Assembly: GCA_030950365.1 (NCBI GenBank)
Contig: JAUZRQ010000072.1
Coordinates: 1-64,000 of the forward strand
DNA: 64,000 nucleotides
Direction of reading: 5' to 3'
Origin: Candidatus Zhuqueibacterota bacterium
GTDB lineage: Bacteria; Zhuqueibacterota; Zhuqueibacteria; Zhuqueibacterales; Geothermadaptataceae
Notes under the pieces: model-generated
The model's database searches: none
Seen by the model: the letters and a program-made list of their open reading frames with translations, nothing else
What the model was told of the DNA's origin: nothing
Made by a program: the position numbers and the translations under genes
Part shown: one piece after another, positions 1 through 64,000 of the stretch
Layout of the letters: each line of letters opens with the position of its first letter
How positions within the stretch are numbered: position 1 is the first letter of the stretch

Positions 1-129
1 CCCTTCGAGCCGCTCGACGGCATGCTATGCAAATACTGCGACTACAAAGACATCTGCCGCCGGGATGAAGTGCATTACGACGTGCGCAAATTTAAAGATG
101 TGGATTCCGAAAAGCAAAATGGTTTGTAA
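1..129 (+). CDS. C-terminal end of AddB/RecB-family PD-(D/E)XK nuclease (partial)
   Basis: The window opens inside this gene; only the last 42 codons are visible, ending at a TAA at 127-129. They contain the spacing C-x2-C-x5-C (C10, C13, C19 of the visible part), which is the C-terminal cysteine cluster that holds a 4Fe-4S centre in AddB-type and related PD-(D/E)XK nucleases. It lies 15 bp upstream of an AddA-like helicase-nuclease on the same strand, the usual addB-addA order, so the two probably form a double-strand-break end-processing enzyme. The catalytic nuclease motifs lie outside the window, so the family call rests on the cysteine cluster and the neighbour. Confidence 0.6.
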   Translation, partial: PFEPLDGMLCKYCDYKDICRRDEVHYDVRKFKDVDSEKQNGL

Positions 130-144
130 ACTTCAAATTACAGC

Positions 145-3100
145 ATGAATTTCACGCCGGACAACAACCCGCAAAATCCGTATCACTCGTACATCGTCAC
201 CGCCTCGGCGGGCTCGGGGAAGACCTATCAATTGAGCCAGCGCTTCTTGCGGCTGGTGGCCGCGGGCGCCGATCCCGCCGAAATTCTGACCGTGACGTTC
301 ACGCGAAAGGCGGCGGCCGAAATGCAGAGCCGCATCTTTGGCGATGCTCTGCAACTGCTTGCCACCGCGGAGCGCGCCGCCGAATTTGATCAGCAGATGC
401 AGGAGTTTTATCAGGAAGCCAAATCGGCCTTTGGGTTTCTTCGTCCGCCGCGATCGGCCACGGAAGCTGCAGAGGCCATTCTTTCCCGCACGCAGAGCTT
501 GAAAATTCAAACCATCGACAGCCTGATTCTCGAGTGGGTGCGCACGTTTCCGGTGGAGGCCGGCGAGCATATCCCGGTGCCGTTCGACATCATGTCAACC
601 GAGCAGTCACGGGAAATGCAAAGGGACGCTTTTCGCAGGCTATTCGATCATGCCGACGCGGACCCTCGACTGCATGACTTGCTACGAACCTGTTTCGAAA
701 CCTATAACTATACCCAAGCGACATTGCGTGATCAGCTCAGGGAGCTTTACCATCAGCGCACGTATTTATGGGAAATCCAGCGCCGCAATAACTGGCAGTG
801 GGCGGACTTTCTGTTGCAAGCGGAAAATGAGTGGCAGGACAGACCGGAACCGGAAATTGTGGCAGAGCTCGTTGATTTTCTGAATCGGCGCGTTCATCAA
901 TTCCCGCCGGCGGCAAAGCGAGATACCATCCAGGCATTGTCGTTGATCCAGGCAGGCAAGTCGATCCGTTGCCTGAGAGGCGTTTTGTATAAAAAAAAGA
1001 GTGATGAATGGGAAATCCCAAACAATTTGCAAAGCAGATTCGAACCGCATGAACAGGAATGGCTGAAAGAACTGGCATTCGAGCTGATGCGCCGCCGCGT
1101 GAACCATGAGGCGCAGACGTTGTACCATGTGTTCGATTATTACGCGGGCTTTTGTCGAGACTGGAAAATGCGCGAACATCTGGTTGACTTTGATGACCTG
1201 AGCATGGGCGGCTATAACCTGTTCCAGAGTGCGGAAAGTTACGGCGCCCGCTATCACATCTTTTTGCGTACCAGCCACCTGCTGGTGGATGAGTTTCAGG
1301 ACACCAGCAATATTCAGTGGGAAATTTACCGCGCCATTGCCGAGGAATTGCTGTCCGGCGTTGGGGTGGTCGAAGAAAAGGGCATCCGCGCCACGGTGTT
1401 TTTTGTGGGCGATGCGAAACAGTCGATTTATGGCTTCCGGCAGGCCAATTACCGGTTGCTGCAACGCGCCATCGAACACTTTGAAAATTGGGATGTCCGC
1501 CGGGTGTCTCTAAACGAAAGTTGGCGATCCAGCCAGTTCGTTCTGGAGCAGATTAACACCGTGTTTCAGAACGAACCGCGCCTGCCGGCTTTTGACGATC
1601 ATCGAACTGCTCAGCTCGACGGTCAGCCGGTGGTACCTGAAATCGGTAGCGTCACCCTGCTGGAAATCTGGCCAGAGAATACCGATGCCAATGGCGGCGC
1701 CCGACGACTGAGAAGGAATGACACCTGGCGCGACCTGGAAGCGGAACAGGTGGTGCGCCTCATCCAGCACTGGTTCGATTCCAATCTACCGGTGTACGAC
1801 AAAAGCTTTCGGAACTACCGCCGCATCCGCTGGAGCGACATCGGCATTTTGTATCGTGACAAGGTGCAATCCACGGAATTGGAAGCGGCGCTCATCCGCG
1901 CCGGCATGCCTTACCGCAAGGAGGAGCGCAAAGGTTATTTCGATCGCGGCGAAGTGCGCGATATCATGGCCTTCCTGAAATTTCTGGCCATGCCGGGTAA
2001 TACGGTAGCGTTGGCCTCGCTGCTTCGCAGTCCACTCATGCAATTGAGCGATCGCCAGTGGATGGCTCTGCTGCAGCGCTGGCAGGAAGCGGGCCCGGAG
2101 TCGCACTCGCTGTTTGACCTGTTGCAGGAGCTGTATCCCGAACAACATCGGTTGCTGCGACGCTCTCTGGATCAAATGGGGCGGTTTTCACCGGATAAGG
2201 TTCTGGTAGATTTTTTGGAGCGCACGCGCGCCTTTGCGGCCTATCGGCTGGCCTGGGGAGAGGATGAAGGTCGGGTGGCCGAAGCCAATTTGAAGCAGAT
2301 GGTGCAGGTTCTGGCGCAGGACAGGCCTGCCGGCGCCGGAACCCTGCTGGATTATCTGGATACCATCAAAGCCAATTTGCAGGCCGATGAGACCGGCAAT
2401 GCGCCGCTCGCCTCGGATTGCATCACTTTGATGACCATCCATAAAGCCAAAGGCCTCGAGTTTCCTGTGATCATTCTCATTGGCGCCGAAAAAGAGTTTC
2501 GTGGAAAAGAGCGCGGAAGCTTCATTAAAATTTATACGGATGAGGTGCACAATGCCGAAGAGCCGCCCTTCACGTTCATCGGGAAGAAGAGCGAAGAGCG
2601 CCCTCCTCTCAGAAGCGCCTATGCAGACCTGTTGACGCTGCATCGCAGAGAAGAAGAAAAGGAAAGCATGCGATTACTGTACGTGGCGCTCACGCGCGCC
2701 AGTCAGCATGTAGTGGTGAGCCATGCCGGGGACCCCGGTACGGAATCGTTCTATGCGCAGGTTAAAAAACAGCTCTTTGGCCTGGGAAAATCCGAACCGG
2801 AAGAGCTGATCCCCGGCGTGTTTGGCTACCAGCGGGCGCAAATGCCCACAGTGGAAGTGCCAGTGGAGACGCCACAAGAGGAGGCTGTGCTTGCGGCTGT
2901 CATCCCGGATTTTTCGCACATCCCGGAAAGCGGCGTGCGCATCCTGCGGCCCAGCCAACCGCTGGATGAGGAACGGACGATCGAGTTGCCGGGCTTTGAG
3001 GATGCTTATAACGGCCGATTGTCGATTTATACCGATATTCGTGAGCGCGAGAAGGCGCGGATCATCGGTATGCTGGTGCACCGCGGGCTGGAAGCCAGGC

Positions 3101-3546
3101 TCAATGGCCGGGCATGGAACCCTCAAACAGCGCTTCAGCAGGAAGCAGAAATCAGCTTTTTTCGTTTCAACGATTCTGAGCTTGAGGCCATGCTACAGGC
3201 AATCCGTGAGCAGATAGACATCACCTGGAATGCGCCCGAACTGCAGCGGCTGCTGAAATTACCCGATGCGCGTTTGCGCACCGAGATGCCGGTGTTGCAT
3301 TTAAAGGGCAAGTCGCTGGTGCATGGCTTTGTCGATCTGGTGGTGATATCGCCGCAGGAAAGCTGGGTGATTGATTTTAAATCGGTGCCGGTGGAGGAAC
3401 GGGCAGCGGCGGATCTCATCCGCGAGCATGGATTCGATGATCAATTGCGCCATTATGCCCAGGCTGTGGAAGCTGTTTTCCTGCCAAATGGATTGCGCAA
3501 GGGGATTCTGTTTACCCGCAATGGCACGCTGGTAGAAATTTCGTAG
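145..3546 (+). CDS. addA: UvrD/AddA-type helicase-exonuclease subunit
   Basis: A 1133-residue superfamily 1A DNA helicase with a C-terminal RecB-type nuclease domain, acting on double-strand DNA ends for recombinational repair. Visible motifs in order: Walker A TASAGSGKT (K26), motif II VDEFQDTSN near residue 381, motif III GDAKQSIYGFRQ near 420, motif V TIHKAKGLEFPV near 765, motif VI LLYVALTRAS near 842. Near the C-terminus, HGFVDLV (about 1058) and VIDFKSV (about 1075) supply the D...DFK nuclease core. Length and architecture fit AddA. The gene follows the AddB-like gene by 15 bp and is probably co-transcribed with it. RecB is the alternative, but the AddB-like Fe-S partner favours AddAB. 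Confidence 0.85.
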   Translation: MNFTPDNNPQNPYHSYIVTASAGSGKTYQLSQRFLRLVAAGADPAEILTVTFTRKAAAEMQSRIFGDALQLLATAERAAEFDQQMQEFYQEAKSAFGFLRPPRSATEAAEAILSRTQSLKIQTIDSLILEWVRTFPVEAGEHIPVPFDIMSTEQSREMQRDAFRRLFDHADADPRLHDLLRTCFETYNYTQATLRDQLRELYHQRTYLWEIQRRNNWQWADFLLQAENEWQDRPEPEIVAELVDFLNRRVHQFPPAAKRDTIQALSLIQAGKSIRCLRGVLYKKKSDEWEIPNNLQSRFEPHEQEWLKELAFELMRRRVNHEAQTLYHVFDYYAGFCRDWKMREHLVDFDDLSMGGYNLFQSAESYGARYHIFLRTSHLLVDEFQDTSNIQWEIYRAIAEELLSGVGVVEEKGIRATVFFVGDAKQSIYGFRQANYRLLQRAIEHFENWDVRRVSLNESWRSSQFVLEQINTVFQNEPRLPAFDDHRTAQLDGQPVVPEIGSVTLLEIWPENTDANGGARRLRRNDTWRDLEAEQVVRLIQHWFDSNLPVYDKSFRNYRRIRWSDIGILYRDKVQSTELEAALIRAGMPYRKEERKGYFDRGEVRDIMAFLKFLAMPGNTVALASLLRSPLMQLSDRQWMALLQRWQEAGPESHSLFDLLQELYPEQHRLLRRSLDQMGRFSPDKVLVDFLERTRAFAAYRLAWGEDEGRVAEANLKQMVQVLAQDRPAGAGTLLDYLDTIKANLQADETGNAPLASDCITLMTIHKAKGLEFPVIILIGAEKEFRGKERGSFIKIYTDEVHNAEEPPFTFIGKKSEERPPLRSAYADLLTLHRREEEKESMRLLYVALTRASQHVVVSHAGDPGTESFYAQVKKQLFGLGKSEPEELIPGVFGYQRAQMPTVEVPVETPQEEAVLAAVIPDFSHIPESGVRILRPSQPLDEERTIELPGFEDAYNGRLSIYTDIREREKARIIGMLVHRGLEARLNGRAWNPQTALQQEAEISFFRFNDSELEAMLQAIREQIDITWNAPELQRLLKLPDARLRTEMPVLHLKGKSLVHGFVDLVVISPQESWVIDFKSVPVEERAAADLIREHGFDDQLRHYAQAVEAVFLPNGLRKGILFTRNGTLVEIS

Positions 3547-3767
3547 CACGAAACGGGTTTAGCGCTTCACCTCCCGGCAAATGGCCTTTCTCCATTAATT
3601 GCATTTTATCAGAATGGAAATGGCTAATATTTTATTTATATCAAATAATTGGTAAAATTCATCTTGCTAAAACCTTACTTTTGGTTGTATTTTTTAAGGA
3701 AATCGCAATTCGAACTTATCGTTTTGGCCGCTTATAAGCACATAATCGAATAAATGCATACAAACTC

Positions 3768-3863
3768 ATTCGTGCCGGTTCCCGCAATTGGCGCGGGTGC
3801 GAATTGGTCCCAGCCCCCATAATGATAGAGCCCCGTACGATTGGTGCATGCGGGGCTCTTTTA
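3768..3863 (+). ncRNA. Possible small structured RNA (weak candidate)
   Basis: Two nested stems (attcg 3768-3772 with cgaat 3800-3804; cccgc 3781-3785 with gcggg 3793-3797) are followed by a perfect 9-bp hairpin and a T-rich run, the layout of a short independently terminated transcript. No known RNA family was recognised and no promoter is obvious, so this is a structural suggestion only. Confidence 0.2.
3827..3863 (+). terminator. Rho-independent terminator-like hairpin
   Basis: Perfect arms agagccccg (3827-3835) and cggggctct (3851-3859) are followed by ttttattt. It could end the addA transcript about 280 bp downstream of the stop codon, or a small RNA from this gap. Confidence 0.55.
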
Positions 3864-3961
3864 TTTGAGTCGTATCGATTCCTGCCGCCCATAAAAAGGC
3901 CCGCCGGTGATGGCGGGCTTGAAAAGGTAATTTGCCGCAACTATTCAGCATATGCCGTTAT

Positions 3962-4004
3962 TTGTCATTCCGGTATCCGCTAGCTGGCGGAACCGGAATG
4001 ACAA
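3962..4004. repeat. Palindromic repeat element
   Basis: Arms ttgtcattccggt (3962-3974) and accggaatgacaa (3992-4004) are perfect complements, with a second inner stem tccgc/gcgga. It lies just beyond the 3' end of the minus-strand aminotransferase gene. The type resembles intergenic REP-like palindromes and could also act as a transcript end. Confidence 0.6.
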
Positions 4005-4062
4005 TTTAGATGTCGAAATTGTTGGTGCGGTTGGTTAGTTGCAATTTGCCACACAGGTCAAT

Positions 4063-5406
4063 TTACAGACTTTGCAGCCAATCACAAATTTTTTGAACCC
4101 CTTCCAGCGTATTCCGGCAATAACCATTCAGAAACTCGCCGTTGAGGGGGCGGTTGTGTGGAATCTTCTCAGCGGCTTCGAGGGCATTGGTGCCGTCGAA
4201 ATCCACATACGCCAGTCGCGCGGTCAATTCGTGCGGATCACGGCCAAATGCGCTGCCGGGCAAAATAGCCACGCCCGTGTCTTCCAGCAGGCGTTTGCAC
4301 AGCTCGGTGCTGGTGGTGATGCCCCGGGCCTCGAGACGATCGCGGAAGTTGCAGAAATCCGGGAACAGGTAGAATGCGCCTTTGGGTTCTGCCACACGCA
4401 CACCCGCATCGTTGAGCATTTTCATGAGATGCCGGCCCAGCGCTCGCAGGATGCGCCGCGACTGCCACAGATAATGTTCGATTTCGGTGCCACCTTCAAA
4501 CGCCCGCACGGCGGCAAATTGAATCGGCGCGCTGGTGGAAGTGTAAGTTTCGCTGGCCACCACGGCCATGGCATCCAGGAGCCAGCGCAAAGACGACGGA
4601 AACGTGAAGGTGCCGAGTCGCCAGCCGCCGGCGCCGCACCACTTGCTCAGCCCGCTGCTGATGATGGTGCCCTCGGGATAAAACCGGGCGATCGATACAT
4701 GCTGACCTTTGTGGTGCAGCTCGCCGTAAATCTCATCGGATAGCAGAATCACGCGAAATTTTCGCGCCACGCGGGCGATGGCTTTGAGCTCGTCGATGGG
4801 ATACGTCCGGCCGGTCGGATTGCTGGGATAGTTCAGGATGATCAGACGCGGCCGACTGGGATCCTCCAGGCAAAGGCGCTCCAGCTCTTCCGGCGTCAGG
4901 TGCCAGTCGTTGCTCTGGGAGGTTTGCAGCCAGCGGATGTGCCGGCCGATGATGTGCGCCTGCGGGGCATAGGACACCCAGCTCGGCGTGGGAATCACCA
5001 GATCTCCATAATACACGAGTTGCAAGATGAACATGAGTTCTTTGGAGCCGGGGCCGATGAGCACGTCTTCCGGGGAGCGTTCCAGCCCTTGAGTGCGGAT
5101 ATAATAATCGGCCACGGCTTCACGAAGGGCAGGAAGCCCTTTCACGGGCAGATAATCTTTTTGGTGTGCATTGGCTTTGAGCGCATCAACCACAACGTGC
5201 GGCACAGGAAAAGGGGATTGTCCCAATCCAAACTTGTACACATGTTTGCCGGCTTCGCGCAATTTCGCGCTGAGTTCGTTGATCTCCAGGGTCGCCGAAA
5301 GATGCAACCCCCGGACATTCAAATTCATGTGAATATCCGGATGATTGTTCGAACGCGCTTTCAGGAAACCGGTCCTGTGGTTGCGTGTGACGGTTGAGAG
5401 CCCCAT
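4063..5406 (-). CDS. PLP-dependent class I/II aminotransferase
   Basis: A 447-residue fold-type I aminotransferase of the aspartate aminotransferase family. It has the NYPSNPTG substrate/PLP segment, SDEIYGEL with the PLP-pyridine aspartate, and SSGLSKWCGAGGWRLG containing the Schiff-base lysine and the following arginine loop. GSAFGR near the C-terminus precedes the expected carboxylate-binding arginine. The amino-acid substrate cannot be told from sequence. The first ATG has a weak AGGG upstream; an ATG at 5328 would give 421 residues, closer to the usual family length. It is monocistronic and divergent from the GH133-like gene at 5802. Confidence 0.85.
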   Translation of the reverse strand: MGLSTVTRNHRTGFLKARSNNHPDIHMNLNVRGLHLSATLEINELSAKLREAGKHVYKFGLGQSPFPVPHVVVDALKANAHQKDYLPVKGLPALREAVADYYIRTQGLERSPEDVLIGPGSKELMFILQLVYYGDLVIPTPSWVSYAPQAHIIGRHIRWLQTSQSNDWHLTPEELERLCLEDPSRPRLIILNYPSNPTGRTYPIDELKAIARVARKFRVILLSDEIYGELHHKGQHVSIARFYPEGTIISSGLSKWCGAGGWRLGTFTFPSSLRWLLDAMAVVASETYTSTSAPIQFAAVRAFEGGTEIEHYLWQSRRILRALGRHLMKMLNDAGVRVAEPKGAFYLFPDFCNFRDRLEARGITTSTELCKRLLEDTGVAILPGSAFGRDPHELTARLAYVDFDGTNALEAAEKIPHNRPLNGEFLNGYCRNTLEGVQKICDWLQSL

Positions 5407-5801
5407 GAGCGTTTACCCTGATTTTGATCGGTACGCGGTACAGGATGAATTTTATAAGTGCCAATAATGCCATTTCTGTTTCAGAATGTCAAGTGTTTTT
5501 TTCTGAATCTCGGCTTTCAAACCTTTTTTTATGTTCATTAATACGAAAAGTTCAAATTCACCGATATTTAGAATCGGTGGCATCACTAAAGCTTTTGATT
5601 TTTTTCATTCAACCAATGCGGAATTGAATTCATTCCGAAAAGAAGTCCTTACGATTGGCCGGCCTGGGAGATGATCGCGAAAGGTTCGCCGTACGCGCTG
5701 TATGCATGAAGCCGGGATCGCCCCGGTGACGCGGTTGGGAATTTTCTTCAAGAAGCGACGGAAGCCGGTAATAGATACATAAATTGGGTGATCATTCCAT
5801 C
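5407..5801. other. Intergenic region between divergent genes
   Basis: An AT-rich stretch that should hold the promoters of the aminotransferase (minus) and the debranching-enzyme homologue (plus). No gene, repeat or clear operator was seen. Confidence 0.4.
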
Positions 5802-7772
5802 ATGTCCGGGCGTCCCCATGCTGGCCAACCCGGACATCCATTTCAACCATGCGGGCAGGGAATGCATAATCAAACACAACGATGGCTTTTGACCAATGGA
5901 CTGGGCGCGTATAGCCTGGGCTCGGCGACAGGGTACGCCAATACCGCTGAAGAAGCACTGCTGATTGCCGTGATTCGGCCGCCGCTGCAACGCAGCGTGG
6001 TGGTCCGCAGTTTGCGAGAACGGGCGCATATCGATGGCCATTGGCTGGATTTGCAGGCACCGTCGCCAAATCCACCGGTCGCATTTGAATATGATGTGCA
6101 GCGGCGCATGCCGGTGTTCCGCCATACGCTCGGTCAGTTCGAGCTACGCAAGACCCTCTGGATGAGCAACCGCGAACCGGCGGTCTATGTGCAGTATGCC
6201 TGGCCGCGCCAGGCACCGGAGCTCCGGCTGCAGGTCAGTCCCGGTATTCCGCGTTCACCCGACGCGAAAAGCAGCCTTCACAAAGACCACGTCCTGCAAC
6301 ATGGCGGACGCGGTTTCGCCTTCAAGCTGGAACGCGACGATCACAAGTGGCTGTATTGTAGCTTTGATCAGCCGGCGCGATTTGCCGTGGTCAATCAGTG
6401 GCAACGCATCGAACTGCAGACGGATGAGGGGACGCAGACGGAATGGCTGTATCTGCCGGCGGCGTTGGAAATCCGCATTCCGCCCGGCGAAAGCGTCACG
6501 CTGCGGCTCGGATCGGATAATCCGGCTTTTTTTGATGGCGCGGAAAAATGGCAGCATACCCTTGAACAGCACCGGATGATCGTGGAAAAGCTGCCAAAGG
6601 AGCTTGCGGATGCGACGCTCACCACCCTGGCGCTGAGCGCCGAACAATATATCGTGGAAAGGGCCACGCGCATTTCCCGCCACAGTCTAACCCTGCTTGC
6701 CGGTTACCCCGGCCGCACCGATGATGGCTGGGAGACGCTGATTGCCCTACCGGGCGTCCTGTTATCGCTAAAATTTGTGGAAAAGGCGCGGCGCGTTCTG
6801 GCCATGCTGAAGGAGCATGCCCGACCGGGGGTGCTGCCGGGGCGCTTCCCGGCCGAGCCGGGGGAGCCCGACGATTCCCGGCTGGATGCGGGGCTGTGGT
6901 ATTTTAACGCCGTTTATGAATTCTGGCTGGCCACCAAAGACCGCCACTTTTTGCAGCAGGAGTATCCGTTTTTGATTCAACTATTGAATGCGTACATGGC
7001 CGGGACCGAGCACGGCGTGCGGATGGATGCCGAGGACGGCTTGCTGAAAAACGATTGGGACAGTCCGGCACGCACCTGGATGCACCGGCCGATCGACGAG
7101 TGGGAAGTCACGCCGCGTATTGGCAAGGCGGTGGAGGTACAGGCGCTGTGGTACAACGCCGTGAAAATTCTGCACGAAATGTCCGTTGTGCTGGGCAACG
7201 AAGCCGGCGTGGAAAAGACCGCTGCCCTGGCCGCCAGAATTGAAGCGAGCATTCGGAAGCGATTCTGGCTGGAAAAGGTCGGCTATCTGGCCGATGTGAT
7301 CCACGATGATGGCGTGGACACGGCCCTGCGGCCAAATCAAGTGCTGGCCGTGGGGCTGCCCTATTGCCCGCTGTCCGAAACACAGATGCAGCGGCTTCTG
7401 GAGTCCATCGATCGGCAGTTGCTGACGCCGTACGGCTTGCGAACGCTATCGCCGGAGCATCCGGCCTACTGCGGCCGCGCCGGATGGACTCCGCATGAAC
7501 AGGCCAGCGCGTGGTTCAGTGGCACAGTGCATCCCTGGATGACCTGGCCGTACGTGCGGGCGGCCCTGCGTGCGGGCAGGCCGCCACGCATGCTGCTGGA
7601 ACAATTCTCGCCGCTGTTCGATTCCATCGGGCAGGACCTTTTCGGCCATCTGCCCGAGGCGTTTGAAGGCGATCCGCCGCACCGGCCGGTGGGAGTGCCG
7701 GCATCGCTGCTATCGCTGGCGGCGGCGTTGCAGAGTTATTGGATTTTGAAGAGTCTGGAACAGGGCGGATAG
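5802..7772 (+). CDS. Divergent GH133-like glycogen debranching enzyme homologue
   Basis: About 656 residues with the two-part layout of bacterial/archaeal debranching enzymes: an N-terminal beta domain beginning WLLTNGLGAYSLGS and a C-terminal (alpha/alpha) barrel with VTPRIGK, LWYNAV, DTALRPNQ, LLTPYGLRTLS and EGDPPHRP. Family members remove alpha-1,6-linked glucose from limit dextrin. The core motif usually reading Y-P-W-F-x-D-W-G-R-D-T is here YPGRTDDGWET, so Glu (codon 6732-6734) stands where the conserved Asp is expected, and the usual TWMD is TWMH (7077-7085). Activity may be changed or lost. ATG 5802 has GGGTG about 12 nt upstream; TTG 5784 and ATG 5862 are alternatives, and recognisable homology starts just after 5862. 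Confidence 0.75.
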   Translation: MSGRPHAGQPGHPFQPCGQGMHNQTQRWLLTNGLGAYSLGSATGYANTAEEALLIAVIRPPLQRSVVVRSLRERAHIDGHWLDLQAPSPNPPVAFEYDVQRRMPVFRHTLGQFELRKTLWMSNREPAVYVQYAWPRQAPELRLQVSPGIPRSPDAKSSLHKDHVLQHGGRGFAFKLERDDHKWLYCSFDQPARFAVVNQWQRIELQTDEGTQTEWLYLPAALEIRIPPGESVTLRLGSDNPAFFDGAEKWQHTLEQHRMIVEKLPKELADATLTTLALSAEQYIVERATRISRHSLTLLAGYPGRTDDGWETLIALPGVLLSLKFVEKARRVLAMLKEHARPGVLPGRFPAEPGEPDDSRLDAGLWYFNAVYEFWLATKDRHFLQQEYPFLIQLLNAYMAGTEHGVRMDAEDGLLKNDWDSPARTWMHRPIDEWEVTPRIGKAVEVQALWYNAVKILHEMSVVLGNEAGVEKTAALAARIEASIRKRFWLEKVGYLADVIHDDGVDTALRPNQVLAVGLPYCPLSETQMQRLLESIDRQLLTPYGLRTLSPEHPAYCGRAGWTPHEQASAWFSGTVHPWMTWPYVRAALRAGRPPRMLLEQFSPLFDSIGQDLFGHLPEAFEGDPPHRPVGVPASLLSLAAALQSYWILKSLEQGG

Positions 7773-8174
7773 ACCGTTTTGGAAACTACTGTAGCGCGCC
7801 TTTCCCGATTCGCGAACCTGCCGTAGCGCGACTCTCCAGAGTCGCGAAAAAACTGCACCGTTTCAAAATGAACGCTTCTTCCGCACAATCCGTAAGTTTC
7901 TGAGTCTTCCTGGCGGAGATTTAGAGACTCCCACCTCGCTGAACCGCTACAACACGGCTGACCAAACGAGCTCCCGGGACCTGACCTAGAATTTTCTTTC
8001 CTCCTAGCGCTGCAAGCAAAGCATAAACTTCATGCCTCAAAAGGCGCGATTTGCTGCCATTCGGATACCCTGTTTGCCACTTTTTCGCATGAAACTATCT
8101 CGCTGCGTCTTCGTACATTGGAAAAGTCATTCAGAATTTATGGGGCGATTCATGTTGATACGGAGAGCCAATCG
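7773..8174. other. Intergenic region with two short direct repeats
   Basis: Apart from the 28-nt repeat pair at 7789-7848 and the ribosome site of the next gene (GGAG at 8162-8165), nothing recognisable. An in-frame TTG at 8118 could extend the adaptor gene upstream but lacks a ribosome site and would bury the signal peptide. Confidence 0.4.
7789..7848. repeat. Tandem 28-nt imperfect direct repeat
   Basis: Two related units, 7789-7816 and 7821-7848, share the frame gtagcgcg-x-ct-x-tcc-x-ga-x-tcgcgaa. The second unit also contains the inverted repeat gcgactctccagagtcgc. It is an intergenic repeat of unknown role. Confidence 0.55.
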
Positions 8175-9299
8175 ATGAAGTCACAGAAATCATTTTGGTT
8201 GCTGTTGCCCCTGATGCTGGCGCTGCTGCCATGGGGATGTGCCGAACAGGATGCGCGCAGTGAAAATTCCAACTCGAAAAAAGCCGGGGCCAAAACCGCC
8301 GGGGCCGGGCAGGACACCACCCAAAACGCGGATGAAGAAAAAATCCCGGTGGAAGTGACCCGGCTGCACTTGGGCTCGATTTCGTCTTATCTGTTACTGA
8401 GTGCGAACCTGGAAACCGAGGAAATGGCCGATGTGTACTCGCGCATCCAGGGGTTGGTTGCCGCCATTCATGCCGAAGAAGGCGACTTAGTGAAAAAAGG
8501 CCAGCTTCTGATGGAGCTGGAAGCCGATGAATATGCGCTGGCCGAGGCCAAGGCGCGAGTCAATTTTCAGAAGCAGGAAAAAGCCTTCGAGCGCGCCAAA
8601 GCCATGTATGAGAAGGAACTATTGAGCATCGAAGAGTTCGAGCAGGCGAGGTTTGCCTACGATGCCGCGCGCATCGAATGGCAGCAGGCGCGTCTGAATT
8701 TGAATTACACCCGCATCACCGCCCCGATCTCCGGCGTCATTGGCGAGCGGCTGCGCCGACCCGGAGAACGCATCCAGCCCACCGACAAGCTGTTTACCGT
8801 CATCAACACCTCGGACATGATCGCCGTGATCCACGTACCGGAGAAGGCCATCCGGCAAATCCGCAAAGGGCAAAAGGCGTATTTGACCTCGGATCATCTG
8901 CGCGGGCAGCAATTCCCCGGCTGGGTCAAGCGCGTCAGCCCGGTGGTCGATCCGGCGAGCGGCACCTTCAAAGTCACCATCGGTGTAAAAAACCGCGACA
9001 GCCTGCTGCGGCCGGGCATGTTCGTCAATGTGCACATCATCATGGAGACGCACGACAACGCGCTATTGGTACCGAAGGTTGCCGTGGTGTATGAGAACGA
9101 AAAGATGTACGTATTCGCCGTGCGCGACAGCGTGGCGCATAAGATCGAGGTGAAGCCCGGCTTCCAGGACCACGAGAAAATCGAGGCGCTGGCTGATTTG
9201 AAGCCGGGCGAAAAAATCATCGTCGTTGGCCAGGCCGGTCTCAAAGACAAAACACCGGTGAGCATCGTGGCCGAGCGCGAGGTTCTGGCGCAGCATTGA
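8175..9299 (+). CDS. RND efflux periplasmic adaptor (membrane fusion protein), lipoprotein
   Basis: A 374-residue HlyD/AcrA-family adaptor that should link inner-membrane RND permeases to an outer-membrane channel. It begins with a hydrophobic leader ending LLPWGC, a plausible lipoprotein signal. A lipoyl half-motif (GLVAAIHAEEGDLVKKGQLL), an alpha-helical hairpin (EAKARVNFQKQEKAFERAKAMYEK to QQARLNLNYTRI, described by its ends) and the second half-motif ITAPISGVIGERL follow. The start at ATG 8175 is chosen for its GGAG ribosome site and correct leader. It is the first gene of an operon with two RND permeases; no TolC-like gene is present in the window. Confidence 0.9.
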   Translation: MKSQKSFWLLLPLMLALLPWGCAEQDARSENSNSKKAGAKTAGAGQDTTQNADEEKIPVEVTRLHLGSISSYLLLSANLETEEMADVYSRIQGLVAAIHAEEGDLVKKGQLLMELEADEYALAEAKARVNFQKQEKAFERAKAMYEKELLSIEEFEQARFAYDAARIEWQQARLNLNYTRITAPISGVIGERLRRPGERIQPTDKLFTVINTSDMIAVIHVPEKAIRQIRKGQKAYLTSDHLRGQQFPGWVKRVSPVVDPASGTFKVTIGVKNRDSLLRPGMFVNVHIIMETHDNALLVPKVAVVYENEKMYVFAVRDSVAHKIEVKPGFQDHEKIEALADLKPGEKIIVVGQAGLKDKTPVSIVAEREVLAQH

Positions 9300-9401
9300 A
9301 GCCCCCGTTTGCGACCATAGCCAATCATGCACAGCCAGATTGCCCCACCGGCTGCATGTTTCCAGCCGGAGACCTCAACCGCAAGCCAGCAAGGGAAAAC
9401 G

Positions 9402-12400
9402 ATGCCCCAGGAAAGCAAACAAAACGATATCCAAAATCAACCGCCCCGGGGCGGCAATCCTGCCGCTTCCGCCAGCTTTTTTCACTTCACCACCACACGA
9501 CCGGTGGCGATTTTGATGATCGTGCTGGGCGTGTCCGTCTTCGGCTGGATCTCGTATCAGCAGCTCGCCCTCAACCTCATGCCCGATATCACCTATCCCT
9601 CGTTGACGGTGCGCACCGAATATCCCGGCACCGCACCGGAAGAGGTGGAGACCACCATTTCCCGGCCCATCGAGCAGGTGCTCGGGGTGGTGGATAATCT
9701 GGTTAGCATCAGCTCCATTTCCAAAGCCGGGCAGTCCGATGTGAAGCTGGAGTTCACCTGGGACACGGACATGAACAAGGCCAGCGCCGATGTGCGCGAA
9801 ATGCTGGACCAGGTGTTCCTGCCGGATGATGCCAAACGGCCGCTGATTTTGCGCTACGATCCGACTCTGGATCCGATTCTGCGGATCGGGCTGTACGGAG
9901 ACGCGAGTCTGGTTTATCTGCGGTACCTCGCCGAAGAAGAGATTAAACGCACGTTGGAAACCCTCGATGGCGTGGCGGCGGTCAAAGTCAAAGGCGGACT
10001 GGAGGAGGAAATTCGTGTGGAGCTGGATGAGCAAAAGCTGGCGCTCATTGGCATCGATATCCAGCAGGTGCGCAACCGGCTGGCGCAGGAAAATGTGAAC
10101 CTCGCTGGCGGCAACTTGAAAGAGGGACAAACCGAGTATCTGGTGCGCACGCTCAACGAGTTCAAGACGGTGGAAGAGATCACCCAGGTGGTGATTGGGA
10201 ACTGGAACGGCCGCGAAATCAAGATCGGCGATGTGGCGGAGGTGCGGCGCACGCACAGGGATCGCGAGCTGATCACGCGCATAAACGGCCGGGAAAGCGT
10301 GGAAATCCAGATTTATAAGGAGGCGGATGCCAACGTGGTGGCGGTGGCCGAACGGGTGAAGCGCCGGCTTTTCGGCACGCCCGAGCAGCAGGCGTACGTG
10401 CGTCGGCTGCGGCAGAGTCAGAGCGACACCACAAAAACTGCTGGCGAAGGCCAGGCCACCAATGGCAACAGCCGCGAGGCGCCACCCGACCGCCGGATGA
10501 CCAATTTCGTCGCCTATCAGTTGCCAGAAGGCATTCACCTGGAGGTACTTTCGGATCAGTCGGTGTTCATCAAAAACGCCGTGGAGGAGGTGAAATCCAC
10601 GGCGAAAATCGGCGCCGTGCTGGCGATTCTGGTTCTGTTTGTGTTTCTGCGCAACCTGCGCTCCACTCTCATCGTCGGCATCTCGATTCCGGTGTCGATC
10701 ATCGCCACGTTTGCGGCCATGCGGCTGTTCGACGTGTCGCTGAACATCATGTCGCTAGGTGGTCTGGCGCTGGGCATTGGTATGCTGGTGGACAATTCTA
10801 TCGTGGTGCTGGAAAGCATCGCGCGCTGCCGCGAAGAGGGCGACGATCTCATCCGTGCGACCATTCGCGGCGTGAGCGAGGTGGGCAGCGCCGTATTCGC
10901 CTCGACCCTCACTACCGTGGCGGTGTTTTTCCCGATCGTGTTTGTGGAGGGCGTGGCCGGACAGATTTTCGGCGACCTGGCGCTGACCGTGGTGTTTTCG
11001 CTGCTGGCCTCGCTGGCCGTGGCGCTGTTTCTGATCCCGATGCTGTCCTCGCGGCAGACGAGCCAGTTCATCCGCGATGTGCGTTTCGAGGGAACCCTGC
11101 ACAATCATCTGCTGCAATTTGCCACCGAGCCACGCATTAATGCATTGCTGGGCGGCCGGTCCGGCGCGCCGTGGCTGAAGACCGTGGGACAGGGCGTTTC
11201 CCTGTTTTTGCTCACCCTGTTAGCGGCCATCTGGAAGATGCTGCAGGCGCTGGCCGGGATGGTGGTGGCCTTCCTGAAAATGCTGCTGCTGGTCGCCCTG
11301 CTGCCGGTGGTGCCGGTCGCCGTGCCATTGCGCAAATGGGCGCGTTTGCCGTTCGATTTCGCTGCCTGGATGCGCCGTTTTGCCATGAGCGAGCATCTGG
11401 GCCGCATCCGGTTCGTGCAGGCACTCTGGCCGGGCTTTCTGGTGATCCGTTCGGTCCCGGCCCTCCTGGACGACTTCGCTGCAGGTTTACAATGCTTCCA
11501 CGATTCACCGGTGTGGCGAAAAGTCTTCGCACTGGTAATGGTTCCCCTGCAGGCCCTGTTCATGACCGGCAAATTCTTGTTCTGGTTTTTGTTTGAGATG
11601 GCCTTTCGTCTGTGGCACGCGCTGGCGCTGCAGGTGACCATTGGCCTCAAGACGGGGCACCTCCTGGGCCGGTTGGTACTATCACCGCTGGCGCAGGCTC
11701 TGTTTCGTGGATTCAACGCAATCTATTCGCCCATCGAAACCGGCTATCCGAACGTGCTGCGCGCGGCCCTGCAGCACCGGCTGGTCATGCTCGGGGGCAT
11801 GGCCGTGCTATTTGCCTTTACCCTGATCGTGCTGGGACCGCGGCTCGGCAGCGAATTGATCCCGGAAGTGCATCAGGGCGAGTTCAACGTGGAGGTGGCG
11901 CTGCCGGTCGGCACACCGGTGGAAGAAACCGATGCGCGCATCCTGCCGATTCAAGCCTTTTTGACGCAACAGCCGGTGGTGGCCAAGGTGGCTTCCGTGG
12001 CGGGCGTGGACCGCATGGCTACCACCGAAAGCGAGGCAGGCGAGCACACGGCGCGCCTCACCGTGACCCTCAAACGGCAGGGCAACCTGATCCGCACCGA
12101 AGAGGAGCTGGTCCGCCAGGTCCGTTCCGAATTGCGTCACTATTCCGGCATGGAATGGAAAATCTCCCGGCCGGTGTTGTTCAGTTTCAAAACGCCGATC
12201 GAGGTGGAGATTCACGGCTACAATCTTCGGCAATTGCAAACCGTGGCGCGAACCGTGGAAGAACGGCTGCGGCGGATTCCGGGCGTGTTCGATGTCAAAT
12301 CCAGCATGCAGCGCGGCAATCCCGAGGTGCAGATCGTGTACGATCGGCCGCGGCTGGCCAGGTACGGCCTGAATATTCTCGAAGTGGCTTCGATCATCCG

Positions 12401-13274
12401 CAATAAAATCCGCGGGGATGTGGCCACCGAGTTCAAAGACCGCGATCGCAAAATCGATGTGCTGGTGCGGCTCAGAGAATCCGACCGGCAGAGCATCGAC
12501 GACCTGCGCCGGCTGGTGGTGAACCCCGGCTCGCCCATTCCGATCCCTCTCGAAGCCATCGCCGAAATTCGCGTCAATGAAGGCCCGGCGGAAATCCGCC
12601 GCGTGGATCAGCAGCGAACGGCGGTGATCACCGCCAGCATCTCTGGCCGCGATTTGCAGAGCGTGAGCGAGGACATCGAGGCCGTGCTGAGCCAGATCGA
12701 CATGCCAGAGGATTTTACTTATTCGCTTGCCGGTCAGAACAAGGAGATGCAGACCTCGCTGAACAGCCTGAAATTCGCTCTCGCGCTGGCGATTTTTCTG
12801 GTGTACATCGTCATGGCGTCACAATTCGAGTCGCTGATTTATCCTTTCGTCATCATTTTCACCATCCCGCTGGCGCTGATTGGGGTGATCTGGGTGCTGT
12901 ACGTGCTGAATATCCCGCTCAGCATCGTGGTGTTTCTGGGGCTGATCATGCTCGCCGGCATCGTGGTGAATAACGCCATTGTGCTGGTGGATTACATCAA
13001 CCAGTTGCGGGCGCGCGGCCTGCCCAAAGTGGAGGCTATCGTGAAGGCCGGCCGGGTGCGGTTGCGCCCGATTCTGATGACCACCGCGACGACCGTGCTG
13101 GGCCTGCTGCCCATGGCGCTCGGCCTCGGTGAGGGCGCGGAAATCCGCACGCCCATGGCCATTACGGTGATCGTCGGACTGGTCTCATCCACCTTTTTGA
13201 CCCTGGTCGTGATCCCGGCGGTGTACAGTCTGGTGGGTGGCCGGGAATCGCGAACGGAGGTGGAGCCCGCGTGA
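9402..13274 (+). CDS. RND efflux permease with unusual central membrane insert
   Basis: A 1290-residue proton-driven RND transporter of the AcrB/CzcA superfamily. The N-terminal TTRPVAILMIV helix, the TM4 segment GIGMLVDNSIVVLESI with the proton-relay aspartate, and the C-terminal GIVVNNAIVLVDYIN and PILMTTATTVLGLLPMA segments are all present. Family members are usually about 1020-1060 residues. The excess lies between TM6 (ending MLSSRQ) and the TM7 region (restarting at YPNVLRAALQHRLVML), roughly nt 11100-11735, and is rich in hydrophobic and Trp/Phe residues suggesting extra membrane helices. ATG 9402 has AAGGGA 5 nt upstream; an earlier ATG at 9327 lacks a site. Substrate unknown. The stop overlaps the GTG of the next gene. 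Confidence 0.88.
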   Translation: MPQESKQNDIQNQPPRGGNPAASASFFHFTTTRPVAILMIVLGVSVFGWISYQQLALNLMPDITYPSLTVRTEYPGTAPEEVETTISRPIEQVLGVVDNLVSISSISKAGQSDVKLEFTWDTDMNKASADVREMLDQVFLPDDAKRPLILRYDPTLDPILRIGLYGDASLVYLRYLAEEEIKRTLETLDGVAAVKVKGGLEEEIRVELDEQKLALIGIDIQQVRNRLAQENVNLAGGNLKEGQTEYLVRTLNEFKTVEEITQVVIGNWNGREIKIGDVAEVRRTHRDRELITRINGRESVEIQIYKEADANVVAVAERVKRRLFGTPEQQAYVRRLRQSQSDTTKTAGEGQATNGNSREAPPDRRMTNFVAYQLPEGIHLEVLSDQSVFIKNAVEEVKSTAKIGAVLAILVLFVFLRNLRSTLIVGISIPVSIIATFAAMRLFDVSLNIMSLGGLALGIGMLVDNSIVVLESIARCREEGDDLIRATIRGVSEVGSAVFASTLTTVAVFFPIVFVEGVAGQIFGDLALTVVFSLLASLAVALFLIPMLSSRQTSQFIRDVRFEGTLHNHLLQFATEPRINALLGGRSGAPWLKTVGQGVSLFLLTLLAAIWKMLQALAGMVVAFLKMLLLVALLPVVPVAVPLRKWARLPFDFAAWMRRFAMSEHLGRIRFVQALWPGFLVIRSVPALLDDFAAGLQCFHDSPVWRKVFALVMVPLQALFMTGKFLFWFLFEMAFRLWHALALQVTIGLKTGHLLGRLVLSPLAQALFRGFNAIYSPIETGYPNVLRAALQHRLVMLGGMAVLFAFTLIVLGPRLGSELIPEVHQGEFNVEVALPVGTPVEETDARILPIQAFLTQQPVVAKVASVAGVDRMATTESEAGEHTARLTVTLKRQGNLIRTEEELVRQVRSELRHYSGMEWKISRPVLFSFKTPIEVEIHGYNLRQLQTVARTVEERLRRIPGVFDVKSSMQRGNPEVQIVYDRPRLARYGLNILEVASIIRNKIRGDVATEFKDRDRKIDVLVRLRESDRQSIDDLRRLVVNPGSPIPIPLEAIAEIRVNEGPAEIRRVDQQRTAVITASISGRDLQSVSEDIEAVLSQIDMPEDFTYSLAGQNKEMQTSLNSLKFALALAIFLVYIVMASQFESLIYPFVIIFTIPLALIGVIWVLYVLNIPLSIVVFLGLIMLAGIVVNNAIVLVDYINQLRARGLPKVEAIVKAGRVRLRPILMTTATTVLGLLPMALGLGEGAEIRTPMAITVIVGLVSSTFLTLVVIPAVYSLVGGRESRTEVEPA

Positions 13275-16200
13275 AACGATTTGGGAAAACGCAGGATACG
13301 ATGAAACGCCGAAACCGACACATTTTGCCGTGGTTTGCGCTGAAGCGCCCCACGACCGTGGTGATGATGCTCATGGCCCTGCTGGTGGTGGGCTACATCG
13401 CATTCAGCAAGATTGCCGTGGAGCTGCTGCCAGCCGGCTTCACGCCGCCTTTTCTCGGCGTCTGGACGCCGTATCCCAATTCCACCCCTAAGGAGGTGGA
13501 AGAGCTGATCGCCCGGCCCATCGAGGAGAGCATTCGCACGGTATCCGGGGTGCGGCGCATCCGCACCAGCAGCAGCGCCGGCGGCTGCTGGACGTTCGTG
13601 CAATTCTCGCAGGGCACCGACATGGACCTGGCCTATGCGCAGTTGCGCGATCGCATGGAGCGCGTGCGCGCCGAATTGCCCGACGATGTTGAGCGCATCT
13701 ATCTGCGCAAGTGGAGTGAAGACGACGAGCCCATCCTGTGGCTCACCCTCACACAAACCCTGCCGAACGAGGATCCCTACATACTGGTGGAACAGCATGT
13801 GAAAAAGCCGCTGGAGCGCATCGATGGCGTGGCCAAAGTCGAAATCTGGGGCGCTGAAGAAAAGTCCATCCTGATTCACATCAACCAGGACCGGGTAAAA
13901 AGCTACAAAGTTAATCTGTACGAAGTGATCCAGCGGCTGCGCGGCGACAATTTTGCCATTTCCAGCGGCTATGTGAAGGAGGGCGGTCGCAAAATATATG
14001 TGCGCTCGCTGGGCAAATTCCAATCGCTGGATGATATCCGCAATCTGCCCATCCGCGGCGCCAACCTGCGCCTGAAAGACATCGCCGAAATCAAATATGA
14101 CGTGCCGGAACGGCGCTGGCGCATGAAAGTCGATGGCCATGACGCTATCAGCATCGGGATTTACAAGGAGTCCATGGCCAACACCGTGGAACTGTGCGAC
14201 CGCGTGCAGGCCATGCTGCGCGAGCGCATCGAGAAAGACCCCCGCCTGGCCATTTTTAAAATGAACGTGCTGTTCGATCAGGGGCAGTTTATCAAAGAAT
14301 CGATCGACAACCTCACCAACACGGCCTACTGGGGCGGCCTGTTTGCCTTTCTGGTGCTGTATTTTTTTCTGCGTCGGTTCCGCATGACGCTGATCGTCAC
14401 CATCGCCATTCCGCTGTCCGTGCTCATCACCCTCACGGTGATGTATTTCATCGGCTGGAGCCTGAATGTGGTGACCATGATGGGGCTGATGATCAGCATT
14501 GGCATGGTGGTGGACAATTCCATTGTCGTCATCGAAAACATCTATCGTCGCATGAGCGCTGGCGATGCGCCGCACAAAGCCGCGCTGGAGGGCACCAGCG
14601 AGGTGGCCCTGGCCATCACCCTGGCCACGCTCACCACGGTGGTGGTGTTCCTGCCGCTGATTCTGATGAATGACGAGATCGGCTTTCGGTTTTATATGCT
14701 GCGCATCGGCCTGCCAGTGATCCTTTCGCTGCTGGCCTCATTGCTGGTGGCCATGGTGTTTATCCCGCTGGCGGCCACGCGCATCAAAAGCCGGAAGCCG
14801 GTGCAGGAGCACCGAATCATCCGCAACAGCAACGCCCTGTACGGCCGCATGCTGAACTGGAGCCTGCACCACCGGACCGAAACGTTTGTGATTCTGCTGC
14901 TGGTGCTGGCCTCGATGATGTTTGCTTCGCAGCGCGTCAAGCACGCGGACAATACATCTGGCAATATCAACGACATCCGGCTGTTTTTTGAGATGCCGGA
15001 CCATTTCAGCCTCGATGAAGCCGAAAAGGTGCTGCTGGCTGTTGAGGACACCGTGCGCAGCAAGGCGGACCGCTATGGGCTGAAAACCATTAATCTGCGC
15101 TACAGCCATAACTGGGGGGAGATGCGCATTTTCCTGCATCCGCCGGAGAAGCGCGACTGGTATGAGACGCTTTTTGAGAATTTACGAAAGAAGTGGGCGC
15201 CGCCGCAAAACGCGCGCATGACGCGCAACGAGGTGGTCGAAGATCTGAAACAGCGGCTGCCGACGTTTCCGGGTGTGGAGATTCGCGTCGGCTGGGGCCA
15301 ATCCGGCAGCAGCGAAACCTCGGTGGCGATCCTGCTGTATGGCGATGATACCGGCACGCTGATTACCCTGGCCGAGGAGGTGGAACGCCGGCTGCGCAGC
15401 ATCCCGGAAATTTTGAGCGTCGAAACCGACCGCGACCGCGGCCAGGACGAGATTCATCTGATCATTCACCGGGAGCAGGCGCACAAATACGGTATTTCGC
15501 CGCGACTGATTTCCGGCACGGTACAGTATGCCCTGCGCGGCATTCCGCTGCCCCGGCTGCACACCTCCGAAAAGGAGATCGAAGTCCGGATTCAGTTGCG
15601 GGAGCAGGACCGTCGCAATTTGCTGCAATTGCAAAACATGACATTTTTCACCCGCAGCGGCAAGGAAATTCCGCTGAGTGCGGTGGCCAGCTTCAAAATC
15701 CAAAAAGGGCTGGGCCAGATCATCCGCCGCGACGGCAAGACCCATCTGCAGGTGAAGGCCTATACTACCACAGATGATCTCAAAAGGCTGTATGAGCGTA
15801 TTGACCGGGTGATGGCCGGTTTTACCATGCCGGTGGGCTATAGCTGGAGCAAGGGAGAGAGCTTCATGCGCATGCGCGAATCGGACGACAGTCAGAAGTT
15901 TGCGCTCATTCTATCGGCCACGTTTGTGTTCCTGCTCATGGGCGTGCTGTTTGAATCGTTTGTGCTGCCGCTGTCAGTGATCCTGTCGATCCCGTTCGCC
16001 TTTGTGGGCTCGTTCTGGCTCATGTACATCACCGGCACCCCTATCGACATCATGAGCCAGATCGGCTTTGTGATCCTGGTCGGCATCGTGGTCAACAACG
16101 CCATCGTGCTCATCGATTTCATCAACCGGTTGCGGCAGGATGGGCTTTCGCGTACAGAGGCCATCATGCAGGCCGGCCAGCACCGCTTCCGCCCGATATT

Positions 16201-16462
16201 GATGACCGCATTCACCACCATCGGTGGCCTCATCCCCATGGCGCTCGGCGGCGCGCAGATGATCGGCATTCCGTATTCGCCCATGGGGCGCACCATCATC
16301 GGCGGCCTGCTCACATCCACACTGCTGTCGCTCATCGCCGTGCCGTGGGCCTACACTCTGTTTGACGACATGCGCAACTACTTTAAAAAGCTCACGGCGC
16401 TGTATCTGACGCCATCGTCCGGTGAGCCCGCCGCAGAACTCCCCGAACCGGAACAGAGCTAA
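13271..16462 (+). CDS. RND efflux permease, second subunit
   Basis: A 1063-residue RND permease of normal length. Recognisable elements are LKRPTTVVMMLM at TM1, the TM4 motif ISIGMVVDNSIVVIENIYRR, and the second-half counterpart GIVVNNAIVLIDFINRL followed by FRPILMTAFTTIGGLIPMALGG. The GTG start overlaps the previous stop (GTGA, 13271-13274) and has a strong GGAGG just upstream, indicating translational coupling. Two different permeases sharing one adaptor suggests a heteromeric pump of the MdtBC type; that is inference. Paired with the ECF sigma and metal genes downstream, a metal or toxic-compound export role is possible but not shown. Confidence 0.88.
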   Translation: MKRFGKTQDTMKRRNRHILPWFALKRPTTVVMMLMALLVVGYIAFSKIAVELLPAGFTPPFLGVWTPYPNSTPKEVEELIARPIEESIRTVSGVRRIRTSSSAGGCWTFVQFSQGTDMDLAYAQLRDRMERVRAELPDDVERIYLRKWSEDDEPILWLTLTQTLPNEDPYILVEQHVKKPLERIDGVAKVEIWGAEEKSILIHINQDRVKSYKVNLYEVIQRLRGDNFAISSGYVKEGGRKIYVRSLGKFQSLDDIRNLPIRGANLRLKDIAEIKYDVPERRWRMKVDGHDAISIGIYKESMANTVELCDRVQAMLRERIEKDPRLAIFKMNVLFDQGQFIKESIDNLTNTAYWGGLFAFLVLYFFLRRFRMTLIVTIAIPLSVLITLTVMYFIGWSLNVVTMMGLMISIGMVVDNSIVVIENIYRRMSAGDAPHKAALEGTSEVALAITLATLTTVVVFLPLILMNDEIGFRFYMLRIGLPVILSLLASLLVAMVFIPLAATRIKSRKPVQEHRIIRNSNALYGRMLNWSLHHRTETFVILLLVLASMMFASQRVKHADNTSGNINDIRLFFEMPDHFSLDEAEKVLLAVEDTVRSKADRYGLKTINLRYSHNWGEMRIFLHPPEKRDWYETLFENLRKKWAPPQNARMTRNEVVEDLKQRLPTFPGVEIRVGWGQSGSSETSVAILLYGDDTGTLITLAEEVERRLRSIPEILSVETDRDRGQDEIHLIIHREQAHKYGISPRLISGTVQYALRGIPLPRLHTSEKEIEVRIQLREQDRRNLLQLQNMTFFTRSGKEIPLSAVASFKIQKGLGQIIRRDGKTHLQVKAYTTTDDLKRLYERIDRVMAGFTMPVGYSWSKGESFMRMRESDDSQKFALILSATFVFLLMGVLFESFVLPLSVILSIPFAFVGSFWLMYITGTPIDIMSQIGFVILVGIVVNNAIVLIDFINRLRQDGLSRTEAIMQAGQHRFRPILMTAFTTIGGLIPMALGGAQMIGIPYSPMGRTIIGGLLTSTLLSLIAVPWAYTLFDDMRNYFKKLTALYLTPSSGEPAAELPEPEQS

Positions 16463-16488
16463 AACGGCTTTTGAACACGACCCTGTCC

Positions 16489-16519
16489 CTGTCGCCGGGA
16501 TGGACAACCCCGGCGACAG
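16489..16519 (+). terminator. Hairpin ending the RND operon
   Basis: Perfect 11-bp arms ctgtcgccggg (16489-16499) and cccggcgacag (16509-16519). The following sequence becomes T-rich only after about 14 nt, so it is a strong hairpin but not a textbook intrinsic terminator. Confidence 0.45.
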
Positions 16520-16688
16520 CCTGATTCGTCCCTCTTTTGATTGAATCCCCGGAAACGATTGGTCGATTTCCGCACGATTGGCTTTATGCCGCTGTGGATT
16601 TGTGCCGCTGGTCAAAAAAAATCCACCAAAGCGGTTACTTTTTTTGTAATTTGTCGTTTGTATCATTGAACCCGCAGGAAAAGGAAGC

Positions 16689-17252
16689 ATGACCGATCGG
16701 AGCGATGAACAACTGATGCTGGATTATGCCAGCGGCGACGTGCAGGCATTCGAGGAGCTGTTCCGGCGCCACGGGCAAAAACTCTATAATCTGTTTTTGC
16801 GCTATTGCGGAGATCCACATTTGGCCGAGGACCTGTTGCAGGAGTGTTTCTTGCGCGTGATTGAAGCGAGAAACCGCTACCGGTCGGAAAACGCTTTTGG
16901 CCGCTGGTTGGTGACCATCGCCATGAATTTGCTGCGCGATCACCACCGCCGGATCAGCCGCAGGGGAGAGCGCGCGGGATCAGAAACCGAGCCGGAGGCG
17001 CTGCCGCATCACGGCGCGAATCCGCAACTGCATCTGGAACGGCAGCATCTGCACGAGGCCGTTCAAAAAGCGCTGCTTGCCCTGCCACCCGAGCAGCGGC
17101 AGGTGATTTTGCTGAGCAAATATTACGGTTTTTCCTTCGCGGAAATTGCCGCCATGCTGAACCTGTCGCCGGCGGCGGCCAAACAAAAGGCCTACCGCGG
17201 CATGATCACCCTGCGGGAAAAACTGGCTCATTTAAAGGAGCATGATACATGA
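16689..17252 (+). CDS. ECF-family RNA polymerase sigma factor
   Basis: A 187-residue sigma-70 group 4 factor. Region 2 covers residues about 10-85 (AFEELFRRHGQKLYNLFLRYCGDPHLAEDLLQECF by its ends, then FGRWLVTIAMNLLRDHHRR), region 4 about 115-180 (LPPEQRQVILLSKYYGFSFAEIAAMLNLS, a helix-turn-helix). Ribosome site AAGGAAG lies directly upstream. Its stop overlaps the start of a zinc-finger anti-sigma factor (ATGA at 17249-17252), the standard pairing for envelope or metal stress response. Likely targets, by position only, are the flanking RND and heavy-metal operons. Confidence 0.92.
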   Translation: MTDRSDEQLMLDYASGDVQAFEELFRRHGQKLYNLFLRYCGDPHLAEDLLQECFLRVIEARNRYRSENAFGRWLVTIAMNLLRDHHRRISRRGERAGSETEPEALPHHGANPQLHLERQHLHEAVQKALLALPPEQRQVILLSKYYGFSFAEIAAMLNLSPAAAKQKAYRGMITLREKLAHLKEHDT

Positions 17253-18130
17253 CGTGCACGGAGATTCAACAGCGGATGCTTGCGGCCATCCTGGAAGGCG
17301 CAGAGCCCGGGCACGACGCCGCCGTGAAGGCGCATCTGGCGGATTGTACTGCTTGCCGCAGCGCGCTGCGGGAAATGACGGCCGCATGGCAGGCGTTGGA
17401 AACTCTGCCCGAACATCCGGTGCCCGCGGGCACGAAACGGACCATTTTGCAGCGTGCGCGCGAAGCCGCGGCGCCGTCCGGGCGGGCGCTGCTGTCTGGC
17501 CTGCGTGCCTGGCTTTTGGACTGGCGCAATCCGGTGCTGCCCATTCTCATGGGCCTGCTGACGACCTCGGTGTTCGCGCTGGTGCTGGAGCTGCATATGG
17601 ATCTTTCGCTAATTCCCCCGTTGGGACTCACCCTGGCCGGCGCCATGTGGACCGGCCTGTTTGCGCTGGTGTTTTATCTGTTCTCCATGGGCATGCGCCT
17701 GCAAGAGCATTCGTGGCGGTTCCTGGCCCAGACATCGCTGGTGGCCATCGGCATCTTTTTCGTCATTACTGTTTTCAGTCCGCTGCCGCACTCAGTGCGG
17801 TTTTGTAGCAATTTCAATTTGACCCAGCCGCTCATGGAGCGGCTGTCCATTGGCGGCGCCTATTTTGTGTTTGGTGTGGTGTATGCGCTGGTGCCCATGG
17901 CCATTGGCGCGTTCGTGGCTGCCGGCCGGTATGCCGGGCATCCACTGCTGCGCGGCTCGCTGGCGGGCGGGGTGTTCATGCTGCTGCTGGCCCCGGCGAT
18001 TTTCCTGCAATGCGCGCCGTTTGCGCTGGGCGTGGTGCTGGGCTGGTTCGGCGGCGCCCTGCTCGGTTCGCTCATCGGCGGGGCGCTGGGCTACTGGATT
18101 CGGTTCCGTGCCCTGCGGCAAAGCGCGTGA
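17249..18130 (+). CDS. Membrane anti-sigma factor with zf-HC2 domain
   Basis: A 293-residue protein with an N-terminal cytoplasmic anti-sigma domain (H-x3-C-x2-C as HLADCTACRS, residues about 29-38), then a linker and about six hydrophobic segments from residue about 95 to the C-terminus. It should bind and hold the ECF sigma factor encoded immediately upstream, releasing it on a membrane or periplasmic signal. Start overlaps the sigma stop by ATGA, so the two are translated together. Most single-pass anti-sigma factors are shorter; the polytopic C-terminal part is a possible sensor whose signal is not evident. Confidence 0.85.
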   Translation: MTCTEIQQRMLAAILEGAEPGHDAAVKAHLADCTACRSALREMTAAWQALETLPEHPVPAGTKRTILQRAREAAAPSGRALLSGLRAWLLDWRNPVLPILMGLLTTSVFALVLELHMDLSLIPPLGLTLAGAMWTGLFALVFYLFSMGMRLQEHSWRFLAQTSLVAIGIFFVITVFSPLPHSVRFCSNFNLTQPLMERLSIGGAYFVFGVVYALVPMAIGAFVAAGRYAGHPLLRGSLAGGVFMLLLAPAIFLQCAPFALGVVLGWFGGALLGSLIGGALGYWIRFRALRQSA

Positions 18131-18365
18131 GGCCAGGGGGTTCGCGACATCGGAGTGGATTCGCACCCGGGCAGTGTGTTGGATCGACCTTATTTCATGC
18201 TATAGCCGCTTCTCCGCCATCCGGGGCCGGGTATTGCGATTGGCCGCATGAATCGAAACCCGATAATGTGGACCAATATTTTGGCATAAATCACAAAACC
18301 GACAATAAAGTTTCGTTTTTCTTTGTTATACCAGTGCCTCATAAAACTATAGAGGAGGTTCCATT

Positions 18366-18917
18366 ATGAAAACCCTAATCTTCTGCATCGCAGCCATACT
18401 CCTCGCTGGCATCGCCTCTCCGCTTGCGGCACAGCAAAAAGCCGATAGCACGCTATTGAAAGGCCCACAAATTATGGCCCGGGTGGATGGCCTGGCCTGC
18501 CCCTTCTGCGCCTATGGCCTGGAAAAGAAACTCAAAAAGCTGGATGGCATCCAAAAGATTGAAATTCGCGTGGATAAAGGCGAGGCCCTTCTCACCTTGA
18601 AAAAAGGCGCGGCGCTTCGCAAAAGCGTGATCAAGCGGGCCATTCAGGATGCCGGATTTACGCCTCGCGCCATTTTCGCTCTGACGACCACCGGCATCCA
18701 GTTGAAGGTACAGGGCCTCACCTGCGAGGGCTGTATGGATCGAGTTAAAGCCGCCATCAAAGATACGCCCTGCGCCGAGATCACGTCTGTGAATTTCAAA
18801 ACCAGAGAAGCGAACTTGATCTGCAATGGCGACCAATCGCAGCACCGCATGGTCATCGATCGCATTAAAGCGCTGGGTTTTGAAGTGAATGAAATCCCGA
18901 AAAAGAACAAACCATGA
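18366..18917 (+). CDS. Secreted protein with two heavy-metal-associated (HMA) domains
   Basis: A 183-residue protein with a cleavable signal peptide (about 1-22, ending SPLAAQQ) and two tandem HMA folds. The first has GLACPFCAYG (C45, C48), the second GLTCEGCMDR (C120, C123). Each Cys-x2-Cys should bind Hg(II), Cu(I) or a similar soft metal in the periplasm, as MerP does with a single domain. A strong AGGAGG precedes the ATG. It starts an operon with an outer-membrane protein, an NHL lipoprotein and a MerT-like transporter, which points to periplasmic capture and hand-off of a metal. Whether mercury or copper is carried cannot be decided from sequence. Confidence 0.85.
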   Translation: MKTLIFCIAAILLAGIASPLAAQQKADSTLLKGPQIMARVDGLACPFCAYGLEKKLKKLDGIQKIEIRVDKGEALLTLKKGAALRKSVIKRAIQDAGFTPRAIFALTTTGIQLKVQGLTCEGCMDRVKAAIKDTPCAEITSVNFKTREANLICNGDQSQHRMVIDRIKALGFEVNEIPKKNKP

Positions 18918-19807
18918 AACGCATCCATGCGGCGGTCGGGCTGGTTTTTCTGACCCTGCTGGCCGCCGAGGTCCTGGCGCAGGGCCCGCCGATTCATACC
19001 GATACGCCCATCATGCTCGGTTTGCAGGGACGGGGCGTGCGCACGTTTGTGAAATATGTCTATCTCGGCAAGGCCCCCAACCTCGGAGTTGAAGACGATG
19101 TCACTATGATTCCCCGCTTACGGGTGCGGATCACCCCCGTGGTCATCCCTTATAATCTGTTCAGCGACCGGTTTCAGCTTGGCGTGATCCTGCCGCTGAC
19201 GCGCATTCGCCGCACCGAAATTGCAAAACAACGCCTATCTTCCGGAATGGGCGATGTGCGGCTGTTTGTCAAATACCTGCTGCTGCAGTGGGATCGCCGC
19301 CAGGAAACGCTGCGCCTTGCCGCGAAGTCGACCGTGAAGCTGGCTGCCGGCGCAACCGATGCCGTGCCGGCCCTGGGCAGCGGCAGCACCGATGTTTTGC
19401 TCTCCGCCGTGGCCGGTTGGATCAAAAAGCGTGTGGGTCTTTATGCCGAGGGCATCTATCAATTCTCAGGGACATTTGGCCAACTTGCCTATGGCGATAA
19501 GAAATCCGTGAATTTGGCCCTGGGATATCGGTTGTTCCCGGCGGTTTACCGGCGGTATCCCTCGCCGCAGCTCAATGGCTTTCTGGAAATCAACGCGACT
19601 TTCACTCAGCGCTCCAGACTGAACGGAGCGGAGATTCATAATACCGGAGGGACCCTGGTGCTGATTTCGCCCGGATTGCAGTATGTCGGCGGGCGGCGCT
19701 GGCTCGTCGAGGCCTCATGGCAATGGCCAATGGTCCACCGTCCCAACGGCTTGCAGCCGGTGATGAGCTGGCAGTTTCTGCTGGGAACGCGCATTTTGTT
19801 GTTTTAG
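18914..19807 (+). CDS. Outer-membrane beta-barrel protein of the heavy-metal operon
   Basis: A 297-residue protein with a signal peptide (about 1-22, ending AAEVLAQ) and a body of alternating hydrophobic/polar strands, for example FQLGVILPLTRIRR, LRLAAKSTVKLAAGA and VNLALGYRLFPAV, ending in strand-like WQFLLGTRILLF with a terminal phenylalanine typical of barrel proteins. It resembles the transporter/MetA-like barrel proteins that accompany metal and aromatic operons. Its start overlaps the HMA gene stop (ATGA), so it is translationally coupled to it. A role in outer-membrane passage of the same metal is inference from position. Confidence 0.65.
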   Translation: MKRIHAAVGLVFLTLLAAEVLAQGPPIHTDTPIMLGLQGRGVRTFVKYVYLGKAPNLGVEDDVTMIPRLRVRITPVVIPYNLFSDRFQLGVILPLTRIRRTEIAKQRLSSGMGDVRLFVKYLLLQWDRRQETLRLAAKSTVKLAAGATDAVPALGSGSTDVLLSAVAGWIKKRVGLYAEGIYQFSGTFGQLAYGDKKSVNLALGYRLFPAVYRRYPSPQLNGFLEINATFTQRSRLNGAEIHNTGGTLVLISPGLQYVGGRRWLVEASWQWPMVHRPNGLQPVMSWQFLLGTRILLF

Positions 19808-19825
19808 CAGTAGGACGATTCGACC

Positions 19826-20194
19826 ATGCTCAAACGATCTAACATACGCCTGTTGCCTGTGATTGTGCTATGGTCATTGGCAGCCTGCACGGCATCAAGC
19901 CCATTGGAGCCGGAGTTTGTACGAGAATGGGGCGGCACCGGCAACCAATTCGGGCAATTCCATGAACCGATTGGCATCGCCGTCGCTCCGGATGGCGCCG
20001 TTTATGTCGCCGATGCTGGCAATCATCGCATCCAGAAATTCACGGCCGCAGGGGAGTTTCTATTCGCATGGGGCGACGCCGGTTCCGAACCGGGCCAATT
20101 CGAGCACCCCATGCATCTGGCGGTTGACGCCCGCGGCCGGGTGTTGGTGCCGAATTATGGTAACGATCGCATTCAACAGTTTCGGGTCAAATGA
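19826..20194 (+). CDS. Short NHL-repeat lipoprotein
   Basis: A 122-residue lipoprotein: leader ending WSLAAC gives a good lipobox with Cys at residue 22. The rest is NHL-type beta-propeller sequence with about two blades (EPIGIAVAPDGAVYVADAGNHRIQKF and HPMHLAVDARGRVLVPNYGNDRIQQF, described by their ends). Full NHL propellers have about six blades, so this is either a fragment-like stand-alone module or one that multimerises. It lies between the barrel protein and the MerT-like gene, whose ATG overlaps its TGA (20191-20196), implying coupled translation. Its role is unknown. Confidence 0.75.
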   Translation: MLKRSNIRLLPVIVLWSLAACTASSPLEPEFVREWGGTGNQFGQFHEPIGIAVAPDGAVYVADAGNHRIQKFTAAGEFLFAWGDAGSEPGQFEHPMHLAVDARGRVLVPNYGNDRIQQFRVK

Positions 20195-20472
20195 TGAATG
20201 AGCGAATTCTAAATTTTGTTGCCATTGTGCTGGCGTTTTTGAGTCGCCCCTGCTGAGTGCTACCGCTGGTGTTCAGCTTCCTCGGGTTAGGAAGCGCGTC
20301 GGCCGTGGCCGTTCTGCAGCAGTACCGGACAGCCTTCGGCCTGCTGGCCATCGCATTGCTGGGGGTATCGTTTTATCTGACCTTCATTCGTGTGCGCAGC
20401 CACTGGATCAATCGTCTGCTGTGGGGAATCAGTGTGATCATCACAGCCGGCATTTTGTGGTACCTGCACTGA
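20194..20472 (+). CDS. merT: MerT-like metal transporter, predicted selenoprotein (in-frame TGA = Sec)
   Basis: Reading one frame from ATG 20194 to TGA 20470-20472 gives 92 residues interrupted by a single TGA at 20254-20256. Around it the protein reads SRPC-(TGA)-VLPLVFSFLGLG, then VLQQYRTAFGLLAIALLG and two more hydrophobic segments. This matches MerT, an inner-membrane mercury uptake protein whose first helix carries a vicinal Cys-Cys followed two residues later by Pro, then L-G and a Y-R in the loop. The TGA sits exactly at the second Cys, so the expected product has Cys20-Sec21. A hairpin with SECIS features begins 19 nt after the TGA (20276-20295). Its start overlaps the NHL gene. A start at GTG 20257 would remove the metal site and first helix. 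The alternative is a nonsense mutation. Confidence 0.75.
20276..20295 (+). promoter_or_regulatory. Candidate bacterial SECIS element
   Basis: Perfect 7-bp stem gcttcct (20276-20282) / aggaagc (20289-20295) with the six-base loop cgggtt. The loop starts 26 nt after the TGA and has G at its second position. Bacterial SECIS elements lie inside the coding region just after the UGA, with a G in the first two loop positions and the loop roughly 16-37 nt from the UGA. Short flanking ccg/cgg (20263-20265, 20300-20302) could extend the lower stem. Confidence 0.7.
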
Positions 20473-20479
20473 GGTTGAT

Positions 20480-21385
20480 TCAGAGTATTTTCTTGCCCAG
20501 CGCGCTCAGTACCAGCTCGGCAGCCACTTCCGCCGTGGCATTGCGCAGATCGAGAATGGGATTGACCTCGACCACTTCCATGGAATACAGCTTTTCGGAC
20601 CGCGCGATGATCTCCATGGCCGTGTGCGCCTCACGGTAGGTGAGGCCGCCGCGCACCGGCGTGCCCACCCCCGGCGCTACCTGCGGGTCCAGCGCATCCA
20701 TGTCCAGGCTCACATGCAGCGCATCCGTATAGCTGGTTGCGACCTCCACGGCTTCTACCATGACGTCAAACATGCCGCGCCGGTCGATGTCCTCCATGGT
20801 GTACACGGTGATGCCGGATTCGCGCACCAGTTCCATTTCTTTGGGATCGAGAGCCCGCACGCCGACCAGCACCGAGTCCTGCGGCTTGATTTTGGGGAAA
20901 TCCCCGGCGATGCCGGTCAACTCCGGCGCGCCCTTACCCAGGCATGCGGCGAACGGCATGCCGTGGATGTTGCCGCTGGGCGTGGTTTCCGGGGTGTTCA
21001 TGTCACCATGTGCGTCGATCCAGATCACCCCCAGCGACCGGTTTTGCTGGCGCAAATGCGCCGCCACCCCGCTGATGGTGCCAATGGCAATGGAATGGTC
21101 GCCGCCGAGCACCAGTGGGAAGTGGCCCTTAGAAAGAATGCGTTGCACCGCCCGCGCGAGGTGATCCACCGCCTTGCTGATTTCGGGCAGGTATTTCAAT
21201 TTGGGATTTTCGATCGTCTGCACTTCGGGTATCATAATTCCGATATCGCCTTCATCGATGACATCGTGACCAATGCGGGTCAGCTTCTCGGCGATGCCGG
21301 CAATGCGGATGGCCGAGGGGCCCATGTCCACGCCGCGCCGGCCCGCTCCCATATCCAGAGGAACACCAATCAATTCAACTGTCAT
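20480..21385 (-). CDS. rocF: Arginase
   Basis: A 301-residue ureohydrolase that hydrolyses L-arginine to ornithine and urea with two Mn ions. Metal and catalytic motifs are all present: [21 protein letters not shown] and [11 protein letters not shown], followed by [12 protein letters not shown]. Length is typical of bacterial arginase. ATG 21385 is chosen because GGAGG precedes it; the 40-residue upstream extension has no such site. Converges with the MerT-like gene with only 7 bp between stops. Agmatinase is a less likely alternative; the GNIHGMP segment and [18 protein letters not shown] start are arginase-like. Confidence 0.92.
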
Positions 21386-21778
21386 ATATCGCCTCCACCT
21401 TGATTTCAGGTCAGAATGGAGAAATATAGAGAATTTCGGTTGCTTAGACAACCGGTTTGTGGGAATGTTAACACGGGGTGAAAATTTTGCACCGAAATGC
21501 GCCACGCGATTGTATCATTTTGTGCCAGTGTGGTCAAACATCGTCCAAAGCCGGTGTCTGTCCGCAAAATGTTTGACAGGCTCAACTTTCTGTTTTTTCT
21601 GATCGGCAAGCGCTGGCAGGCATGGCACGATTGTTGATAAAATAAAAAAGTCAACCCAACCGTGAAGATGACGATGAAATATGGGAACCTGTGAGACTCG
21701 GTATATCTTTATATGATGTAGGACGGATAAATCGTACGCTGTGAGGAAATCTGGGTTTCAACATACACAGGGGAATTC
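21386..21778. other. Intergenic region between divergent genes
   Basis: AT-rich, containing the arginase ribosome site and presumably promoters for arginase and the GNAT-like gene. A minus-strand reading frame here looks random. No repeat or operator stands out. Confidence 0.35.
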
Positions 21779-22480
21779 ATGGAACCATTACACATATCCA
21801 ACCGGGGCGCATCGGTCTATGTCGCGCCCGGTCTCGTTGGCCTGGATTCGCGATCAAAGCCGATGCGCGGATTGGGCGTAAACTGGCAACTTCCGTTTCT
21901 GGAGAGAGTGATAAACATGATCAAGACCATTATTGCACCCTTGTTTGTGACGCGGACGGTTCGCTATTTTCATTGCGAGGACCTGCGAAAGCTCCCAAAT
22001 CTGAACGGCAACCCGGCGGTGCATGTGGAAAGCTATGACGGCGTTTCCGCTGTACCGGACGAAGTGGCCGATGTCATCGAACCGCTGCCGGGCGAGACAC
22101 TCTCGGTGTTGTTCGTGGGCCGCAAGATTGCCGGTTTCGTGCGGGCGGCGTTCAAAAGCCAGTATTCGCCGGAGCTGGATCAGGTCATCGAGATATCAGC
22201 AGGAGAGGTGCTGTTGTATCAGACCTATCTGATGCCAGAATACAACAGCCTGAATATGTATGCATATCTGTTCATGGCAGCGGCCAGAGGGTTTCTGGAA
22301 AAAGGCTTCAGCCGCGTGATCATCGCCACGCCATCGGCCAATCCGGTGCTGAAACGCGCCATTGAGAGGGCAGGTTTCCGCCTGTTTAAGACCGAAAAGA
22401 ATTACCGGATCCTGGGCAAGCATTTTCACTCGGTGGAGCACCTGACCAACGGCCATGTTCTGGCCAGTGCCAAAAACTGA
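21779..22480 (+). CDS. GNAT-like acetyltransferase domain protein
   Basis: A 233-residue protein with a GNAT-like C-terminal half. LSVLFVGRKIAGFVRAAF fits beta-strands 2-3, VLLYQTYLMPEYNS fits strand 4, YAYLFMAAARGFLEKGFSRVIIATPS the CoA-binding helix and strand 5, and NPVLKRAIERAGFRLFKTEKNYRI the last helix-strand pair. The classical Q/R-x-x-G-x-G/A loop is not clearly conserved, so cofactor binding is uncertain. The N-terminal 60 residues match nothing I recognise. ATG is preceded by GGGGAA and the gene ends at a strong terminator, so it is a single-gene unit. Substrate unknown. Confidence 0.5.
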   Translation: MEPLHISNRGASVYVAPGLVGLDSRSKPMRGLGVNWQLPFLERVINMIKTIIAPLFVTRTVRYFHCEDLRKLPNLNGNPAVHVESYDGVSAVPDEVADVIEPLPGETLSVLFVGRKIAGFVRAAFKSQYSPELDQVIEISAGEVLLYQTYLMPEYNSLNMYAYLFMAAARGFLEKGFSRVIIATPSANPVLKRAIERAGFRLFKTEKNYRILGKHFHSVEHLTNGHVLASAKN

Positions 22481-22503
22481 ACATCTTCTACCACGCGCTT
22501 GAG

Positions 22504-22532
22504 AAAAGGCCGCTTAAACGAGCGGCCTTTTT
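22504..22532 (+). terminator. Rho-independent terminator
   Basis: Arms aaaaggccgct (22504-22514) and agcggcctttt (22521-22531) with loop taaacg and a T-run. It ends the GNAT-like gene transcript. Confidence 0.85.
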
Positions 22533-23039
22533 GTTTCCAGCATTTCAAAGCGGTTCCATCAGAGATGCCAGTGGGGTTCTCTACACATCCCTGCGACTGC
22601 AAATTGACACGCAGGCGTTTGTCCAACCATACACGCGGGTTTTATTACCGAAGACTTTTCATTTGTGTGACAAGGTCAAGTGCTTTTGGCGTACAGCTGC
22701 CAGGCATCCGCGCTGGCGGAGCGCCGTCACGGGCCATGGAATTTGGATGTACATTTTTAATGCACCGATGGTAAAGCAGCCGTTGCTTGCTGGGAAAGGC
22801 CTTGCTGAGCAACTACCAACCTGGGGTGTGTTTATGAAGGCCTCAGGGTAGCGATTCAGCCACCGCGCCAATTTCGATATTTGCTTGTCATTTTGGTTTT
22901 TTCGCCGTGCAGCGACGGTGCATCGGCGAAAAATAGCGGAATCTCTTTTTATAACGAAACAGGAATGAAAAGATGGGCCTATTGCAAACACTTACCCATC
23001 TCTTCTAAAATTATCTGGTAGCCAGAGATGAAAAAACAC

Positions 23040-23068
23040 TTGACAATCAATAAAATATCCTTCATAAT
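23040..23068 (+). promoter_or_regulatory. Sigma-70 promoter of the vapBC pair
   Basis: A perfect -35 box TTGACA (23040-23045), a 17-bp spacer and CATAAT (23063-23068, 5 of 6 to consensus) lie about 33 bp before the antitoxin ATG. This is the clearest housekeeping-type promoter in the window. Confidence 0.7.
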
Positions 23069-23101
23069 TCTTTAAACACAATTCATTCGTTGGGTGGTAC
23101 T

Positions 23102-23350
23102 ATGCCAACACTTATCATTAAAAACTTCCCTGAAGATCTTTATCTTCGATTGAAAAGGTCTGCTGAGAAAAACCGGCGCAGCCTGAACCGAGAAGTTATT
23201 CTATGCTTAGAACGAGCTGTCGGTGGTTCCAGGCGTCCTATCAAACCAGAAGAAGTTCTGGTGAAAGCAAGCCAACTGAGAGCAAAAACGGCCCTGCATC
23301 CAATCACCGAGGATGAATTTAACGCTGCAAAGGCGTTGGGGCGCTTATGA
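23102..23350 (+). CDS. vapB: FitA/VapB-type ribbon-helix-helix antitoxin
   Basis: An 82-residue antitoxin with an N-terminal ribbon-helix-helix DNA-binding fold: strand TLIIKNFP, helices DLYLRLKRSAEKN and SLNREVILCLERAV. The C-terminal half (ITEDEFNAAKALGRL) is the part that should block the toxin. ATG 23102 has GGTGG upstream; a TTG 12 nt earlier is unlikely. Its stop overlaps the toxin start (ATGA 23347-23350). Such antitoxins repress their own promoter, which fits the good promoter upstream. With the toxin gene broken it may be a relic, but the antitoxin itself looks intact. Confidence 0.85.
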   Translation: MPTLIIKNFPEDLYLRLKRSAEKNRRSLNREVILCLERAVGGSRRPIKPEEVLVKASQLRAKTALHPITEDEFNAAKALGRL

Positions 23351-23748
23351 TCGTAGTGGATACGAACATCATAGGCTATTTATTTTTAACCAGCGAACGG
23401 TCAGAACAAGCAGAAAAGGCGCTATGGAAGGACCCGGATTGGGTATCCCCTGTCCTCTGGCGAAGTGAATTTCGAAATGTGCTGGCGCAATACATCAGAA
23501 AAGAGCTTTTGACATTTGATGATGCCGTTCAGATTATGGATGAAGCGACGAAACTTATGGAAGGGCGAGAATACGAAATTGCTTCATTGGCGGTTTTGGA
23601 ATTGGTGAGACATAGTTGATGTTCCGCCTATGACTGTGAATTCGTCGCCCTGGCGCAGCAGCTAAGCGTTCCGCTAATCACTGTGGACAGGTAGATACTG
23701 AAAGATTTTGCCGCAAATGCAATTTCGTTAGATGAATTTGTAAAATAA
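23347..23748 (+). pseudogene. vapC: VapC-type PIN-domain toxin, interrupted by two in-frame stops
   Basis: The frame starting MIVVDTNIIGYLFL (with the first catalytic PIN Asp) and RSEFRNVLAQYIR (the Glu) stops at TGA 23617-23619 after 90 codons. The same frame continues CSAYDCEFVALAQQ with the third acidic position, then VPLITVDR, a second stop TAG at 23692-23694, and ILKDFAANAISLDEFVK to TAA 23746-23748. This is the complete, collinear C-terminal half of a VapC RNase. In relatives a Gly (GGA) precedes CSAYD and a Gln or Lys precedes ILK, so both stops are single-base nonsense changes. The truncated 90-residue product would lack the last acidic residue and is probably inactive. Confidence 0.85.
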
Positions 23749-23828
23749 GAGCGTGGCTGTTTCCAACTAAAATTGAAAATATATCCGTTGGCATATACCT
23801 ATTCAACCATTTGAGATTGACTTTGCCA

Positions 23829-23887
23829 TTTTCCTCTTTTTTTCTCCTTCTCAAGTTTAACTTGGGAAGGAGAAAAAGGAGGAAAAA
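23829..23887. repeat. Palindromic repeat, copy 1 of the CTCCTTC-family
   Basis: Core ctccttctcaag (23844-23855), spacer tttaa and cttgggaaggag (23861-23872) form a near-perfect hairpin, extended by ttttcctc-type and gaggaaaa-type flanks. A close relative lies at 38002-38032. It lies between the vapC relic and the convergent envelope cluster. Confidence 0.65.
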
Positions 23888-23924
23888 AGGGCTGGACAAT
23901 GTGAACGTATTTTATCAAACAACC

Positions 23925-25223
23925 TCAATACAAATCCATCAGCACGGAATGGATGAGCCGCACCATGGCGCTGCTGACTTCGCTGCCAGGCTGTAAGTAT
24001 TGCGTCGTCTGTTTGGCCAGGTTCCAGGCAAAGGTCCAGCGGTTCCAGCTATTCAAATAATCGCCCATCTTCTGGTTCACCATCATCTGCGCAACCTTGG
24101 AAATGAATTCTTTGCGTGTGCGCGGAATGGGCAGTTGCTCCAGCTCGTTCAGAGGCAGACGCTCGAGCTGCTGCTCAATCAGTTTCTCAAGGCGCTCTTT
24201 GCGCTCCGGAGCGGTTTCAGAGGCTATCGCCGGATCGCCGGCGCTTTTGTGCTCCTGCTCCAGCATGCGGCCGGCGATTTTGCTCGCCAGCAGCTCCCCG
24301 GCCACCGGATCACCGTCAGCCAGACCGGGTTCATCCATCGCCGCCAGATGGCTTTGAATCAGGTATTCGGGTGTCTCGTAAAAAATCACCCAATCTGCGA
24401 TCGGCTCCACAATATAGCTGATGAACTGATTCGGCTGTACGTAGATGGTCGCCAGGTCCACATAATCGGTCGGCGTGCTGCGGGTTGAGCGGATGTAATA
24501 GATGCCGGCGGGCAACGCCAGATACACTTCCACCGGCTGGTCGCTCTGAAACGCCTTGCGGAAGGCATCCTTGAGCTTCTGCTCGGCCAGCTTATAAGTG
24601 TACCCCAGAGAATCCTGCCCGGATTTGACGTACCGCGTCAGAGTCAGATGCTCCTCGTTGAAGTCGGACGTGACTTTGAAATTGCGCAGCAGCAGATGCA
24701 CCTGGCCGAAAGAAAACAGATCGCGTCCCTTGGCGTCGAGCAGATCGATCAGGCGGCCGTAAATGTCCGTGCCGATGCGGATACGCTCCGGCAACAGTTT
24801 GAACACAGCCGGTACGGCCGAGGTGCTTTCGTACAGTTGCAGCGCTTCGTAGTAGTCGTAGCAGGCGCGCTCGAAATAGCGGATATCGATGGGTGCCTTT
24901 TCCAAAAACGTCAGCGCCCGGTAGATATACGCCCGCGCCGCGATATCCCGCGCATCGTCCACGCGCGAACGATCGCCGATCAGCGACAGGGTTTCGTACG
25001 CTTCCCGCAGCCGTTTCACATACACGCCGAGCAGGTCCTCAAACGCAAGCAGTTCGTTCTGGCTCTGTTTCTCCTCGTAGAACAACCACTGATAGGCGCG
25101 GTAGGTCGAAATAATGTTACGTTCGAAGTGCTGCATTTCTTTCAGAAACGACTCGATCGGACTTTGCGCTATAGCCGGCGTCACCCATAAAAGGCCTGCC
25201 AGGGTCAGCATCCGCAAGTTCAT
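23925..25223 (-). CDS. Secreted protein of unknown function, paralogue of the upstream gene
   Basis: A 432-residue protein not recognised. A signal peptide is clear (MNLRMLTLAGLLWVTPAIAQ, cleavage about residue 20). The N-terminal 200 residues are mostly helical and resemble the whole of the 187-residue protein encoded just upstream: AYETLS/IYETLN, YIYRALTFLEKAP/LIFRALAFVENPQ and YGRLIDLLDAKGRD/YTRLADLLDERDYR align. The middle contains beta-rich PVEVYLALPAGIYYIRSTR, resembling a PEGA-like surface domain by eye, and the C-terminus is helical. ATG 25223 has GGAGAG upstream and overlaps the previous stop (25220-25223). Last gene of a four-gene envelope operon. Confidence 0.7.
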   Translation of the reverse strand: MNLRMLTLAGLLWVTPAIAQSPIESFLKEMQHFERNIISTYRAYQWLFYEEKQSQNELLAFEDLLGVYVKRLREAYETLSLIGDRSRVDDARDIAARAYIYRALTFLEKAPIDIRYFERACYDYYEALQLYESTSAVPAVFKLLPERIRIGTDIYGRLIDLLDAKGRDLFSFGQVHLLLRNFKVTSDFNEEHLTLTRYVKSGQDSLGYTYKLAEQKLKDAFRKAFQSDQPVEVYLALPAGIYYIRSTRSTPTDYVDLATIYVQPNQFISYIVEPIADWVIFYETPEYLIQSHLAAMDEPGLADGDPVAGELLASKIAGRMLEQEHKSAGDPAIASETAPERKERLEKLIEQQLERLPLNELEQLPIPRTRKEFISKVAQMMVNQKMGDYLNSWNRWTFAWNLAKQTTQYLQPGSEVSSAMVRLIHSVLMDLY

Positions 25224-25783
25224 GGTTTGCCACTCTCCTTTATGTTGTGCATACATCCTAGCAACACACGGCGATAATCTCGCTCGTCGAGCAAGTCAGC
25301 GAGCCGGGTGTACAGCCGATGATCGATCCACACTTCGTACGGGAGCTTCTGGCTGATGATGGGAATTTTGCTGGATTTGGTGAGCAGTAGTGCGCGGCGG
25401 TAATCTTCGCAGGCTCGCCGGGCTTTCACAGGATCGAGCTGCGGATTTTCCACAAAGGCCAGGGCGCGAAAAATCAGGCTGCGCGAGGCAATCTGGCGGT
25501 AATTTTCCAGGGTAAAGCCCTTGATGCGATTCAGTGTTTCATAAATTTCCAGCACCCGTTTGGTATAAGCCGAAACGATGCTATCAAACGCCGCAAATTC
25601 CAGGTGGGCGTTGGGCTGGTGCGCCAGCGTCTGCTTTTCCTGATAGGCCTGCAGCACCTTTTCCTCGTAACGGATCATCAGCCGCTCGAGGTCGGACTCC
25701 ACGCCGGGCACCTGCGCCTGCAGCGAAACAGCGGCAAACAGCACTACGCAAAACACCATCCATTTCATCGTCAGTCGGTTCAT
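25220..25783 (-). CDS. Secreted helical protein of unknown function
   Basis: A 187-residue protein with a signal peptide (MNRLTMKWMVFCVVLFAAVSLQAQ by its length, about 24 residues) and an otherwise helical body containing YEEKVLQAYQEKQTL and YTKRVLEIYETLNRI. It is similar along its length to the N-terminal part of the protein encoded downstream (23925-25223), so the two arose by duplication. It overlaps that gene by four bases and follows the 479-residue protein gene by 33 bp. No family recognised; periplasmic location is the only firm statement. Confidence 0.65.
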   Translation of the reverse strand: MNRLTMKWMVFCVVLFAAVSLQAQVPGVESDLERLMIRYEEKVLQAYQEKQTLAHQPNAHLEFAAFDSIVSAYTKRVLEIYETLNRIKGFTLENYRQIASRSLIFRALAFVENPQLDPVKARRACEDYRRALLLTKSSKIPIISQKLPYEVWIDHRLYTRLADLLDERDYRRVLLGCMHNIKESGKP

Positions 25784-25816
25784 GATCTACAGCTCAATTG
25801 GTTTTTAGTGTTGTCG

Positions 25817-27256
25817 TTATTTCTGATTTCCCAGCAATGACAGATTGGCCTGCGTGACCAGACAGGTTCGGATCGGCCGCAGCCAGTGCAGCACGGTTTG
25901 TAGCCCAAACCGGCGCGCAATCTGCTGATACACATCCACAAACGGCACCAGGTTCGATGCTTTTTCCGGCTCGATGCCGCTGCAGATTTGCGATTGACTG
26001 ACGCGATTGGCACGCAGGGCCGCCTTCCAGGCTTTATCCACCATATCCACGGCAAACACGGCGTCGCCGGTTTCATAGCCGACATCGGCCAGGCGCAGAT
26101 AGAGGTCCTCGTACCCGTCCCATTTGAACTTCTGCCGCCAGCCGCCGCTGCGGTCTGGCACCAGAAGTTCCTCGCCAACCCGCCGGGCTTTATAGTAGGC
26201 ATTTAGCCGGTCAGTGGAATCGGCCAGGCTGAAATAGTAGTCCACCAGCCGGTAAATGGCATTCCCGTACACTTTTTTGATTTCGTCCTCGAGCTCCATG
26301 GAAATGTTCGGCCGGCGCTCCACCAGCAACCGATAGGCCTGCGCCGCCTTTTCGCGCGCGTACAGCAATTCCGATTCCGACTGCCGATCGGTGGAGTTTT
26401 GCTCCATGTACAGCGCCACCTTGGTCAGTTCTTTCAGAATTTCAACCTGGCGCTCGACGCTGTTGGCGTAGCGCAAGGCCAGCTCGAGATAGGTGCGGGT
26501 GGTGCGGTAGTTGTAATCATCGGGAGTATTTTTGAAGGTTTCTTCGGCGGCAAAACCGCGGGCGCGCCACTCGTTGCCGCGCAGGTTGAAATTGTCCTCG
26601 GTTGCGCGCTTGCGGTACACATCGAAGAACAGCCGGTCTTCGCTGCTGAGGCTGCCTTTCTCGGCCAGATCGCAGGCCAGCCGTACCATGAAGCTTGCAA
26701 ACCGGCCGGTGGTGTACGCCGTGTCCGGTGGCGTGATGGTCAGCTCCACCGCCTGTTTGACAAAAATTTTCAGCTTTTTGATCAAGTCGGCGTTGAGCTT
26801 CCACTCGTTGTCGGCATACAATCCGAGAATGCCGTCCCAGGCGGCCACCAGACCATCCAGTTGATCGCCCTGCTGAATTTTGATGGCGCGCAACGTTTTC
26901 ATATAACCGAAATTGAAGGCCACGTCCGGATCGCCGTAGAGGGTATAGCTTTGTTGCAGCGACTGGATGGCCTCGGTCAGCAATTCCAGATCGTCGTTTT
27001 CCGTGTAAAGCCGATATTCCGAAAAGCCCTTGTACAAATAGACGTTTTTCATGACATCGGTGTAGCGGCATTCCGGTTCGGCGTAACTCTGTTCGCACTG
27101 GCGGATAATTTGATTGCACAGGTCGACGGTTTTCTGGTGGTCGCCGGCCTGATAGGCGGTTTTGACCTGTTCATAGAGATCGGCCACTTTTTGCCCACTG
27201 GCCGCCGTTGCAAACAGCATCAGAATTGAAGCCAGACATGCGGTCCACAATTTCAT
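25817..27256 (-). CDS. Secreted TPR-like protein of unknown function
   Basis: A 479-residue protein with a signal peptide (MKLWTACLASILMLFATAASGQ). The first 150 residues look like tetratricopeptide-type helical pairs: YEQVKTAYQAGDHQKTVDLC, VYLYKGFSEYRLYTENDD, AIQSLQQSYTLYGDPDVAF. The remainder is helical with repeated aromatic-rich segments (RTTRTYLELALRYANS, KWDGYEDLYLRLADVGYETG) that may be further degenerate repeats. ATG 27256 is chosen for the signal peptide and AAGGAG site; the frame is open further upstream inside the TonB-like gene. It starts 2 bp after the TonB-like gene stop. Probably a periplasmic or outer-membrane-associated scaffold; function unknown. Confidence 0.7.
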   Translation of the reverse strand: MKLWTACLASILMLFATAASGQKVADLYEQVKTAYQAGDHQKTVDLCNQIIRQCEQSYAEPECRYTDVMKNVYLYKGFSEYRLYTENDDLELLTEAIQSLQQSYTLYGDPDVAFNFGYMKTLRAIKIQQGDQLDGLVAAWDGILGLYADNEWKLNADLIKKLKIFVKQAVELTITPPDTAYTTGRFASFMVRLACDLAEKGSLSSEDRLFFDVYRKRATEDNFNLRGNEWRARGFAAEETFKNTPDDYNYRTTRTYLELALRYANSVERQVEILKELTKVALYMEQNSTDRQSESELLYAREKAAQAYRLLVERRPNISMELEDEIKKVYGNAIYRLVDYYFSLADSTDRLNAYYKARRVGEELLVPDRSGGWRQKFKWDGYEDLYLRLADVGYETGDAVFAVDMVDKAWKAALRANRVSQSQICSGIEPEKASNLVPFVDVYQQIARRFGLQTVLHWLRPIRTCLVTQANLSLLGNQK

Positions 27257-27258
27257 GG

Positions 27259-28254
27259 TTAAAAACCACTCCTTTTGAGGTTCAACTGAATCATTGATGT
27301 CAGCGCTTTTTTCAATTCCTGCAAACGATTTTGCGTCGATGTCCCCTTCACATAAATCTTGGTGTTGCCGCGCAGCCAGACGATGGTGTGGCTGACGCCG
27401 TTGCCGTAAACGAAGCTGGCAATAATGGCGCGGCCGCGTCGGCGCAGATTCGCCGGGAAGATGCCGTAGCGGCCCTTGTCCCAACGATCGAACTCGCCGT
27501 TGATCCGGTTCCACAGCTTGTATTCCTCCACCCCCATGCTCAGGTCGGTCGAAGCGATGACCAGCGATACATCGGCGCCAAGCAGGTCCTCTGCGGTTTG
27601 CCGTTCCTGCGGTTCAGGAATGTAGCTTGCGGTTTTGAGGGATGTCGGTTCAGGCAGTTCAAAGTCGTCCTGGACGGCGATGGTCGGCTTTTTGCGGCCT
27701 CTTTCCGCATTCACTCCTTCAAGATCGAGAGACGGCGACCGATGCCGTACCATCCCCGTGGGGGCATCTGGCGCCTCGATTCCGAGATCGACGCCTTCGC
27801 TGCCCGGTCGCATTCGGCTGTTGGCCAGCGGCTGCGACAGGTCCAACGTTGGATTGTTGGGTACAGTGAGTCCGGTGTTCATGGCCAGGTCCAGAGAGAT
27901 CTTGCTGTCGTCGCGCGGACGGCGGCGCCGGCGTTTCTTCTCCACCGGCCGGATGGGCGTGGTGATTTCCTCCGGCACTTCATCCGGCTCGGCAATGACC
28001 ATCGGCGGAACGGGCACTTGTTGCGGCGGTGGCGGAGGGGGTGGTTTGATCGGCAGGATTTCCTCCAGCCGCAGGGCTTCCAGTTTCCGGTCCACCCCAT
28101 CCATGACTGCCGGACGATAAAGACGGATGAAACGAGCCCAGTATATTAGGAAGTGAACCAACAGAAGAGCAACAATAATGCTTTTTTCGAGAGTGCGTGG
28201 GCTCGGCCGATTTAGGCGCATATGCGCGTACGTCCTGTTCCGTTGTTTGTGCAT
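27259..28254 (-). CDS. TonB-like single-pass membrane protein
   Basis: A 331-residue protein with the N-terminal plan of TonB: a cytoplasmic basic tail, one membrane helix (about 24-42, SIIVALLLVHFLIYWARFI), then a proline-rich periplasmic segment (PIKPPPPPPPQQVPVPP) and PEEITTPIRPVEKKRRRRRP. A long low-complexity linker and a C-terminal domain (about 225-331, DVSLVIASTDLSMGVEEYKLWNRI to MIQLNLKRSGF) follow. The C-terminal domain does not show the usual TonB signature, so the receptor partner is unclear. First gene of the envelope operon. No ExbB/ExbD in the window. Confidence 0.55.
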   Translation of the reverse strand: MHKQRNRTYAHMRLNRPSPRTLEKSIIVALLLVHFLIYWARFIRLYRPAVMDGVDRKLEALRLEEILPIKPPPPPPPQQVPVPPMVIAEPDEVPEEITTPIRPVEKKRRRRRPRDDSKISLDLAMNTGLTVPNNPTLDLSQPLANSRMRPGSEGVDLGIEAPDAPTGMVRHRSPSLDLEGVNAERGRKKPTIAVQDDFELPEPTSLKTASYIPEPQERQTAEDLLGADVSLVIASTDLSMGVEEYKLWNRINGEFDRWDKGRYGIFPANLRRRGRAIIASFVYGNGVSHTIVWLRGNTKIYVKGTSTQNRLQELKKALTSMIQLNLKRSGF

Positions 28255-28503
28255 GGCTCGGAACGTCCTTTAGTGTCGTTTCCTCTGTCATTGCCTTCAG
28301 ACGCGTCCTGCGCCGATAGGCACTGGATTGGCCCGCCGCGGGCCATGGCCATGATGTTTCCTGTCAATTATCCGTAGCCAAACCGCACTCCCTTGCAGGT
28401 TGGAAATGAAATGAGAGATGAAGCATCTGCGTAGCTAAACTCTAGGAATATCAAGAAAATAAAAGGGATGCCCCAAAAAGACTTTGCCGCAGATCCATCG
28501 CTA

Positions 28504-29502
28504 TTAAAACTTCAACGATGTGCGTTTGGATTTTTTGCGTTTGGCCTTCAGGAATAGGCACTGCAAAATGGTTTCGGGCGCCTTGTAGCCAAAAGTCTCG
28601 AAGTCCAGATCCGCGCGGACAACCTTGCGAAAATCGAGGCGCAAACCAAACAGCCGCTCTTCGCCGAACTTCAGCACCAGCACGTCGTTTTCAGGGCTTT
28701 TGCCAAGCACGATGCCTTTGCCGAGAAAAATGGCCGGGAAATAGCGGCGTGGATATTGCACGTCGATCAGATTGAGCCGGTCGCCGAACACCAGATCATC
28801 GAGGCCGTTGCGCAGCGTCACAACCCGGGCGTGCTGCGATGACAGCATTTGCAGCACATCCTCATAGCGCTCCCTTTCTGCCAGCCAGAGGATCCGCTGC
28901 GCTTTCTTTAAGACGCGCACAAAATCCGATTTCTCTTTGCGGATCGGCAGCGCCCGGTAATGGTCTTCCCGGTGCCGGAACCGCGTGGCAACGCGTGTCC
29001 AGATGGCCACCGGCGATTCCACCGTACTGACCACTTCCAGTTGCAGGATTTTGACCTGATACGCCGCCACATGGTGGTTGTTGGAAGCCGACGACGGCAT
29101 GTTCACGTAGATGGTGTATTCGCGCACCAGGTTGTCCGGACGCGGCGGACTGGAGCGCAACAGCGCCAGAAGCTCGTCGCGCGCGGTGACATTGCGGTTC
29201 TTCAGCGATTGCAGAATCGCACGGTACACCGCCTGAATGGCATTTTTCTCGATGTCCACCTCTTCGTAGGCGCAACCAAAGGTCTGGATGTAATTATCAC
29301 GAACCAGGTCGGGTTCCAGCGGGATTTGCATGGCCTTCTGCATCACCGAGACCAGGGTCGGGGCTTTGCCGGCCTGCCAGCAATTTTTCCGATCGCGGGC
29401 GATAGAACGCACCACTTTGCCATTACTATCGGTCTGCTTCGGTACCGAGGCACAAGCGGAAACCAAAAGGAGCCATACTGCGAGAATCTGAGGAAGCTTC
29501 AT
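28504..29502 (-). CDS. Lipoprotein of unknown function
   Basis: A 332-residue protein with a good lipoprotein signal (LLLVSAC, Cys at 17). The body is not recognised; it includes a cysteine pair (NCWQAGK, TFGCAYEEVD) and a basic tail KAKRKKSKRTSLKF. Segments such as YTIYVNMPSSASNNHHVAAYQVKILQLEV look beta-rich. It is 249 bp upstream of the TonB-like operon on the same strand, so it may belong to the same envelope system under a separate promoter. Confidence 0.6.
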   Translation of the reverse strand: MKLPQILAVWLLLVSACASVPKQTDSNGKVVRSIARDRKNCWQAGKAPTLVSVMQKAMQIPLEPDLVRDNYIQTFGCAYEEVDIEKNAIQAVYRAILQSLKNRNVTARDELLALLRSSPPRPDNLVREYTIYVNMPSSASNNHHVAAYQVKILQLEVVSTVESPVAIWTRVATRFRHREDHYRALPIRKEKSDFVRVLKKAQRILWLAERERYEDVLQMLSSQHARVVTLRNGLDDLVFGDRLNLIDVQYPRRYFPAIFLGKGIVLGKSPENDVLVLKFGEERLFGLRLDFRKVVRADLDFETFGYKAPETILQCLFLKAKRKKSKRTSLKF

Positions 29503-29969
29503 TGGTTTGTCAGCATCCTGATGTTACAATTCCTGAAAGTTGTTTTCGAAAATTCGATTATTCAGAATGAAATGCGTTGGAATTCCATAAGGCCGTTGCG
29601 CATCCATCATAAAACAAGGCCCTGGAAGGGCCGTCGAAGGCGCGCAGAAGGATGTCCACACATAAAATTCCCAATAGCCGATGTTGCAATAGATAATTAT
29701 ACAATCATACGTACCAAGTTGCGGCCCGAATTTCTGTAATTTCCATTTTTTCTTCGGGGTTCGCTGTTGAAATGTGCGGTTCATTCCGTTGTTCGTTCAT
29801 TGTGGATGATTGCCTAAAACGGCTGGAATCGTCCTCACTGTTGGCTTTTTCGCGATCCGAGAATACACTTGAAATTATTGGGCTATATCTTTATATTAGC
29901 TTTCCTTTATTGACCCACAGAACGACATGGAACAACTCAGGCTGATTTTTTTAACCGCAGGATGGATTC
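29503..29969. other. Intergenic region with the proS promoter
   Basis: Divergent promoter region between the lipoprotein and proS. A short hairpin ggccct/agggcc lies near 29614-29628 and a good promoter at 29869-29897. A minus-strand frame at 29524-29784 has no ribosome site or recognisable features and is not called. Confidence 0.4.
29869..29897 (+). promoter_or_regulatory. Likely sigma-70 promoter of proS
   Basis: TTGAAA (29869-29874), a 17-bp spacer and TATATT (29892-29897) match the -35 and -10 boxes well, leaving an untranslated leader of about 65 nt before the proS ATG. Confidence 0.55.
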
Positions 29970-31400
29970 ATGGCAAAAGGCATCACGAAACGTTCGGAAG
30001 ATTACGCCAAGTGGTACACCGATGTGATTTTTGCGGCGCAACTGGCTGATTATGCGCCGGTGCGCGGCTGCATGGTGATCCGTCCCAACGGCTACGCCAT
30101 TTGGGAAAAAATGCAGCAGGCACTCGACCGACTGTTTAAAGAGACCGGCCACATGAATGCGTATTTCCCGCTGTTCATCCCGGAAAGTTTCATGAAAAAA
30201 GAAGCTGAGCATGTGGAAGGCTTCGCGCCGGAGTGCGCCGTGGTGACGCATGGCGGCGGCAAAAAGCTGGAAGAGCCGCTCTATGTGCGCCCGACCTCGG
30301 AAACCATCATCTGGTCGATGTATAAAAACTGGATTCAATCGTACCGCGACCTGCCGATTTTGATCAACCAGTGGGCGAACGTGGTGCGCTGGGAAATGCG
30401 CACCCGGCTGTTTTTGCGCACCACCGAATTTCTGTGGCAGGAAGGGCACACTGCCCATGCCACCGCGGAGGAGGCCGAAGCCGAAACCCGGCAGATGCTG
30501 GACGTGTACCGCCATTTTGCCGAGACCTACATGGCCATGCCGGTGATCGCCGGCGTGAAAACGGAGAAAGAAAAGTTTGCCGGTGCGGTGCGAACCTACT
30601 GCATCGAGGCCATGATGCAGGATCGCCGGGCGCTGCAGGCCGGCACCTCGCATAATCTGGGGCAGAATTTCGCCAAAGCGTTCGATGTGACCTATCAGAC
30701 CGAGGGCGGCACGCGCGAGTATGTGTGGGCCACGAGCTGGGGCGTCTCCACGCGGCTCATCGGCGCGCTGATCATGACCCACAGTGATGATCAGGGATTG
30801 GTGGTGCCGCCGAAGCTGGCGCCGCTGCAGACCGTCTTCGTGCCCATCTGGCACGGCGACGACGAGCGCGCTCGCTCGCTCGAACGCGCCGATGCGCTGA
30901 CCAGCGACTGGAAGGGCAAGTTGTCCTTTAAAATCGATGAGCGCGAAAACTACCGGCCGGGATGGAAGTTCAATGAGTGGGAAAAGCGCGGCGTGCCCAT
31001 CCGTATCGAGATGGGGCCGAAAGACCTTGAGAAGGACGTGGTGGTGCTGGTGCGCCGGGATACCGGCGAAAAGCGCGAAGTGCCGCAGTCGCAGTTGCTT
31101 GATGTGGTGCTGCAAACCCTCGATGCCATTCAGCAATCGCTGTACGATCGTGCCTTGAAATATCGCGAAGAATACACGTTCTACGAAGACGATTACGACT
31201 CCTTTAAAAAGAAAATTGACGACCCCGGTGGCTTTTTCTGGATTCACTGGTGCGGCGATCGGGCCTGCGAGGACCGGCTGCAGGATGAAACCAAAGCCAC
31301 GATCCGCGCCATTCCGCTGGATAAAATCGAAGAAGAGGGCCGCTGTTTGCTCTGTGGCAACGCGTCGCACGAACGCGTGCTGGCGGCCAAGGCATACTAA
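29970..31400 (+). CDS. proS: Prolyl-tRNA synthetase (short, archaeal/eukaryotic type)
   Basis: A 476-residue class II aminoacyl-tRNA synthetase that charges tRNA-Pro. The start [31 protein letters not shown], given here by its ends, leads to class II motif 1. [46 protein letters not shown] (motif 2) and [19 protein letters not shown] (catalytic core) follow, then the anticodon domain. The tail has CGDRACED and GRCLLCGN, the cysteine pairs of the C-terminal zinc-type domain of this subclass. It lacks the editing insert of the long bacterial form. An AGGATGG ribosome site, a good promoter and a terminator flank it. Confidence 0.95.
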
Positions 31401-31408
31401 ATTTTGCG

Positions 31409-31438
31409 AAGCCACATCCGAAATCGGTGTGGCTTTTT
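31409..31438 (+). terminator. Rho-independent terminator of proS
   Basis: Arms aagccaca (31409-31416) and tgtggctt (31428-31435), with an inner ccg/cgg stem, followed by a run of T. Confidence 0.85.
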
Positions 31439-31568
31439 CTGTCTTTGCGGCGCCCGGCTACGGCTGCGATGGAGAATGGCTATTACGATCATCCGACCAA
31501 GGCGTCGTTGCGGTTCTGATTCGGCGGCTTGATCGAGGCCCCGGGGAAGGCAAACGGAGGGAGGCACA

Positions 31569-32939
31569 ATGGAGCAGTTTCAAGCGATCGTTTCGACGGC
31601 CAGTGATTGGGTCTGGGGTACACCGCTTTTGGTTTTGCTCGTTGGCACCGGAATTTATCTAACCATCCGGCTGCGCGGTTTGCAGTTCCGCGGCCTGTGG
31701 CATTCGCTCTATCTGGCGCTGGTGAAGCGCAAGGAAGAGGGCGAAGCCGCGGGCGACATCACGCATTTTCAGGCGCTGATGACCGCCCTGGCCGCCACCG
31801 TGGGCACCGGCAACATCGTGGGCGTGGCCACGGCCATTGCTGCCGGCGGGCCGGGCGCGCTATTCTGGATGTGGATCACCGGCCTATTCGGCATGGCCAC
31901 TAAATACTCGGAAGCCGTACTGGCAGTGAAATACCGCATCGTCGATGAAGACGGCACCATGAGCGGCGGGCCGATGTATTACATCTCGCGCGGCCTTGGC
32001 TGGAAATGGCTGGGCGTGCTGTTCGCCATTTTTGCCGCCGTCGCCGCATTCGGCATCGGCAACATGGTGCAGTCCAATTCGGTGGCCGACGCCATGCACA
32101 ACGCCTTCCACATCCCGGAATGGCTCACCGGCGTGATCCTGACCGTGGCCACCGCCGCCGTGATTCTGGGCGGCATCAAAAGCATCGCGCGGGTCACCAG
32201 CTTTTTCGTGCCCATTATGATCGTCTTTTACATGCTGGCCGCGCTGGTGGTGATTATCGTAAATATTGGCCTGGTGCCGGAAATTTTTCTGCTGGTTTTC
32301 AAAAATGCCTTCACCGGCACGGCGGCTATGGGCGGTTTTCTGGGCGCCACCGTGCGCGAGGCGATCCGATTCGGTGTGGCGCGCGGGGTGTTTTCCAATG
32401 AAAGCGGCCTGGGCAGTTCGCCCATCGCGGCGGCCGCGGCGCAAACGAAAAATCCCGTGACCCAGGCGCTGGTGTCCATGACCCAGACGTTCATTGACAC
32501 GATCGTCGTGTGCAGCATGACCGGCTTTGTAATTCTGGTTTCCGGCGCATGGAAGCTTTCGGACGCGGCCAGCGGCAAAGCGCTGACTGGCGCCAAATTG
32601 ACGATCACGTCTTTCAATCTGGGATTGCCCGGAGAGCTCGGTGGACTCATTGTGCCGATTGCACTGACGCTGTTTGCCTACTCCACAATTCTGGGGTGGA
32701 GCTATTATGGCGAAAAGTCCATCGAGTTTTTGCTCGGCGCTGGCTCGATACGGCCGTACCGCATTCTGTTCGTGATTTTCGTGTTCATCGGTTCGGTGGC
32801 CAAATTGCAGGTGGTGTGGAGCGTATCCGATGTTTTCAATGGCCTGATGGCCTTCCCGAACCTGATCGGCTTGCTCATGCTTTCCAAAGTGATTGTCGAT
32901 GAAACCAATAAATACTTCTACCACAAATCGATGCAATAA
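31569..32939 (+). CDS. Sodium:alanine symporter (AGCS family)
   Basis: A 456-residue inner-membrane amino-acid/sodium symporter. The family signatures are clear: [14 protein letters not shown] near the N-terminus, [20 protein letters not shown] with the Na-binding [15 protein letters not shown], and [18 protein letters not shown]. About ten hydrophobic segments span the rest. Substrate is probably alanine or glycine by family. A strong GGAGGGAGG site precedes the ATG. It is 2 bp from the next gene, so probably co-transcribed with the SUMF1-like gene and era. Confidence 0.93.
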
Positions 32940-32941
32940 GC

Positions 32942-33598
32942 ATGAGAGCCTCGCTATTTTACTGCGTCATGCTGACGATTTTGCTCGGCACGGCCTGGAG
33001 CATCTGGGATTTGAAGACCGGTAAAATTCCGGTTTCGGATGTCGAGGTGATGCGCTGGGTCCCGCCGGCACCGCGCATGGGCATTTTCGAAGGCTTTTCC
33101 ATGGATAAATATGAGGTGACCAACGGGCAATTCTGGCGATTCGACAGGGCGCACCGGTTCAATGAAGGCGAAGAGGATTTCCCCGTAACCGGTATTACCT
33201 GGCATGAGGCCGTCGAATACGCGCGCTGGGCCGGCAAGCGGCTGCCCACGGCGCGCGAGTGGATGCACGCCAAACGCGCCCGCAAGCGCGAGTTTTCGCC
33301 ATGGGACACCATCGAGCCGATTCCGGTTGAGCTGGACCGTCCCGAATATCGGTTGTTCCGGGTCGGCTCGTTCTGGCGCGATACCACACCGCTGGGCATC
33401 AAAGACATGTCCGGCAACGCCTGGGAATGGACGGCCGATACCCTACGGCTGGCGGACGGCACCCTGGCGGCCATCGTGAAAGGCGGATTCATTTTAAAAG
33501 GAAAACAACTTTTTTTCTCAAAAATCACGGACAGCGATACCATCGCCGTGGATCAGCGGTTGCCGTACGTCGGGTTTCGTTGTATTCGTGACAGGTAG
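32942..33598 (+). CDS. Small SUMF1/FGE-fold protein with N-terminal membrane anchor
   Basis: A 218-residue protein with an N-terminal hydrophobic segment (LFYCVMLTILLGTAW) and a compact formylglycine-generating-enzyme (SUMF1) fold. Signatures are FSMDKYEVTNGQFWRF, FPVTGITWHEAVEYARWAGKRLPTAREW, GIKDMSGNAWEWTAD, VKGGF and VGFRCIRD. Full FGE domains are longer, and the catalytic cysteine pair near the C-terminus is not seen, so it is more likely a binding or structural member than an oxidase. It has no DinB domain, so it is not an EgtB. It starts 2 bp after the AGCS gene and ends 5 bp before era. Confidence 0.8.
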   Translation: MRASLFYCVMLTILLGTAWSIWDLKTGKIPVSDVEVMRWVPPAPRMGIFEGFSMDKYEVTNGQFWRFDRAHRFNEGEEDFPVTGITWHEAVEYARWAGKRLPTAREWMHAKRARKREFSPWDTIEPIPVELDRPEYRLFRVGSFWRDTTPLGIKDMSGNAWEWTADTLRLADGTLAAIVKGGFILKGKQLFFSKITDSDTIAVDQRLPYVGFRCIRDR

Positions 33599-33603
33599 GT
33601 AAA

Positions 33604-34518
33604 ATGGATACGGCCCAAACACAGGATTTCAAGTGCGGCTACGTGGCGATTCTGGGCAAGCCCAATGTGGGCAAGTCCACGCTCATGAACAACATTTTGC
33701 AGTTCAAACTGTCCATCGTCACGCCGAAACCGCAAACCACGCGGCACAAAATTACGGGCATTTACAACAGCGACGACGCGCAGATTTTGTTTTTGGATAC
33801 GCCGGGCCTCATTGATCCGGAATACAGGCTGCAGGAATATCTGGTGCGGACGGCGGATGCCGCCGCCGAGGATGCCGATGTGCTGGTGTTCATGGTGAAA
33901 GCCGCCGAGCGCCTCGATGAGGTCGATCGGCAGTTGATTAAAAAACTGTCCCGCATGCCCAAGCCGCTTATCGTGTGTATCAATAAAATTGATCTGGTCA
34001 AAAAAAGCATCCTGCTGCCGCTCATTGACGAAATCCGGCAGGTGGACGGCGTGAAAGACATCGTGCCCATCTCGGCGCTCAAGCAGGACGGCATCGGTGA
34101 GCTGCTGGAGGTGATCAAACACTACCTGCCCGAAGGACCGCCGTTGTACCCGCAAGATCAGTTGACCACCATCAACGAGCGGTTTCTGGTTTCCGAAATC
34201 ATTCGCGAGAAAATCTTTATGCTGTATGGGCAAGAAATTCCCTATTCTACCACGGTGACCATCGAGGAGTTTCGCGAGGGCGGCGGCAAGAAAAAAGATT
34301 ACATCCGTGCGGCCATCGTGGTGGAGCGCGACAGTCAAAAAGGCATTCTCATCGGCAAGCAAGGGGAAGCGCTGAAACGCGTCGGCAAGCTGGCCAGAGA
34401 AGAGATTGAATTTTTGTTGGGCCGGCCGGTGTTTCTGGAACTGGTGGTGATCGTGCGTCCCAAATGGCGCGAAAAAGATCAATTGCTCAAGAGTTTGGGA
34501 TACAATCGCAATCCATAA
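33604..34518 (+). CDS. era: GTPase Era
   Basis: A 304-residue ribosome-assembly GTPase that binds the 3' end of 16S rRNA. G1 GKPNVGKSTL, the switch region PQTTRHKITGI, G3 DTPGL, and G4 NKID are in order within residues 15-130. The C-terminal KH domain has the IGKQGEALKRVGKLAREEIE helix-loop and the tail VKPKWREKDQLLKSLGY-like segment. Length matches E. coli Era. AGGTAGG precedes the ATG. Confidence 0.96.
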   Translation: MDTAQTQDFKCGYVAILGKPNVGKSTLMNNILQFKLSIVTPKPQTTRHKITGIYNSDDAQILFLDTPGLIDPEYRLQEYLVRTADAAAEDADVLVFMVKAAERLDEVDRQLIKKLSRMPKPLIVCINKIDLVKKSILLPLIDEIRQVDGVKDIVPISALKQDGIGELLEVIKHYLPEGPPLYPQDQLTTINERFLVSEIIREKIFMLYGQEIPYSTTVTIEEFREGGGKKKDYIRAAIVVERDSQKGILIGKQGEALKRVGKLAREEIEFLLGRPVFLELVVIVRPKWREKDQLLKSLGYNRNP

Positions 34519-34529
34519 GATGGGACATC

Positions 34530-34772
34530 ATGGCGAGGATTCCATTTCAACGCAGTATTTTGTTGCTCATTACGGTCCTTTTGTTGACGGTATTTGTGAT
34601 TTTCATGTTCGATAACCGGCAGCCGGTAGCACGCTTTAGCCTCGGCATTTTGTTCACGGTGATTTTGTGGTACCGTTCCGACCACAGTCTCGCCCGCTGG
34701 ATTGCCATCCTGGTGTTGTGGTTGGGGTTTCTGTTGCTCTCCCTCTGGAATACTTTTTTCGTGGCACACTGA
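34530..34772 (+). CDS. Small membrane protein, two hydrophobic segments
   Basis: An 80-residue protein, MARIPFQRSILLLITVLLL..., with three hydrophobic stretches (ILLLITVLLLTVFVIFMF, FSLGILFTVILW, WIAILVLWLGFLLLSLW). It follows era by 11 bp and is probably co-transcribed. No family recognised. Coding status rests on length, hydrophobic pattern and operon position; no strong ribosome site is visible. Confidence 0.5.
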   Translation: MARIPFQRSILLLITVLLLTVFVIFMFDNRQPVARFSLGILFTVILWYRSDHSLARWIAILVLWLGFLLLSLWNTFFVAH

Positions 34773-35347
34773 GCATTTTCTGCCGTTGGTGTCTCGATGG
34801 TGAAATGTCTTTGTAAGCGCCGATTGGGATATTTCGGTTTCTGCGACCGCCTGTAAGCGGCCACATCACACGCGGAGTGAGACCGCAACGATATTGTATG
34901 TTCGTTTTGGAAAAATTGAAAAATCCTGAATCATCACGGCCAGGCCTCAAAACGTATTTTATTTTTTTCGCTTATGCCCTTAAATCAGCTTTTTAAGGGA
35001 TTACAATCTGGCAATTCGTCATTGCGAGGATCCGCCAGCCGGCGGAGACGACGCAATCTCCATCATTCAAGTAAGGAGATCGCCATCCGCCAATTGGCGG
35101 ATTCGCTCGCGAGGACGGGTTGTCTTACGTCTTAAAAGTGTTCTAGAGCAAGGCTAACGATTTGATTATAATAAAGCAATTGCAGTGTAAAATTCTGACT
35201 AAAATGCATAAGCGAGTTATTTTTTTGCAACAATCTGGAAAGGCTTCCATTCGGCTCATTTGTTTTATATTTTAAACCGATCACAAGAAATTGAATGAAA
35301 TTCCGATAATGGAACTGTAAGGAAGGACTTTTAGCGAGGTAGGATAC
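34773..35347. other. Intergenic region with a REP-like element
   Basis: AT-rich leader of the phosphorylase gene plus a repeat element at 35018-35117. No gene was seen. Confidence 0.5.
35018..35117. repeat. REP-like inverted repeat element
   Basis: Two complementary halves face each other: cgtcattgcgagg with tccgccagccggcgga and gcaatctcc (35018-35062), then ggagatcgc with tccgccaattggcgga and ctcgcgaggacgg. The inner tccgcc/ggcgga palindromes resemble the centre of the element at 3962-4004 and the ends resemble 48720-48813. Confidence 0.55.
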
Positions 35348-37900
35348 ATGATCAAGCTGAACACATCGGCAGCTCCGTTTACCCTGCCGGAATCGATCCG
35401 TCAACTGGAAACCATCGCCTACAATCTCTGGTGGTCCTGGAACCATGAAGCGCAGGCGCTGTTTGCAGCCATTGACCGGGAGCAATGGGAGCGGGAACAC
35501 AATCCGGTTAAATTGCTGAAATCGTTGTCACAGAATCAACTGGATGCACTGGCCGGCAATCCTGAATTCGTGGTGCGGGTGGAGCATGTGGCCGCGCTAT
35601 TGAAGCAGGAGCTCGAACGCGAAACCTGGATGAATCGCCAGCATCCGGACTATAAGAACAAGCTCGTGGCCTACCTGTGCACTGAGTTTGGTATTCACGA
35701 ATGTTTGCCTATTTATTCCGGTGGGCTGGGTGTGCTCGCGGGCGATCATACCAAATCTGCGAGTGATCTCGGTGTGCCGTTTGTGGGTGTGGGGCTACTC
35801 TACCGGAATGGCTATTTCACACAACAAATCGATGCCGAGGGCCGACAGGTGCACATTTACCCGGACTTCGATTTCACCGAGATGCCGCTTCGCCGCATTG
35901 TGGATGATAGCGGAGCGCCGGTGGAGGTCAGCGTGACCCTGCCGCAGGGCGACGTGCGCGTCCAGGCCTGGCTGCTGGAAGTCGGCCGGTCACAGGTGAT
36001 TTTGCTGGATACCTTCCACGAGGGCAATCCACCCGAGTTGCGTGAGATCACTTCGCAGCTTTACGGCGGTGACCGCGATATGCGTATTTCGCAGGAAATC
36101 GTGCTCGGCTTCGGCGGAGTGCGCATGCTGCGCCGGCTGGGCGTGAATCCCACCGTATGGCACCTCAACGAAGGTCATGTGGCGTTTTCCTGTTTCGAGC
36201 GCATCCGTGAGTACATGCAAGAGCGCGAGCTGAGTTTCGATGCGGCGCAGGAGGCGGTGAAAAGCGCGACCGTGTTTACCACGCACACCCCGGTTCCGGC
36301 TGGCAACGAGGCCTTTTCCCTGCTACAGATGGATCGCTATTTTCGCGATTTTTGCAAGCAGCTCGGTATTGGACTGCGCTCGCTGCTGCAGTTGGGGCTG
36401 CAGGCCGACGAAAATGGCTCGAAATATTTCAGCATGACGGTGCTGGCGCTGCGGCTTTCGTGCAAGAGCAACGGAGTGAGCCAGTTGCACGGCAAGGTCT
36501 CTCAGCGCATGTGGGCGCATGTGTGGCCAGGGGTGCCGGTGGAAGAAAACCCGATCACCAGCATCACCAATGGCGTGCACACCCAGACCTGGATTGCGCC
36601 GGAAATGCGCCGTATTTTCGATGAGCACGTCGGCCGTGATTGGCTCGAGCATCTTGCCGATCCCGAATACTGGCAACATGTGCAGCAGGTGCCGGTGAAT
36701 ACCCTGCTGGCAACCAAGCGAGCGCTGAAGGAGCGGATGATCCAGTTTATCCGTGAGCGCCTGAAAACCCAGTACCGCCGTAATGGGGCCAGCAAAACGT
36801 TCATTCAACAGATCGATTCCTGGCTCAGTCCCGACGCACTTACCATCGGCTTTGCGCGGCGGTTTGCACCATACAAACGGGCTTATTTGATCCTGTCCGA
36901 TCTACAGCGGCTCAACCAGCTTGTCAATGATCCTGAGCATCCGATCCAGCTCATTTTTGCCGGTAAGGCGCATCCGCAAAACAGGGAAGGGCAGAAGATC
37001 ATCCAGCAAATCTGGCAGCTTGCACAAAAGCCGGAATTTCTGGGGAAGGTAATTCTGCTGGAAAATTATGACATGAACGTGGCTCGGCACATGGTTGCCG
37101 GAGTGGACGTGTGGCTCAACAATCCGCGCCGGCCGCAGGAGGCCTCCGGCACCAGCGGCCAGAAAGTGCCCATCAACGGCGGCATCAACTTCAGCGTGCT
37201 CGATGGCTGGTGGCCGGAAGCCTACGATGGCAGCAACGGCTGGAAGATCGGCGAAGATCGTGAATACGAACACGAATACATTCAGGACCGCGAGGATGCG
37301 GAATCGCTGTACAGTACGCTGGAAAAGGAAATCATTCCCCTATATTACGGGCAAAACCGGGAAAGCAGCGGTCGCACCTGGGGGGATACCATGCTCAATT
37401 CCATGCGCACGGTGATTCCGGTGTTTAATACCGAAGTGATGGTGCGCAACTATTTCGAGAAACTGTACCGGGTGGCGGCCGATCGCTATCGTGGCTGGGT
37501 CGAAAAGGACGTGCAGACGGTGGCCGAGCTTATACAATTCCGCCAGCTTCTGGAAGAGAACTGGCCGTTGCTGCATTTTGCCTCGCTATCCACCGAGCGC
37601 AATGCCATGAACGGCGAATCCGAGGTAAAAATTACGGCGGACCTGTATCTGGGCGAGCTGTCCGAGGATATGGTGCAGGTGGAGCTGGTCGGCATGCCGC
37701 TGAATCAGGATACGCGCCCGCTGCTGGTGGTGCCGATGCAGCAAGTGGAAAAAGTGGCGCCGAGTCTGGTACGGTATCATCTACACACCCGGCTGCCCAT
37801 TAGCCGCGAGGACGAGCTCCGGCTGCGGGTGATCCCCCGGCACGATGCATTGAGCCACAAACACGAGCTCGGGCTGATTTACTGGCACAACGTGCAGTGA
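35348..37900 (+). CDS. glgP: Alpha-glucan (glycogen/maltodextrin) phosphorylase
   Basis: An 850-residue GT35 phosphorylase releasing glucose-1-phosphate from alpha-1,4-glucan. An N-terminal DUF3417-like segment (LPESIRQLETIAYNLWWSWNHEAQALF by its ends) identifies the long bacterial/archaeal subfamily. The substrate site HLNEGHVAFSCFERI, FTTHTPVPAGNEAF, and the nucleotide-type domain TIGFARRFAPYKRAYLI follow. The PLP lysine lies in EASGTSGQKVPINGGINFSVLDGWW, followed by YDGSNGWKIG. GAGGTAGGA precedes the ATG. It is a single-gene unit about 28 kb from the debranching-enzyme homologue, with which it would normally cooperate. Confidence 0.93.
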   Translation: MIKLNTSAAPFTLPESIRQLETIAYNLWWSWNHEAQALFAAIDREQWEREHNPVKLLKSLSQNQLDALAGNPEFVVRVEHVAALLKQELERETWMNRQHPDYKNKLVAYLCTEFGIHECLPIYSGGLGVLAGDHTKSASDLGVPFVGVGLLYRNGYFTQQIDAEGRQVHIYPDFDFTEMPLRRIVDDSGAPVEVSVTLPQGDVRVQAWLLEVGRSQVILLDTFHEGNPPELREITSQLYGGDRDMRISQEIVLGFGGVRMLRRLGVNPTVWHLNEGHVAFSCFERIREYMQERELSFDAAQEAVKSATVFTTHTPVPAGNEAFSLLQMDRYFRDFCKQLGIGLRSLLQLGLQADENGSKYFSMTVLALRLSCKSNGVSQLHGKVSQRMWAHVWPGVPVEENPITSITNGVHTQTWIAPEMRRIFDEHVGRDWLEHLADPEYWQHVQQVPVNTLLATKRALKERMIQFIRERLKTQYRRNGASKTFIQQIDSWLSPDALTIGFARRFAPYKRAYLILSDLQRLNQLVNDPEHPIQLIFAGKAHPQNREGQKIIQQIWQLAQKPEFLGKVILLENYDMNVARHMVAGVDVWLNNPRRPQEASGTSGQKVPINGGINFSVLDGWWPEAYDGSNGWKIGEDREYEHEYIQDREDAESLYSTLEKEIIPLYYGQNRESSGRTWGDTMLNSMRTVIPVFNTEVMVRNYFEKLYRVAADRYRGWVEKDVQTVAELIQFRQLLEENWPLLHFASLSTERNAMNGESEVKITADLYLGELSEDMVQVELVGMPLNQDTRPLLVVPMQQVEKVAPSLVRYHLHTRLPISREDELRLRVIPRHDALSHKHELGLIYWHNVQ

Positions 37901-38001
37901 TCGTTGCGGAAACGGACTTTTCCGACATTCGCAAAAGGCTTACAATGGATTCTCTCTCGCCGTGGCGCAGAGCCCGCTGAGTTTTCCTTCTTTTTTCCAT
38001 A

Positions 38002-38032
38002 CCTCCTTCCCAGGTTTAATCTGGGAAGGAGG
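38002..38032. repeat. Palindromic repeat, copy 2 of the CTCCTTC-family
   Basis: cctccttcccag (38002-38013), gtttaat spacer and ctgggaaggagg (38021-38032) form a near-perfect hairpin. It shares stem sequence and tttaa loop with 23844-23872 and likewise sits in a short gap where two genes converge. Confidence 0.7.
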
Positions 38033-38100
38033 CCTAAAAGGATATCTACAGGAGGTTTACTCCAGCCAGCCCTACATGCGCAGCAGTCATTCGCCGCCTA

Positions 38101-39189
38101 TCATTGCCTTGCCTTCGGCGTTCTGCGGTGCAGGTCTTTCATCCGTGGTAGCCAGAATCCCACCAGATAATCCACCATGCCTGTGTAGTTGGCCATGCCT
38201 TCACGAATTTTATTGGCCTTCAAATAACGATCATAAGTTTTGCGGCTAATGCGGCTGAACCGGCCGGCATGCTTTTGCCAGCGCTCGCGAATGCGCCGAA
38301 AATCACGCCTCACGGTGGTATCTATCAAAGTGGCATAAGGCTCGTAATCGGATAGCGCTATGCGGAGCCGCGCGCCAAGATACCGTACCGCGGCGAGATA
38401 GGCCGAATACTGAATCAACGCCTTCGAGCTGGAAACGCAGGTTAGAAAGGCCAAAAAATTGGCCTCGGCCTCGTTGGCGAATCCCATCTGATGGAATTTT
38501 TCATGGGTCAGGGTAAATGGATATTCGATGTCCAGCAAATCAGCGTTGAGATGCACTTCGTGAAAGACCGGGCTGAAAAAGCCCGTGGTGAGCGTTTTGT
38601 TGAGCAGGGTATTCAGCAGCAGGTGCTTGGGCCGCCGCTGGCCCGTTGGCCGGTAAAACGGCACCAGCGCCTGAACGCGCCGAATCCCGGCCTCGATTTC
38701 CGTTTCGATTTCCGCTCTGGTCAGCGGCTGCCACTGTTTTGATAGGCTGTTGGCCCTATCCGTAACCACCACGAACGCATCGATGACGGCGGTGGTGTCT
38801 GCCGCCGTGGCAGGCAGCGCCAGGCTGTCCGACAATGGCTGGCGGAAGTAATTCAATCCCCATGCGATATAGAACCAAGCCACCAGCCAGATGGCGCCCA
38901 CTATCCAGTAACCAAATACGCGCCCGAGCTGGCGCTTGTTTTTCAAGTGCCGAACCACCGACACCGGCAGGCCAATCGCGATCGCATACAGCGCCATTTC
39001 GGTGAGCGAAAACGGGATCAGGCCGGAGAACCGGCTCAACACCGCGGTTATCCATGGATAAACCAGGCGCGAATAATAGCGTTCGATGAATTGCGGCTGC
39101 GTGGATAATCCCCAGAAAATCAAAAGATGGAAAACCAGGCCGGACAGGCCCAGGCGGATCAGCCGGAATTGCAATGAATGGCTTTTCAT
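38101..39189 (-). CDS. DUF3810 membrane protein with HExxH motif
   Basis: A 362-residue protein with three N-terminal hydrophobic segments (LGLSGLVFHLLIFWGL, MALYAIAIGLPVSV, VFGYWIVGAIWLVAWFYIAWGL), then a soluble domain. The domain contains LTHEKFHQMGFANEAEANFLAFLTC, with HEKFH and a downstream Glu, the gluzincin-type zinc site seen in DUF3810 proteins common in Bacteroidota. It may be a membrane-bound metallopeptidase; no substrate is known. ATG 39189 is preferred to 39207; neither has a strong ribosome site. A long palindrome sits just upstream. Confidence 0.75.
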   Translation of the reverse strand: MKSHSLQFRLIRLGLSGLVFHLLIFWGLSTQPQFIERYYSRLVYPWITAVLSRFSGLIPFSLTEMALYAIAIGLPVSVVRHLKNKRQLGRVFGYWIVGAIWLVAWFYIAWGLNYFRQPLSDSLALPATAADTTAVIDAFVVVTDRANSLSKQWQPLTRAEIETEIEAGIRRVQALVPFYRPTGQRRPKHLLLNTLLNKTLTTGFFSPVFHEVHLNADLLDIEYPFTLTHEKFHQMGFANEAEANFLAFLTCVSSSKALIQYSAYLAAVRYLGARLRIALSDYEPYATLIDTTVRRDFRRIRERWQKHAGRFSRISRKTYDRYLKANKIREGMANYTGMVDYLVGFWLPRMKDLHRRTPKARQ

Positions 39190-39214
39190 GCAAAAAAGCG
39201 CTTGCATTCTGTTG

Positions 39215-39253
39215 TTATGTTCACTATTATAGTTGTATTAATAGTGAACATAA
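39215..39253. promoter_or_regulatory. 15-bp-arm palindrome over divergent promoters
   Basis: Perfect arms ttatgttcactatta (39215-39229) and taatagtgaacataa (39239-39253) lie between DUF3810 (minus) and the 81-residue protein (plus). A possible plus promoter (TTGCAT 39202, 17 bp, TATTAT 39225-39230) and a minus TATAAT box in the loop overlap it, so an operator for a dimeric repressor is likely. Confidence 0.55.
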
Positions 39254-39272
39254 ATTCAGATAAGGAGCTGGA

Positions 39273-39518
39273 ATGACCGCGCTCTACGAAAAGATTCACG
39301 TTTATGCACGCTCGATTGGTGGAAAAGTGATTCCGCTGCAGTTTCTCTGGCGCCAGCAAAGATATGACATTTACGAAGTATTGGACATAAAAAAGAAAAC
39401 GACGAGTCGGCTGGTGGTGTATCATTTCAAAGTCACCACGCTGCCCAGAGGAACCTTCACGCTGGAGTTCGATTTGCGCAAAGCACAGTGGTATCTGCTT
39501 TCAGCCGAATATGACTGA
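39273..39518 (+). CDS. Small protein of unknown function
   Basis: An 81-residue protein beginning MTALYEKIHVYARSIGG. It is predicted beta-rich, with PLQFLWRQQRYDIYEVLD and YHFKVTTLPRGTFTLEFDLRKAQWYLLSAEYD (ends given). The W-x-x-R-Y-x-I-x-E-V start and F-x-V-x-T middle vaguely recall small DUF6504-type proteins, but this is not firm. AAGGAGC lies about 8 nt before the ATG, and the gene is divergent from DUF3810 across a strong palindrome. Confidence 0.55.
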   Translation: MTALYEKIHVYARSIGGKVIPLQFLWRQQRYDIYEVLDIKKKTTSRLVVYHFKVTTLPRGTFTLEFDLRKAQWYLLSAEYD

Positions 39519-39527
39519 AGCCGGTCA

Positions 39528-40016
39528 TCAAGGCCGCCGTACGAAATATACCAGGAGCTGATCCTGGCGTTTGCGAAGGGCCAGATTGACCCGTTTGGAA
39601 TAGAATTTACGCCGATTTTCATTGACCGGACTGAAAAGGTCAGCGGTCTTGTTGGCGATGAATTCGACGATTTGGCTGATTTTGTCATCCTGCCGGGGCG
39701 GGCTCAGCAGCCGATATTCGGTGATCAGATCGTTCGGATCGTATATCACGCCATCGGTTTTTCGTATGGCCTCGAGCCAGCGCCGAAACCCGCGGCGAAT
39801 TTTCGGCAGGTCGTTGATCGCCACGCCGATTTCCACGCCTTTCTTCATTGTTTCCAGTTGCCGCAGCACGAAGGCGTCAAAATTGGTCTGCTGGTTGTAA
39901 TCGACGTGCCGGTCCACACTGTAAAAGTTGACCAGCGGTGCGGCACAGGCGGTGAGAAGCAGCGTCCCAATTGTAATGCGTTTCCAGAATGCCTGCAACA
40001 TCCCTTTTCGTTGCAT
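39528..40016 (-). CDS. Small lipoprotein of unknown function
   Basis: A 162-residue protein with a lipoprotein signal (ITIGTLLLTAC, Cys at about 23). The mature part is helical and charged (FDAFVLRQLETMKKGVEIGVAI, RRGFRRWLEAIRKTDGV). No family recognised. GTG/ATG alternatives exist; ATG 40016 is chosen for GGAAG at a suitable distance and a correct leader. Converges with the 81-residue gene, 9 bp between stops. Confidence 0.6.
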   Translation of the reverse strand: MQRKGMLQAFWKRITIGTLLLTACAAPLVNFYSVDRHVDYNQQTNFDAFVLRQLETMKKGVEIGVAINDLPKIRRGFRRWLEAIRKTDGVIYDPNDLITEYRLLSPPRQDDKISQIVEFIANKTADLFSPVNENRRKFYSKRVNLALRKRQDQLLVYFVRRP

Positions 40017-40170
40017 GACAGGTCTTCCCGTGAAATTGATTTGGATTTGAGCAAGTCCCTTGCTATTTTTATAATTAATTCTTTTTTGCCAATCTTCCAA
40101 TTAAAAAATGGTGAGGCGGCGAGCTTTTTAAGACTCATGCCTTTTTAAAACTCGTAAGGGAAATCCCGAT

Positions 40171-40644
40171 ATGGCCAATCGACTGGCGCGAATGCATACG
40201 GCGGAACACATTCTGTCGGCAATTATGCGGATTCACTATGCCGCACCGAAGAATCTGGAATTGCATCTAAATGAGAAAAAGACCAAATGCGATTATCAGC
40301 CGGCGGTTCCCATCGACGAGGCCGCCATCCGACGGATCGAGGCGATGGTGAATGCGGAGATTCGGAAAAATCATCCCGTGACGGCATTCATGCTATCGCG
40401 ACAGGAGGCAGAACAACGCGGATACGATTTGTGGAAGGTGCCACCGGACGCGGAGGAGATTCGCATCGTCAAAATTGGCGAGCTGGATGCGCAGCCGTGT
40501 TCCGGGCAGCACGTGACCCGAACGGCGGAAATCGGCGTGTTCCGCATTATTAGCCACGATGTCCGCGAATCCGGGCGACTGCGGTTGCGATTCAGGGTGA
40601 TGGATACTGACGCAAATGTGCCGGTATCAGAAAGCGTTCGGTGA
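40171..40644 (+). CDS. AlaX-type alanyl-tRNA editing protein
   Basis: A 157-residue stand-alone editing domain, homologous to the second domain of alanyl-tRNA synthetase, that deacylates mischarged tRNA-Ala (Ser or Gly). All four zinc ligands are present: HTAEH (H9, H13) and CSGQH (C110, H114). The order and spacing match the short AlaX type. AAGGGA lies 9 nt before the ATG. Its last 53 bases overlap the 3' end of the convergent transporter gene, an unusual antisense tail-to-tail arrangement. Confidence 0.85.
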   Translation: MANRLARMHTAEHILSAIMRIHYAAPKNLELHLNEKKTKCDYQPAVPIDEAAIRRIEAMVNAEIRKNHPVTAFMLSRQEAEQRGYDLWKVPPDAEEIRIVKIGELDAQPCSGQHVTRTAEIGVFRIISHDVRESGRLRLRFRVMDTDANVPVSESVR

Positions 40645-42091
40645 ATTCAAAAATCAGCTCGACGGCGATGGCCAGCAGCGCCGCCGGAATGGCGCCCTGC
40701 AAAATGAGCCCGGTGTCGTTCAGGGTCAGGCCAGTGACGATAGGTTCGCCCAGGCCGCCGGCGCCGATAAACGCCGCCAGAGTGGCCGTGCCAATGTTGA
40801 TCACGGCCGCGGTCTTAATGCCCGCCAGAATGGTCGGACTGGCCAGCGGCAATTCGATAAACCGCATGCGCTGCCAGGGGGACATACCCATTCCGGTGGC
40901 CACTTTTTTGAGTAGTGGGTCCACCGAAAACAATGCGATGAGGGTGTTCCGCAAAATCGGCAGCAGCGAATATAAAAACAATGCTACAATGGCTGGAACC
41001 ACGCCGATGCCGAACAGCGGAATCATGAAAGCCAGAAGCGCAATCGAGGGAATGGTTTGCAAAAGGCCGGCCAAATAGGTCAGCAAGCGGGCAAACCGCC
41101 GGAAGCGGAAGGTCACCATGCCCGTCGGGATGGCAATCGTCATGGCCATGAACAGGGCGATGCTGCTGAGCAACAGATGCCGCCAGGTTCGACGGGCCAG
41201 CAACGACCAGAAGGTTTCCTGCGCCGGCCCATCACCGGTGATCAAATTTTCAGAACGCAGAAAATCCGATGCCACCGCAGTCGGCGCTTGCTTTTCCACC
41301 ACGATGCGCGCATTGAGCCGTTGCATTTGGTTTTCGTCCAGCCGATTCGCCAGCCGTAACAGCGCCTGGCGTGCTTCCGCCGGCAAATCGAGCCGGATCA
41401 GCGGCACCGCAAGATAAGTGGGGAAAAAACCCCGATCATCCTGCAACAAAACCAAATCGTAGCGCGGAATATCGCCATCGGTGGAATATGCATCGGTGAG
41501 ATCGATTTCGCCACGCTGCAGGGCCATGTAGGCCAGCCCGTGTTCCAGCCCCTGCGGTCGCTGCGGCAGGTGATAATGCCGCCGCAAACCGATCCAGCCG
41601 TCATGGCGGTTTAAAAACTCCAGACTGAAGCCCAAGCTTAGCTCCGGATGGCGCCGCAAATCCGAAATATTATGAATTTGCAAACGCTCGGCTAACGCAC
41701 GCGGCATGGCCAGGGCATAGGTGTTGTTGAAGCCGAATCCGGGCAGCATCTGCATGCGATATTCGTTGACAAGCAACTGATTCAGCGAATCAAACGAAAC
41801 AGAACGGGGCAGCTTCAGGATGGCCTGCGCAATGGTGCCGGAATATTCCGGGTAGGCATCAATTTCACCATTCTTCAGGGCAGAGAAACACACCATGGTA
41901 CCGCCAAGCCGGAAGCGGCGCTCCACATCAAAGCCATGCGCTTCCAGCATCTGCGCCATGATTTCGGCAAGGAGGGTGCCCTCATTAAAATTTTTGCCGC
42001 CAATGACCAGTTTTCTCGGCGATTGCGCTCCCGCGGGCGCGGCCATGAGCCAGATGCAGAGAAGGGTCAGCCCTTTTCTCAGCCAGGCCAT
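40592..42091 (-). CDS. Betaine-type ABC transporter: substrate-binding protein fused to permease
   Basis: A 499-residue fusion of the osmoprotectant/choline/ergothioneine (OpuC/BilE/EgtU) family. A signal peptide (1-22) is followed by the binding domain (about 26-285: GGKNFNEGTLLAEIMAQMLE, NGEIDAYPEYSGTI, GEIDLTDAYSTDG). A permease domain from about 300 follows, with the EAA-type loop GMGMSPWQRMRFIELPLASPTILAGI and AAFIGAGGLGEPIVTGL. Known fused members such as EgtU carry the permease first; here the binding domain comes first. Start overlaps the ATPase stop by one base. Neighbouring egtD makes a histidine-betaine substrate attractive. Confidence 0.85.
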   Translation of the reverse strand: MAWLRKGLTLLCIWLMAAPAGAQSPRKLVIGGKNFNEGTLLAEIMAQMLEAHGFDVERRFRLGGTMVCFSALKNGEIDAYPEYSGTIAQAILKLPRSVSFDSLNQLLVNEYRMQMLPGFGFNNTYALAMPRALAERLQIHNISDLRRHPELSLGFSLEFLNRHDGWIGLRRHYHLPQRPQGLEHGLAYMALQRGEIDLTDAYSTDGDIPRYDLVLLQDDRGFFPTYLAVPLIRLDLPAEARQALLRLANRLDENQMQRLNARIVVEKQAPTAVASDFLRSENLITGDGPAQETFWSLLARRTWRHLLLSSIALFMAMTIAIPTGMVTFRFRRFARLLTYLAGLLQTIPSIALLAFMIPLFGIGVVPAIVALFLYSLLPILRNTLIALFSVDPLLKKVATGMGMSPWQRMRFIELPLASPTILAGIKTAAVINIGTATLAAFIGAGGLGEPIVTGLTLNDTGLILQGAIPAALLAIAVELIFEFTERFLIPAHLRQYPSP

Positions 42092-42825
42092 TACGACAGC
42101 TCCAGTTGCGTGTGGATGAGGTTGCGGATAAAGGGCGTGGCCGGATGCTGCAAAATGGTTTCGCGCCGGCCTGCCTGCACGAGCTGACCGTCTTCCAGAA
42201 TCAGCAACTCGGTGGCCAATTTGAACGCTTCCCGCATGTCGTGCGTCACCAGCACAATGGTGCGGGGTTGCAGGGCTTGCAGCCGGAGAACTTCCTGGTG
42301 CAGGTCGCTTCGCGTGATGGGATCAAGCGCGCCAAAGGGCTCATCAAACAGAAGAATATCCGGGTCCAGCATCATGGCGCGGCACAGCCCCACACGTTGC
42401 TGTTGACCGCCGCTCAGCTCGTGCGGATAGCGGCTGTGAAATTCCGCCGGCAGGCTGACCAGCTCCATGAGCTCACAGACGCGCTGCCGGCGTCGGCTTT
42501 CTGGCCAGCCCACCAGGCGCGCCGGCAGGCCGATATTTTCGGCCACGGTCAGGTGCGGGAACAGCCCGGTACCCTGCACGGCGTATCCGATTTTCCGTCG
42601 CAGGGCCATCACGCGATCGTAATCGATCGGCTGGCCGAACACGCTTACCTGTCCGTCCGAGGGCCGAATCAGGCCGTTGATCAATTGCAACAGGGTGGAT
42701 TTGCCGCTGCCGCTGCGCCCGACCACGGCGGTGATTTCGGATTCGCGGAAGGAGTAGTCAAATGCCTTCAGCGCATACACAGCCCCGTAGCGCCTGGACA
42801 CGTTTTTGAATTCGATGATGGCCAT
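42091..42825 (-). CDS. Betaine-type ABC transporter ATP-binding protein
   Basis: About 244 residues of an ABC ATPase. Walker A VGRSGSGKSTLL, Q-loop GYAVQGTGLFPHLTV, signature LSGGQQQRVGLC, Walker B ILLFDEPFGALD and switch VTHDMREAF are all intact. It ends without the CBS domains of OpuAA/ProV, which resembles the EgtV/OpuCA-short type. Stop overlaps the start of the binding-protein/permease gene (TAATG), so the two form one transporter. Start is uncertain: ATG 42825 fits the domain; ATG 42837 or TTG 42846 are possible and none has a clear ribosome site. Confidence 0.88.
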   Translation of the reverse strand: MAIIEFKNVSRRYGAVYALKAFDYSFRESEITAVVGRSGSGKSTLLQLINGLIRPSDGQVSVFGQPIDYDRVMALRRKIGYAVQGTGLFPHLTVAENIGLPARLVGWPESRRRQRVCELMELVSLPAEFHSRYPHELSGGQQQRVGLCRAMMLDPDILLFDEPFGALDPITRSDLHQEVLRLQALQPRTIVLVTHDMREAFKLATELLILEDGQLVQAGRRETILQHPATPFIRNLIHTQLELS

Positions 42826-42879
42826 GAGGATACTCATCCAGCACAAGGTATCAGGATTGGCAAAGCGATTGTTACACCT

Positions 42880-43872
42880 TCAGGCCGGCCCCAGCAGGTT
42901 CAGGCGAAAATAGCCATCGGCGTCTTGCCAGTGCTGCAACCGTTTCAAACCGGCGGCCGCGAAGATGCTTTGCAGCATGTCCGGCGTGAATTTGTACGAG
43001 TTCTCCGTATGGATCGTTTCGCCGGCTCGAAAGGCGAAGGTCCGATCCAGCGCGGCGATATGCGCCTGTTGCTGACCGATGCTTTCGATGTGCATTTCGA
43101 TCCGGCTCTCGGTTTCATTGAAGAAGGCGCGGTGCCGGAAACGGCTGAGATCGAAATCGCCGCCCAGTTCGCGGTTGATGCGGCGCAGCAGGTTCAAATT
43201 GAACTGCGCGGTGACTTGCTGGGCGTCGTCGTAAGCCGGTTCGAGGATGTGCCGCGGTTTGACCATGTCGGTCCCGAGAAGCAGCAGGTCCCGGGGCTGC
43301 ATGATATGGCGCATCTTGTTCAGAAAATCCACCGCCTGGGGCGGCTCGAAGTTGCCGATGTTGGATCCCAGAAACACTAAAATCTTTGGCGACACATTGG
43401 CCTGCTGGATTTTGCGGATGCCGTCGTCGTATTCTGCGGCCAGCGCGTGCACGCGCAGCGCCGGAAAATCGTTTAGCAACCGGCGGGCGCCTTCGCGCAG
43501 GATGGAATCGGAAATATCGATGGGCCGATAGGTGAGATGCCCTTGCTGCTGAAGAAAGGCCTGAATCAGCAGGCGGGTTTTGTATGAGCTGCCACTGCCG
43601 AATTCGACCAGGCTGAGATCCGAACCGTTTTGGAACCGAGCGATATCGTGAATGTGTGTTTCCAGAATGGCCTTTTCGGTGCGCGTGATGTAATATTCCG
43701 GCAGGGTGCAAATTTTCTCGAACAATTCGGAACCGATAGAATCGTAAAAATACACCGACGGAATGCGTTTGGGCGCCGCTGAAAGTCCGCGCAGGACGTC
43801 CTGAGCAAAGCGAGCGTGCAGATTTTGCCGCGGCGAGGTTTCCAGCAAAAAGCGTGGGTCTTGCATGGCCAT
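42880..43872 (-). CDS. egtD: L-histidine N-alpha-methyltransferase (EgtD)
   Basis: A 330-residue SAM-dependent enzyme that trimethylates histidine to hercynine, the first step of ergothioneine synthesis. Family landmarks are PKRIPSVYFYDSIGSELFEKIC, LPEYYITRTEKAIL, the SAM loop LVEFGSGSSYKTRLLI, PIDISDSIL, FLGSNIGNF, LLLGTDMVKP and YNLNLLRRIN-type FNLNLLRRINRELGG, then IHTENSYKFT with the substrate carboxylate-binding Glu/Ser. Length matches EgtD. No EgtB is seen in the window, so either sulfur insertion is encoded elsewhere or hercynine is the end product. The betaine-type ABC transporter starts 55 bp downstream on the same strand. Confidence 0.92.
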   Translation of the reverse strand: MAMQDPRFLLETSPRQNLHARFAQDVLRGLSAAPKRIPSVYFYDSIGSELFEKICTLPEYYITRTEKAILETHIHDIARFQNGSDLSLVEFGSGSSYKTRLLIQAFLQQQGHLTYRPIDISDSILREGARRLLNDFPALRVHALAAEYDDGIRKIQQANVSPKILVFLGSNIGNFEPPQAVDFLNKMRHIMQPRDLLLLGTDMVKPRHILEPAYDDAQQVTAQFNLNLLRRINRELGGDFDLSRFRHRAFFNETESRIEMHIESIGQQQAHIAALDRTFAFRAGETIHTENSYKFTPDMLQSIFAAAGLKRLQHWQDADGYFRLNLLGPA

Positions 43873-44130
43873 GTCTTTGATATTTGTTGATGGGTCATTT
43901 AATGATTGGGTTTTGCGAGATTACCAATCGGGTTCAAGCAACGGCCGAGGATGACGATGGTAGAGACGTTGGCGACCCGAGTCCATACACGTGTTAGATG
44001 AATTGCAATTGCCGGCGCTGAATCGCCTTGCGTCAGCAAAAGCCCGGCGAAATTTATTTTAGAAAAAACAACACCACGGTCGCAAAAATTCCGCACAGGC
44101 TGCGACAGTGGCTGCATATTTTGGTGGCAA

Positions 44131-44736
44131 CTACTTTTTCGGTTCTCCGTCCTCGGGTTCTTTAACCACCACGGTGATTTTTTCCTCGGGCCGCTCTTCG
44201 ATCTGCGGCTGACGGATGTAGATGCTGGCGCGACTGATAAGCCAGAGCTCGGGCAGAATCTCACCCACAATTTCTCCATCATCGAACACGCGCACCACGG
44301 AGCTGGTGGAAACCACCACGGCGACGGCGTTGGTTTGTTTGCTCATGGCCGCAGCGGCGAAGTGCCGCGTGCCCAGTCCCAGCGGCAGGTCCACTCCCTC
44401 GCCCGAGGCCTCCAGATAGCGCGCTGCCGAAACCACCACGCCCTTGTCATCGATCACAAACGCGCCATCCAGTTGCGCCAGCTCTTTGACAGTTTCGCGA
44501 ATATCGGGGCTGTTGATGTGCTTGAGCTCCTCGGGATGACCGAAAAGTGGATCCAGAATCAACGGCCGCGACAGCCGCAATACATTCTCGGCATCTCCGA
44601 TGGTAAACAGAGTGCCGATTTTGCGGCCTTCCCGGCCTTCGCGTGCCAGCTCTACCGCCAGCTCCAGAACGCTGTTCAGCACTTCGGGATCAACCTGGCG
44701 CTCGGGGGTGCAAATTTGTTTGAATATGTTGGTCAT
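44131..44736 (-). CDS. Archaeal-type diadenylate cyclase (DAC/DisA_N domain)
   Basis: A 201-residue stand-alone cyclase expected to condense two ATP into c-di-AMP. It resembles archaeal DacZ: ELAREGREGRKIGTLFTIGD near residues 30-48, then RPLILDPLFGH, the catalytic DGA motif (D90-G91-A92 in LAQLDGAFVIDD) and GLGTRHFAAAAMSKQTNAVAVVVS. The second active-site motif normally reads R-H-R; here it is R124-H125-F126. There is no membrane helix, unlike CdaA. GGAAGGG precedes the ATG. The DHH phosphoesterase gene lies 17 bp upstream, placing synthesis and breakdown of the nucleotide in one operon. Confidence 0.8.
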   Translation of the reverse strand: MTNIFKQICTPERQVDPEVLNSVLELAVELAREGREGRKIGTLFTIGDAENVLRLSRPLILDPLFGHPEELKHINSPDIRETVKELAQLDGAFVIDDKGVVVSAARYLEASGEGVDLPLGLGTRHFAAAAMSKQTNAVAVVVSTSSVVRVFDDGEIVGEILPELWLISRASIYIRQPQIEERPEEKITVVVKEPEDGEPKK

Positions 44737-44753
44737 TTTGCCCTTCCCGGAGG

Positions 44754-45785
44754 TTATTCGATGAGCCGTTTCCAGGCACTATCTTTTTTATAACCCAGCG
44801 CCCGCAAATAGCGCTGATTGACCAGATGCTCGAGCCGGTGCCACTGCTGCGGGTTGTCGCCGTTGAACGGAATGCGCCCGCCGGCCATGGTGCCATGTCC
44901 GCCGCCGGTGCCGAAATGACCGATGATTTTTTTCAGCACGTTGCCGGCATGCGCTTTCGGATGGCTGGCCCGCAGAGACAGATACAATTGCTGGTTGAAG
45001 CGGCCTGTCGCCAGCGACCAGCCGATTCCAAAATGCCGCAACAGCAGATCGGCCACCTGCGAAATGATTTCCGGCGACTCCACCCTGCCCAGATGCACAT
45101 GCGCCAGATGCCGGAACGTACGCGCCTCACTCAGGGCGGTTTTTAGCGTCAAAAAATAGCTGTGCGGCAACTTAGGATTGGCGATCTTGGCGATTTTGCG
45201 CTTGTTCGCTTTGGGGTACACCTGCAGGTAAGCCTGCAGATCCTCATCGCGGGCGTCCCGGCCGAGTTCCTGAGTTTCGGTGCGGATGGCAAACGCAATG
45301 GCCGTGGCCACCGGCGCCGGGATGTCGATTTCCGCCGCGGCCAGGTACTCAAAAATCACCGTAGCACAGGCGCCGTATCCCATCCGGATGTCGACAAATG
45401 GAGCCTCCACGGGGTCGGTGACCTCGTGATGATCGATGACAATGATCGGCTTCACATCCGACGGCAGCGAGTGATTGCCGAAAGACGGCTGCGTGTCCAG
45501 CAGGGCGATGGATCTATGCCGTTTCCAGCGCAGTTTGCTGGTGTGGGTCATGGTGATTTTGAGCTGCTGCACCATAGCGCGGTTTTCCGCCCGCGTAATG
45601 AGACCGCCGTAACCGATGCGCGTGCGGATGTTGTAGCGCTGGTGCAACAGGTGCGCAAACGCAAAGGCGCTGGCAATGGCATCCGGATCAGGATAATCGT
45701 GGATCATGATGAGCAGGGTGCGGCATCCTGCCAGCACCCGATCCAGCTCCGTGAGCTTTTCGGCGGTTATCGATTTTTCTCCCAT
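44754..45785 (-). CDS. DHH/DHHA1 phosphoesterase (c-di-AMP/pApA or nanoRNA type)
   Basis: A 343-residue manganese-dependent phosphoesterase. Motif I HDYPDPDAIAS (29-39), LLDTQPS near 95, the DHH motif VIDHHEV near 118, and DHHA1 glycine motif GGGHGTMAGG near 302 are present. The family includes NrnA/DhhP-type enzymes that degrade pApA, c-di-AMP, short RNAs or PAP; lack of PAS/GGDEF and membrane segments excludes GdpP. Being directly upstream of a diadenylate cyclase makes c-di-AMP turnover the best guess. Its first 19 bases overlap the 3' end of the preceding secreted-protein gene. Confidence 0.82.
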   Translation of the reverse strand: MGEKSITAEKLTELDRVLAGCRTLLIMIHDYPDPDAIASAFAFAHLLHQRYNIRTRIGYGGLITRAENRAMVQQLKITMTHTSKLRWKRHRSIALLDTQPSFGNHSLPSDVKPIIVIDHHEVTDPVEAPFVDIRMGYGACATVIFEYLAAAEIDIPAPVATAIAFAIRTETQELGRDARDEDLQAYLQVYPKANKRKIAKIANPKLPHSYFLTLKTALSEARTFRHLAHVHLGRVESPEIISQVADLLLRHFGIGWSLATGRFNQQLYLSLRASHPKAHAGNVLKKIIGHFGTGGGHGTMAGGRIPFNGDNPQQWHRLEHLVNQRYLRALGYKKDSAWKRLIE

Positions 45786-46621
45786 ACCACCCTGGCCGAT
45801 TCAATATGCTGAGTTACGGAATACGCCCGACCGACACGAAACCGGAACGTTTTGTAGACTCCGGATTCACCCGCACGGAGAATCAGCGCGTATTCGCCTT
45901 CCGGAAAATCGGCGATTTTGACTCGCAGATAGTCCTGCCGCGAGTACTCGCCGACGTACAGTCGGTACTGCTCGTGCCTGACCGTTCTCCCAGACGAATC
46001 CAGCAAGTCAGCATTCATGGTCACAAAAGTGTCCGGCACTTCGCTGTGAATTTCGTAGTAGAGATAAAAATCATCCCGCATGGGATTCAGTGTCGGCCAG
46101 AGAATCGCATCAAACGGCGGCACCCCGATCCGCGGGTAGGCCACCGGCACCAGATCGCTGATTCGGATGGGTCGCTCACTATTCGGGTTTAATTGTAGAG
46201 CAAATTTTTCAGAAGTCCAAATGATTTCTTGTTCATTTTTTAGGATTAACTGGATATGATATCGGCCGGCGCGAACCTGAAAAAAGTTCGATGTCTGGAT
46301 CGGGAAGCGGCTGAGGTGGTCCGGAATGGGTTTAAGGTAAACTTTTTGCTGCTTCCGCTGCAGCACTCCCTGGTTGGCATCCAGCAGTTGAAGCTCTAGT
46401 TGCAAAGCCGGGCGGTCTTGCAGCTCCCGCGCCGCGATCCAGGCATCGGGAAACGCCACGTACACGTCCACATGCCAGAGCGAATTGCCGCGGATGTATT
46501 GTGCAATGAATACATGCGGATGGGGTTCAACAGGAATCGAAGGAAAGGCCGGGGTGTAGAACCAGGCCAGACCCAGCAACGTCAGCAACCACCCTTTGAT
46601 CCAGGCATGAGCTCGCAGCAT
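45767..46621 (-). CDS. Secreted beta-rich protein of unknown function
   Basis: A 284-residue protein with a signal peptide (WLLTLLGLAWFYTPAFPS region). The body looks like two beta-sandwich domains: VDVYVAFPDAWIAARELQDRP...YHIQLILKNEQ and ILWPTLNPMRDDFYLYYEIHSE...GEYALILRAGES. The plan recalls the N-terminal half of GWxTD-domain proteins of FCB bacteria, but the GWxTD motif itself is not visible. ATG 46621 has GGGGAGG 8 nt upstream. It overlaps the DHH gene by 19 bp, so it is probably in the c-di-AMP operon. Confidence 0.6.
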   Translation of the reverse strand: MLRAHAWIKGWLLTLLGLAWFYTPAFPSIPVEPHPHVFIAQYIRGNSLWHVDVYVAFPDAWIAARELQDRPALQLELQLLDANQGVLQRKQQKVYLKPIPDHLSRFPIQTSNFFQVRAGRYHIQLILKNEQEIIWTSEKFALQLNPNSERPIRISDLVPVAYPRIGVPPFDAILWPTLNPMRDDFYLYYEIHSEVPDTFVTMNADLLDSSGRTVRHEQYRLYVGEYSRQDYLRVKIADFPEGEYALILRAGESGVYKTFRFRVGRAYSVTQHIESARVVWEKNR

Positions 46622-46666
46622 GGCAATCACCTCCCCTACCGTTCCTGATTTCGTGGTTCAGTGAAA

Positions 46667-46704
46667 TTGGGCCGGGCCGTCACCAGCCGGCCGGCCCGGC
46701 CCAA
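46667..46704 (-). terminator. GC-rich hairpin downstream of degP
   Basis: Perfect arms ttgggccgggcc (46667-46678) and ggcccggcccaa (46693-46704) lie 9 bp past the degP stop, between it and the next operon. No long T-run follows, so it is a probable but not classical terminator. Confidence 0.5.
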
Positions 46705-46712
46705 AACCTCAA

Positions 46713-48245
46713 TCATTCCACTTCAAAGGCAATAAAGATATTCGCGCCACGTTGTTTGACGTAGAGCAGAATCGTGTCGCCGGACTGAACGTCCGCGACC
46801 ACGCGCTCGAAATCGCGCACGTTCTTGACCCGCTTGCGGTTAACGCGTTTGATGAGCGCGCCTTCAGTCAGGCCGGCTTCGCGCGCGTTGCTGTTCGGCC
46901 GCACGCGCACCACCACCACGCCCGATTCGGACGGGTCCAGATTGTACATGCGTGCCAGGTCGCGACTGAGGTTGGCCACCTGGAAGCCGAGTTTGTCATA
47001 CAGATTCTCGGATTTGCGCGCCGGTTCTTTCGTTTCATCCGGCAGCTCGCCAAGCTCCACCGTGATGGTCTTCTTCTTGCCATCGCGGATGATGGTCAGC
47101 TCCACTTCCGTTCCTGGTGCGCGGCTGGCAATGTCCTTGCTCAATTGCACAACATCCTCGACTTTCTTGCCATCCAGCTCGATGATCACATCCTGCACTT
47201 GCAGACCGGCTTTGTCTGCCGGGCTGTCTTCCACGACCTCGGCTACGATTACACCTTCTTTAGCCGGCAGGTCGAGCGCCTTCACCAGGTCCTCAGTCAC
47301 ATTTTGGATCCTGACACCCAGCCAGCCACGGATGACTTTGCCATGCTTGATGAGCGCGTCCATGACCTGTCGCGCCATGTTAATGGGCACGGCGAAACCG
47401 ATACCCTGAAAACCGCCGGTCTCCGTGGCGATAGCGGTATTGATGCCCACCAGCTCACCCTTAAGGTTGATCAGCGCGCCGCCGGAGTTGCCGGGATTGA
47501 TGGCCGCATCAGTCTGGATGAAATCTTCATAATCGGCCAGGCCCACATTGCTGCGCCCTTTGGCGCTGACGATGCCGGCGGTCACGGTGTGGTCGAGATT
47601 GGCGCTCAGCGGACTGCCGATGGCCAGCACCCATTCGCCCACGCGCAGCTTATCGGAATTGCCCATTTTGATCGGCTTTAGATGGTCGCCTTTGATGCGC
47701 AGCACCGCCAGATCGGTCTTTGGATCCGTCCCCACGATTTCGGCATCCACGCGCTTGCCTCCCAGAAGCATTACTTTGACTTTGTCCGCGCCGCGCACCA
47801 CGTGGTTGTTGGTCAGGATATAGCCATCTTTGCTGACGATGACGCCCGATCCCATGCCGCGCAAAATCCGTTTTTCATCACCTTGTTGCGGCGGTCCAAA
47901 GAAGCGGAACCAGAATTCATCGCCGAAGAATTCACGGAACGGATTATCGAAAAACGGCGATGCATAGGGGGACGTGCGATGCGTCCGGATCTCTTTTTGA
48001 GTAAAAACCGTCACCACGCTTGGATTGGCTTCTTCGGCGACTTTGGTGAATAGCTCATTGAGATTGGCCAGAAAATCCTGTGGGTCACCGCTGGTGGTTT
48101 TTGGTGCGGTCACCTTTTCTGTGGGATTTTCTGTATTGGAAGCCATGCCATTCGGTGACAGTCCGAGCTGGCCGGTCACGAATGCCCCCAGAATGATGCC
48201 GGTAAGGAGTAGCAGCAGGCTCCATGCGATACGCTTTTTATTCAT
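46713..48245 (-). CDS. degP: Periplasmic serine protease DegP/HtrA (Do family)
   Basis: A 510-residue envelope quality-control protease. An N-terminal hydrophobic signal/anchor (WSLLLLLTGIILGAFV) precedes a trypsin-like domain with the triad His in LTNNHVVRGAD, Asp in DPKTDLAVLRI and Ser in NPGNSGGAL. Two PDZ domains follow, the first with RGWLGVRIQNVTEDLVKAL and GVIVAEVVEDSPADKAGLQ, the second with GVVVVRVRPNSNAREAGL. Length and two PDZ domains match DegP/DegQ. TAGGAGG precedes the ATG. It begins a run of minus-strand protein-quality genes reaching 56384. Confidence 0.94.
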   Translation of the reverse strand: MNKKRIAWSLLLLLTGIILGAFVTGQLGLSPNGMASNTENPTEKVTAPKTTSGDPQDFLANLNELFTKVAEEANPSVVTVFTQKEIRTHRTSPYASPFFDNPFREFFGDEFWFRFFGPPQQGDEKRILRGMGSGVIVSKDGYILTNNHVVRGADKVKVMLLGGKRVDAEIVGTDPKTDLAVLRIKGDHLKPIKMGNSDKLRVGEWVLAIGSPLSANLDHTVTAGIVSAKGRSNVGLADYEDFIQTDAAINPGNSGGALINLKGELVGINTAIATETGGFQGIGFAVPINMARQVMDALIKHGKVIRGWLGVRIQNVTEDLVKALDLPAKEGVIVAEVVEDSPADKAGLQVQDVIIELDGKKVEDVVQLSKDIASRAPGTEVELTIIRDGKKKTITVELGELPDETKEPARKSENLYDKLGFQVANLSRDLARMYNLDPSESGVVVVRVRPNSNAREAGLTEGALIKRVNRKRVKNVRDFERVVADVQSGDTILLYVKQRGANIFIAFEVE

Positions 48246-48719
48246 CGTTCTATCCTCCTAACATAAATCGGTAAACTACGTCTTTGTTGGAAACCAAGAT
48301 CAGTCTAAACTCCTAAACTGCTAACTTGGCGAGAAGTTTCGAATGAAACATTCGAGGCCGGATTTTGTGGCATTTCGTATTAAAACAAATCCTGGTTCTT
48401 TTTCCTGAAAGTTATTAGCAAATGACGTTCCAGAGAAGGTTTTTTGTCTATCATCAATAAAATTAAATAAATGGGGTAGGTTGAAGCCAAAGATCGGAGA
48501 TTTGAAAATATGCCAGGATAGCAGAATTTTACGAGATATTCACTGGCAATCGGCAAAAATGGCAGGCCAGGAGGGTCGGAGATGAAGTGATGCGTTAAAA
48601 ATAAAAAACAGGCAACTGTTCAGGATGACGGGGGAGTGGAATATCTACTTGCTTGCAAAATGTTCTGGCTTTTGTACATAAGCGCCAGAAATAAAGAGCC
48701 TCTGTTCCGTCTTCTACCC

Positions 48720-48813
48720 GTCATCGCGAGGAGCGGAGTGACGAAGCGAGCCCTTTCACATATCTGCTTAGCGATCGCTACGCACTCGCTTTGCAGCGGC
48801 GGCTCGCGATGAC
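48720..48813. repeat. REP-like inverted repeat element
   Basis: The ends gtcatcgcgag (48720-48730) and ctcgcgatgac (48803-48813) are perfect complements; the interior holds gagcggagtgacgaagcgag and gcgatcgctacgc. The same cgtcat-cgcgag head occurs at 35018, suggesting one dispersed family. Confidence 0.6.
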
Positions 48814-48854
48814 AGGCCCGAATTTCATGAAACCAAAATCGCTGAATGGTTACA

Positions 48855-48889
48855 ATAAAAAGGCGAAGCTCCATCGGGAGCTTCGCCTT
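48855..48889 (-). terminator. Rho-independent terminator of hsp20
   Basis: Arms aaggcgaagctcc (48860-48872) and ggagcttcgcctt (48877-48889) with loop atcg; read on the minus strand it is followed by tttttatt. It lies 20 bp after the hsp20 stop. Confidence 0.85.
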
Positions 48890-48908
48890 GCTGTTGGGGA
48901 TGCCAGAA

Positions 48909-49355
48909 TTAGCTGATCTTGACCTCGATTTCTTTCGGCTTGGCCTCTTCAGCTTTGGGCAACGTGACCGTCAAAACGCCGTTTTCAAACTTCGCATCGA
49001 TCTTGTCCTCGAGGATGCGATTCGGCACCCGGAAGCTGCGCTCGAACATACCGAAGCTTCGTTCAACGCGATGGAAATTCACATCTTTATCTTCCCGGAC
49101 ATCTTTCTTCTCACCACGGATGGTCAGGATACCATCCTCATAGCTGACTTTGACATCGTCTTTCTTCAGACCGGGAAGTTCGACATGCAGATAGAAGTTG
49201 TCTTTATCTTCGCTGATATCGACCGCAGGGGTCCAACTGCCCTTGAAGAACGAGGTTTCACGAGTCACGTCGCCGAAAACATTGCTTACCAGGCGCTGCA
49301 TTTCATCCGCCATGTCAAGCAGTTCGCGAGCCGGATTCCAGCGAGTAAGCGTCAT
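48909..49355 (-). CDS. Small heat-shock protein Hsp20, copy 1
   Basis: A 148-residue alpha-crystallin-family holdase chaperone. The crystallin domain runs from WTPAVDISEDKDNFYLHVELPG to FENGVLTVTLPKAEEAKPKEIEVKIS (given by ends), with the conserved A/G-x-L motif as GVLTVTLPKA. ATG 49355 has AGGAGGT 9 nt upstream; an in-frame GTG at 49364 abuts the ribosome site and is unlikely. A terminator follows. A paralogue sits at 55911-56384. Confidence 0.93.
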   Translation of the reverse strand: MTLTRWNPARELLDMADEMQRLVSNVFGDVTRETSFFKGSWTPAVDISEDKDNFYLHVELPGLKKDDVKVSYEDGILTIRGEKKDVREDKDVNFHRVERSFGMFERSFRVPNRILEDKIDAKFENGVLTVTLPKAEEAKPKEIEVKIS

Positions 49356-49697
49356 GGCTAACACCTCCTTTCTTTTCTATTTTTTTGGGAAGCCGTTTCT
49401 TGCCGTTTCCGCTTTTATGCTTTAGCAAGCACTGTGCCAGATCGTAGAGTGGTTTTTAATTTAATGCGAAACAATGGGTTACGTTGATGGGTAAATACCC
49501 TATACCAATGGCAGACCCTGAAAATTCTGCACCAATGCCTGACATTCTTTCGATACCGAAATGCCAATCTTTCGCTTTTGTTTGCAGCTCTGTCAAAGTT
49601 AAAAAAACACCGGGCATCTTCAAGGTGCCCGGTGTTGGCAGGCCAACAAAACAGGTTTGCTATAAGCTAAGCATGAATAGAGTGCGATTTTCAATTG
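49356..49697. other. Intergenic region
   Basis: Presumed hsp20 promoter region and the terminator of the small membrane protein gene. No CIRCE element was found. An overlapping plus-strand frame (49484-49726) runs through the terminator and is not called. Confidence 0.4.
49601..49636 (-). terminator. Rho-independent terminator of the ftsH-ferritin-small ORF transcript
   Basis: Arms aacaccgggca (49606-49616) and tgcccggtgtt (49626-49636); on the minus strand the hairpin is followed by seven T. It ends the minus-strand transcript carrying the 57-residue protein. Confidence 0.85.
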
Positions 49698-49871
49698 TCA
49701 GGCCATTGCCCTACGGCGGCGTTTGAATAGCGATAGAAATGATGAAATCACCAGCAGCGCCACGGCCACTACGAACAGCGGCCAGGCAAAAATGAGCAAG
49801 CCTGCCAGAAAAAAGCCGAGCAACGGAAGCAGCACCATGGCCACCAGAAGCGGATGCGGTTTATGTGTCAT
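49698..49871 (-). CDS. Small membrane protein (57 residues)
   Basis: A short gene found by reading the minus strand: ATG at 49871, TGA at 49698-49700. It has a strong GGGGAGGG ribosome site about 7 nt upstream and a terminator about 60 bp downstream. The product has a short basic start (MTHKPHPLL), two hydrophobic stretches (VAMVLLPLLGFFLAGLLIFAW, VVAVALLVISSFLSLF; ends given) and a basic tail KRRRRAMA. It is 23 bp after the ferritin-like gene, so it is probably the last gene of the ftsH transcript. Small membrane proteins can tune FtsH, but that role here is speculation. Confidence 0.65.
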   Translation of the reverse strand: MTHKPHPLLVAMVLLPLLGFFLAGLLIFAWPLFVVAVALLVISSFLSLFKRRRRAMA

Positions 49872-49894
49872 TGCAGGTCCCTCCCCTTTTAGGA

Positions 49895-50386
49895 TTATCG
49901 TTCGATCGGTAACGGATTGAGCCGCGACAGGACATCCATCAATTGCTTGCGATGCAGCACCTCTTCCTCGCGAATGCGTTCCAAAAGCTCGCGGATGTCT
50001 TCGCGCTCGGCCTCTTGGGCCAGCGCACGCGCATTGAGATATTCGGTATATTCCTCCTTTTCCTCTTCCAGAATTTTCAGCAGGTCCAGGGTTGAAAGAG
50101 AATCCCCGGTTAGCCGTCGTGCTTTGACTTCGCCGCCGAGCTCACGAATTTTTTCGCGAAGCATCTCGGCGTGCCGCTGCTCGGCCTCGGCAATGTTCAG
50201 CAACTTCTGCCGCAAATGGTCGTATGGCACGTTCTCGCTTTGCTTCTTCAGTGCCTCGGCCAGGCCGATCTCCTCGGCATAATCCCGCTGCAATGCCTCC
50301 AACAGCTTGCGTTCGGCTTGTTGCTTGCTATCCAGATTTGAGGCCAGCTTCTGCCATCCCTGTTCCAGTTTTTCCAGCAGATTCAT
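49895..50386 (-). CDS. Ferritin-like (rubrerythrin-type) four-helix protein
   Basis: A 163-residue all-helical protein. Helix pairs carry di-iron type ligands: DYAEEIGLAE, IAEAEQRHAEML (E-x-x-H), EEEKEEYTEYLNARALAQEAERED and IREEEVLHRKQL (second E-x-x-H). This fits the ferritin-like superfamily rather than true rubrerythrin, since no rubredoxin cysteines exist. Its ATG overlaps the ftsH stop (50383-50386), implying coupled translation. Possible roles are iron or peroxide handling, or regulation of FtsH, none of which is demonstrated. Confidence 0.75.
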   Translation of the reverse strand: MNLLEKLEQGWQKLASNLDSKQQAERKLLEALQRDYAEEIGLAEALKKQSENVPYDHLRQKLLNIAEAEQRHAEMLREKIRELGGEVKARRLTGDSLSTLDLLKILEEEKEEYTEYLNARALAQEAEREDIRELLERIREEEVLHRKQLMDVLSRLNPLPIER

Positions 50387-52362
50387 GACGCTTCCTCCTC
50401 ATTGGTTTTATCCGCAACCGTCTCGGGCGCGCCAGTCTGAACCGGCCGCGCGTCTTTCGACGGCGTCAGCTTGGGCTGCGGCCCCAAAATGCGGATGATG
50501 TCGTCTTCGGTCAGGACTTCCTTTTCAAGCAGGGTACGAGCCATTTCTTCCAACCGGTCGCGTTTTTCGATCAGCAGGCGTTTGGCATCTTCATAGCATT
50601 TTTGGATGATCTCCAGCACCTCTTCGTCGATCATTTGCTCGATCTTCTCCGAGCGGCGGTGGATGCCAGGTGCCTGCCCCAGAAACCGGTCCTGCTGATG
50701 TTCGACCAACGACAGATTGGGTACGCGTTTGCTCATACCGTAAACCACGATCATCTCGCGCGCAATGCGCGTGGCCTTTTCCAGATCGTTGGAAGCGCCG
50801 GTGGAAATTTCACCGAACACGACTTCTTCGGCGGCGCGGCCGCCCAGAAGCCCTTTGATCTTGCCCAGCAGTTCGGTGCGCGACATCAAATAGCGATCTT
50901 CCAGTGGCGTTTGCAGGGTGTATCCCAGCGCGCCCATGCCGCGTGGAACGATCGAGACTTTTTGCACCGGATCGGCGCCCGGGGTGAAATGCCCGACGAT
51001 GGCGTGCCCGGATTCGTGGTAGGCCACAATCTGCCGCTCGTGCTCGTTGATGAGCTTATTCTTCTTCTCGAGCCCGGCAATCACCCGTTCGATGGCTTCC
51101 TGAAAATCTTCCATTTTGATTTTCTTGTGCCCTTTGCGCGAGGCCAGCAGCGCGGCCTCGTTGCACACATTGGCGATTTCCGCTCCGGCAAATCCCGGGG
51201 TTTGTGCCGCCAGTTTTTTCAAATCCACATCATCATCCAGCACCAGTTTGCGGGTGTGCACCTTGAAAATTGCAATCCGGCCGTTCAAATCCGGGCGATC
51301 CACCAGGATCTGCCGGTCGAAACGGCCCGGCCGCAACAGAGCCGGATCCAGCACATCCGGCCGGTTGGTGGCGCCCATGATGATGATGCCGATACTGGCA
51401 TCGAAGCCATCCATCTCCACCAGCAACTGGTTCAGCGTGTTCTCGCGCTCGTCGTGGCCGCCGAGATACACGCCGTGGCCGCGGCTCTTGCCGATGGCAT
51501 CGATCTCGTCGATGAAGATGATGCACGGCGCTTTCGCCTTGGCTTCGGCAAACAGGTCGCGCACCCGCGCGGCGCCGACGCCGACGAACATTTCCACGAA
51601 ATCCGAACCGCTCAGGCTGAAGAACGGCACTCCGGCTTCGCCCGCCACGGCGCGCGCCAGCAGGGTCTTGCCGGTCCCGGGCGGCCCCACCAGCAGCACG
51701 CCCTTCGGCAATTTGGCACCGAGCCGGGTGTACTTTTCCGGATGCTTCAGAAACTGCACGATTTCCTTGACCTCTTCCACCGCCTCATCGATGCCGGCCA
51801 CGTCTTTAAACGTGACTTTGTTTTTCGAATCCTCGGCATAGATTTTGGCTTTGTTCTTGCCGATGTTGAGCACCTGAGCGCTGCTGCCCATGCGCCGGAA
51901 GATAAATCCCCAGATGAGGAACAGGACAAAGAAGGGCAAAAGCCAGTTAAGGAAGAAATTTTTCAGCCAGTTGTCGGTAATGCGTCCGCGATAATCCACG
52001 CCGTGCGCCTGCAGGTCCGGAATCAGATCCTTGTCCTCCAGCCGCGTGACCACGAACTGGCGCTCGAGTTCGCGGTGATAGTCTTCCATGTTCAGCGCCC
52101 AGGGCGGCCGGCCGGTGACGGGAGAAAAATTCTTGTTTTGCCCCGAAGTGGTTGTGGTGCTATCCGCTACCTTCAGACGGCCGTAAATTTTCTCTGGCGT
52201 GATGATCACACTTTCGATTTTTCCGGCGGCGAGATAATCGCGGAACTGCTTATAGGAAATTTCTTTGGCAACGGGTCTGGAAAACATCAGCCATTGCAGG
52301 CTGAAGAGAATGGCCAGCGCAATGAGGTAGTAGTATATTGAAAATTTGGTGCGTTTTTCCAT
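50383..52362 (-). CDS. ftsH: ATP-dependent zinc metalloprotease FtsH
   Basis: A 659-residue membrane AAA+ protease. Two N-terminal helices ([18 protein letters not shown] and [20 protein letters not shown]) flank a periplasmic domain. Walker A is [10 protein letters not shown], Walker [13 protein letters not shown], the SRH region contains [19 protein letters not shown], and the zinc site is HESGH. The C-terminus is acidic. ATG 52362 has AGGAGG upstream; a 24-residue upstream extension lacks one. It overlaps the ferritin-like gene by four bases. Confidence 0.97.
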
Positions 52363-52508
52363 GGCAACCTCCTGTGAATCCCGCGGCGGCACGGCGGATG
52401 CAGATGCTGGGTCGATGCAGGGGCAGTCCGCCACGATGTGAAAACGATAATTTCAATGGAAATATGCTCAATTTTGTTCAGGGAAGCAACGCAAACCGGT
52501 CATGCCAT

Positions 52509-52545
52509 AAAAAAAGCAGAAGAGGTCAGGCGACCTCTTCTGCTT
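52509..52545 (-). terminator. Rho-independent terminator overlapping the clpB stop
   Basis: Arms aagcagaagaggtc (52514-52527) and gacctcttctgctt (52532-52545), loop aggc, then seven T on the minus strand. The clpB stop codon (52526-52528) lies inside the stem. Confidence 0.85.
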
Positions 52546-55189
52546 CCACTTCATGCACGATCTCTTCCTGCCGCTGCAGGAGCTCGAACACCAACGCGCC
52601 GTCGCGCGCATTGATGCGGATGCGATCGCCTTGCTGGAATTCACCCGCCAGAATCTTTCGCGACAATTCGTTGACCACCTCACGCTGGATGAGCCGTTTC
52701 AGCGGACGCGCGCCGAATACTGGATCGTAGCCTTTGTTGGTCAAATAATCCTTGGCCGCTTCGGTCATCTCGGCATCCATCTTCTGTCGCTGCAGCGCCT
52801 TGCGCACCATGCGCTCGAACTGGATTTCCACGATCCGGTGGATGTGTTCGCGCGTGAGCGGATGGAACACGATGATTTCATCGATGCGGTTCAGGAACTC
52901 CGGACGCAGCTTGCGCTGCAACAACTGCAGCACCGTGTTTTTGGTTTCTTCGTACACCTGCTCTCGGTTGTGCTCATCCATGCGCTGGAACCGTTCCATG
53001 ATCATGTCCGCGCCCAGGTTGGACGTCATGATGATCACTGTGTTCTTGAAATTGACTACATGGCCTTTGCTGTCGGTCAGGCGGCCTTCATCCAGCACCT
53101 GCAGCAGTATATTGAACACTTCGGGATGCGCCTTTTCGATTTCGTCCAGCAGTACCACCGAGTACGGTTTGCGCCGCACTGCTTCGGTGAGCTGACCGCC
53201 TTCTTCGTAGCCCACATAACCGGGCGGCGCGCCGATCAGCCGCGATACGTTGAACTGCTCCATGTATTCCGACATATCGAGGCGGATCATGGCGTTTTCG
53301 TCGTCGAACATGAACTCGGCCAGGGCGCGCGCCAGCTCGGTTTTGCCCACGCCGGTGGGGCCGAGGAAGATGAACGAGCCGATGGGCCGGTTCTCTTCGC
53401 TAAGGCCGGCGCGAGCCCGCTGCACCGCCGCCGATACCGCCTCAATGGCTTCATCCTGTCCCACCACACGTTGCCGCAGCCGTTCCGGCATCTTCAGGAT
53501 TTTTTCGCGTTCGCTTTCCAGCATCCGGGCCACCGGAATGCCGGTCCAGCGCGAAACGATCTCGGCAATGTCGTCTTCGGTCACCTCTTCCTTTAGCAGC
53601 GCGCCATCTTTGTGCAGCGCTTCCAGCCGCCGGTTCAGTTCCTTCAATTGATTCTGCAGTTCAACCAGGCGGCCGTATTTCAGCTCGGCGGCCTTGTTGA
53701 AATCGCCCTCGCGCTCGGCCTGTTCCATGAGGTGTTTGGTATATTCGATTTCCTCTTTCACCGAGCGGATTTTCTGGATGGCTTCCTTCTCGATCTGCCA
53801 GCGCGCCTTGAGCTGCGATGCCTTTTCTTTGAGATCGCTCAATTCGCGTTTCAGGTTTTCCAGCCGTTCTTTGGAAGCGGCGTCCTTTTCTTTCTTCAGC
53901 GCCACCTGTTCGATCTCGAGCTGCTTGATGCGCCGCTCGATTTCGTCGATTTCTTCGGGCATGGAGTCGATCTCCGTGCGCAAGCGCGCCGCTGCCTCAT
54001 CGATGAGATCGATGGCCTTGTCCGGCAGAAACCGCTCGCTGATGTACCGGTGCGACAGGGTGGCCGCGGCCACGATGGCCGAATCGGCGATGCGCACACC
54101 GTGATGCACCTCGTAGCGTTCTTTGAGGCCGCGCAGAATCGAGATCGTGTCTTCCACCGACGGCTCGTCCACCATCACCGGCTGGAAGCGGCGTTCCAGC
54201 GCTTTGTCCTTTTCGATGTATTTGCGGTATTCGTCGAGGGTGGTCGCGCCGATGAGCCGCAGTTCGCCGCGCGCCAGCATTGGCTTCAACATGTTGGCCG
54301 CATCCACCGCGCCTTCGGCGGCGCCGGCGCCCACCATCGTATGCAGCTCATCGATGAACAGGATGATCTGGCCTTCGGATTCCTCAATTTCTTTGAGCAC
54401 CGCCTTCAGCCGTTCTTCAAACTCACCGCGGTATTTGGCGCCGGCAATTAATGAACCCATTTCGAGTTGAATCACGCGCTTGTTTTTCAAGCCTTCGGGC
54501 ACGTCGCCATTGGCGATCCGCTGCGCAATGCCCTCTACGATCGCGGTTTTGCCCACACCCGGATCCCCCACCAGCACGGGGTTGTTTTTGGTGCGGCGGG
54601 ACAGCACCTGAATCGCGCGGCGAATTTCTTCATCGCGGCCGATAACCGGATCCAGCTTGCCCCGGCGCGCCAGCTCGGTCAGATCGCGGCCGTAGCGCTC
54701 CAGCGCCTGATATTTCTCTTCTGGATTCTGATCCGTCACGCGCTGCGAACCACGGATATCTTTCAGCACCTTGAGGATGTTGTCTCGGGTAACGCCCTGA
54801 TTTTTCAGAATCTGCCCCGCGGCGCCGCTGTCCTCGGCCAGGGCCATGAGCAGGTGCTCGGTGCTCACGTACTCGTCCTTTAGCTCGCGCATGAATTGCA
54901 TGGCGGTGTTGATGACATTGTTCAGGCGTTGCGTGATGTACACCTGGCCCATGGCCCCGGCGCCGGACACGCGCGGGATTTTCTGCAATTCTTCTTCCAC
55001 GCGCGATCGGATCAGATCCACATTAGCGCCCAGCTTTTTCAAAATGGCCAGCGGTACGCCCTCGGCGTCATCCAGCAGCGCCTTGAGCAGATGCTCCACT
55101 TCAATTTGCTGATGGCCATGCTCGTTCGCAATGTGCTGCGCCTGCATGACCGCTTCTTGTGCTTTTAGCGTGAATTTATCCAGCGTCAT
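52526..55189 (-). CDS. clpB: Disaggregase ClpB
   Basis: An 887-residue Hsp100 chaperone that pulls apart protein aggregates with DnaK. The N domain (residues 1-150, two Clp-N repeats), NBD1 with Walker [14 protein letters not shown] and [11 protein letters not shown], a long coiled-coil middle domain (about 410-530, [15 protein letters not shown]-like heptads) and NBD2 with [16 protein letters not shown] and [13 protein letters not shown] are all present. The tail is the expected sensor-2 domain with [11 protein letters not shown]. Full length for ClpB. Start ATG 55189 has GGAG upstream. Confidence 0.97.
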
Positions 55190-55238
55190 AATGCTTCACT
55201 CCTTTCGTTTCGTTGTTTGGAGGTCTCGGCGGCTCTGT

Positions 55239-55475
55239 TTAAAATTCGAACCACCGCGAGAACTCTTTGCGCATGCGAAAGGCCCGGTAGGCCAAGACGA
55301 GCATGAAAATGCCCGCCGCCAGCAGCAAACTGGCGATCAGATACGCGATGATTTGCGGGAACACAAAAATAAACAGCGCCATAGCGATAAGAAACAAGCC
55401 TATAGAGAAATAGTTTTTCCACGAATCGGTAATCATTTGAAATATCGGATGTCCCCAGAAAATCGTTTGAAACAT
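55239..55475 (-). CDS. Small membrane protein, two helices
   Basis: A 78-residue protein, MFQTIFWGHPIF..., with two hydrophobic helices (FSIGLFLIAMALFIFVF and IIAYLIASLLLAAGIFMLVLAY) and a basic/aromatic tail. ATG 55475 has GGAGACGGACAGGG upstream. It ends 49 bp before clpB on the same strand, so it is probably the first gene of the clpB transcript. No family recognised. Confidence 0.6.
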   Translation of the reverse strand: MFQTIFWGHPIFQMITDSWKNYFSIGLFLIAMALFIFVFPQIIAYLIASLLLAAGIFMLVLAYRAFRMRKEFSRWFEF

Positions 55476-55910
55476 GGCCCTGTCCGTCTCCTTTGCTGTT
55501 GCAGGTGATTTTATATGTTTTGGCAAATGCTCTCGCGATGATGAACTGCAAAGCCAGTGCCAAAGTGTGTAAGTGACTGATATTCAAAGGAATGTGTTAT
55601 GTTTGGGGGATAGACCGGGTTCGAAGATTGTCAAATTTGCAGGCGCGTTTTTGGCCAGCAGGAAAAATTGGCGCAGGATATGAGGCGAAAGCCGTTTTTA
55701 CCGCGCCCGTGGTGTTCCCTGAAGGGCATCCCAGAACGAAATCATGGCAGCGGTTCCGGCCTGGAAATAAGAACCCTCCCTCTCAACCGAACGCCGGCTG
55801 AGGGGGAGGGTGCATCCCGCATCGATCTATGATCATGGAGGCGCGGTGGCGCCTCTCTTTAGGAAAAACCCATCCTGGCTGATGAGGCAAAGCCGATGTT
55901 GCTCATCAGG
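55476..55910. other. Intergenic region with two hairpins
   Basis: Hairpins at 55774-55810 (ccctccctctcaaccg with cggctgagggggaggg, nearly perfect) and 55838-55855 (gaggcgc/gcgcctc). The first may end the hsp20 copy 2 transcript. No gene. Confidence 0.45.
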
Positions 55911-56384
55911 TTATTTGATCTCGATCTTCTTGGCCTTCGCTTCCTCCTTCTTCGGCAGCGTCACCGTCAGTACGCCATTCTTGTAATCCGCTTTGATCTG
56001 ATCCGGATCCACCTGCGAAGGCAACGTGAACGACCGACGGAACGAGCCGTGGAAACGCTCCGTGCAGTGATAATTGGCCTCTTTTTCTTCCTTTTCGCGC
56101 TGGCGTTCGCCCTGAATGGTCAGGACATTGTTGTCCAGGCTCACATGGATATCTTTCTTGTTCATGCCCGGCAAATCCATCCGGACGATGAAGGCATCAT
56201 CGGTCTCTTCCACATCCAACGCAGGATGCCACGCCATCAGCGGACGGTCCGACCAGTCCAGCAGCGACGGCATGCGGAAGAAATCTTCAAAACGGTCGGT
56301 CCACAGCTCATCGAAGAAACGATCCAGTTCCATCAACGGGCGATCGAGTTCGCTTTTCGGCTCACGCCATTTGGTCAGCCACAT
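55911..56384 (-). CDS. Small heat-shock protein Hsp20, copy 2
   Basis: A 157-residue alpha-crystallin chaperone. The domain runs from MAWHPALDVEETDDAFIVRMDLPG to YKNGVLTVTLPKKEEAKAKKIEIK (ends given), with GVLTVTLPKK as the A/G-x-L motif. It shares its C-terminal pattern with copy 1 (48909-49355), but its N-terminal arm (WREPKSELDRPLMELDRFFDELW) is different, as expected of paralogues that form different oligomers. AGGAGGTGAG precedes the ATG. Confidence 0.93.
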   Translation of the reverse strand: MWLTKWREPKSELDRPLMELDRFFDELWTDRFEDFFRMPSLLDWSDRPLMAWHPALDVEETDDAFIVRMDLPGMNKKDIHVSLDNNVLTIQGERQREKEEKEANYHCTERFHGSFRRSFTLPSQVDPDQIKADYKNGVLTVTLPKKEEAKAKKIEIK

Positions 56385-56928
56385 AACTTCTCACCTCCTT
56401 TTTGCGTTGTTTTGTTTTTTCGCTCGGATGCTTAAACAAATTCAATGCCAAAATCGATGTAAAGTTGTAAGTGATTGAAAAATAAAGATAAAATGCGGTT
56501 GGTGTGTCCTGCCCGCCGATTGTGACAATATGACAGGAATGCAAAAATGGTTTCAAAACGCGAAGAATTGACAGCGTGGCCTTTGTCAAGATGACAAAAA
56601 ATTTCCCTCAAAAACATCGGATACCTTTGAGCTCTCGCGTGCCTCGAAGCAGCAGCGCGATGCTCAAACGGTTGAGTTTTGATAGTCTGTGGTGTACCAA
56701 ATCGTACAGGCGAGTGAGTTCAAATGCTCATTCAGGGACTTTCGCCTGAAGGGCTATTTTTTTAACTATTGTCGCTATTCTTTGAAAAACAGAAGATTGA
56801 CCGTTATTGGAGCGTGGGCTCAATTTTTCTGGCACGGCCGTTGCGAAAGTGCAAAGTGAAATCGCACTCGAGGGTAAACGAATCCATCAACCCCGAACTG
56901 GTTCATTTAAACGTAGGAGGTTTCAGGT
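56385..56928. other. Intergenic region between divergent genes
   Basis: AT-rich, with presumed promoters for hsp20 copy 2 and the repeat lipoprotein. No gene, no CIRCE element, no repeat. A GTAGGAGG ribosome site sits at its right end. Confidence 0.4.
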
Positions 56929-58005
56929 ATGAAACGAGCAAAGAGTTGGGTGTGGTTCATGTCCATTGGTCTGCTTTTGGGCCTCTGGGCCTGCCAGAAA
57001 ACCGATTTGGTGACTCCGGATGAAGATTCATACACCGAAGAGGAGATCAGTCTGGATAAAGAATTTGGAGGCTTCAATACCCGTGATGAAATGCCTGGAT
57101 TCGGTGATCAGAGCATTCAGTCCGAATTCGCTGCGGATGAATCGGCGGCCGATCCGATTTCCGCGGATGTGGAATCGTCCATCATGGATTCCGGACTTCC
57201 CGCGTACTTCGTGCGCATCACCTGGGGACATCTGGAAGGCGATAGCACCGCCACCGAGCAGGTAGACTGGAGCGGCTATGCCGAAGTGAACAAAGGTACT
57301 CTGGGAGTGCTCAAACTCATCCGCTTTGAACGCTCCACCGACCGGCTGGTGCTGCCGCGCGAAAGCAAAAAGCGTGTGGACTTCACCTCGGTAACCACCA
57401 CGCATTTCGACGGCCTGCTGTTCGTGATCATCGATAACGACACGGCCGCCAGCAATGTGGATGGCCAATTCACGTTCACGGCTGGTGCTTACTCGCAAAC
57501 GTTTTCCTTCGCGGAGCTGGATTCGATGGAACGCATCGATGCCGTCGATGATCAGGGCAATGAAGTGTCGATCATCAGCCGTGGAAAAACGGTGCAGCCT
57601 TTCGCCGGTGGCTTTTTCTCCGGCCGCTGGATCCGCATGAGCGATCGTCATGGCCGCTTCTTCGGCCGCTGGATCGACAGCATGGGCAACAATGCCGGTT
57701 TTCTGAAAGGCATCTGGGGCGAGCGCGGGCACGGCAACAACGGCATGGGCATGCCCGGACGCGCCAAACGGGTCATGTTTGGCAAGTACATCCATATGGA
57801 TGGCCGCTTCGGTGGCCTGCTGGCCGGTGAATGGGGCTACGCCGACGATGCCGACAATCATGGCTGGCTCAAGGGCCGCTGGTTCGGACGTCACCGTCAG
57901 CTCAAAGGCCGGTTCAAAGGCGTGTGGAAATCAGGCAAACCCGGCGATGGCCGCGGATTCTTCCATGGCCGCTGGATTGAAAAACAGCAGCAGGACGGCG
58001 AATAG
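56929..58005 (+). CDS. Lipoprotein with about eight GxFxGxW repeats
   Basis: A 358-residue protein with a lipoprotein-like leader (LLLGLWAC, Cys at 22), an acidic linker (23-85), a central beta-rich region (PAYFVRITWGHLEGD, about 91-215) and a C-terminal repeat region (225-350). The repeat core is G-x-[FL]-x-G-x-W: GFFSGRW, GRFFGRW, GFLKGIW, GLLAGEW, GWLKGRW, GRFKGVW, GFFHGRW, starting at residues 228, 242, 257, 296, 312, 327 and 343. A degenerate copy (RVMFGKY, 281) gives a period of about 15. It recalls MORN-type hairpin repeats, but the pattern is distinct. Own ribosome site AGGAGG and terminator; function unknown. Confidence 0.8.
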   Translation: MKRAKSWVWFMSIGLLLGLWACQKTDLVTPDEDSYTEEEISLDKEFGGFNTRDEMPGFGDQSIQSEFAADESAADPISADVESSIMDSGLPAYFVRITWGHLEGDSTATEQVDWSGYAEVNKGTLGVLKLIRFERSTDRLVLPRESKKRVDFTSVTTTHFDGLLFVIIDNDTAASNVDGQFTFTAGAYSQTFSFAELDSMERIDAVDDQGNEVSIISRGKTVQPFAGGFFSGRWIRMSDRHGRFFGRWIDSMGNNAGFLKGIWGERGHGNNGMGMPGRAKRVMFGKYIHMDGRFGGLLAGEWGYADDADNHGWLKGRWFGRHRQLKGRFKGVWKSGKPGDGRGFFHGRWIEKQQQDGE

Positions 58006-58044
58006 AGACTCCGCCATCATCCCTCCCTCTCGCCCTCACAGAGC

Positions 58045-58074
58045 AGGCGCTGGCTATGGCTGGCGCCTTTTTTG
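58045..58074 (+). terminator. Rho-independent terminator
   Basis: Arms aggcgc (58045-58050) and gcgcct (58063-58068) followed by a T-run; it ends the repeat-lipoprotein transcript. Confidence 0.7.
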
Positions 58075-58217
58075 CTTAGATTCCGCCATGCTCCCGTACG
58101 TCACTTGCAGCTTGACTTTGGAACCGCAATGGAATATATTTGAACATACGATTTTTTCGTCAGTCCTTTGTTATTCGAATAGTATCAATTGGCGTATCAA
58201 TGAGAAGCTCATGGCCC

Positions 58218-58553
58218 ATGGTAAATAAAGTCAAACCCGTTCTGCTGTTGCTGCTGTTCACCAGCCTGACGCTCACGCAGGACTTTTTCCACAGTCATGC
58301 GGGCTTTGGTGTGCCCGTGTCTTCGGTGGAAACAGACCTGGTGGTGCAGGGCGATAGCGATGCCAGCACGGCCGCGCAATACTGCCTGGTCTGTTTGCTG
58401 GTTCGTGGCTATGCGCCTTCGCTGCAATGCGCCGACCTGAAATCGCCTGACGATTTTGAGTTTGTATCCCCCGTTCAGCCCCATTCCATTAGCTTCATCA
58501 TCGAATTTGCTCTTCCCATCTATCGAGCGCCCCCAAAGCTTCACCTTTCCTGA
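58218..58553 (+). CDS. Small secreted protein with CxxC, start of metal-uptake locus
   Basis: A 111-residue protein with a signal peptide (KPVLLLLLFTSLTLTQ). The mature part has an early histidine pair FFHSHAGF and a YCLVCLLVRG Cys-x2-Cys, features of small metal-handling envelope proteins, though no family is recognised. ATG 58218 fits the leader; the frame is open further upstream. It lies before the barrel protein and the ZnuA/ZnuB-like genes, suggesting a part in the same metal uptake. Confidence 0.5.
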   Translation: MVNKVKPVLLLLLFTSLTLTQDFFHSHAGFGVPVSSVETDLVVQGDSDASTAAQYCLVCLLVRGYAPSLQCADLKSPDDFEFVSPVQPHSISFIIEFALPIYRAPPKLHLS

Positions 58554-58681
58554 TGACTTAACCTGGCACCATTCCCAAACTCGAGCGATTGGCCGAAGCC
58601 GTACATCGGATTGCATCGCTCCGGTGGCATGTTGCCATTCAATGCATTGGCCTGATGAACCCGTATCGAAAGGTGAGCTCT

Positions 58682-59956
58682 ATGCATCAGAAATTCCTAT
58701 TTCTGCTGGTATTCATTGCTGGCAGCATCATTCTGGCTGCGCCGTTGCAGGCGCAACAGGCGCGCAAGGATACCACCCGCGCCGCCAAAACCGACAGCAC
58801 CGAAGCCCTGGACGAAGCCGAGCTGGAAAAAGAACTCGCACGTGAACTGGGCCTGCTTGCCGGGAGTGAAACCGACACATCGGTAACTCCTCCGCAAACT
58901 TCGGCTCCGGCCATCAGCGGTTCAATAGCACGCGCCGGTTCCGTGCTCAATCCGCGCATCAGCGTCATCGGAACGTTTTTCGGCAGCGGCACCGGTAACC
59001 AGGCCGTGGCCCGGGCCGTGGATGTGGGGCTGAGCGAAACAGAATTTTCCTTCCAGGCGTATGTGGACCCCTACACCAAGGCCGATTTTTTCGTGGCTTT
59101 CGGCCGCGAGCAGGAGGACCCCTTCGCCGGCCCCGATGAAGAAGCGGCCAATTTGAGCGAGTACGAAGCCGAGCTGGAAGAGGGCTATTTGACTACTCTG
59201 TCGCTGCCTTTTTCGCTGCAAATCAAGGCCGGCAAATTCCTGGGCGCCTTCGGCAAATTGAACAGCTTGCATCCGCATGCGTTCAATTTCGTCGATTATC
59301 CGCGCATGTATGTCAACTATCTCGGAGAAGAGGGACTGATCGATCGGGGCCTGTCCATCAACTGGCTCGTGCCCAATCCGTTTGATCTGTATCAGGAATT
59401 GACGCTGGAAATCACCTCCGGGGCGCTCGGGGGACCGGCCTTCCAGGGCAACAGCAAAGACCTGCTTTATTTGCTGCACCTGAAAAACTTTTTTGATTTG
59501 AACGACAATACCACCCTTGAGCTGGGCTTCACCGGCATGCAGGGCCCCAACGGTCTCGAGCGGTACAAAACCCGCATGGGCGCCGTGGATGTGACCCTGC
59601 GCTGGAAGCCCTTGCGTATGAATCGATACAAGAGCTTTGAATTGATGCTCGAAGCGCTCGCCAGCCAATATGAAACCGCAGCGGGCATCATTTCGAGCAA
59701 GGCGCTGTTTGCCTTTTTGCGCTATCAAGTGGCTCGCCGCTGGTTTCTGGGCGCGCGCTATGATTATTCCGAATTTCCCGACGACAGCGAACACAATGAA
59801 AAGGCCTACTCGGCCATTCTGAGCTTTTATACCAGTGAATTTCAGAAAATGGAGCTGCAGGTTCAGCGCGGCATCCCGGCCTGGGGCGATGCCTTCAATC
59901 GCATCTTGCTACGCGTGGTGTTTGTGATCGGTGCCCACGGTGCGCATAAATATTAA
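58682..59956 (+). CDS. Outer-membrane porin-like protein of the metal-uptake locus
   Basis: A 424-residue protein with a signal peptide (FLFLLVFIAGSIILAAPLQAQ), a coiled acidic segment (EALDEAELEKELARELG) and a beta-barrel body with repeated amphipathic strands. Examples are FSFQAYVDPYTKADFFVAFG, LELGFTGMQGPNG, FLGAFGKLNSLHPHAF and a last strand RILLRVVFVIGAHG. GGTGAGC lies just upstream of ATG 58682; an earlier in-frame start at 58589 would bury the signal. It precedes the ZnuA-like gene by 23 bp and probably lets the metal across the outer membrane. No TonB box or plug domain is visible. Confidence 0.7.
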   Translation: MHQKFLFLLVFIAGSIILAAPLQAQQARKDTTRAAKTDSTEALDEAELEKELARELGLLAGSETDTSVTPPQTSAPAISGSIARAGSVLNPRISVIGTFFGSGTGNQAVARAVDVGLSETEFSFQAYVDPYTKADFFVAFGREQEDPFAGPDEEAANLSEYEAELEEGYLTTLSLPFSLQIKAGKFLGAFGKLNSLHPHAFNFVDYPRMYVNYLGEEGLIDRGLSINWLVPNPFDLYQELTLEITSGALGGPAFQGNSKDLLYLLHLKNFFDLNDNTTLELGFTGMQGPNGLERYKTRMGAVDVTLRWKPLRMNRYKSFELMLEALASQYETAAGIISSKALFAFLRYQVARRWFLGARYDYSEFPDDSEHNEKAYSAILSFYTSEFQKMELQVQRGIPAWGDAFNRILLRVVFVIGAHGAHKY

Positions 59957-59979
59957 CCGAAATTTGAGAGGAACGGTCC

Positions 59980-60951
59980 ATGAAACAGAAAATTGTCAAT
60001 CGAATACTCGCTGTGGTATTGACCATAGCCAGCCTTCTGGTCTTTGCTGGAACGAACATGGCCGCCAAAAAGCTGTTCCTGGTCACCACACTCCCCGATT
60101 TGGCCAGTATTGCCAAGGCGGTTGGCGGTGATCACGTGAAAACGTTCGCCATTGCCAAAGGCTACCAGGATCCGCATTTCGTCGATCCGAAGCCGAGTTA
60201 CATGATCAAATTGCAAAAGGCCGATATGTTCATCCAGGTGGGGCTGGACCTGGAGCTGGGCTGGGTGCCCTCGCTCCTGGATGGCGCGCGTAATCCGAAC
60301 ATCCTGCCCGGCGCCAAGGGATATGTGGATGCATCGGTCAATGTGCCGCTGCTGGAAGTTCCCGTTGGTGATCCGACCAAGCTACGCGCGCAGGGCGATA
60401 TTCACGTGTATGGCAATCCGCATTTCTGGCTGGATCCGCTGCGCGGCAAAATCATTGCAGATAATATCTATCGGGCGCTGGTTCGCCTGCAGCCCGAAAA
60501 TGAAGCGGATTTTTCCAAAAACCTGCAGGCATTTAAGGCCAAAATTGATCAAAAGACCCGAGAATGGACCGAGCGCATGCGGCCTTACAGCGGTACCAAA
60601 ATTGTGGCCTTTCATAATAGCTGGCCCTATTTGGAGGAGCGCTTCCCGTTCGATATCGTCATGTTCATCGAGCCCAAGCCGGGCATCCCACCGACGCCGA
60701 AACAACTCGTGCGCGTTATCAAAACCATGAAACAAAATGACATCCGCGTGATTATTATTGAGCCGTATTATAGCAAGAAATCGGCCGAGCTGGTGGCGGC
60801 CAAAACCGGGGCAGTGGTGGTTGAGCTGGCCGGGTCGGTGGGCGCTCAACCGGGCATCGACGATTACTTCGATCTATTCGAATATAACATCAATAAACTG
60901 ATCGATGCGTTCAAACAGGCCGGAATCCAGCCGCGCGCAACCGAAGACTGA
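59980..60951 (+). CDS. Zinc/manganese ABC transporter substrate-binding protein (ZnuA-like)
   Basis: A 323-residue cluster A-I (TroA/ZnuA) binding protein. A signal peptide (about 1-28) is followed by VTTLPDLASIAKAVGGD, then the metal histidines in YQDPHFVDPKPSY and YGNPHFWLDP. The third His lies in VAFHNSWPYLEERF, and the C-terminal acidic ligand is expected around IIIEPYYS. There is no His-rich loop, so manganese and zinc are equally possible. GAGAGGAA precedes the ATG; the permease gene follows 11 bp later. Confidence 0.9.
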   Translation: MKQKIVNRILAVVLTIASLLVFAGTNMAAKKLFLVTTLPDLASIAKAVGGDHVKTFAIAKGYQDPHFVDPKPSYMIKLQKADMFIQVGLDLELGWVPSLLDGARNPNILPGAKGYVDASVNVPLLEVPVGDPTKLRAQGDIHVYGNPHFWLDPLRGKIIADNIYRALVRLQPENEADFSKNLQAFKAKIDQKTREWTERMRPYSGTKIVAFHNSWPYLEERFPFDIVMFIEPKPGIPPTPKQLVRVIKTMKQNDIRVIIIEPYYSKKSAELVAAKTGAVVVELAGSVGAQPGIDDYFDLFEYNINKLIDAFKQAGIQPRATED

Positions 60952-60962
60952 GGAGACACACC

Positions 60963-61814
60963 ATGCTGGACATGTTCCAATTGAATTTCATGGTCAATGC
61001 GTTGATCGCCAGCGTGATCATCGGTTTGCTACTGTCCTACCTCGGCATTCACGTGGTGGGGCGTGGCATCGTGTTTGTGGACCTTGCGCTGGGCCAGATT
61101 TCTTCTCTCGGCGTGGCGTTCGCCCAATTTTTGCGATTCGGCGAGATCTGGCTGCCCATCGTGTTCACGCTGGTCGGCGCATTTCTGCTGTCCTTCATCC
61201 ACATCCGCGATCGGCGTCTGAAGCTGGAAGCGATTATCGGAATCATATACGTGGTGGCATCGGCCGTTACCGTGCTCATCATTTCCAAAACCCCGCATGG
61301 CGAGGCCAATATTCAGGAAGTGCTTTTTGGCGCTTTGCTGGCCGTGACGCCGGAAGAAATCCGCAACCTGCTCATCGTATTCGGGCTGCTCGGCTTGCTG
61401 CACTTTGTGTTCCAAAAGCACATTTTTCGTATTACCAAGATGCTCGAATTCGGGGAGCTGGAAGAGATGGGTTGGAAAGAACGCGGACTGAATTTCTTTT
61501 TTTATATGTCCATTGGACTGGCCATCGTCTTTGCCGTGGAAGTCGGCGGCGTGCTACCGGTGTTTTCCTATCTGGTTGTCCCCGCGGTCAGCGCAGTAAT
61601 GGTGGGCATACGAAAATGGGTTATCATCGTGCTGGCCCTTCTCAATTCGGTGGTCGCCGGCTTTTTCGGACTGTGGTTTTCCTATACCTTCGATTATCCC
61701 GCCGGCCCGTCCATTGTCGCCATCTTCGGCGTAATTTTCATCATCGCCGTGCTGGTGCGCTATCTGCGGCGGAAGTGGTTTCGGATTTCATTTGAAACTG
61801 AGCTACAAGGATAA
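60963..61814 (+). CDS. Zinc/manganese ABC transporter permease (ZnuB-like)
   Basis: A 283-residue permease of the ABC-3 family with about eight hydrophobic segments. Family landmarks are MVNALIASVIIGLLLSYLGIHVVGRGIVFVDLALGQISSLGVAF (ends given), VLFGALLAVTPEE, and FSYLVVPAVSAVMVG. CTGAGGAGAC precedes the ATG. The cognate ATPase (ZnuC) gene, normally between or beside these two, is absent here. Confidence 0.9.
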   Translation: MLDMFQLNFMVNALIASVIIGLLLSYLGIHVVGRGIVFVDLALGQISSLGVAFAQFLRFGEIWLPIVFTLVGAFLLSFIHIRDRRLKLEAIIGIIYVVASAVTVLIISKTPHGEANIQEVLFGALLAVTPEEIRNLLIVFGLLGLLHFVFQKHIFRITKMLEFGELEEMGWKERGLNFFFYMSIGLAIVFAVEVGGVLPVFSYLVVPAVSAVMVGIRKWVIIVLALLNSVVAGFFGLWFSYTFDYPAGPSIVAIFGVIFIIAVLVRYLRRKWFRISFETELQG

Positions 61815-62308
61815 AGGACCTCCCACCTAAATTCAGGGGCGATGCGCTTTCAGAGTGCATCGCACCCTACCTTTTGTGATAAAATGAAACCATGTGGGGG
61901 CAATGGCATGCAATGATGGAGCAGGTGAATGGCTGCTTCACGGTTCCCTGCCGCCGAAAATATCCATGAGGCCCGCTACCCTTTCTGGCGCAAAATGATT
62001 CATTCTGGTACAAACTGTTCCGTTGCCTGCCAGAGCAGGGCAAAATTTACCAACCTGGCGATTACATCTATGTAATTTTGCATACGATATTGAGAACCTG
62101 CCCGATTTTACTCCCAATGAACCCAATTCCGCTTGAAAAACCAGTGTCACGAATGGATTGATTATGCGAAGGTTAGGCGAAGTTGTTTTGATTTTTTCAC
62201 ATCCCTGCTGGCTCGCGATTTAGCCGAAAAAGTTGGTATTAGATTTGCAATACCGGCATGCAATCGAGCAAGCATGCACGCAACGGCAACGAATGGAGGC
62301 ACGAATCC
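61815..62308. other. Intergenic region
   Basis: Contains the hairpin gcgatgc (61839-61845) / gcatcgc (61857-61863), followed after a few bases by a T-containing stretch, a possible terminator of the metal-uptake operon. Nothing else is supported; minus-strand frames here look random. Confidence 0.4.
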
Positions 62309-62923
62309 ATGGTGTTTCTCGGGCTGCGAGCGTTTTTCGATCGCCTTGTATATGCGCTGGCGGTGTTGCCGCTGGGCGCGGTGATCATCTCCTGGGATGC
62401 CAATCCGGAGCCGGATGTCAAAGGATACCGGATTTACTATGGCACCAGCTCACGGAGCTATAGCCAGGTGATCGATGTGGGCAAGGCGACCGAATATTCC
62501 ATAAACAATTTACAGGAAAACGTGCCGTATTACTTTGCGGTCACGGCGTATGACACCGCCGGCAACGAAAGCGATTTTTCCGCCGAAGTTTCGGTGATTT
62601 TCAACAGCAGTTCGGTGGATGAATCCGCACAGGATGTGGAACTGAGCTACAATTTCCCCAATCCGTTCTCACCCAAAAAGGAAGTAACGCGCATCCGGTA
62701 TGTATTGAATCAGCCCGGCAAGGTGTCCATCGAAATTTACGATGCCGCCAACAATCGGGTGCGTACTTTGGTGCGCGATGAAATCAAGTTGGCAGGCGAA
62801 CACACAGAGGATGTGTGGGATGGCCGGGATGAAGCCGGCCGGATCGTCGCCCGCGGGGTGTATTTTTGCAAAATTCAAACGCCGAAGTGGATGCAATTTA
62901 TTAAAATCGCGGTTACGGAATGA
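62309..62923 (+). CDS. Secreted protein: fibronectin type III plus FlgD-like Ig domain
   Basis: A 204-residue protein. A hydrophobic start (FFDRLVYALAVLPLGAVI) leads into one fibronectin type III domain (ISWDANPEPDVKGYRIYYG to YYFAVTAYDTAGNESDFSAEVSV, by ends). Next is a C-terminal FlgD-like Ig domain with LSYNFPNPFSP, TRIRYVLNQPGKVSIEIYDA and DGRDEAGRIVARGVYF. In FCB bacteria such a domain commonly acts as a C-terminal secretion signal, consistent with the PorV-like gene 18 bp downstream. ATG 62309 has GGAGG 10 nt upstream. Confidence 0.82.
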   Translation: MVFLGLRAFFDRLVYALAVLPLGAVIISWDANPEPDVKGYRIYYGTSSRSYSQVIDVGKATEYSINNLQENVPYYFAVTAYDTAGNESDFSAEVSVIFNSSSVDESAQDVELSYNFPNPFSPKKEVTRIRYVLNQPGKVSIEIYDAANNRVRTLVRDEIKLAGEHTEDVWDGRDEAGRIVARGVYFCKIQTPKWMQFIKIAVTE

Positions 62924-62941
62924 GCCAAGATGGATGCAATT

Positions 62942-64000
62942 ATGAAGCAAAAACGATATTTCGGCCTGGTGGTGCTGTTAGGTGAGCTTTTGTGGATGAG
63001 TATGGCCGGGAGTGGCCTGGCACAAGTAGCGGCCGGTCGTCCGGGCGCATTCTTGCGCATCGGTGTGGGCGCCCGCGCGCAGGGACTGGGCGGTGCGTTT
63101 ACGGCCATTGCCCAAGATGCGTCAGCCGGCTATTGGAATCCAGCCGGACTTGGGCAGATTAACGAGCTGCAGTTCATCGCCAGCTACCACAAAATGTCTC
63201 TTGATCGCCTGTACAATTTTGCCAGCGCGGCCGCGCCGGTGGGCATGCGGGGCACCGTCAGCCTGAGCTGGGTCGGCCTGTCGATCACCGGCATCGAAGG
63301 CCGTTCAGGCAACACCGCTCAGCCGGATTTCGTGTTCAACAATAGCGAGAATGCCCTCTACCTCAGCTATGCCCATCGCCTGTTTGATGGCTTCTATTTT
63401 GGTGTCAGCGCCAAAGGCATTTATCAGCAAATGCATCAATCATCGGCGTTTGGCGCGGGATTCGACGTGGCCCTGCTGTACCGCGTCACCGATGCGATCC
63501 GGTTGGGATTGATGGTGCAGGATGTGAGCACGCAGATTCAGTGGGACAGTGGCACGCGCGAGGTGTTCCCCCGGGCCTACCGCGGCGGTATTGCCGTCAA
63601 TCTGGAGTCCAATCTGGTGTTCAGCGTGGATGTGCTGAAATATCCGCAGGAAAATGTGCAGGTGGTCTTCGGCGGCGAATACCTGGCGTTGCGACGGCTG
63701 CCGGTGCGCCTCGGATACACGTCCCAGGGCATGGTGGCGGGCGGTGGCATCCGGCTGCCGATGAAAAATCTGTTTTTGCAGGTCGATTACGCCTACGGCA
63801 ACGACCTTCTCGATGGTAACCAGTCGCATAAGATTTCGGTATCGCTGGCCTTTGCCGGCCCGCAATCCGGCCAACGGCAATCGCGCCCGCGGCAGCCGGA
63901 TGCGGACTCGGACACCTGGAGCGGATTGCAGTTCAAATCATTGGAAGACGAGTCGGGAACCGAGGAGCCAGCTCCGGTGCTGAAAAAAGCGCAGATGCGG
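62942..64000 (+). CDS. PorV/PorQ-family outer-membrane protein (partial at window end)
   Basis: The frame is open from ATG 62942 to the window end (353 codons), so the gene continues outside. It has a signal peptide (MKQKRYFGLVVLLGELLWMS, cleavage near GLAQ). The PorV/UPF0164 start FLRIGVGARAQGLGGAFTAIAQDASAGYWNPAGLGQ (by ends) is characteristic. A beta-barrel with strands such as LYLSYAHRLFDGFYFGVSAKGIY and GGIAVNLESNLVFSVDVLK follows. After the barrel a polar tail (SGQRQSRPRQPDADSD) begins. Relatives act in type IX-like secretion. ATG 62930 is a possible alternative start. Confidence 0.85.
   Translation, partial: MKQKRYFGLVVLLGELLWMSMAGSGLAQVAAGRPGAFLRIGVGARAQGLGGAFTAIAQDASAGYWNPAGLGQINELQFIASYHKMSLDRLYNFASAAAPVGMRGTVSLSWVGLSITGIEGRSGNTAQPDFVFNNSENALYLSYAHRLFDGFYFGVSAKGIYQQMHQSSAFGAGFDVALLYRVTDAIRLGLMVQDVSTQIQWDSGTREVFPRAYRGGIAVNLESNLVFSVDVLKYPQENVQVVFGGEYLALRRLPVRLGYTSQGMVAGGGIRLPMKNLFLQVDYAYGNDLLDGNQSHKISVSLAFAGPQSGQRQSRPRQPDADSDTWSGLQFKSLEDESGTEEPAPVLKKAQMR

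Follow-up and report, generated by a model that had tools for sequence, protein, structure and literature searches.

Does the TGA that interrupts a short MerT-like gene encode selenocysteine (Sec) and, if it does, what might a Cys-Sec pair do at a site where ordinary MerT carries two cysteines? This question arises from a 64,000-nucleotide stretch of Candidatus Zhuqueibacterota DNA (hereafter the window), for which a sequence-only reading described one continuous MerT-like frame on the + strand (20194-20472) broken only by a TGA at 20254-20256. Translation at these positions confirmed the claim. The frame spans 92 residues, with MNERILNFVAIVLAFLSRPC preceding the TGA and VLPLVFSFLGLGSASAVAVLQQYRTAFGLLAIALLGVSFYLTFIRVRSHWINRLLWGISVIITAGILWYLH running from it to the stop, and the TGA, at codon 21, is its sole interruption. 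The residue immediately N-terminal to the TGA is a cysteine, giving a presumptive Cys20-Sec21 pair that is suggested by the frame, by relatives and by codon comparison. As that reading had also stated, the rest of the frame is intact to 20472 and the product is hydrophobic. Its further statement that TGA is not generally reassigned agrees with our count: TGA serves as an ordinary stop in the region, ending 21 of 37 long non-overlapping ORFs in the window, and the terminal stop of the MerT-like gene itself (20470-20472) is also TGA.

The ATG of the gene overlaps the stop of an upstream NHL gene (TGATGA). Hydropathy and the helix pattern of the product are consistent with three transmembrane helices, and an AlphaFold model built with two sequences is of low confidence (pLDDT 58, pTM 0.33).

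Downstream of the TGA lies a hairpin that had been proposed to fit the rules for a bacterial selenocysteine insertion element (SECIS), and each part of its description held. At 20276-20295 on the + strand, the arms GCTTCCT (20276-20282) and AGGAAGC (20289-20295) form a perfect stem of seven Watson-Crick pairs around the loop CGGGTT (20283-20288). The stem begins 19 nt and the loop 26 nt past the TGA, the loop carries G at positions 2-4 (position 2 being the one originally pointed out) and the hairpin core has an energy of -10.2 kcal/mol. The published bSECIS model specifies a loop of 3-9 nt, a stem of 4-16 bp, a G within the first two loop positions, a spacing of 16-37 nt and an energy of at most -7.5 kcal/mol (PMC13188914), and the hairpin falls within all of these limits. 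Of the 2,055 TGA triplets that the window contains, only 0.7% are followed by a hairpin that has seven or more Watson-Crick pairs and obeys these limits on spacing, loop and G. Many shuffled sequences fold as well as the full 60-nt stretch (z -1.6), and the signal is the small hairpin together with its conservation, not overall stability.

A family search of 82 genomes of the phylum identified five copies of the protein, found in the window and in the genomes G001, G003, G013 and G031. TGA occupies the same codon in a congener (G001, 73% identity), in a member of the same family (G003, 54%) and in a member of a different family of the order (G013, 44%), and in these copies TAA or TAG never takes its place. 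A peptide, AFLSRPC-U-[VM]LPLVFS, spans the TGA in the Sec copies; since FAFLSRPC is conserved before the TGA in these copies, the two sides are parts of one protein. None of the five copies departs from CTC GGG TTA GGA at codons 30-33, which cover the loop and the positions flanking it, while synonymous sites nearby do vary. When the window is compared with G013, G003 and G001, pairs that are not independent of one another, the hairpin region holds an excess of unchanged codons, with a Fisher p of 0.003 to 0.02. The G013 stem also contains a compensatory replacement of U-A by C-G in which both sides have changed, though as one pair change in one sequence, of a kind that shuffles often match (197 of 500), this covariation is not significant alone. 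No relatives of the protein were found among viral contigs and phage records, and a single scan of genome contigs returned the same-genus copy only. Judged from these alignments, the conservation lies well past chance.

Two of the copies have irregularities. The G013 copy contains an in-frame TAA at codon 66, and the G031 copy (L039:1271-1549) has no in-frame TGA and no Cys pair. At protein level the G031 sequence (L019) looks like a homologue that lacks Cys and Sec alike, and such a homologue would speak against selenocysteine. We rejected this reading: the DNA contains TGCTGA at the homologous place, out of frame between a +1 indel upstream and a compensating -1 indel just after. Because of this arrangement and of a hairpin stem that is broken (-3.2 kcal/mol), we read the G031 copy as derived or damaged, and it is possibly a snapshot of selenocysteine loss or else an assembly error. 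Either assembly errors or decay could explain the G013 TAA and the G031 indels. In neither copy has Sec been swapped for an unrelated residue with the SECIS left intact.

These irregularities are also what one would cite for the view that the gene is a degenerating MerT pseudogene whose TGA reflects a nonsense mutation or a sequencing error, with a hairpin that is coincidental. The assembly is a metagenomic one, and the extra TAA in G013 and the two indels in G031 do give some of the copies a decayed look. Decay would not, however, leave four species with identities of 44-73% sharing a TGA at one and the same codon, nor would it conserve the protein on both sides of that codon and hold the loop codons frozen, and we therefore consider a pseudogene very improbable. 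The TGA would likewise lose its meaning if translation began just after it, at the GTG of position 20257, to yield a 71-residue protein without the metal pair and to leave the upstream piece as a separate short ORF. A gene caller would list just such an ORF (20257-20472), but the codon at 20257 is not conserved (GTG, GTG, GTA and ATG across the four copies with TGA), whereas the ATG at 20194 and the 20 residues ahead of the TGA are; the truncated protein would, moreover, lose half of its first transmembrane helix. Such a start is extremely unlikely.

Decoding of the TGA as selenocysteine finds further support in the host assembly (4.98 Mb, 95% complete), in which the search for sel genes suggested by the sequence-only reading turned up tRNA-Sec, selB and selD but not selA. 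The lack of selB or tRNA-Sec had been named as evidence that would tell against selenocysteine, and both are present. The tRNA-Sec (L036:16829-16925; G000:C6:84828-84922) has the anticodon TCA and scores 68.8 bits, and selB, on the same contig, scores 324 bits and includes the SelB wing domains. The selD gene (L054, G000:C136:893-1816; 380 bits) has an in-frame TGA of its own, within SCAG-U-ASKIG, followed by a small hairpin (GGTC-CGGGA-GACC) whose loop start is the same as that of the SECIS in the MerT-like gene; host selD is thus itself a predicted selenoprotein. Across the phylum, tRNA-Sec is present in all five genomes that carry the MerT-like gene (the host and four relatives), in contrast to a report that selC is absent from KSB1 genomes (PMC9012183), and selB is present in four of the five. 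The family search that missed selA in the host recovered it from 62 of 81 genomes of the phylum, among them G001, G003 and G013, three of the four relatives that carry the MerT-like gene. Given this distribution and the 95% completeness of the host assembly, an assembly gap is the simplest reading of the missing selA.

The host also contains a near-identical, end-truncated copy of tRNA-Sec (L002:1501-1578; G000:C111:3022-3099), for which ARAGORN makes no call. This copy is possibly the scar of an element that integrated at the tRNA gene.

The machinery, the TGA shared with three related species, the loop codons, the one compensatory change and the profile alignment described below all support the selenocysteine reading, and they indicate that UGA at codon 21 very probably inserts selenocysteine in the MerT-like protein.

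The MerT label, which the sequence-only reading had attached to the frame, stands as a statement of homology and is weaker as a family assignment, with a Pfam MerT (PF02411) score of 18.8 bits (E=0.0017) that falls below the gathering score of 32.9 and with the second Cys pair missing. A profile alignment to five canonical KSB1 MerTs (hhalign probability 98.9, E=4e-17) matches the TGA to the second cysteine of their vicinal pair, bearing out the original placement, and the pair in the first transmembrane helix is accordingly present as Cys-Sec. This alignment covers the whole length, with CC opposite Cys-Sec and with P24, L25, Y44, L56 and F60 common to both proteins, whereas the second, cytoplasmic pair (C71 and C77 in canonical numbering) is absent from the Sec protein. 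The loop after the first pair in the KSB1 Sec form has no Cys, and a His is conserved in the Sec copies. Canonical MerT occurs in 21 phylum genomes, and TGA is found in none of these genes. At this position, TGA is present in G001, G003 and G013 and Cys in canonical and short MerT. The host itself keeps a canonical Cys-Cys MerT (G000:C58:9280-9609), whose neighbours on contig C58 are an HMA protein and a flavin oxidoreductase.

Among known MerT types, the closest in form is the Bacillus RC607 type (NF033560, merT_RC607), which resembles the window protein in length (about 92-100 aa), in its full-length profile match and in its vicinal first-helix pair. The match scores 35.6 bits (E=9e-9) and runs nearly end to end, although it does not reach the curated cut-off of 130; the G003 copy matches the same model with E=9e-14. 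A short MerT on a Paenibacillus urinalis plasmid (merR-merT-merP-merA) likewise has no complete second Cys pair, with one Cys in the loop, but it carries CC at the site and belongs to a mer operon with merA and merR, whereas the window protein has Cys-Sec and no mer operon. We therefore regard the gene, on sequence grounds, as likely to encode a short RC607-type MerT-like selenoprotein of the inner membrane, with a Cys20-Sec21 pair decoded through SelB and the SECIS, and as a candidate soft-metal protein.

The idea of a Sec-containing MerT is already known, having been predicted since 2007, and what is new here is the single short-domain form in another gene setting. Zhang and Gladyshev (2007) are said to have been the first to report a predicted protein of this kind. 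A GOS survey includes a two-sequence Sec-MerT entry (PMC2398784), and a putative mercuric transport selenoprotein has been listed with the domain PF02411, the motif C/SxxU and the example ABB16073.1 (PMC9312934, PMC13188914). The listed protein likewise belongs to the MerT family and has a predicted Sec, but in a comparison by published motif only, its C/SxxU differs from the RPCU of the window protein, where Arg stands three before Sec. The MerT/CopZ selenoprotein model NF045683 also shares a MerT domain and Sec with the window protein and matches it weakly over the first helices. This model has 235 positions and includes a CopZ part, whereas the window protein consists of one 92-aa domain that matches the MerT part only, and no KSB1 genome passes the curated cut-off in a phylum-wide search. 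We set the two apart because of the score (14.8 bits against a cut-off of 375), the single short domain and the different gene setting.

Upstream of the MerT-like gene on the + strand are genes for a membrane-fusion protein of the HlyD/CusB type (8118-9299), two RND efflux transporters (ACR_tran; 13271-16462 and a second at 9327-13274), an ECF sigma factor (16689-17252), a putative zf-HC2 anti-sigma factor (17249-18130), a two-domain HMA protein with CPFC and CEGC metal sites that is a MerP-like candidate metal donor (18366-18917), an outer-membrane protein of the Phenol_MetA_deg family that also occurs in the G013 cluster (18914-19807) and, directly upstream, an NHL-repeat lipoprotein-like protein (19826-20194). 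The HMA protein is a mer-like neighbour, while neither merA nor merR lies near the gene and none of the genes identified between 8118 and 21505 encodes a flavin reductase. The pairing with an NHL gene recurs in G001, G013 and G031, and the G013 cluster combines outer-membrane, HMA and NHL genes with a P-type ATPase bearing an HMA domain and a MerC protein. In G003 the gene stands apart from HMA, NHL and outer-membrane partners, and in G031 a thioredoxin-like gene lies next to it.

The NHL protein of the window has 122 aa and two repeats, compared with 309-351 aa and more repeats in G013, G031 and G001, and it looks internally shortened.

We propose that SelB and Sec-tRNA would decode the codon-21 UGA under the control of the downstream hairpin and that the product would present a vicinal Cys20-Sec21 pair in its first transmembrane helix, at the place of the Cys-Cys of ordinary MerT. 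MerP hands Hg(II) to Cys24-Cys25 in the first helix of MerT, from which the ion moves to the cytoplasmic pair, and the first pair is needed for Hg(II) transport (PMC5715351). By analogy, Cys20-Sec21 would accept a soft metal ion handed over by an HMA protein of the periplasm, and the two-domain HMA protein of the window is a plausible donor. As the second Cys pair is missing, the ion would then be passed to another acceptor, or the protein might instead act as a sensor or relay in a metal-stress regulon that includes the ECF sigma factor and RND pumps or a P-type ATPase. The ORF, TGA position, SECIS, conservation, machinery, homology and context come from the sequence; we infer Sec incorporation itself, the metal, the direction of transfer and the donor. 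On the MerT analogy, a role in soft-metal transfer is reasonably probable. Hg(II) is the most likely candidate ion, with Cu(I) or Ag(I) possible, and naming mercury is a guess because the locus lacks merA, merR and a second Cys pair. Tighter binding of Hg(II) by Cys-Sec would be expected on chemical grounds.

A selenoprotein with this pair could alternatively use it as a redox centre, either a selenenylsulfide switch or a thiol reductase. Redox enzymes make up most selenoproteins (PMC9312934), and the thioredoxin-like neighbour in G031 and the missing second metal-binding Cys pair are compatible with such a role. The vicinal CC of the MerT family is, however, a characterised Hg(II) site (PMC5715351), and the neighbours in the window and in G013 are HMA proteins, a P-type ATPase with HMA, MerC and RND pumps, making a redox centre unlikely. 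If metal transfer is retained as the preferred role, the pair might nonetheless handle copper or silver in place of mercury, as an accessory of a Cus-like RND or CopA-like export system. This would suit the contiguous + strand run from 8118 to 20472 with its CusB/HlyD-type fusion protein and two RND pumps, the P-type ATPase with HMA in G013 and the canonical Hg cluster (merT, HMA and flavin oxidoreductase) that the same genome keeps separately at C58. Against it, the closest sequence relatives are MerT proteins of mercury operons, the G013 cluster includes MerC and the RND genes form at most a putative single operon with the MerT-like gene. We thus view copper or silver as a possible but rather doubtful substrate.

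More tentatively, a KSB1 lineage of short MerT may have independently switched from Cys-Cys to Cys-Sec, dropped the second pair and left the mer operon for a metal-stress cluster linked to an ECF sigma factor, in which its partners would be HMA, NHL-propeller and outer-membrane proteins. The result would be a soft-metal relay that is based on selenium and differs from the MerT/CopZ fusion selenoproteins.

In almost all selenoproteins that are understood, Sec serves redox catalysis. A conserved Cys-Sec pair that replaces a characterised metal-transfer Cys-Cys in a membrane protein would offer a clean natural test of selenium as an evolved metal ligand. The gene would also add, in an uncultured phylum, a selenoprotein that gene callers miss by calling a 71-aa fragment instead.

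A separate protein of the phylum, a fusion of HMA and rhodanese-like domains, reads GMT-TGA-HSC, which would put Sec where the HMA metal site has its first Cys (L109:639-1340; G064:C136). The same arrangement is found in L110 (G065:C115:3381-3662) and is thus conserved in two species, making this protein a candidate second metal-site selenoprotein.
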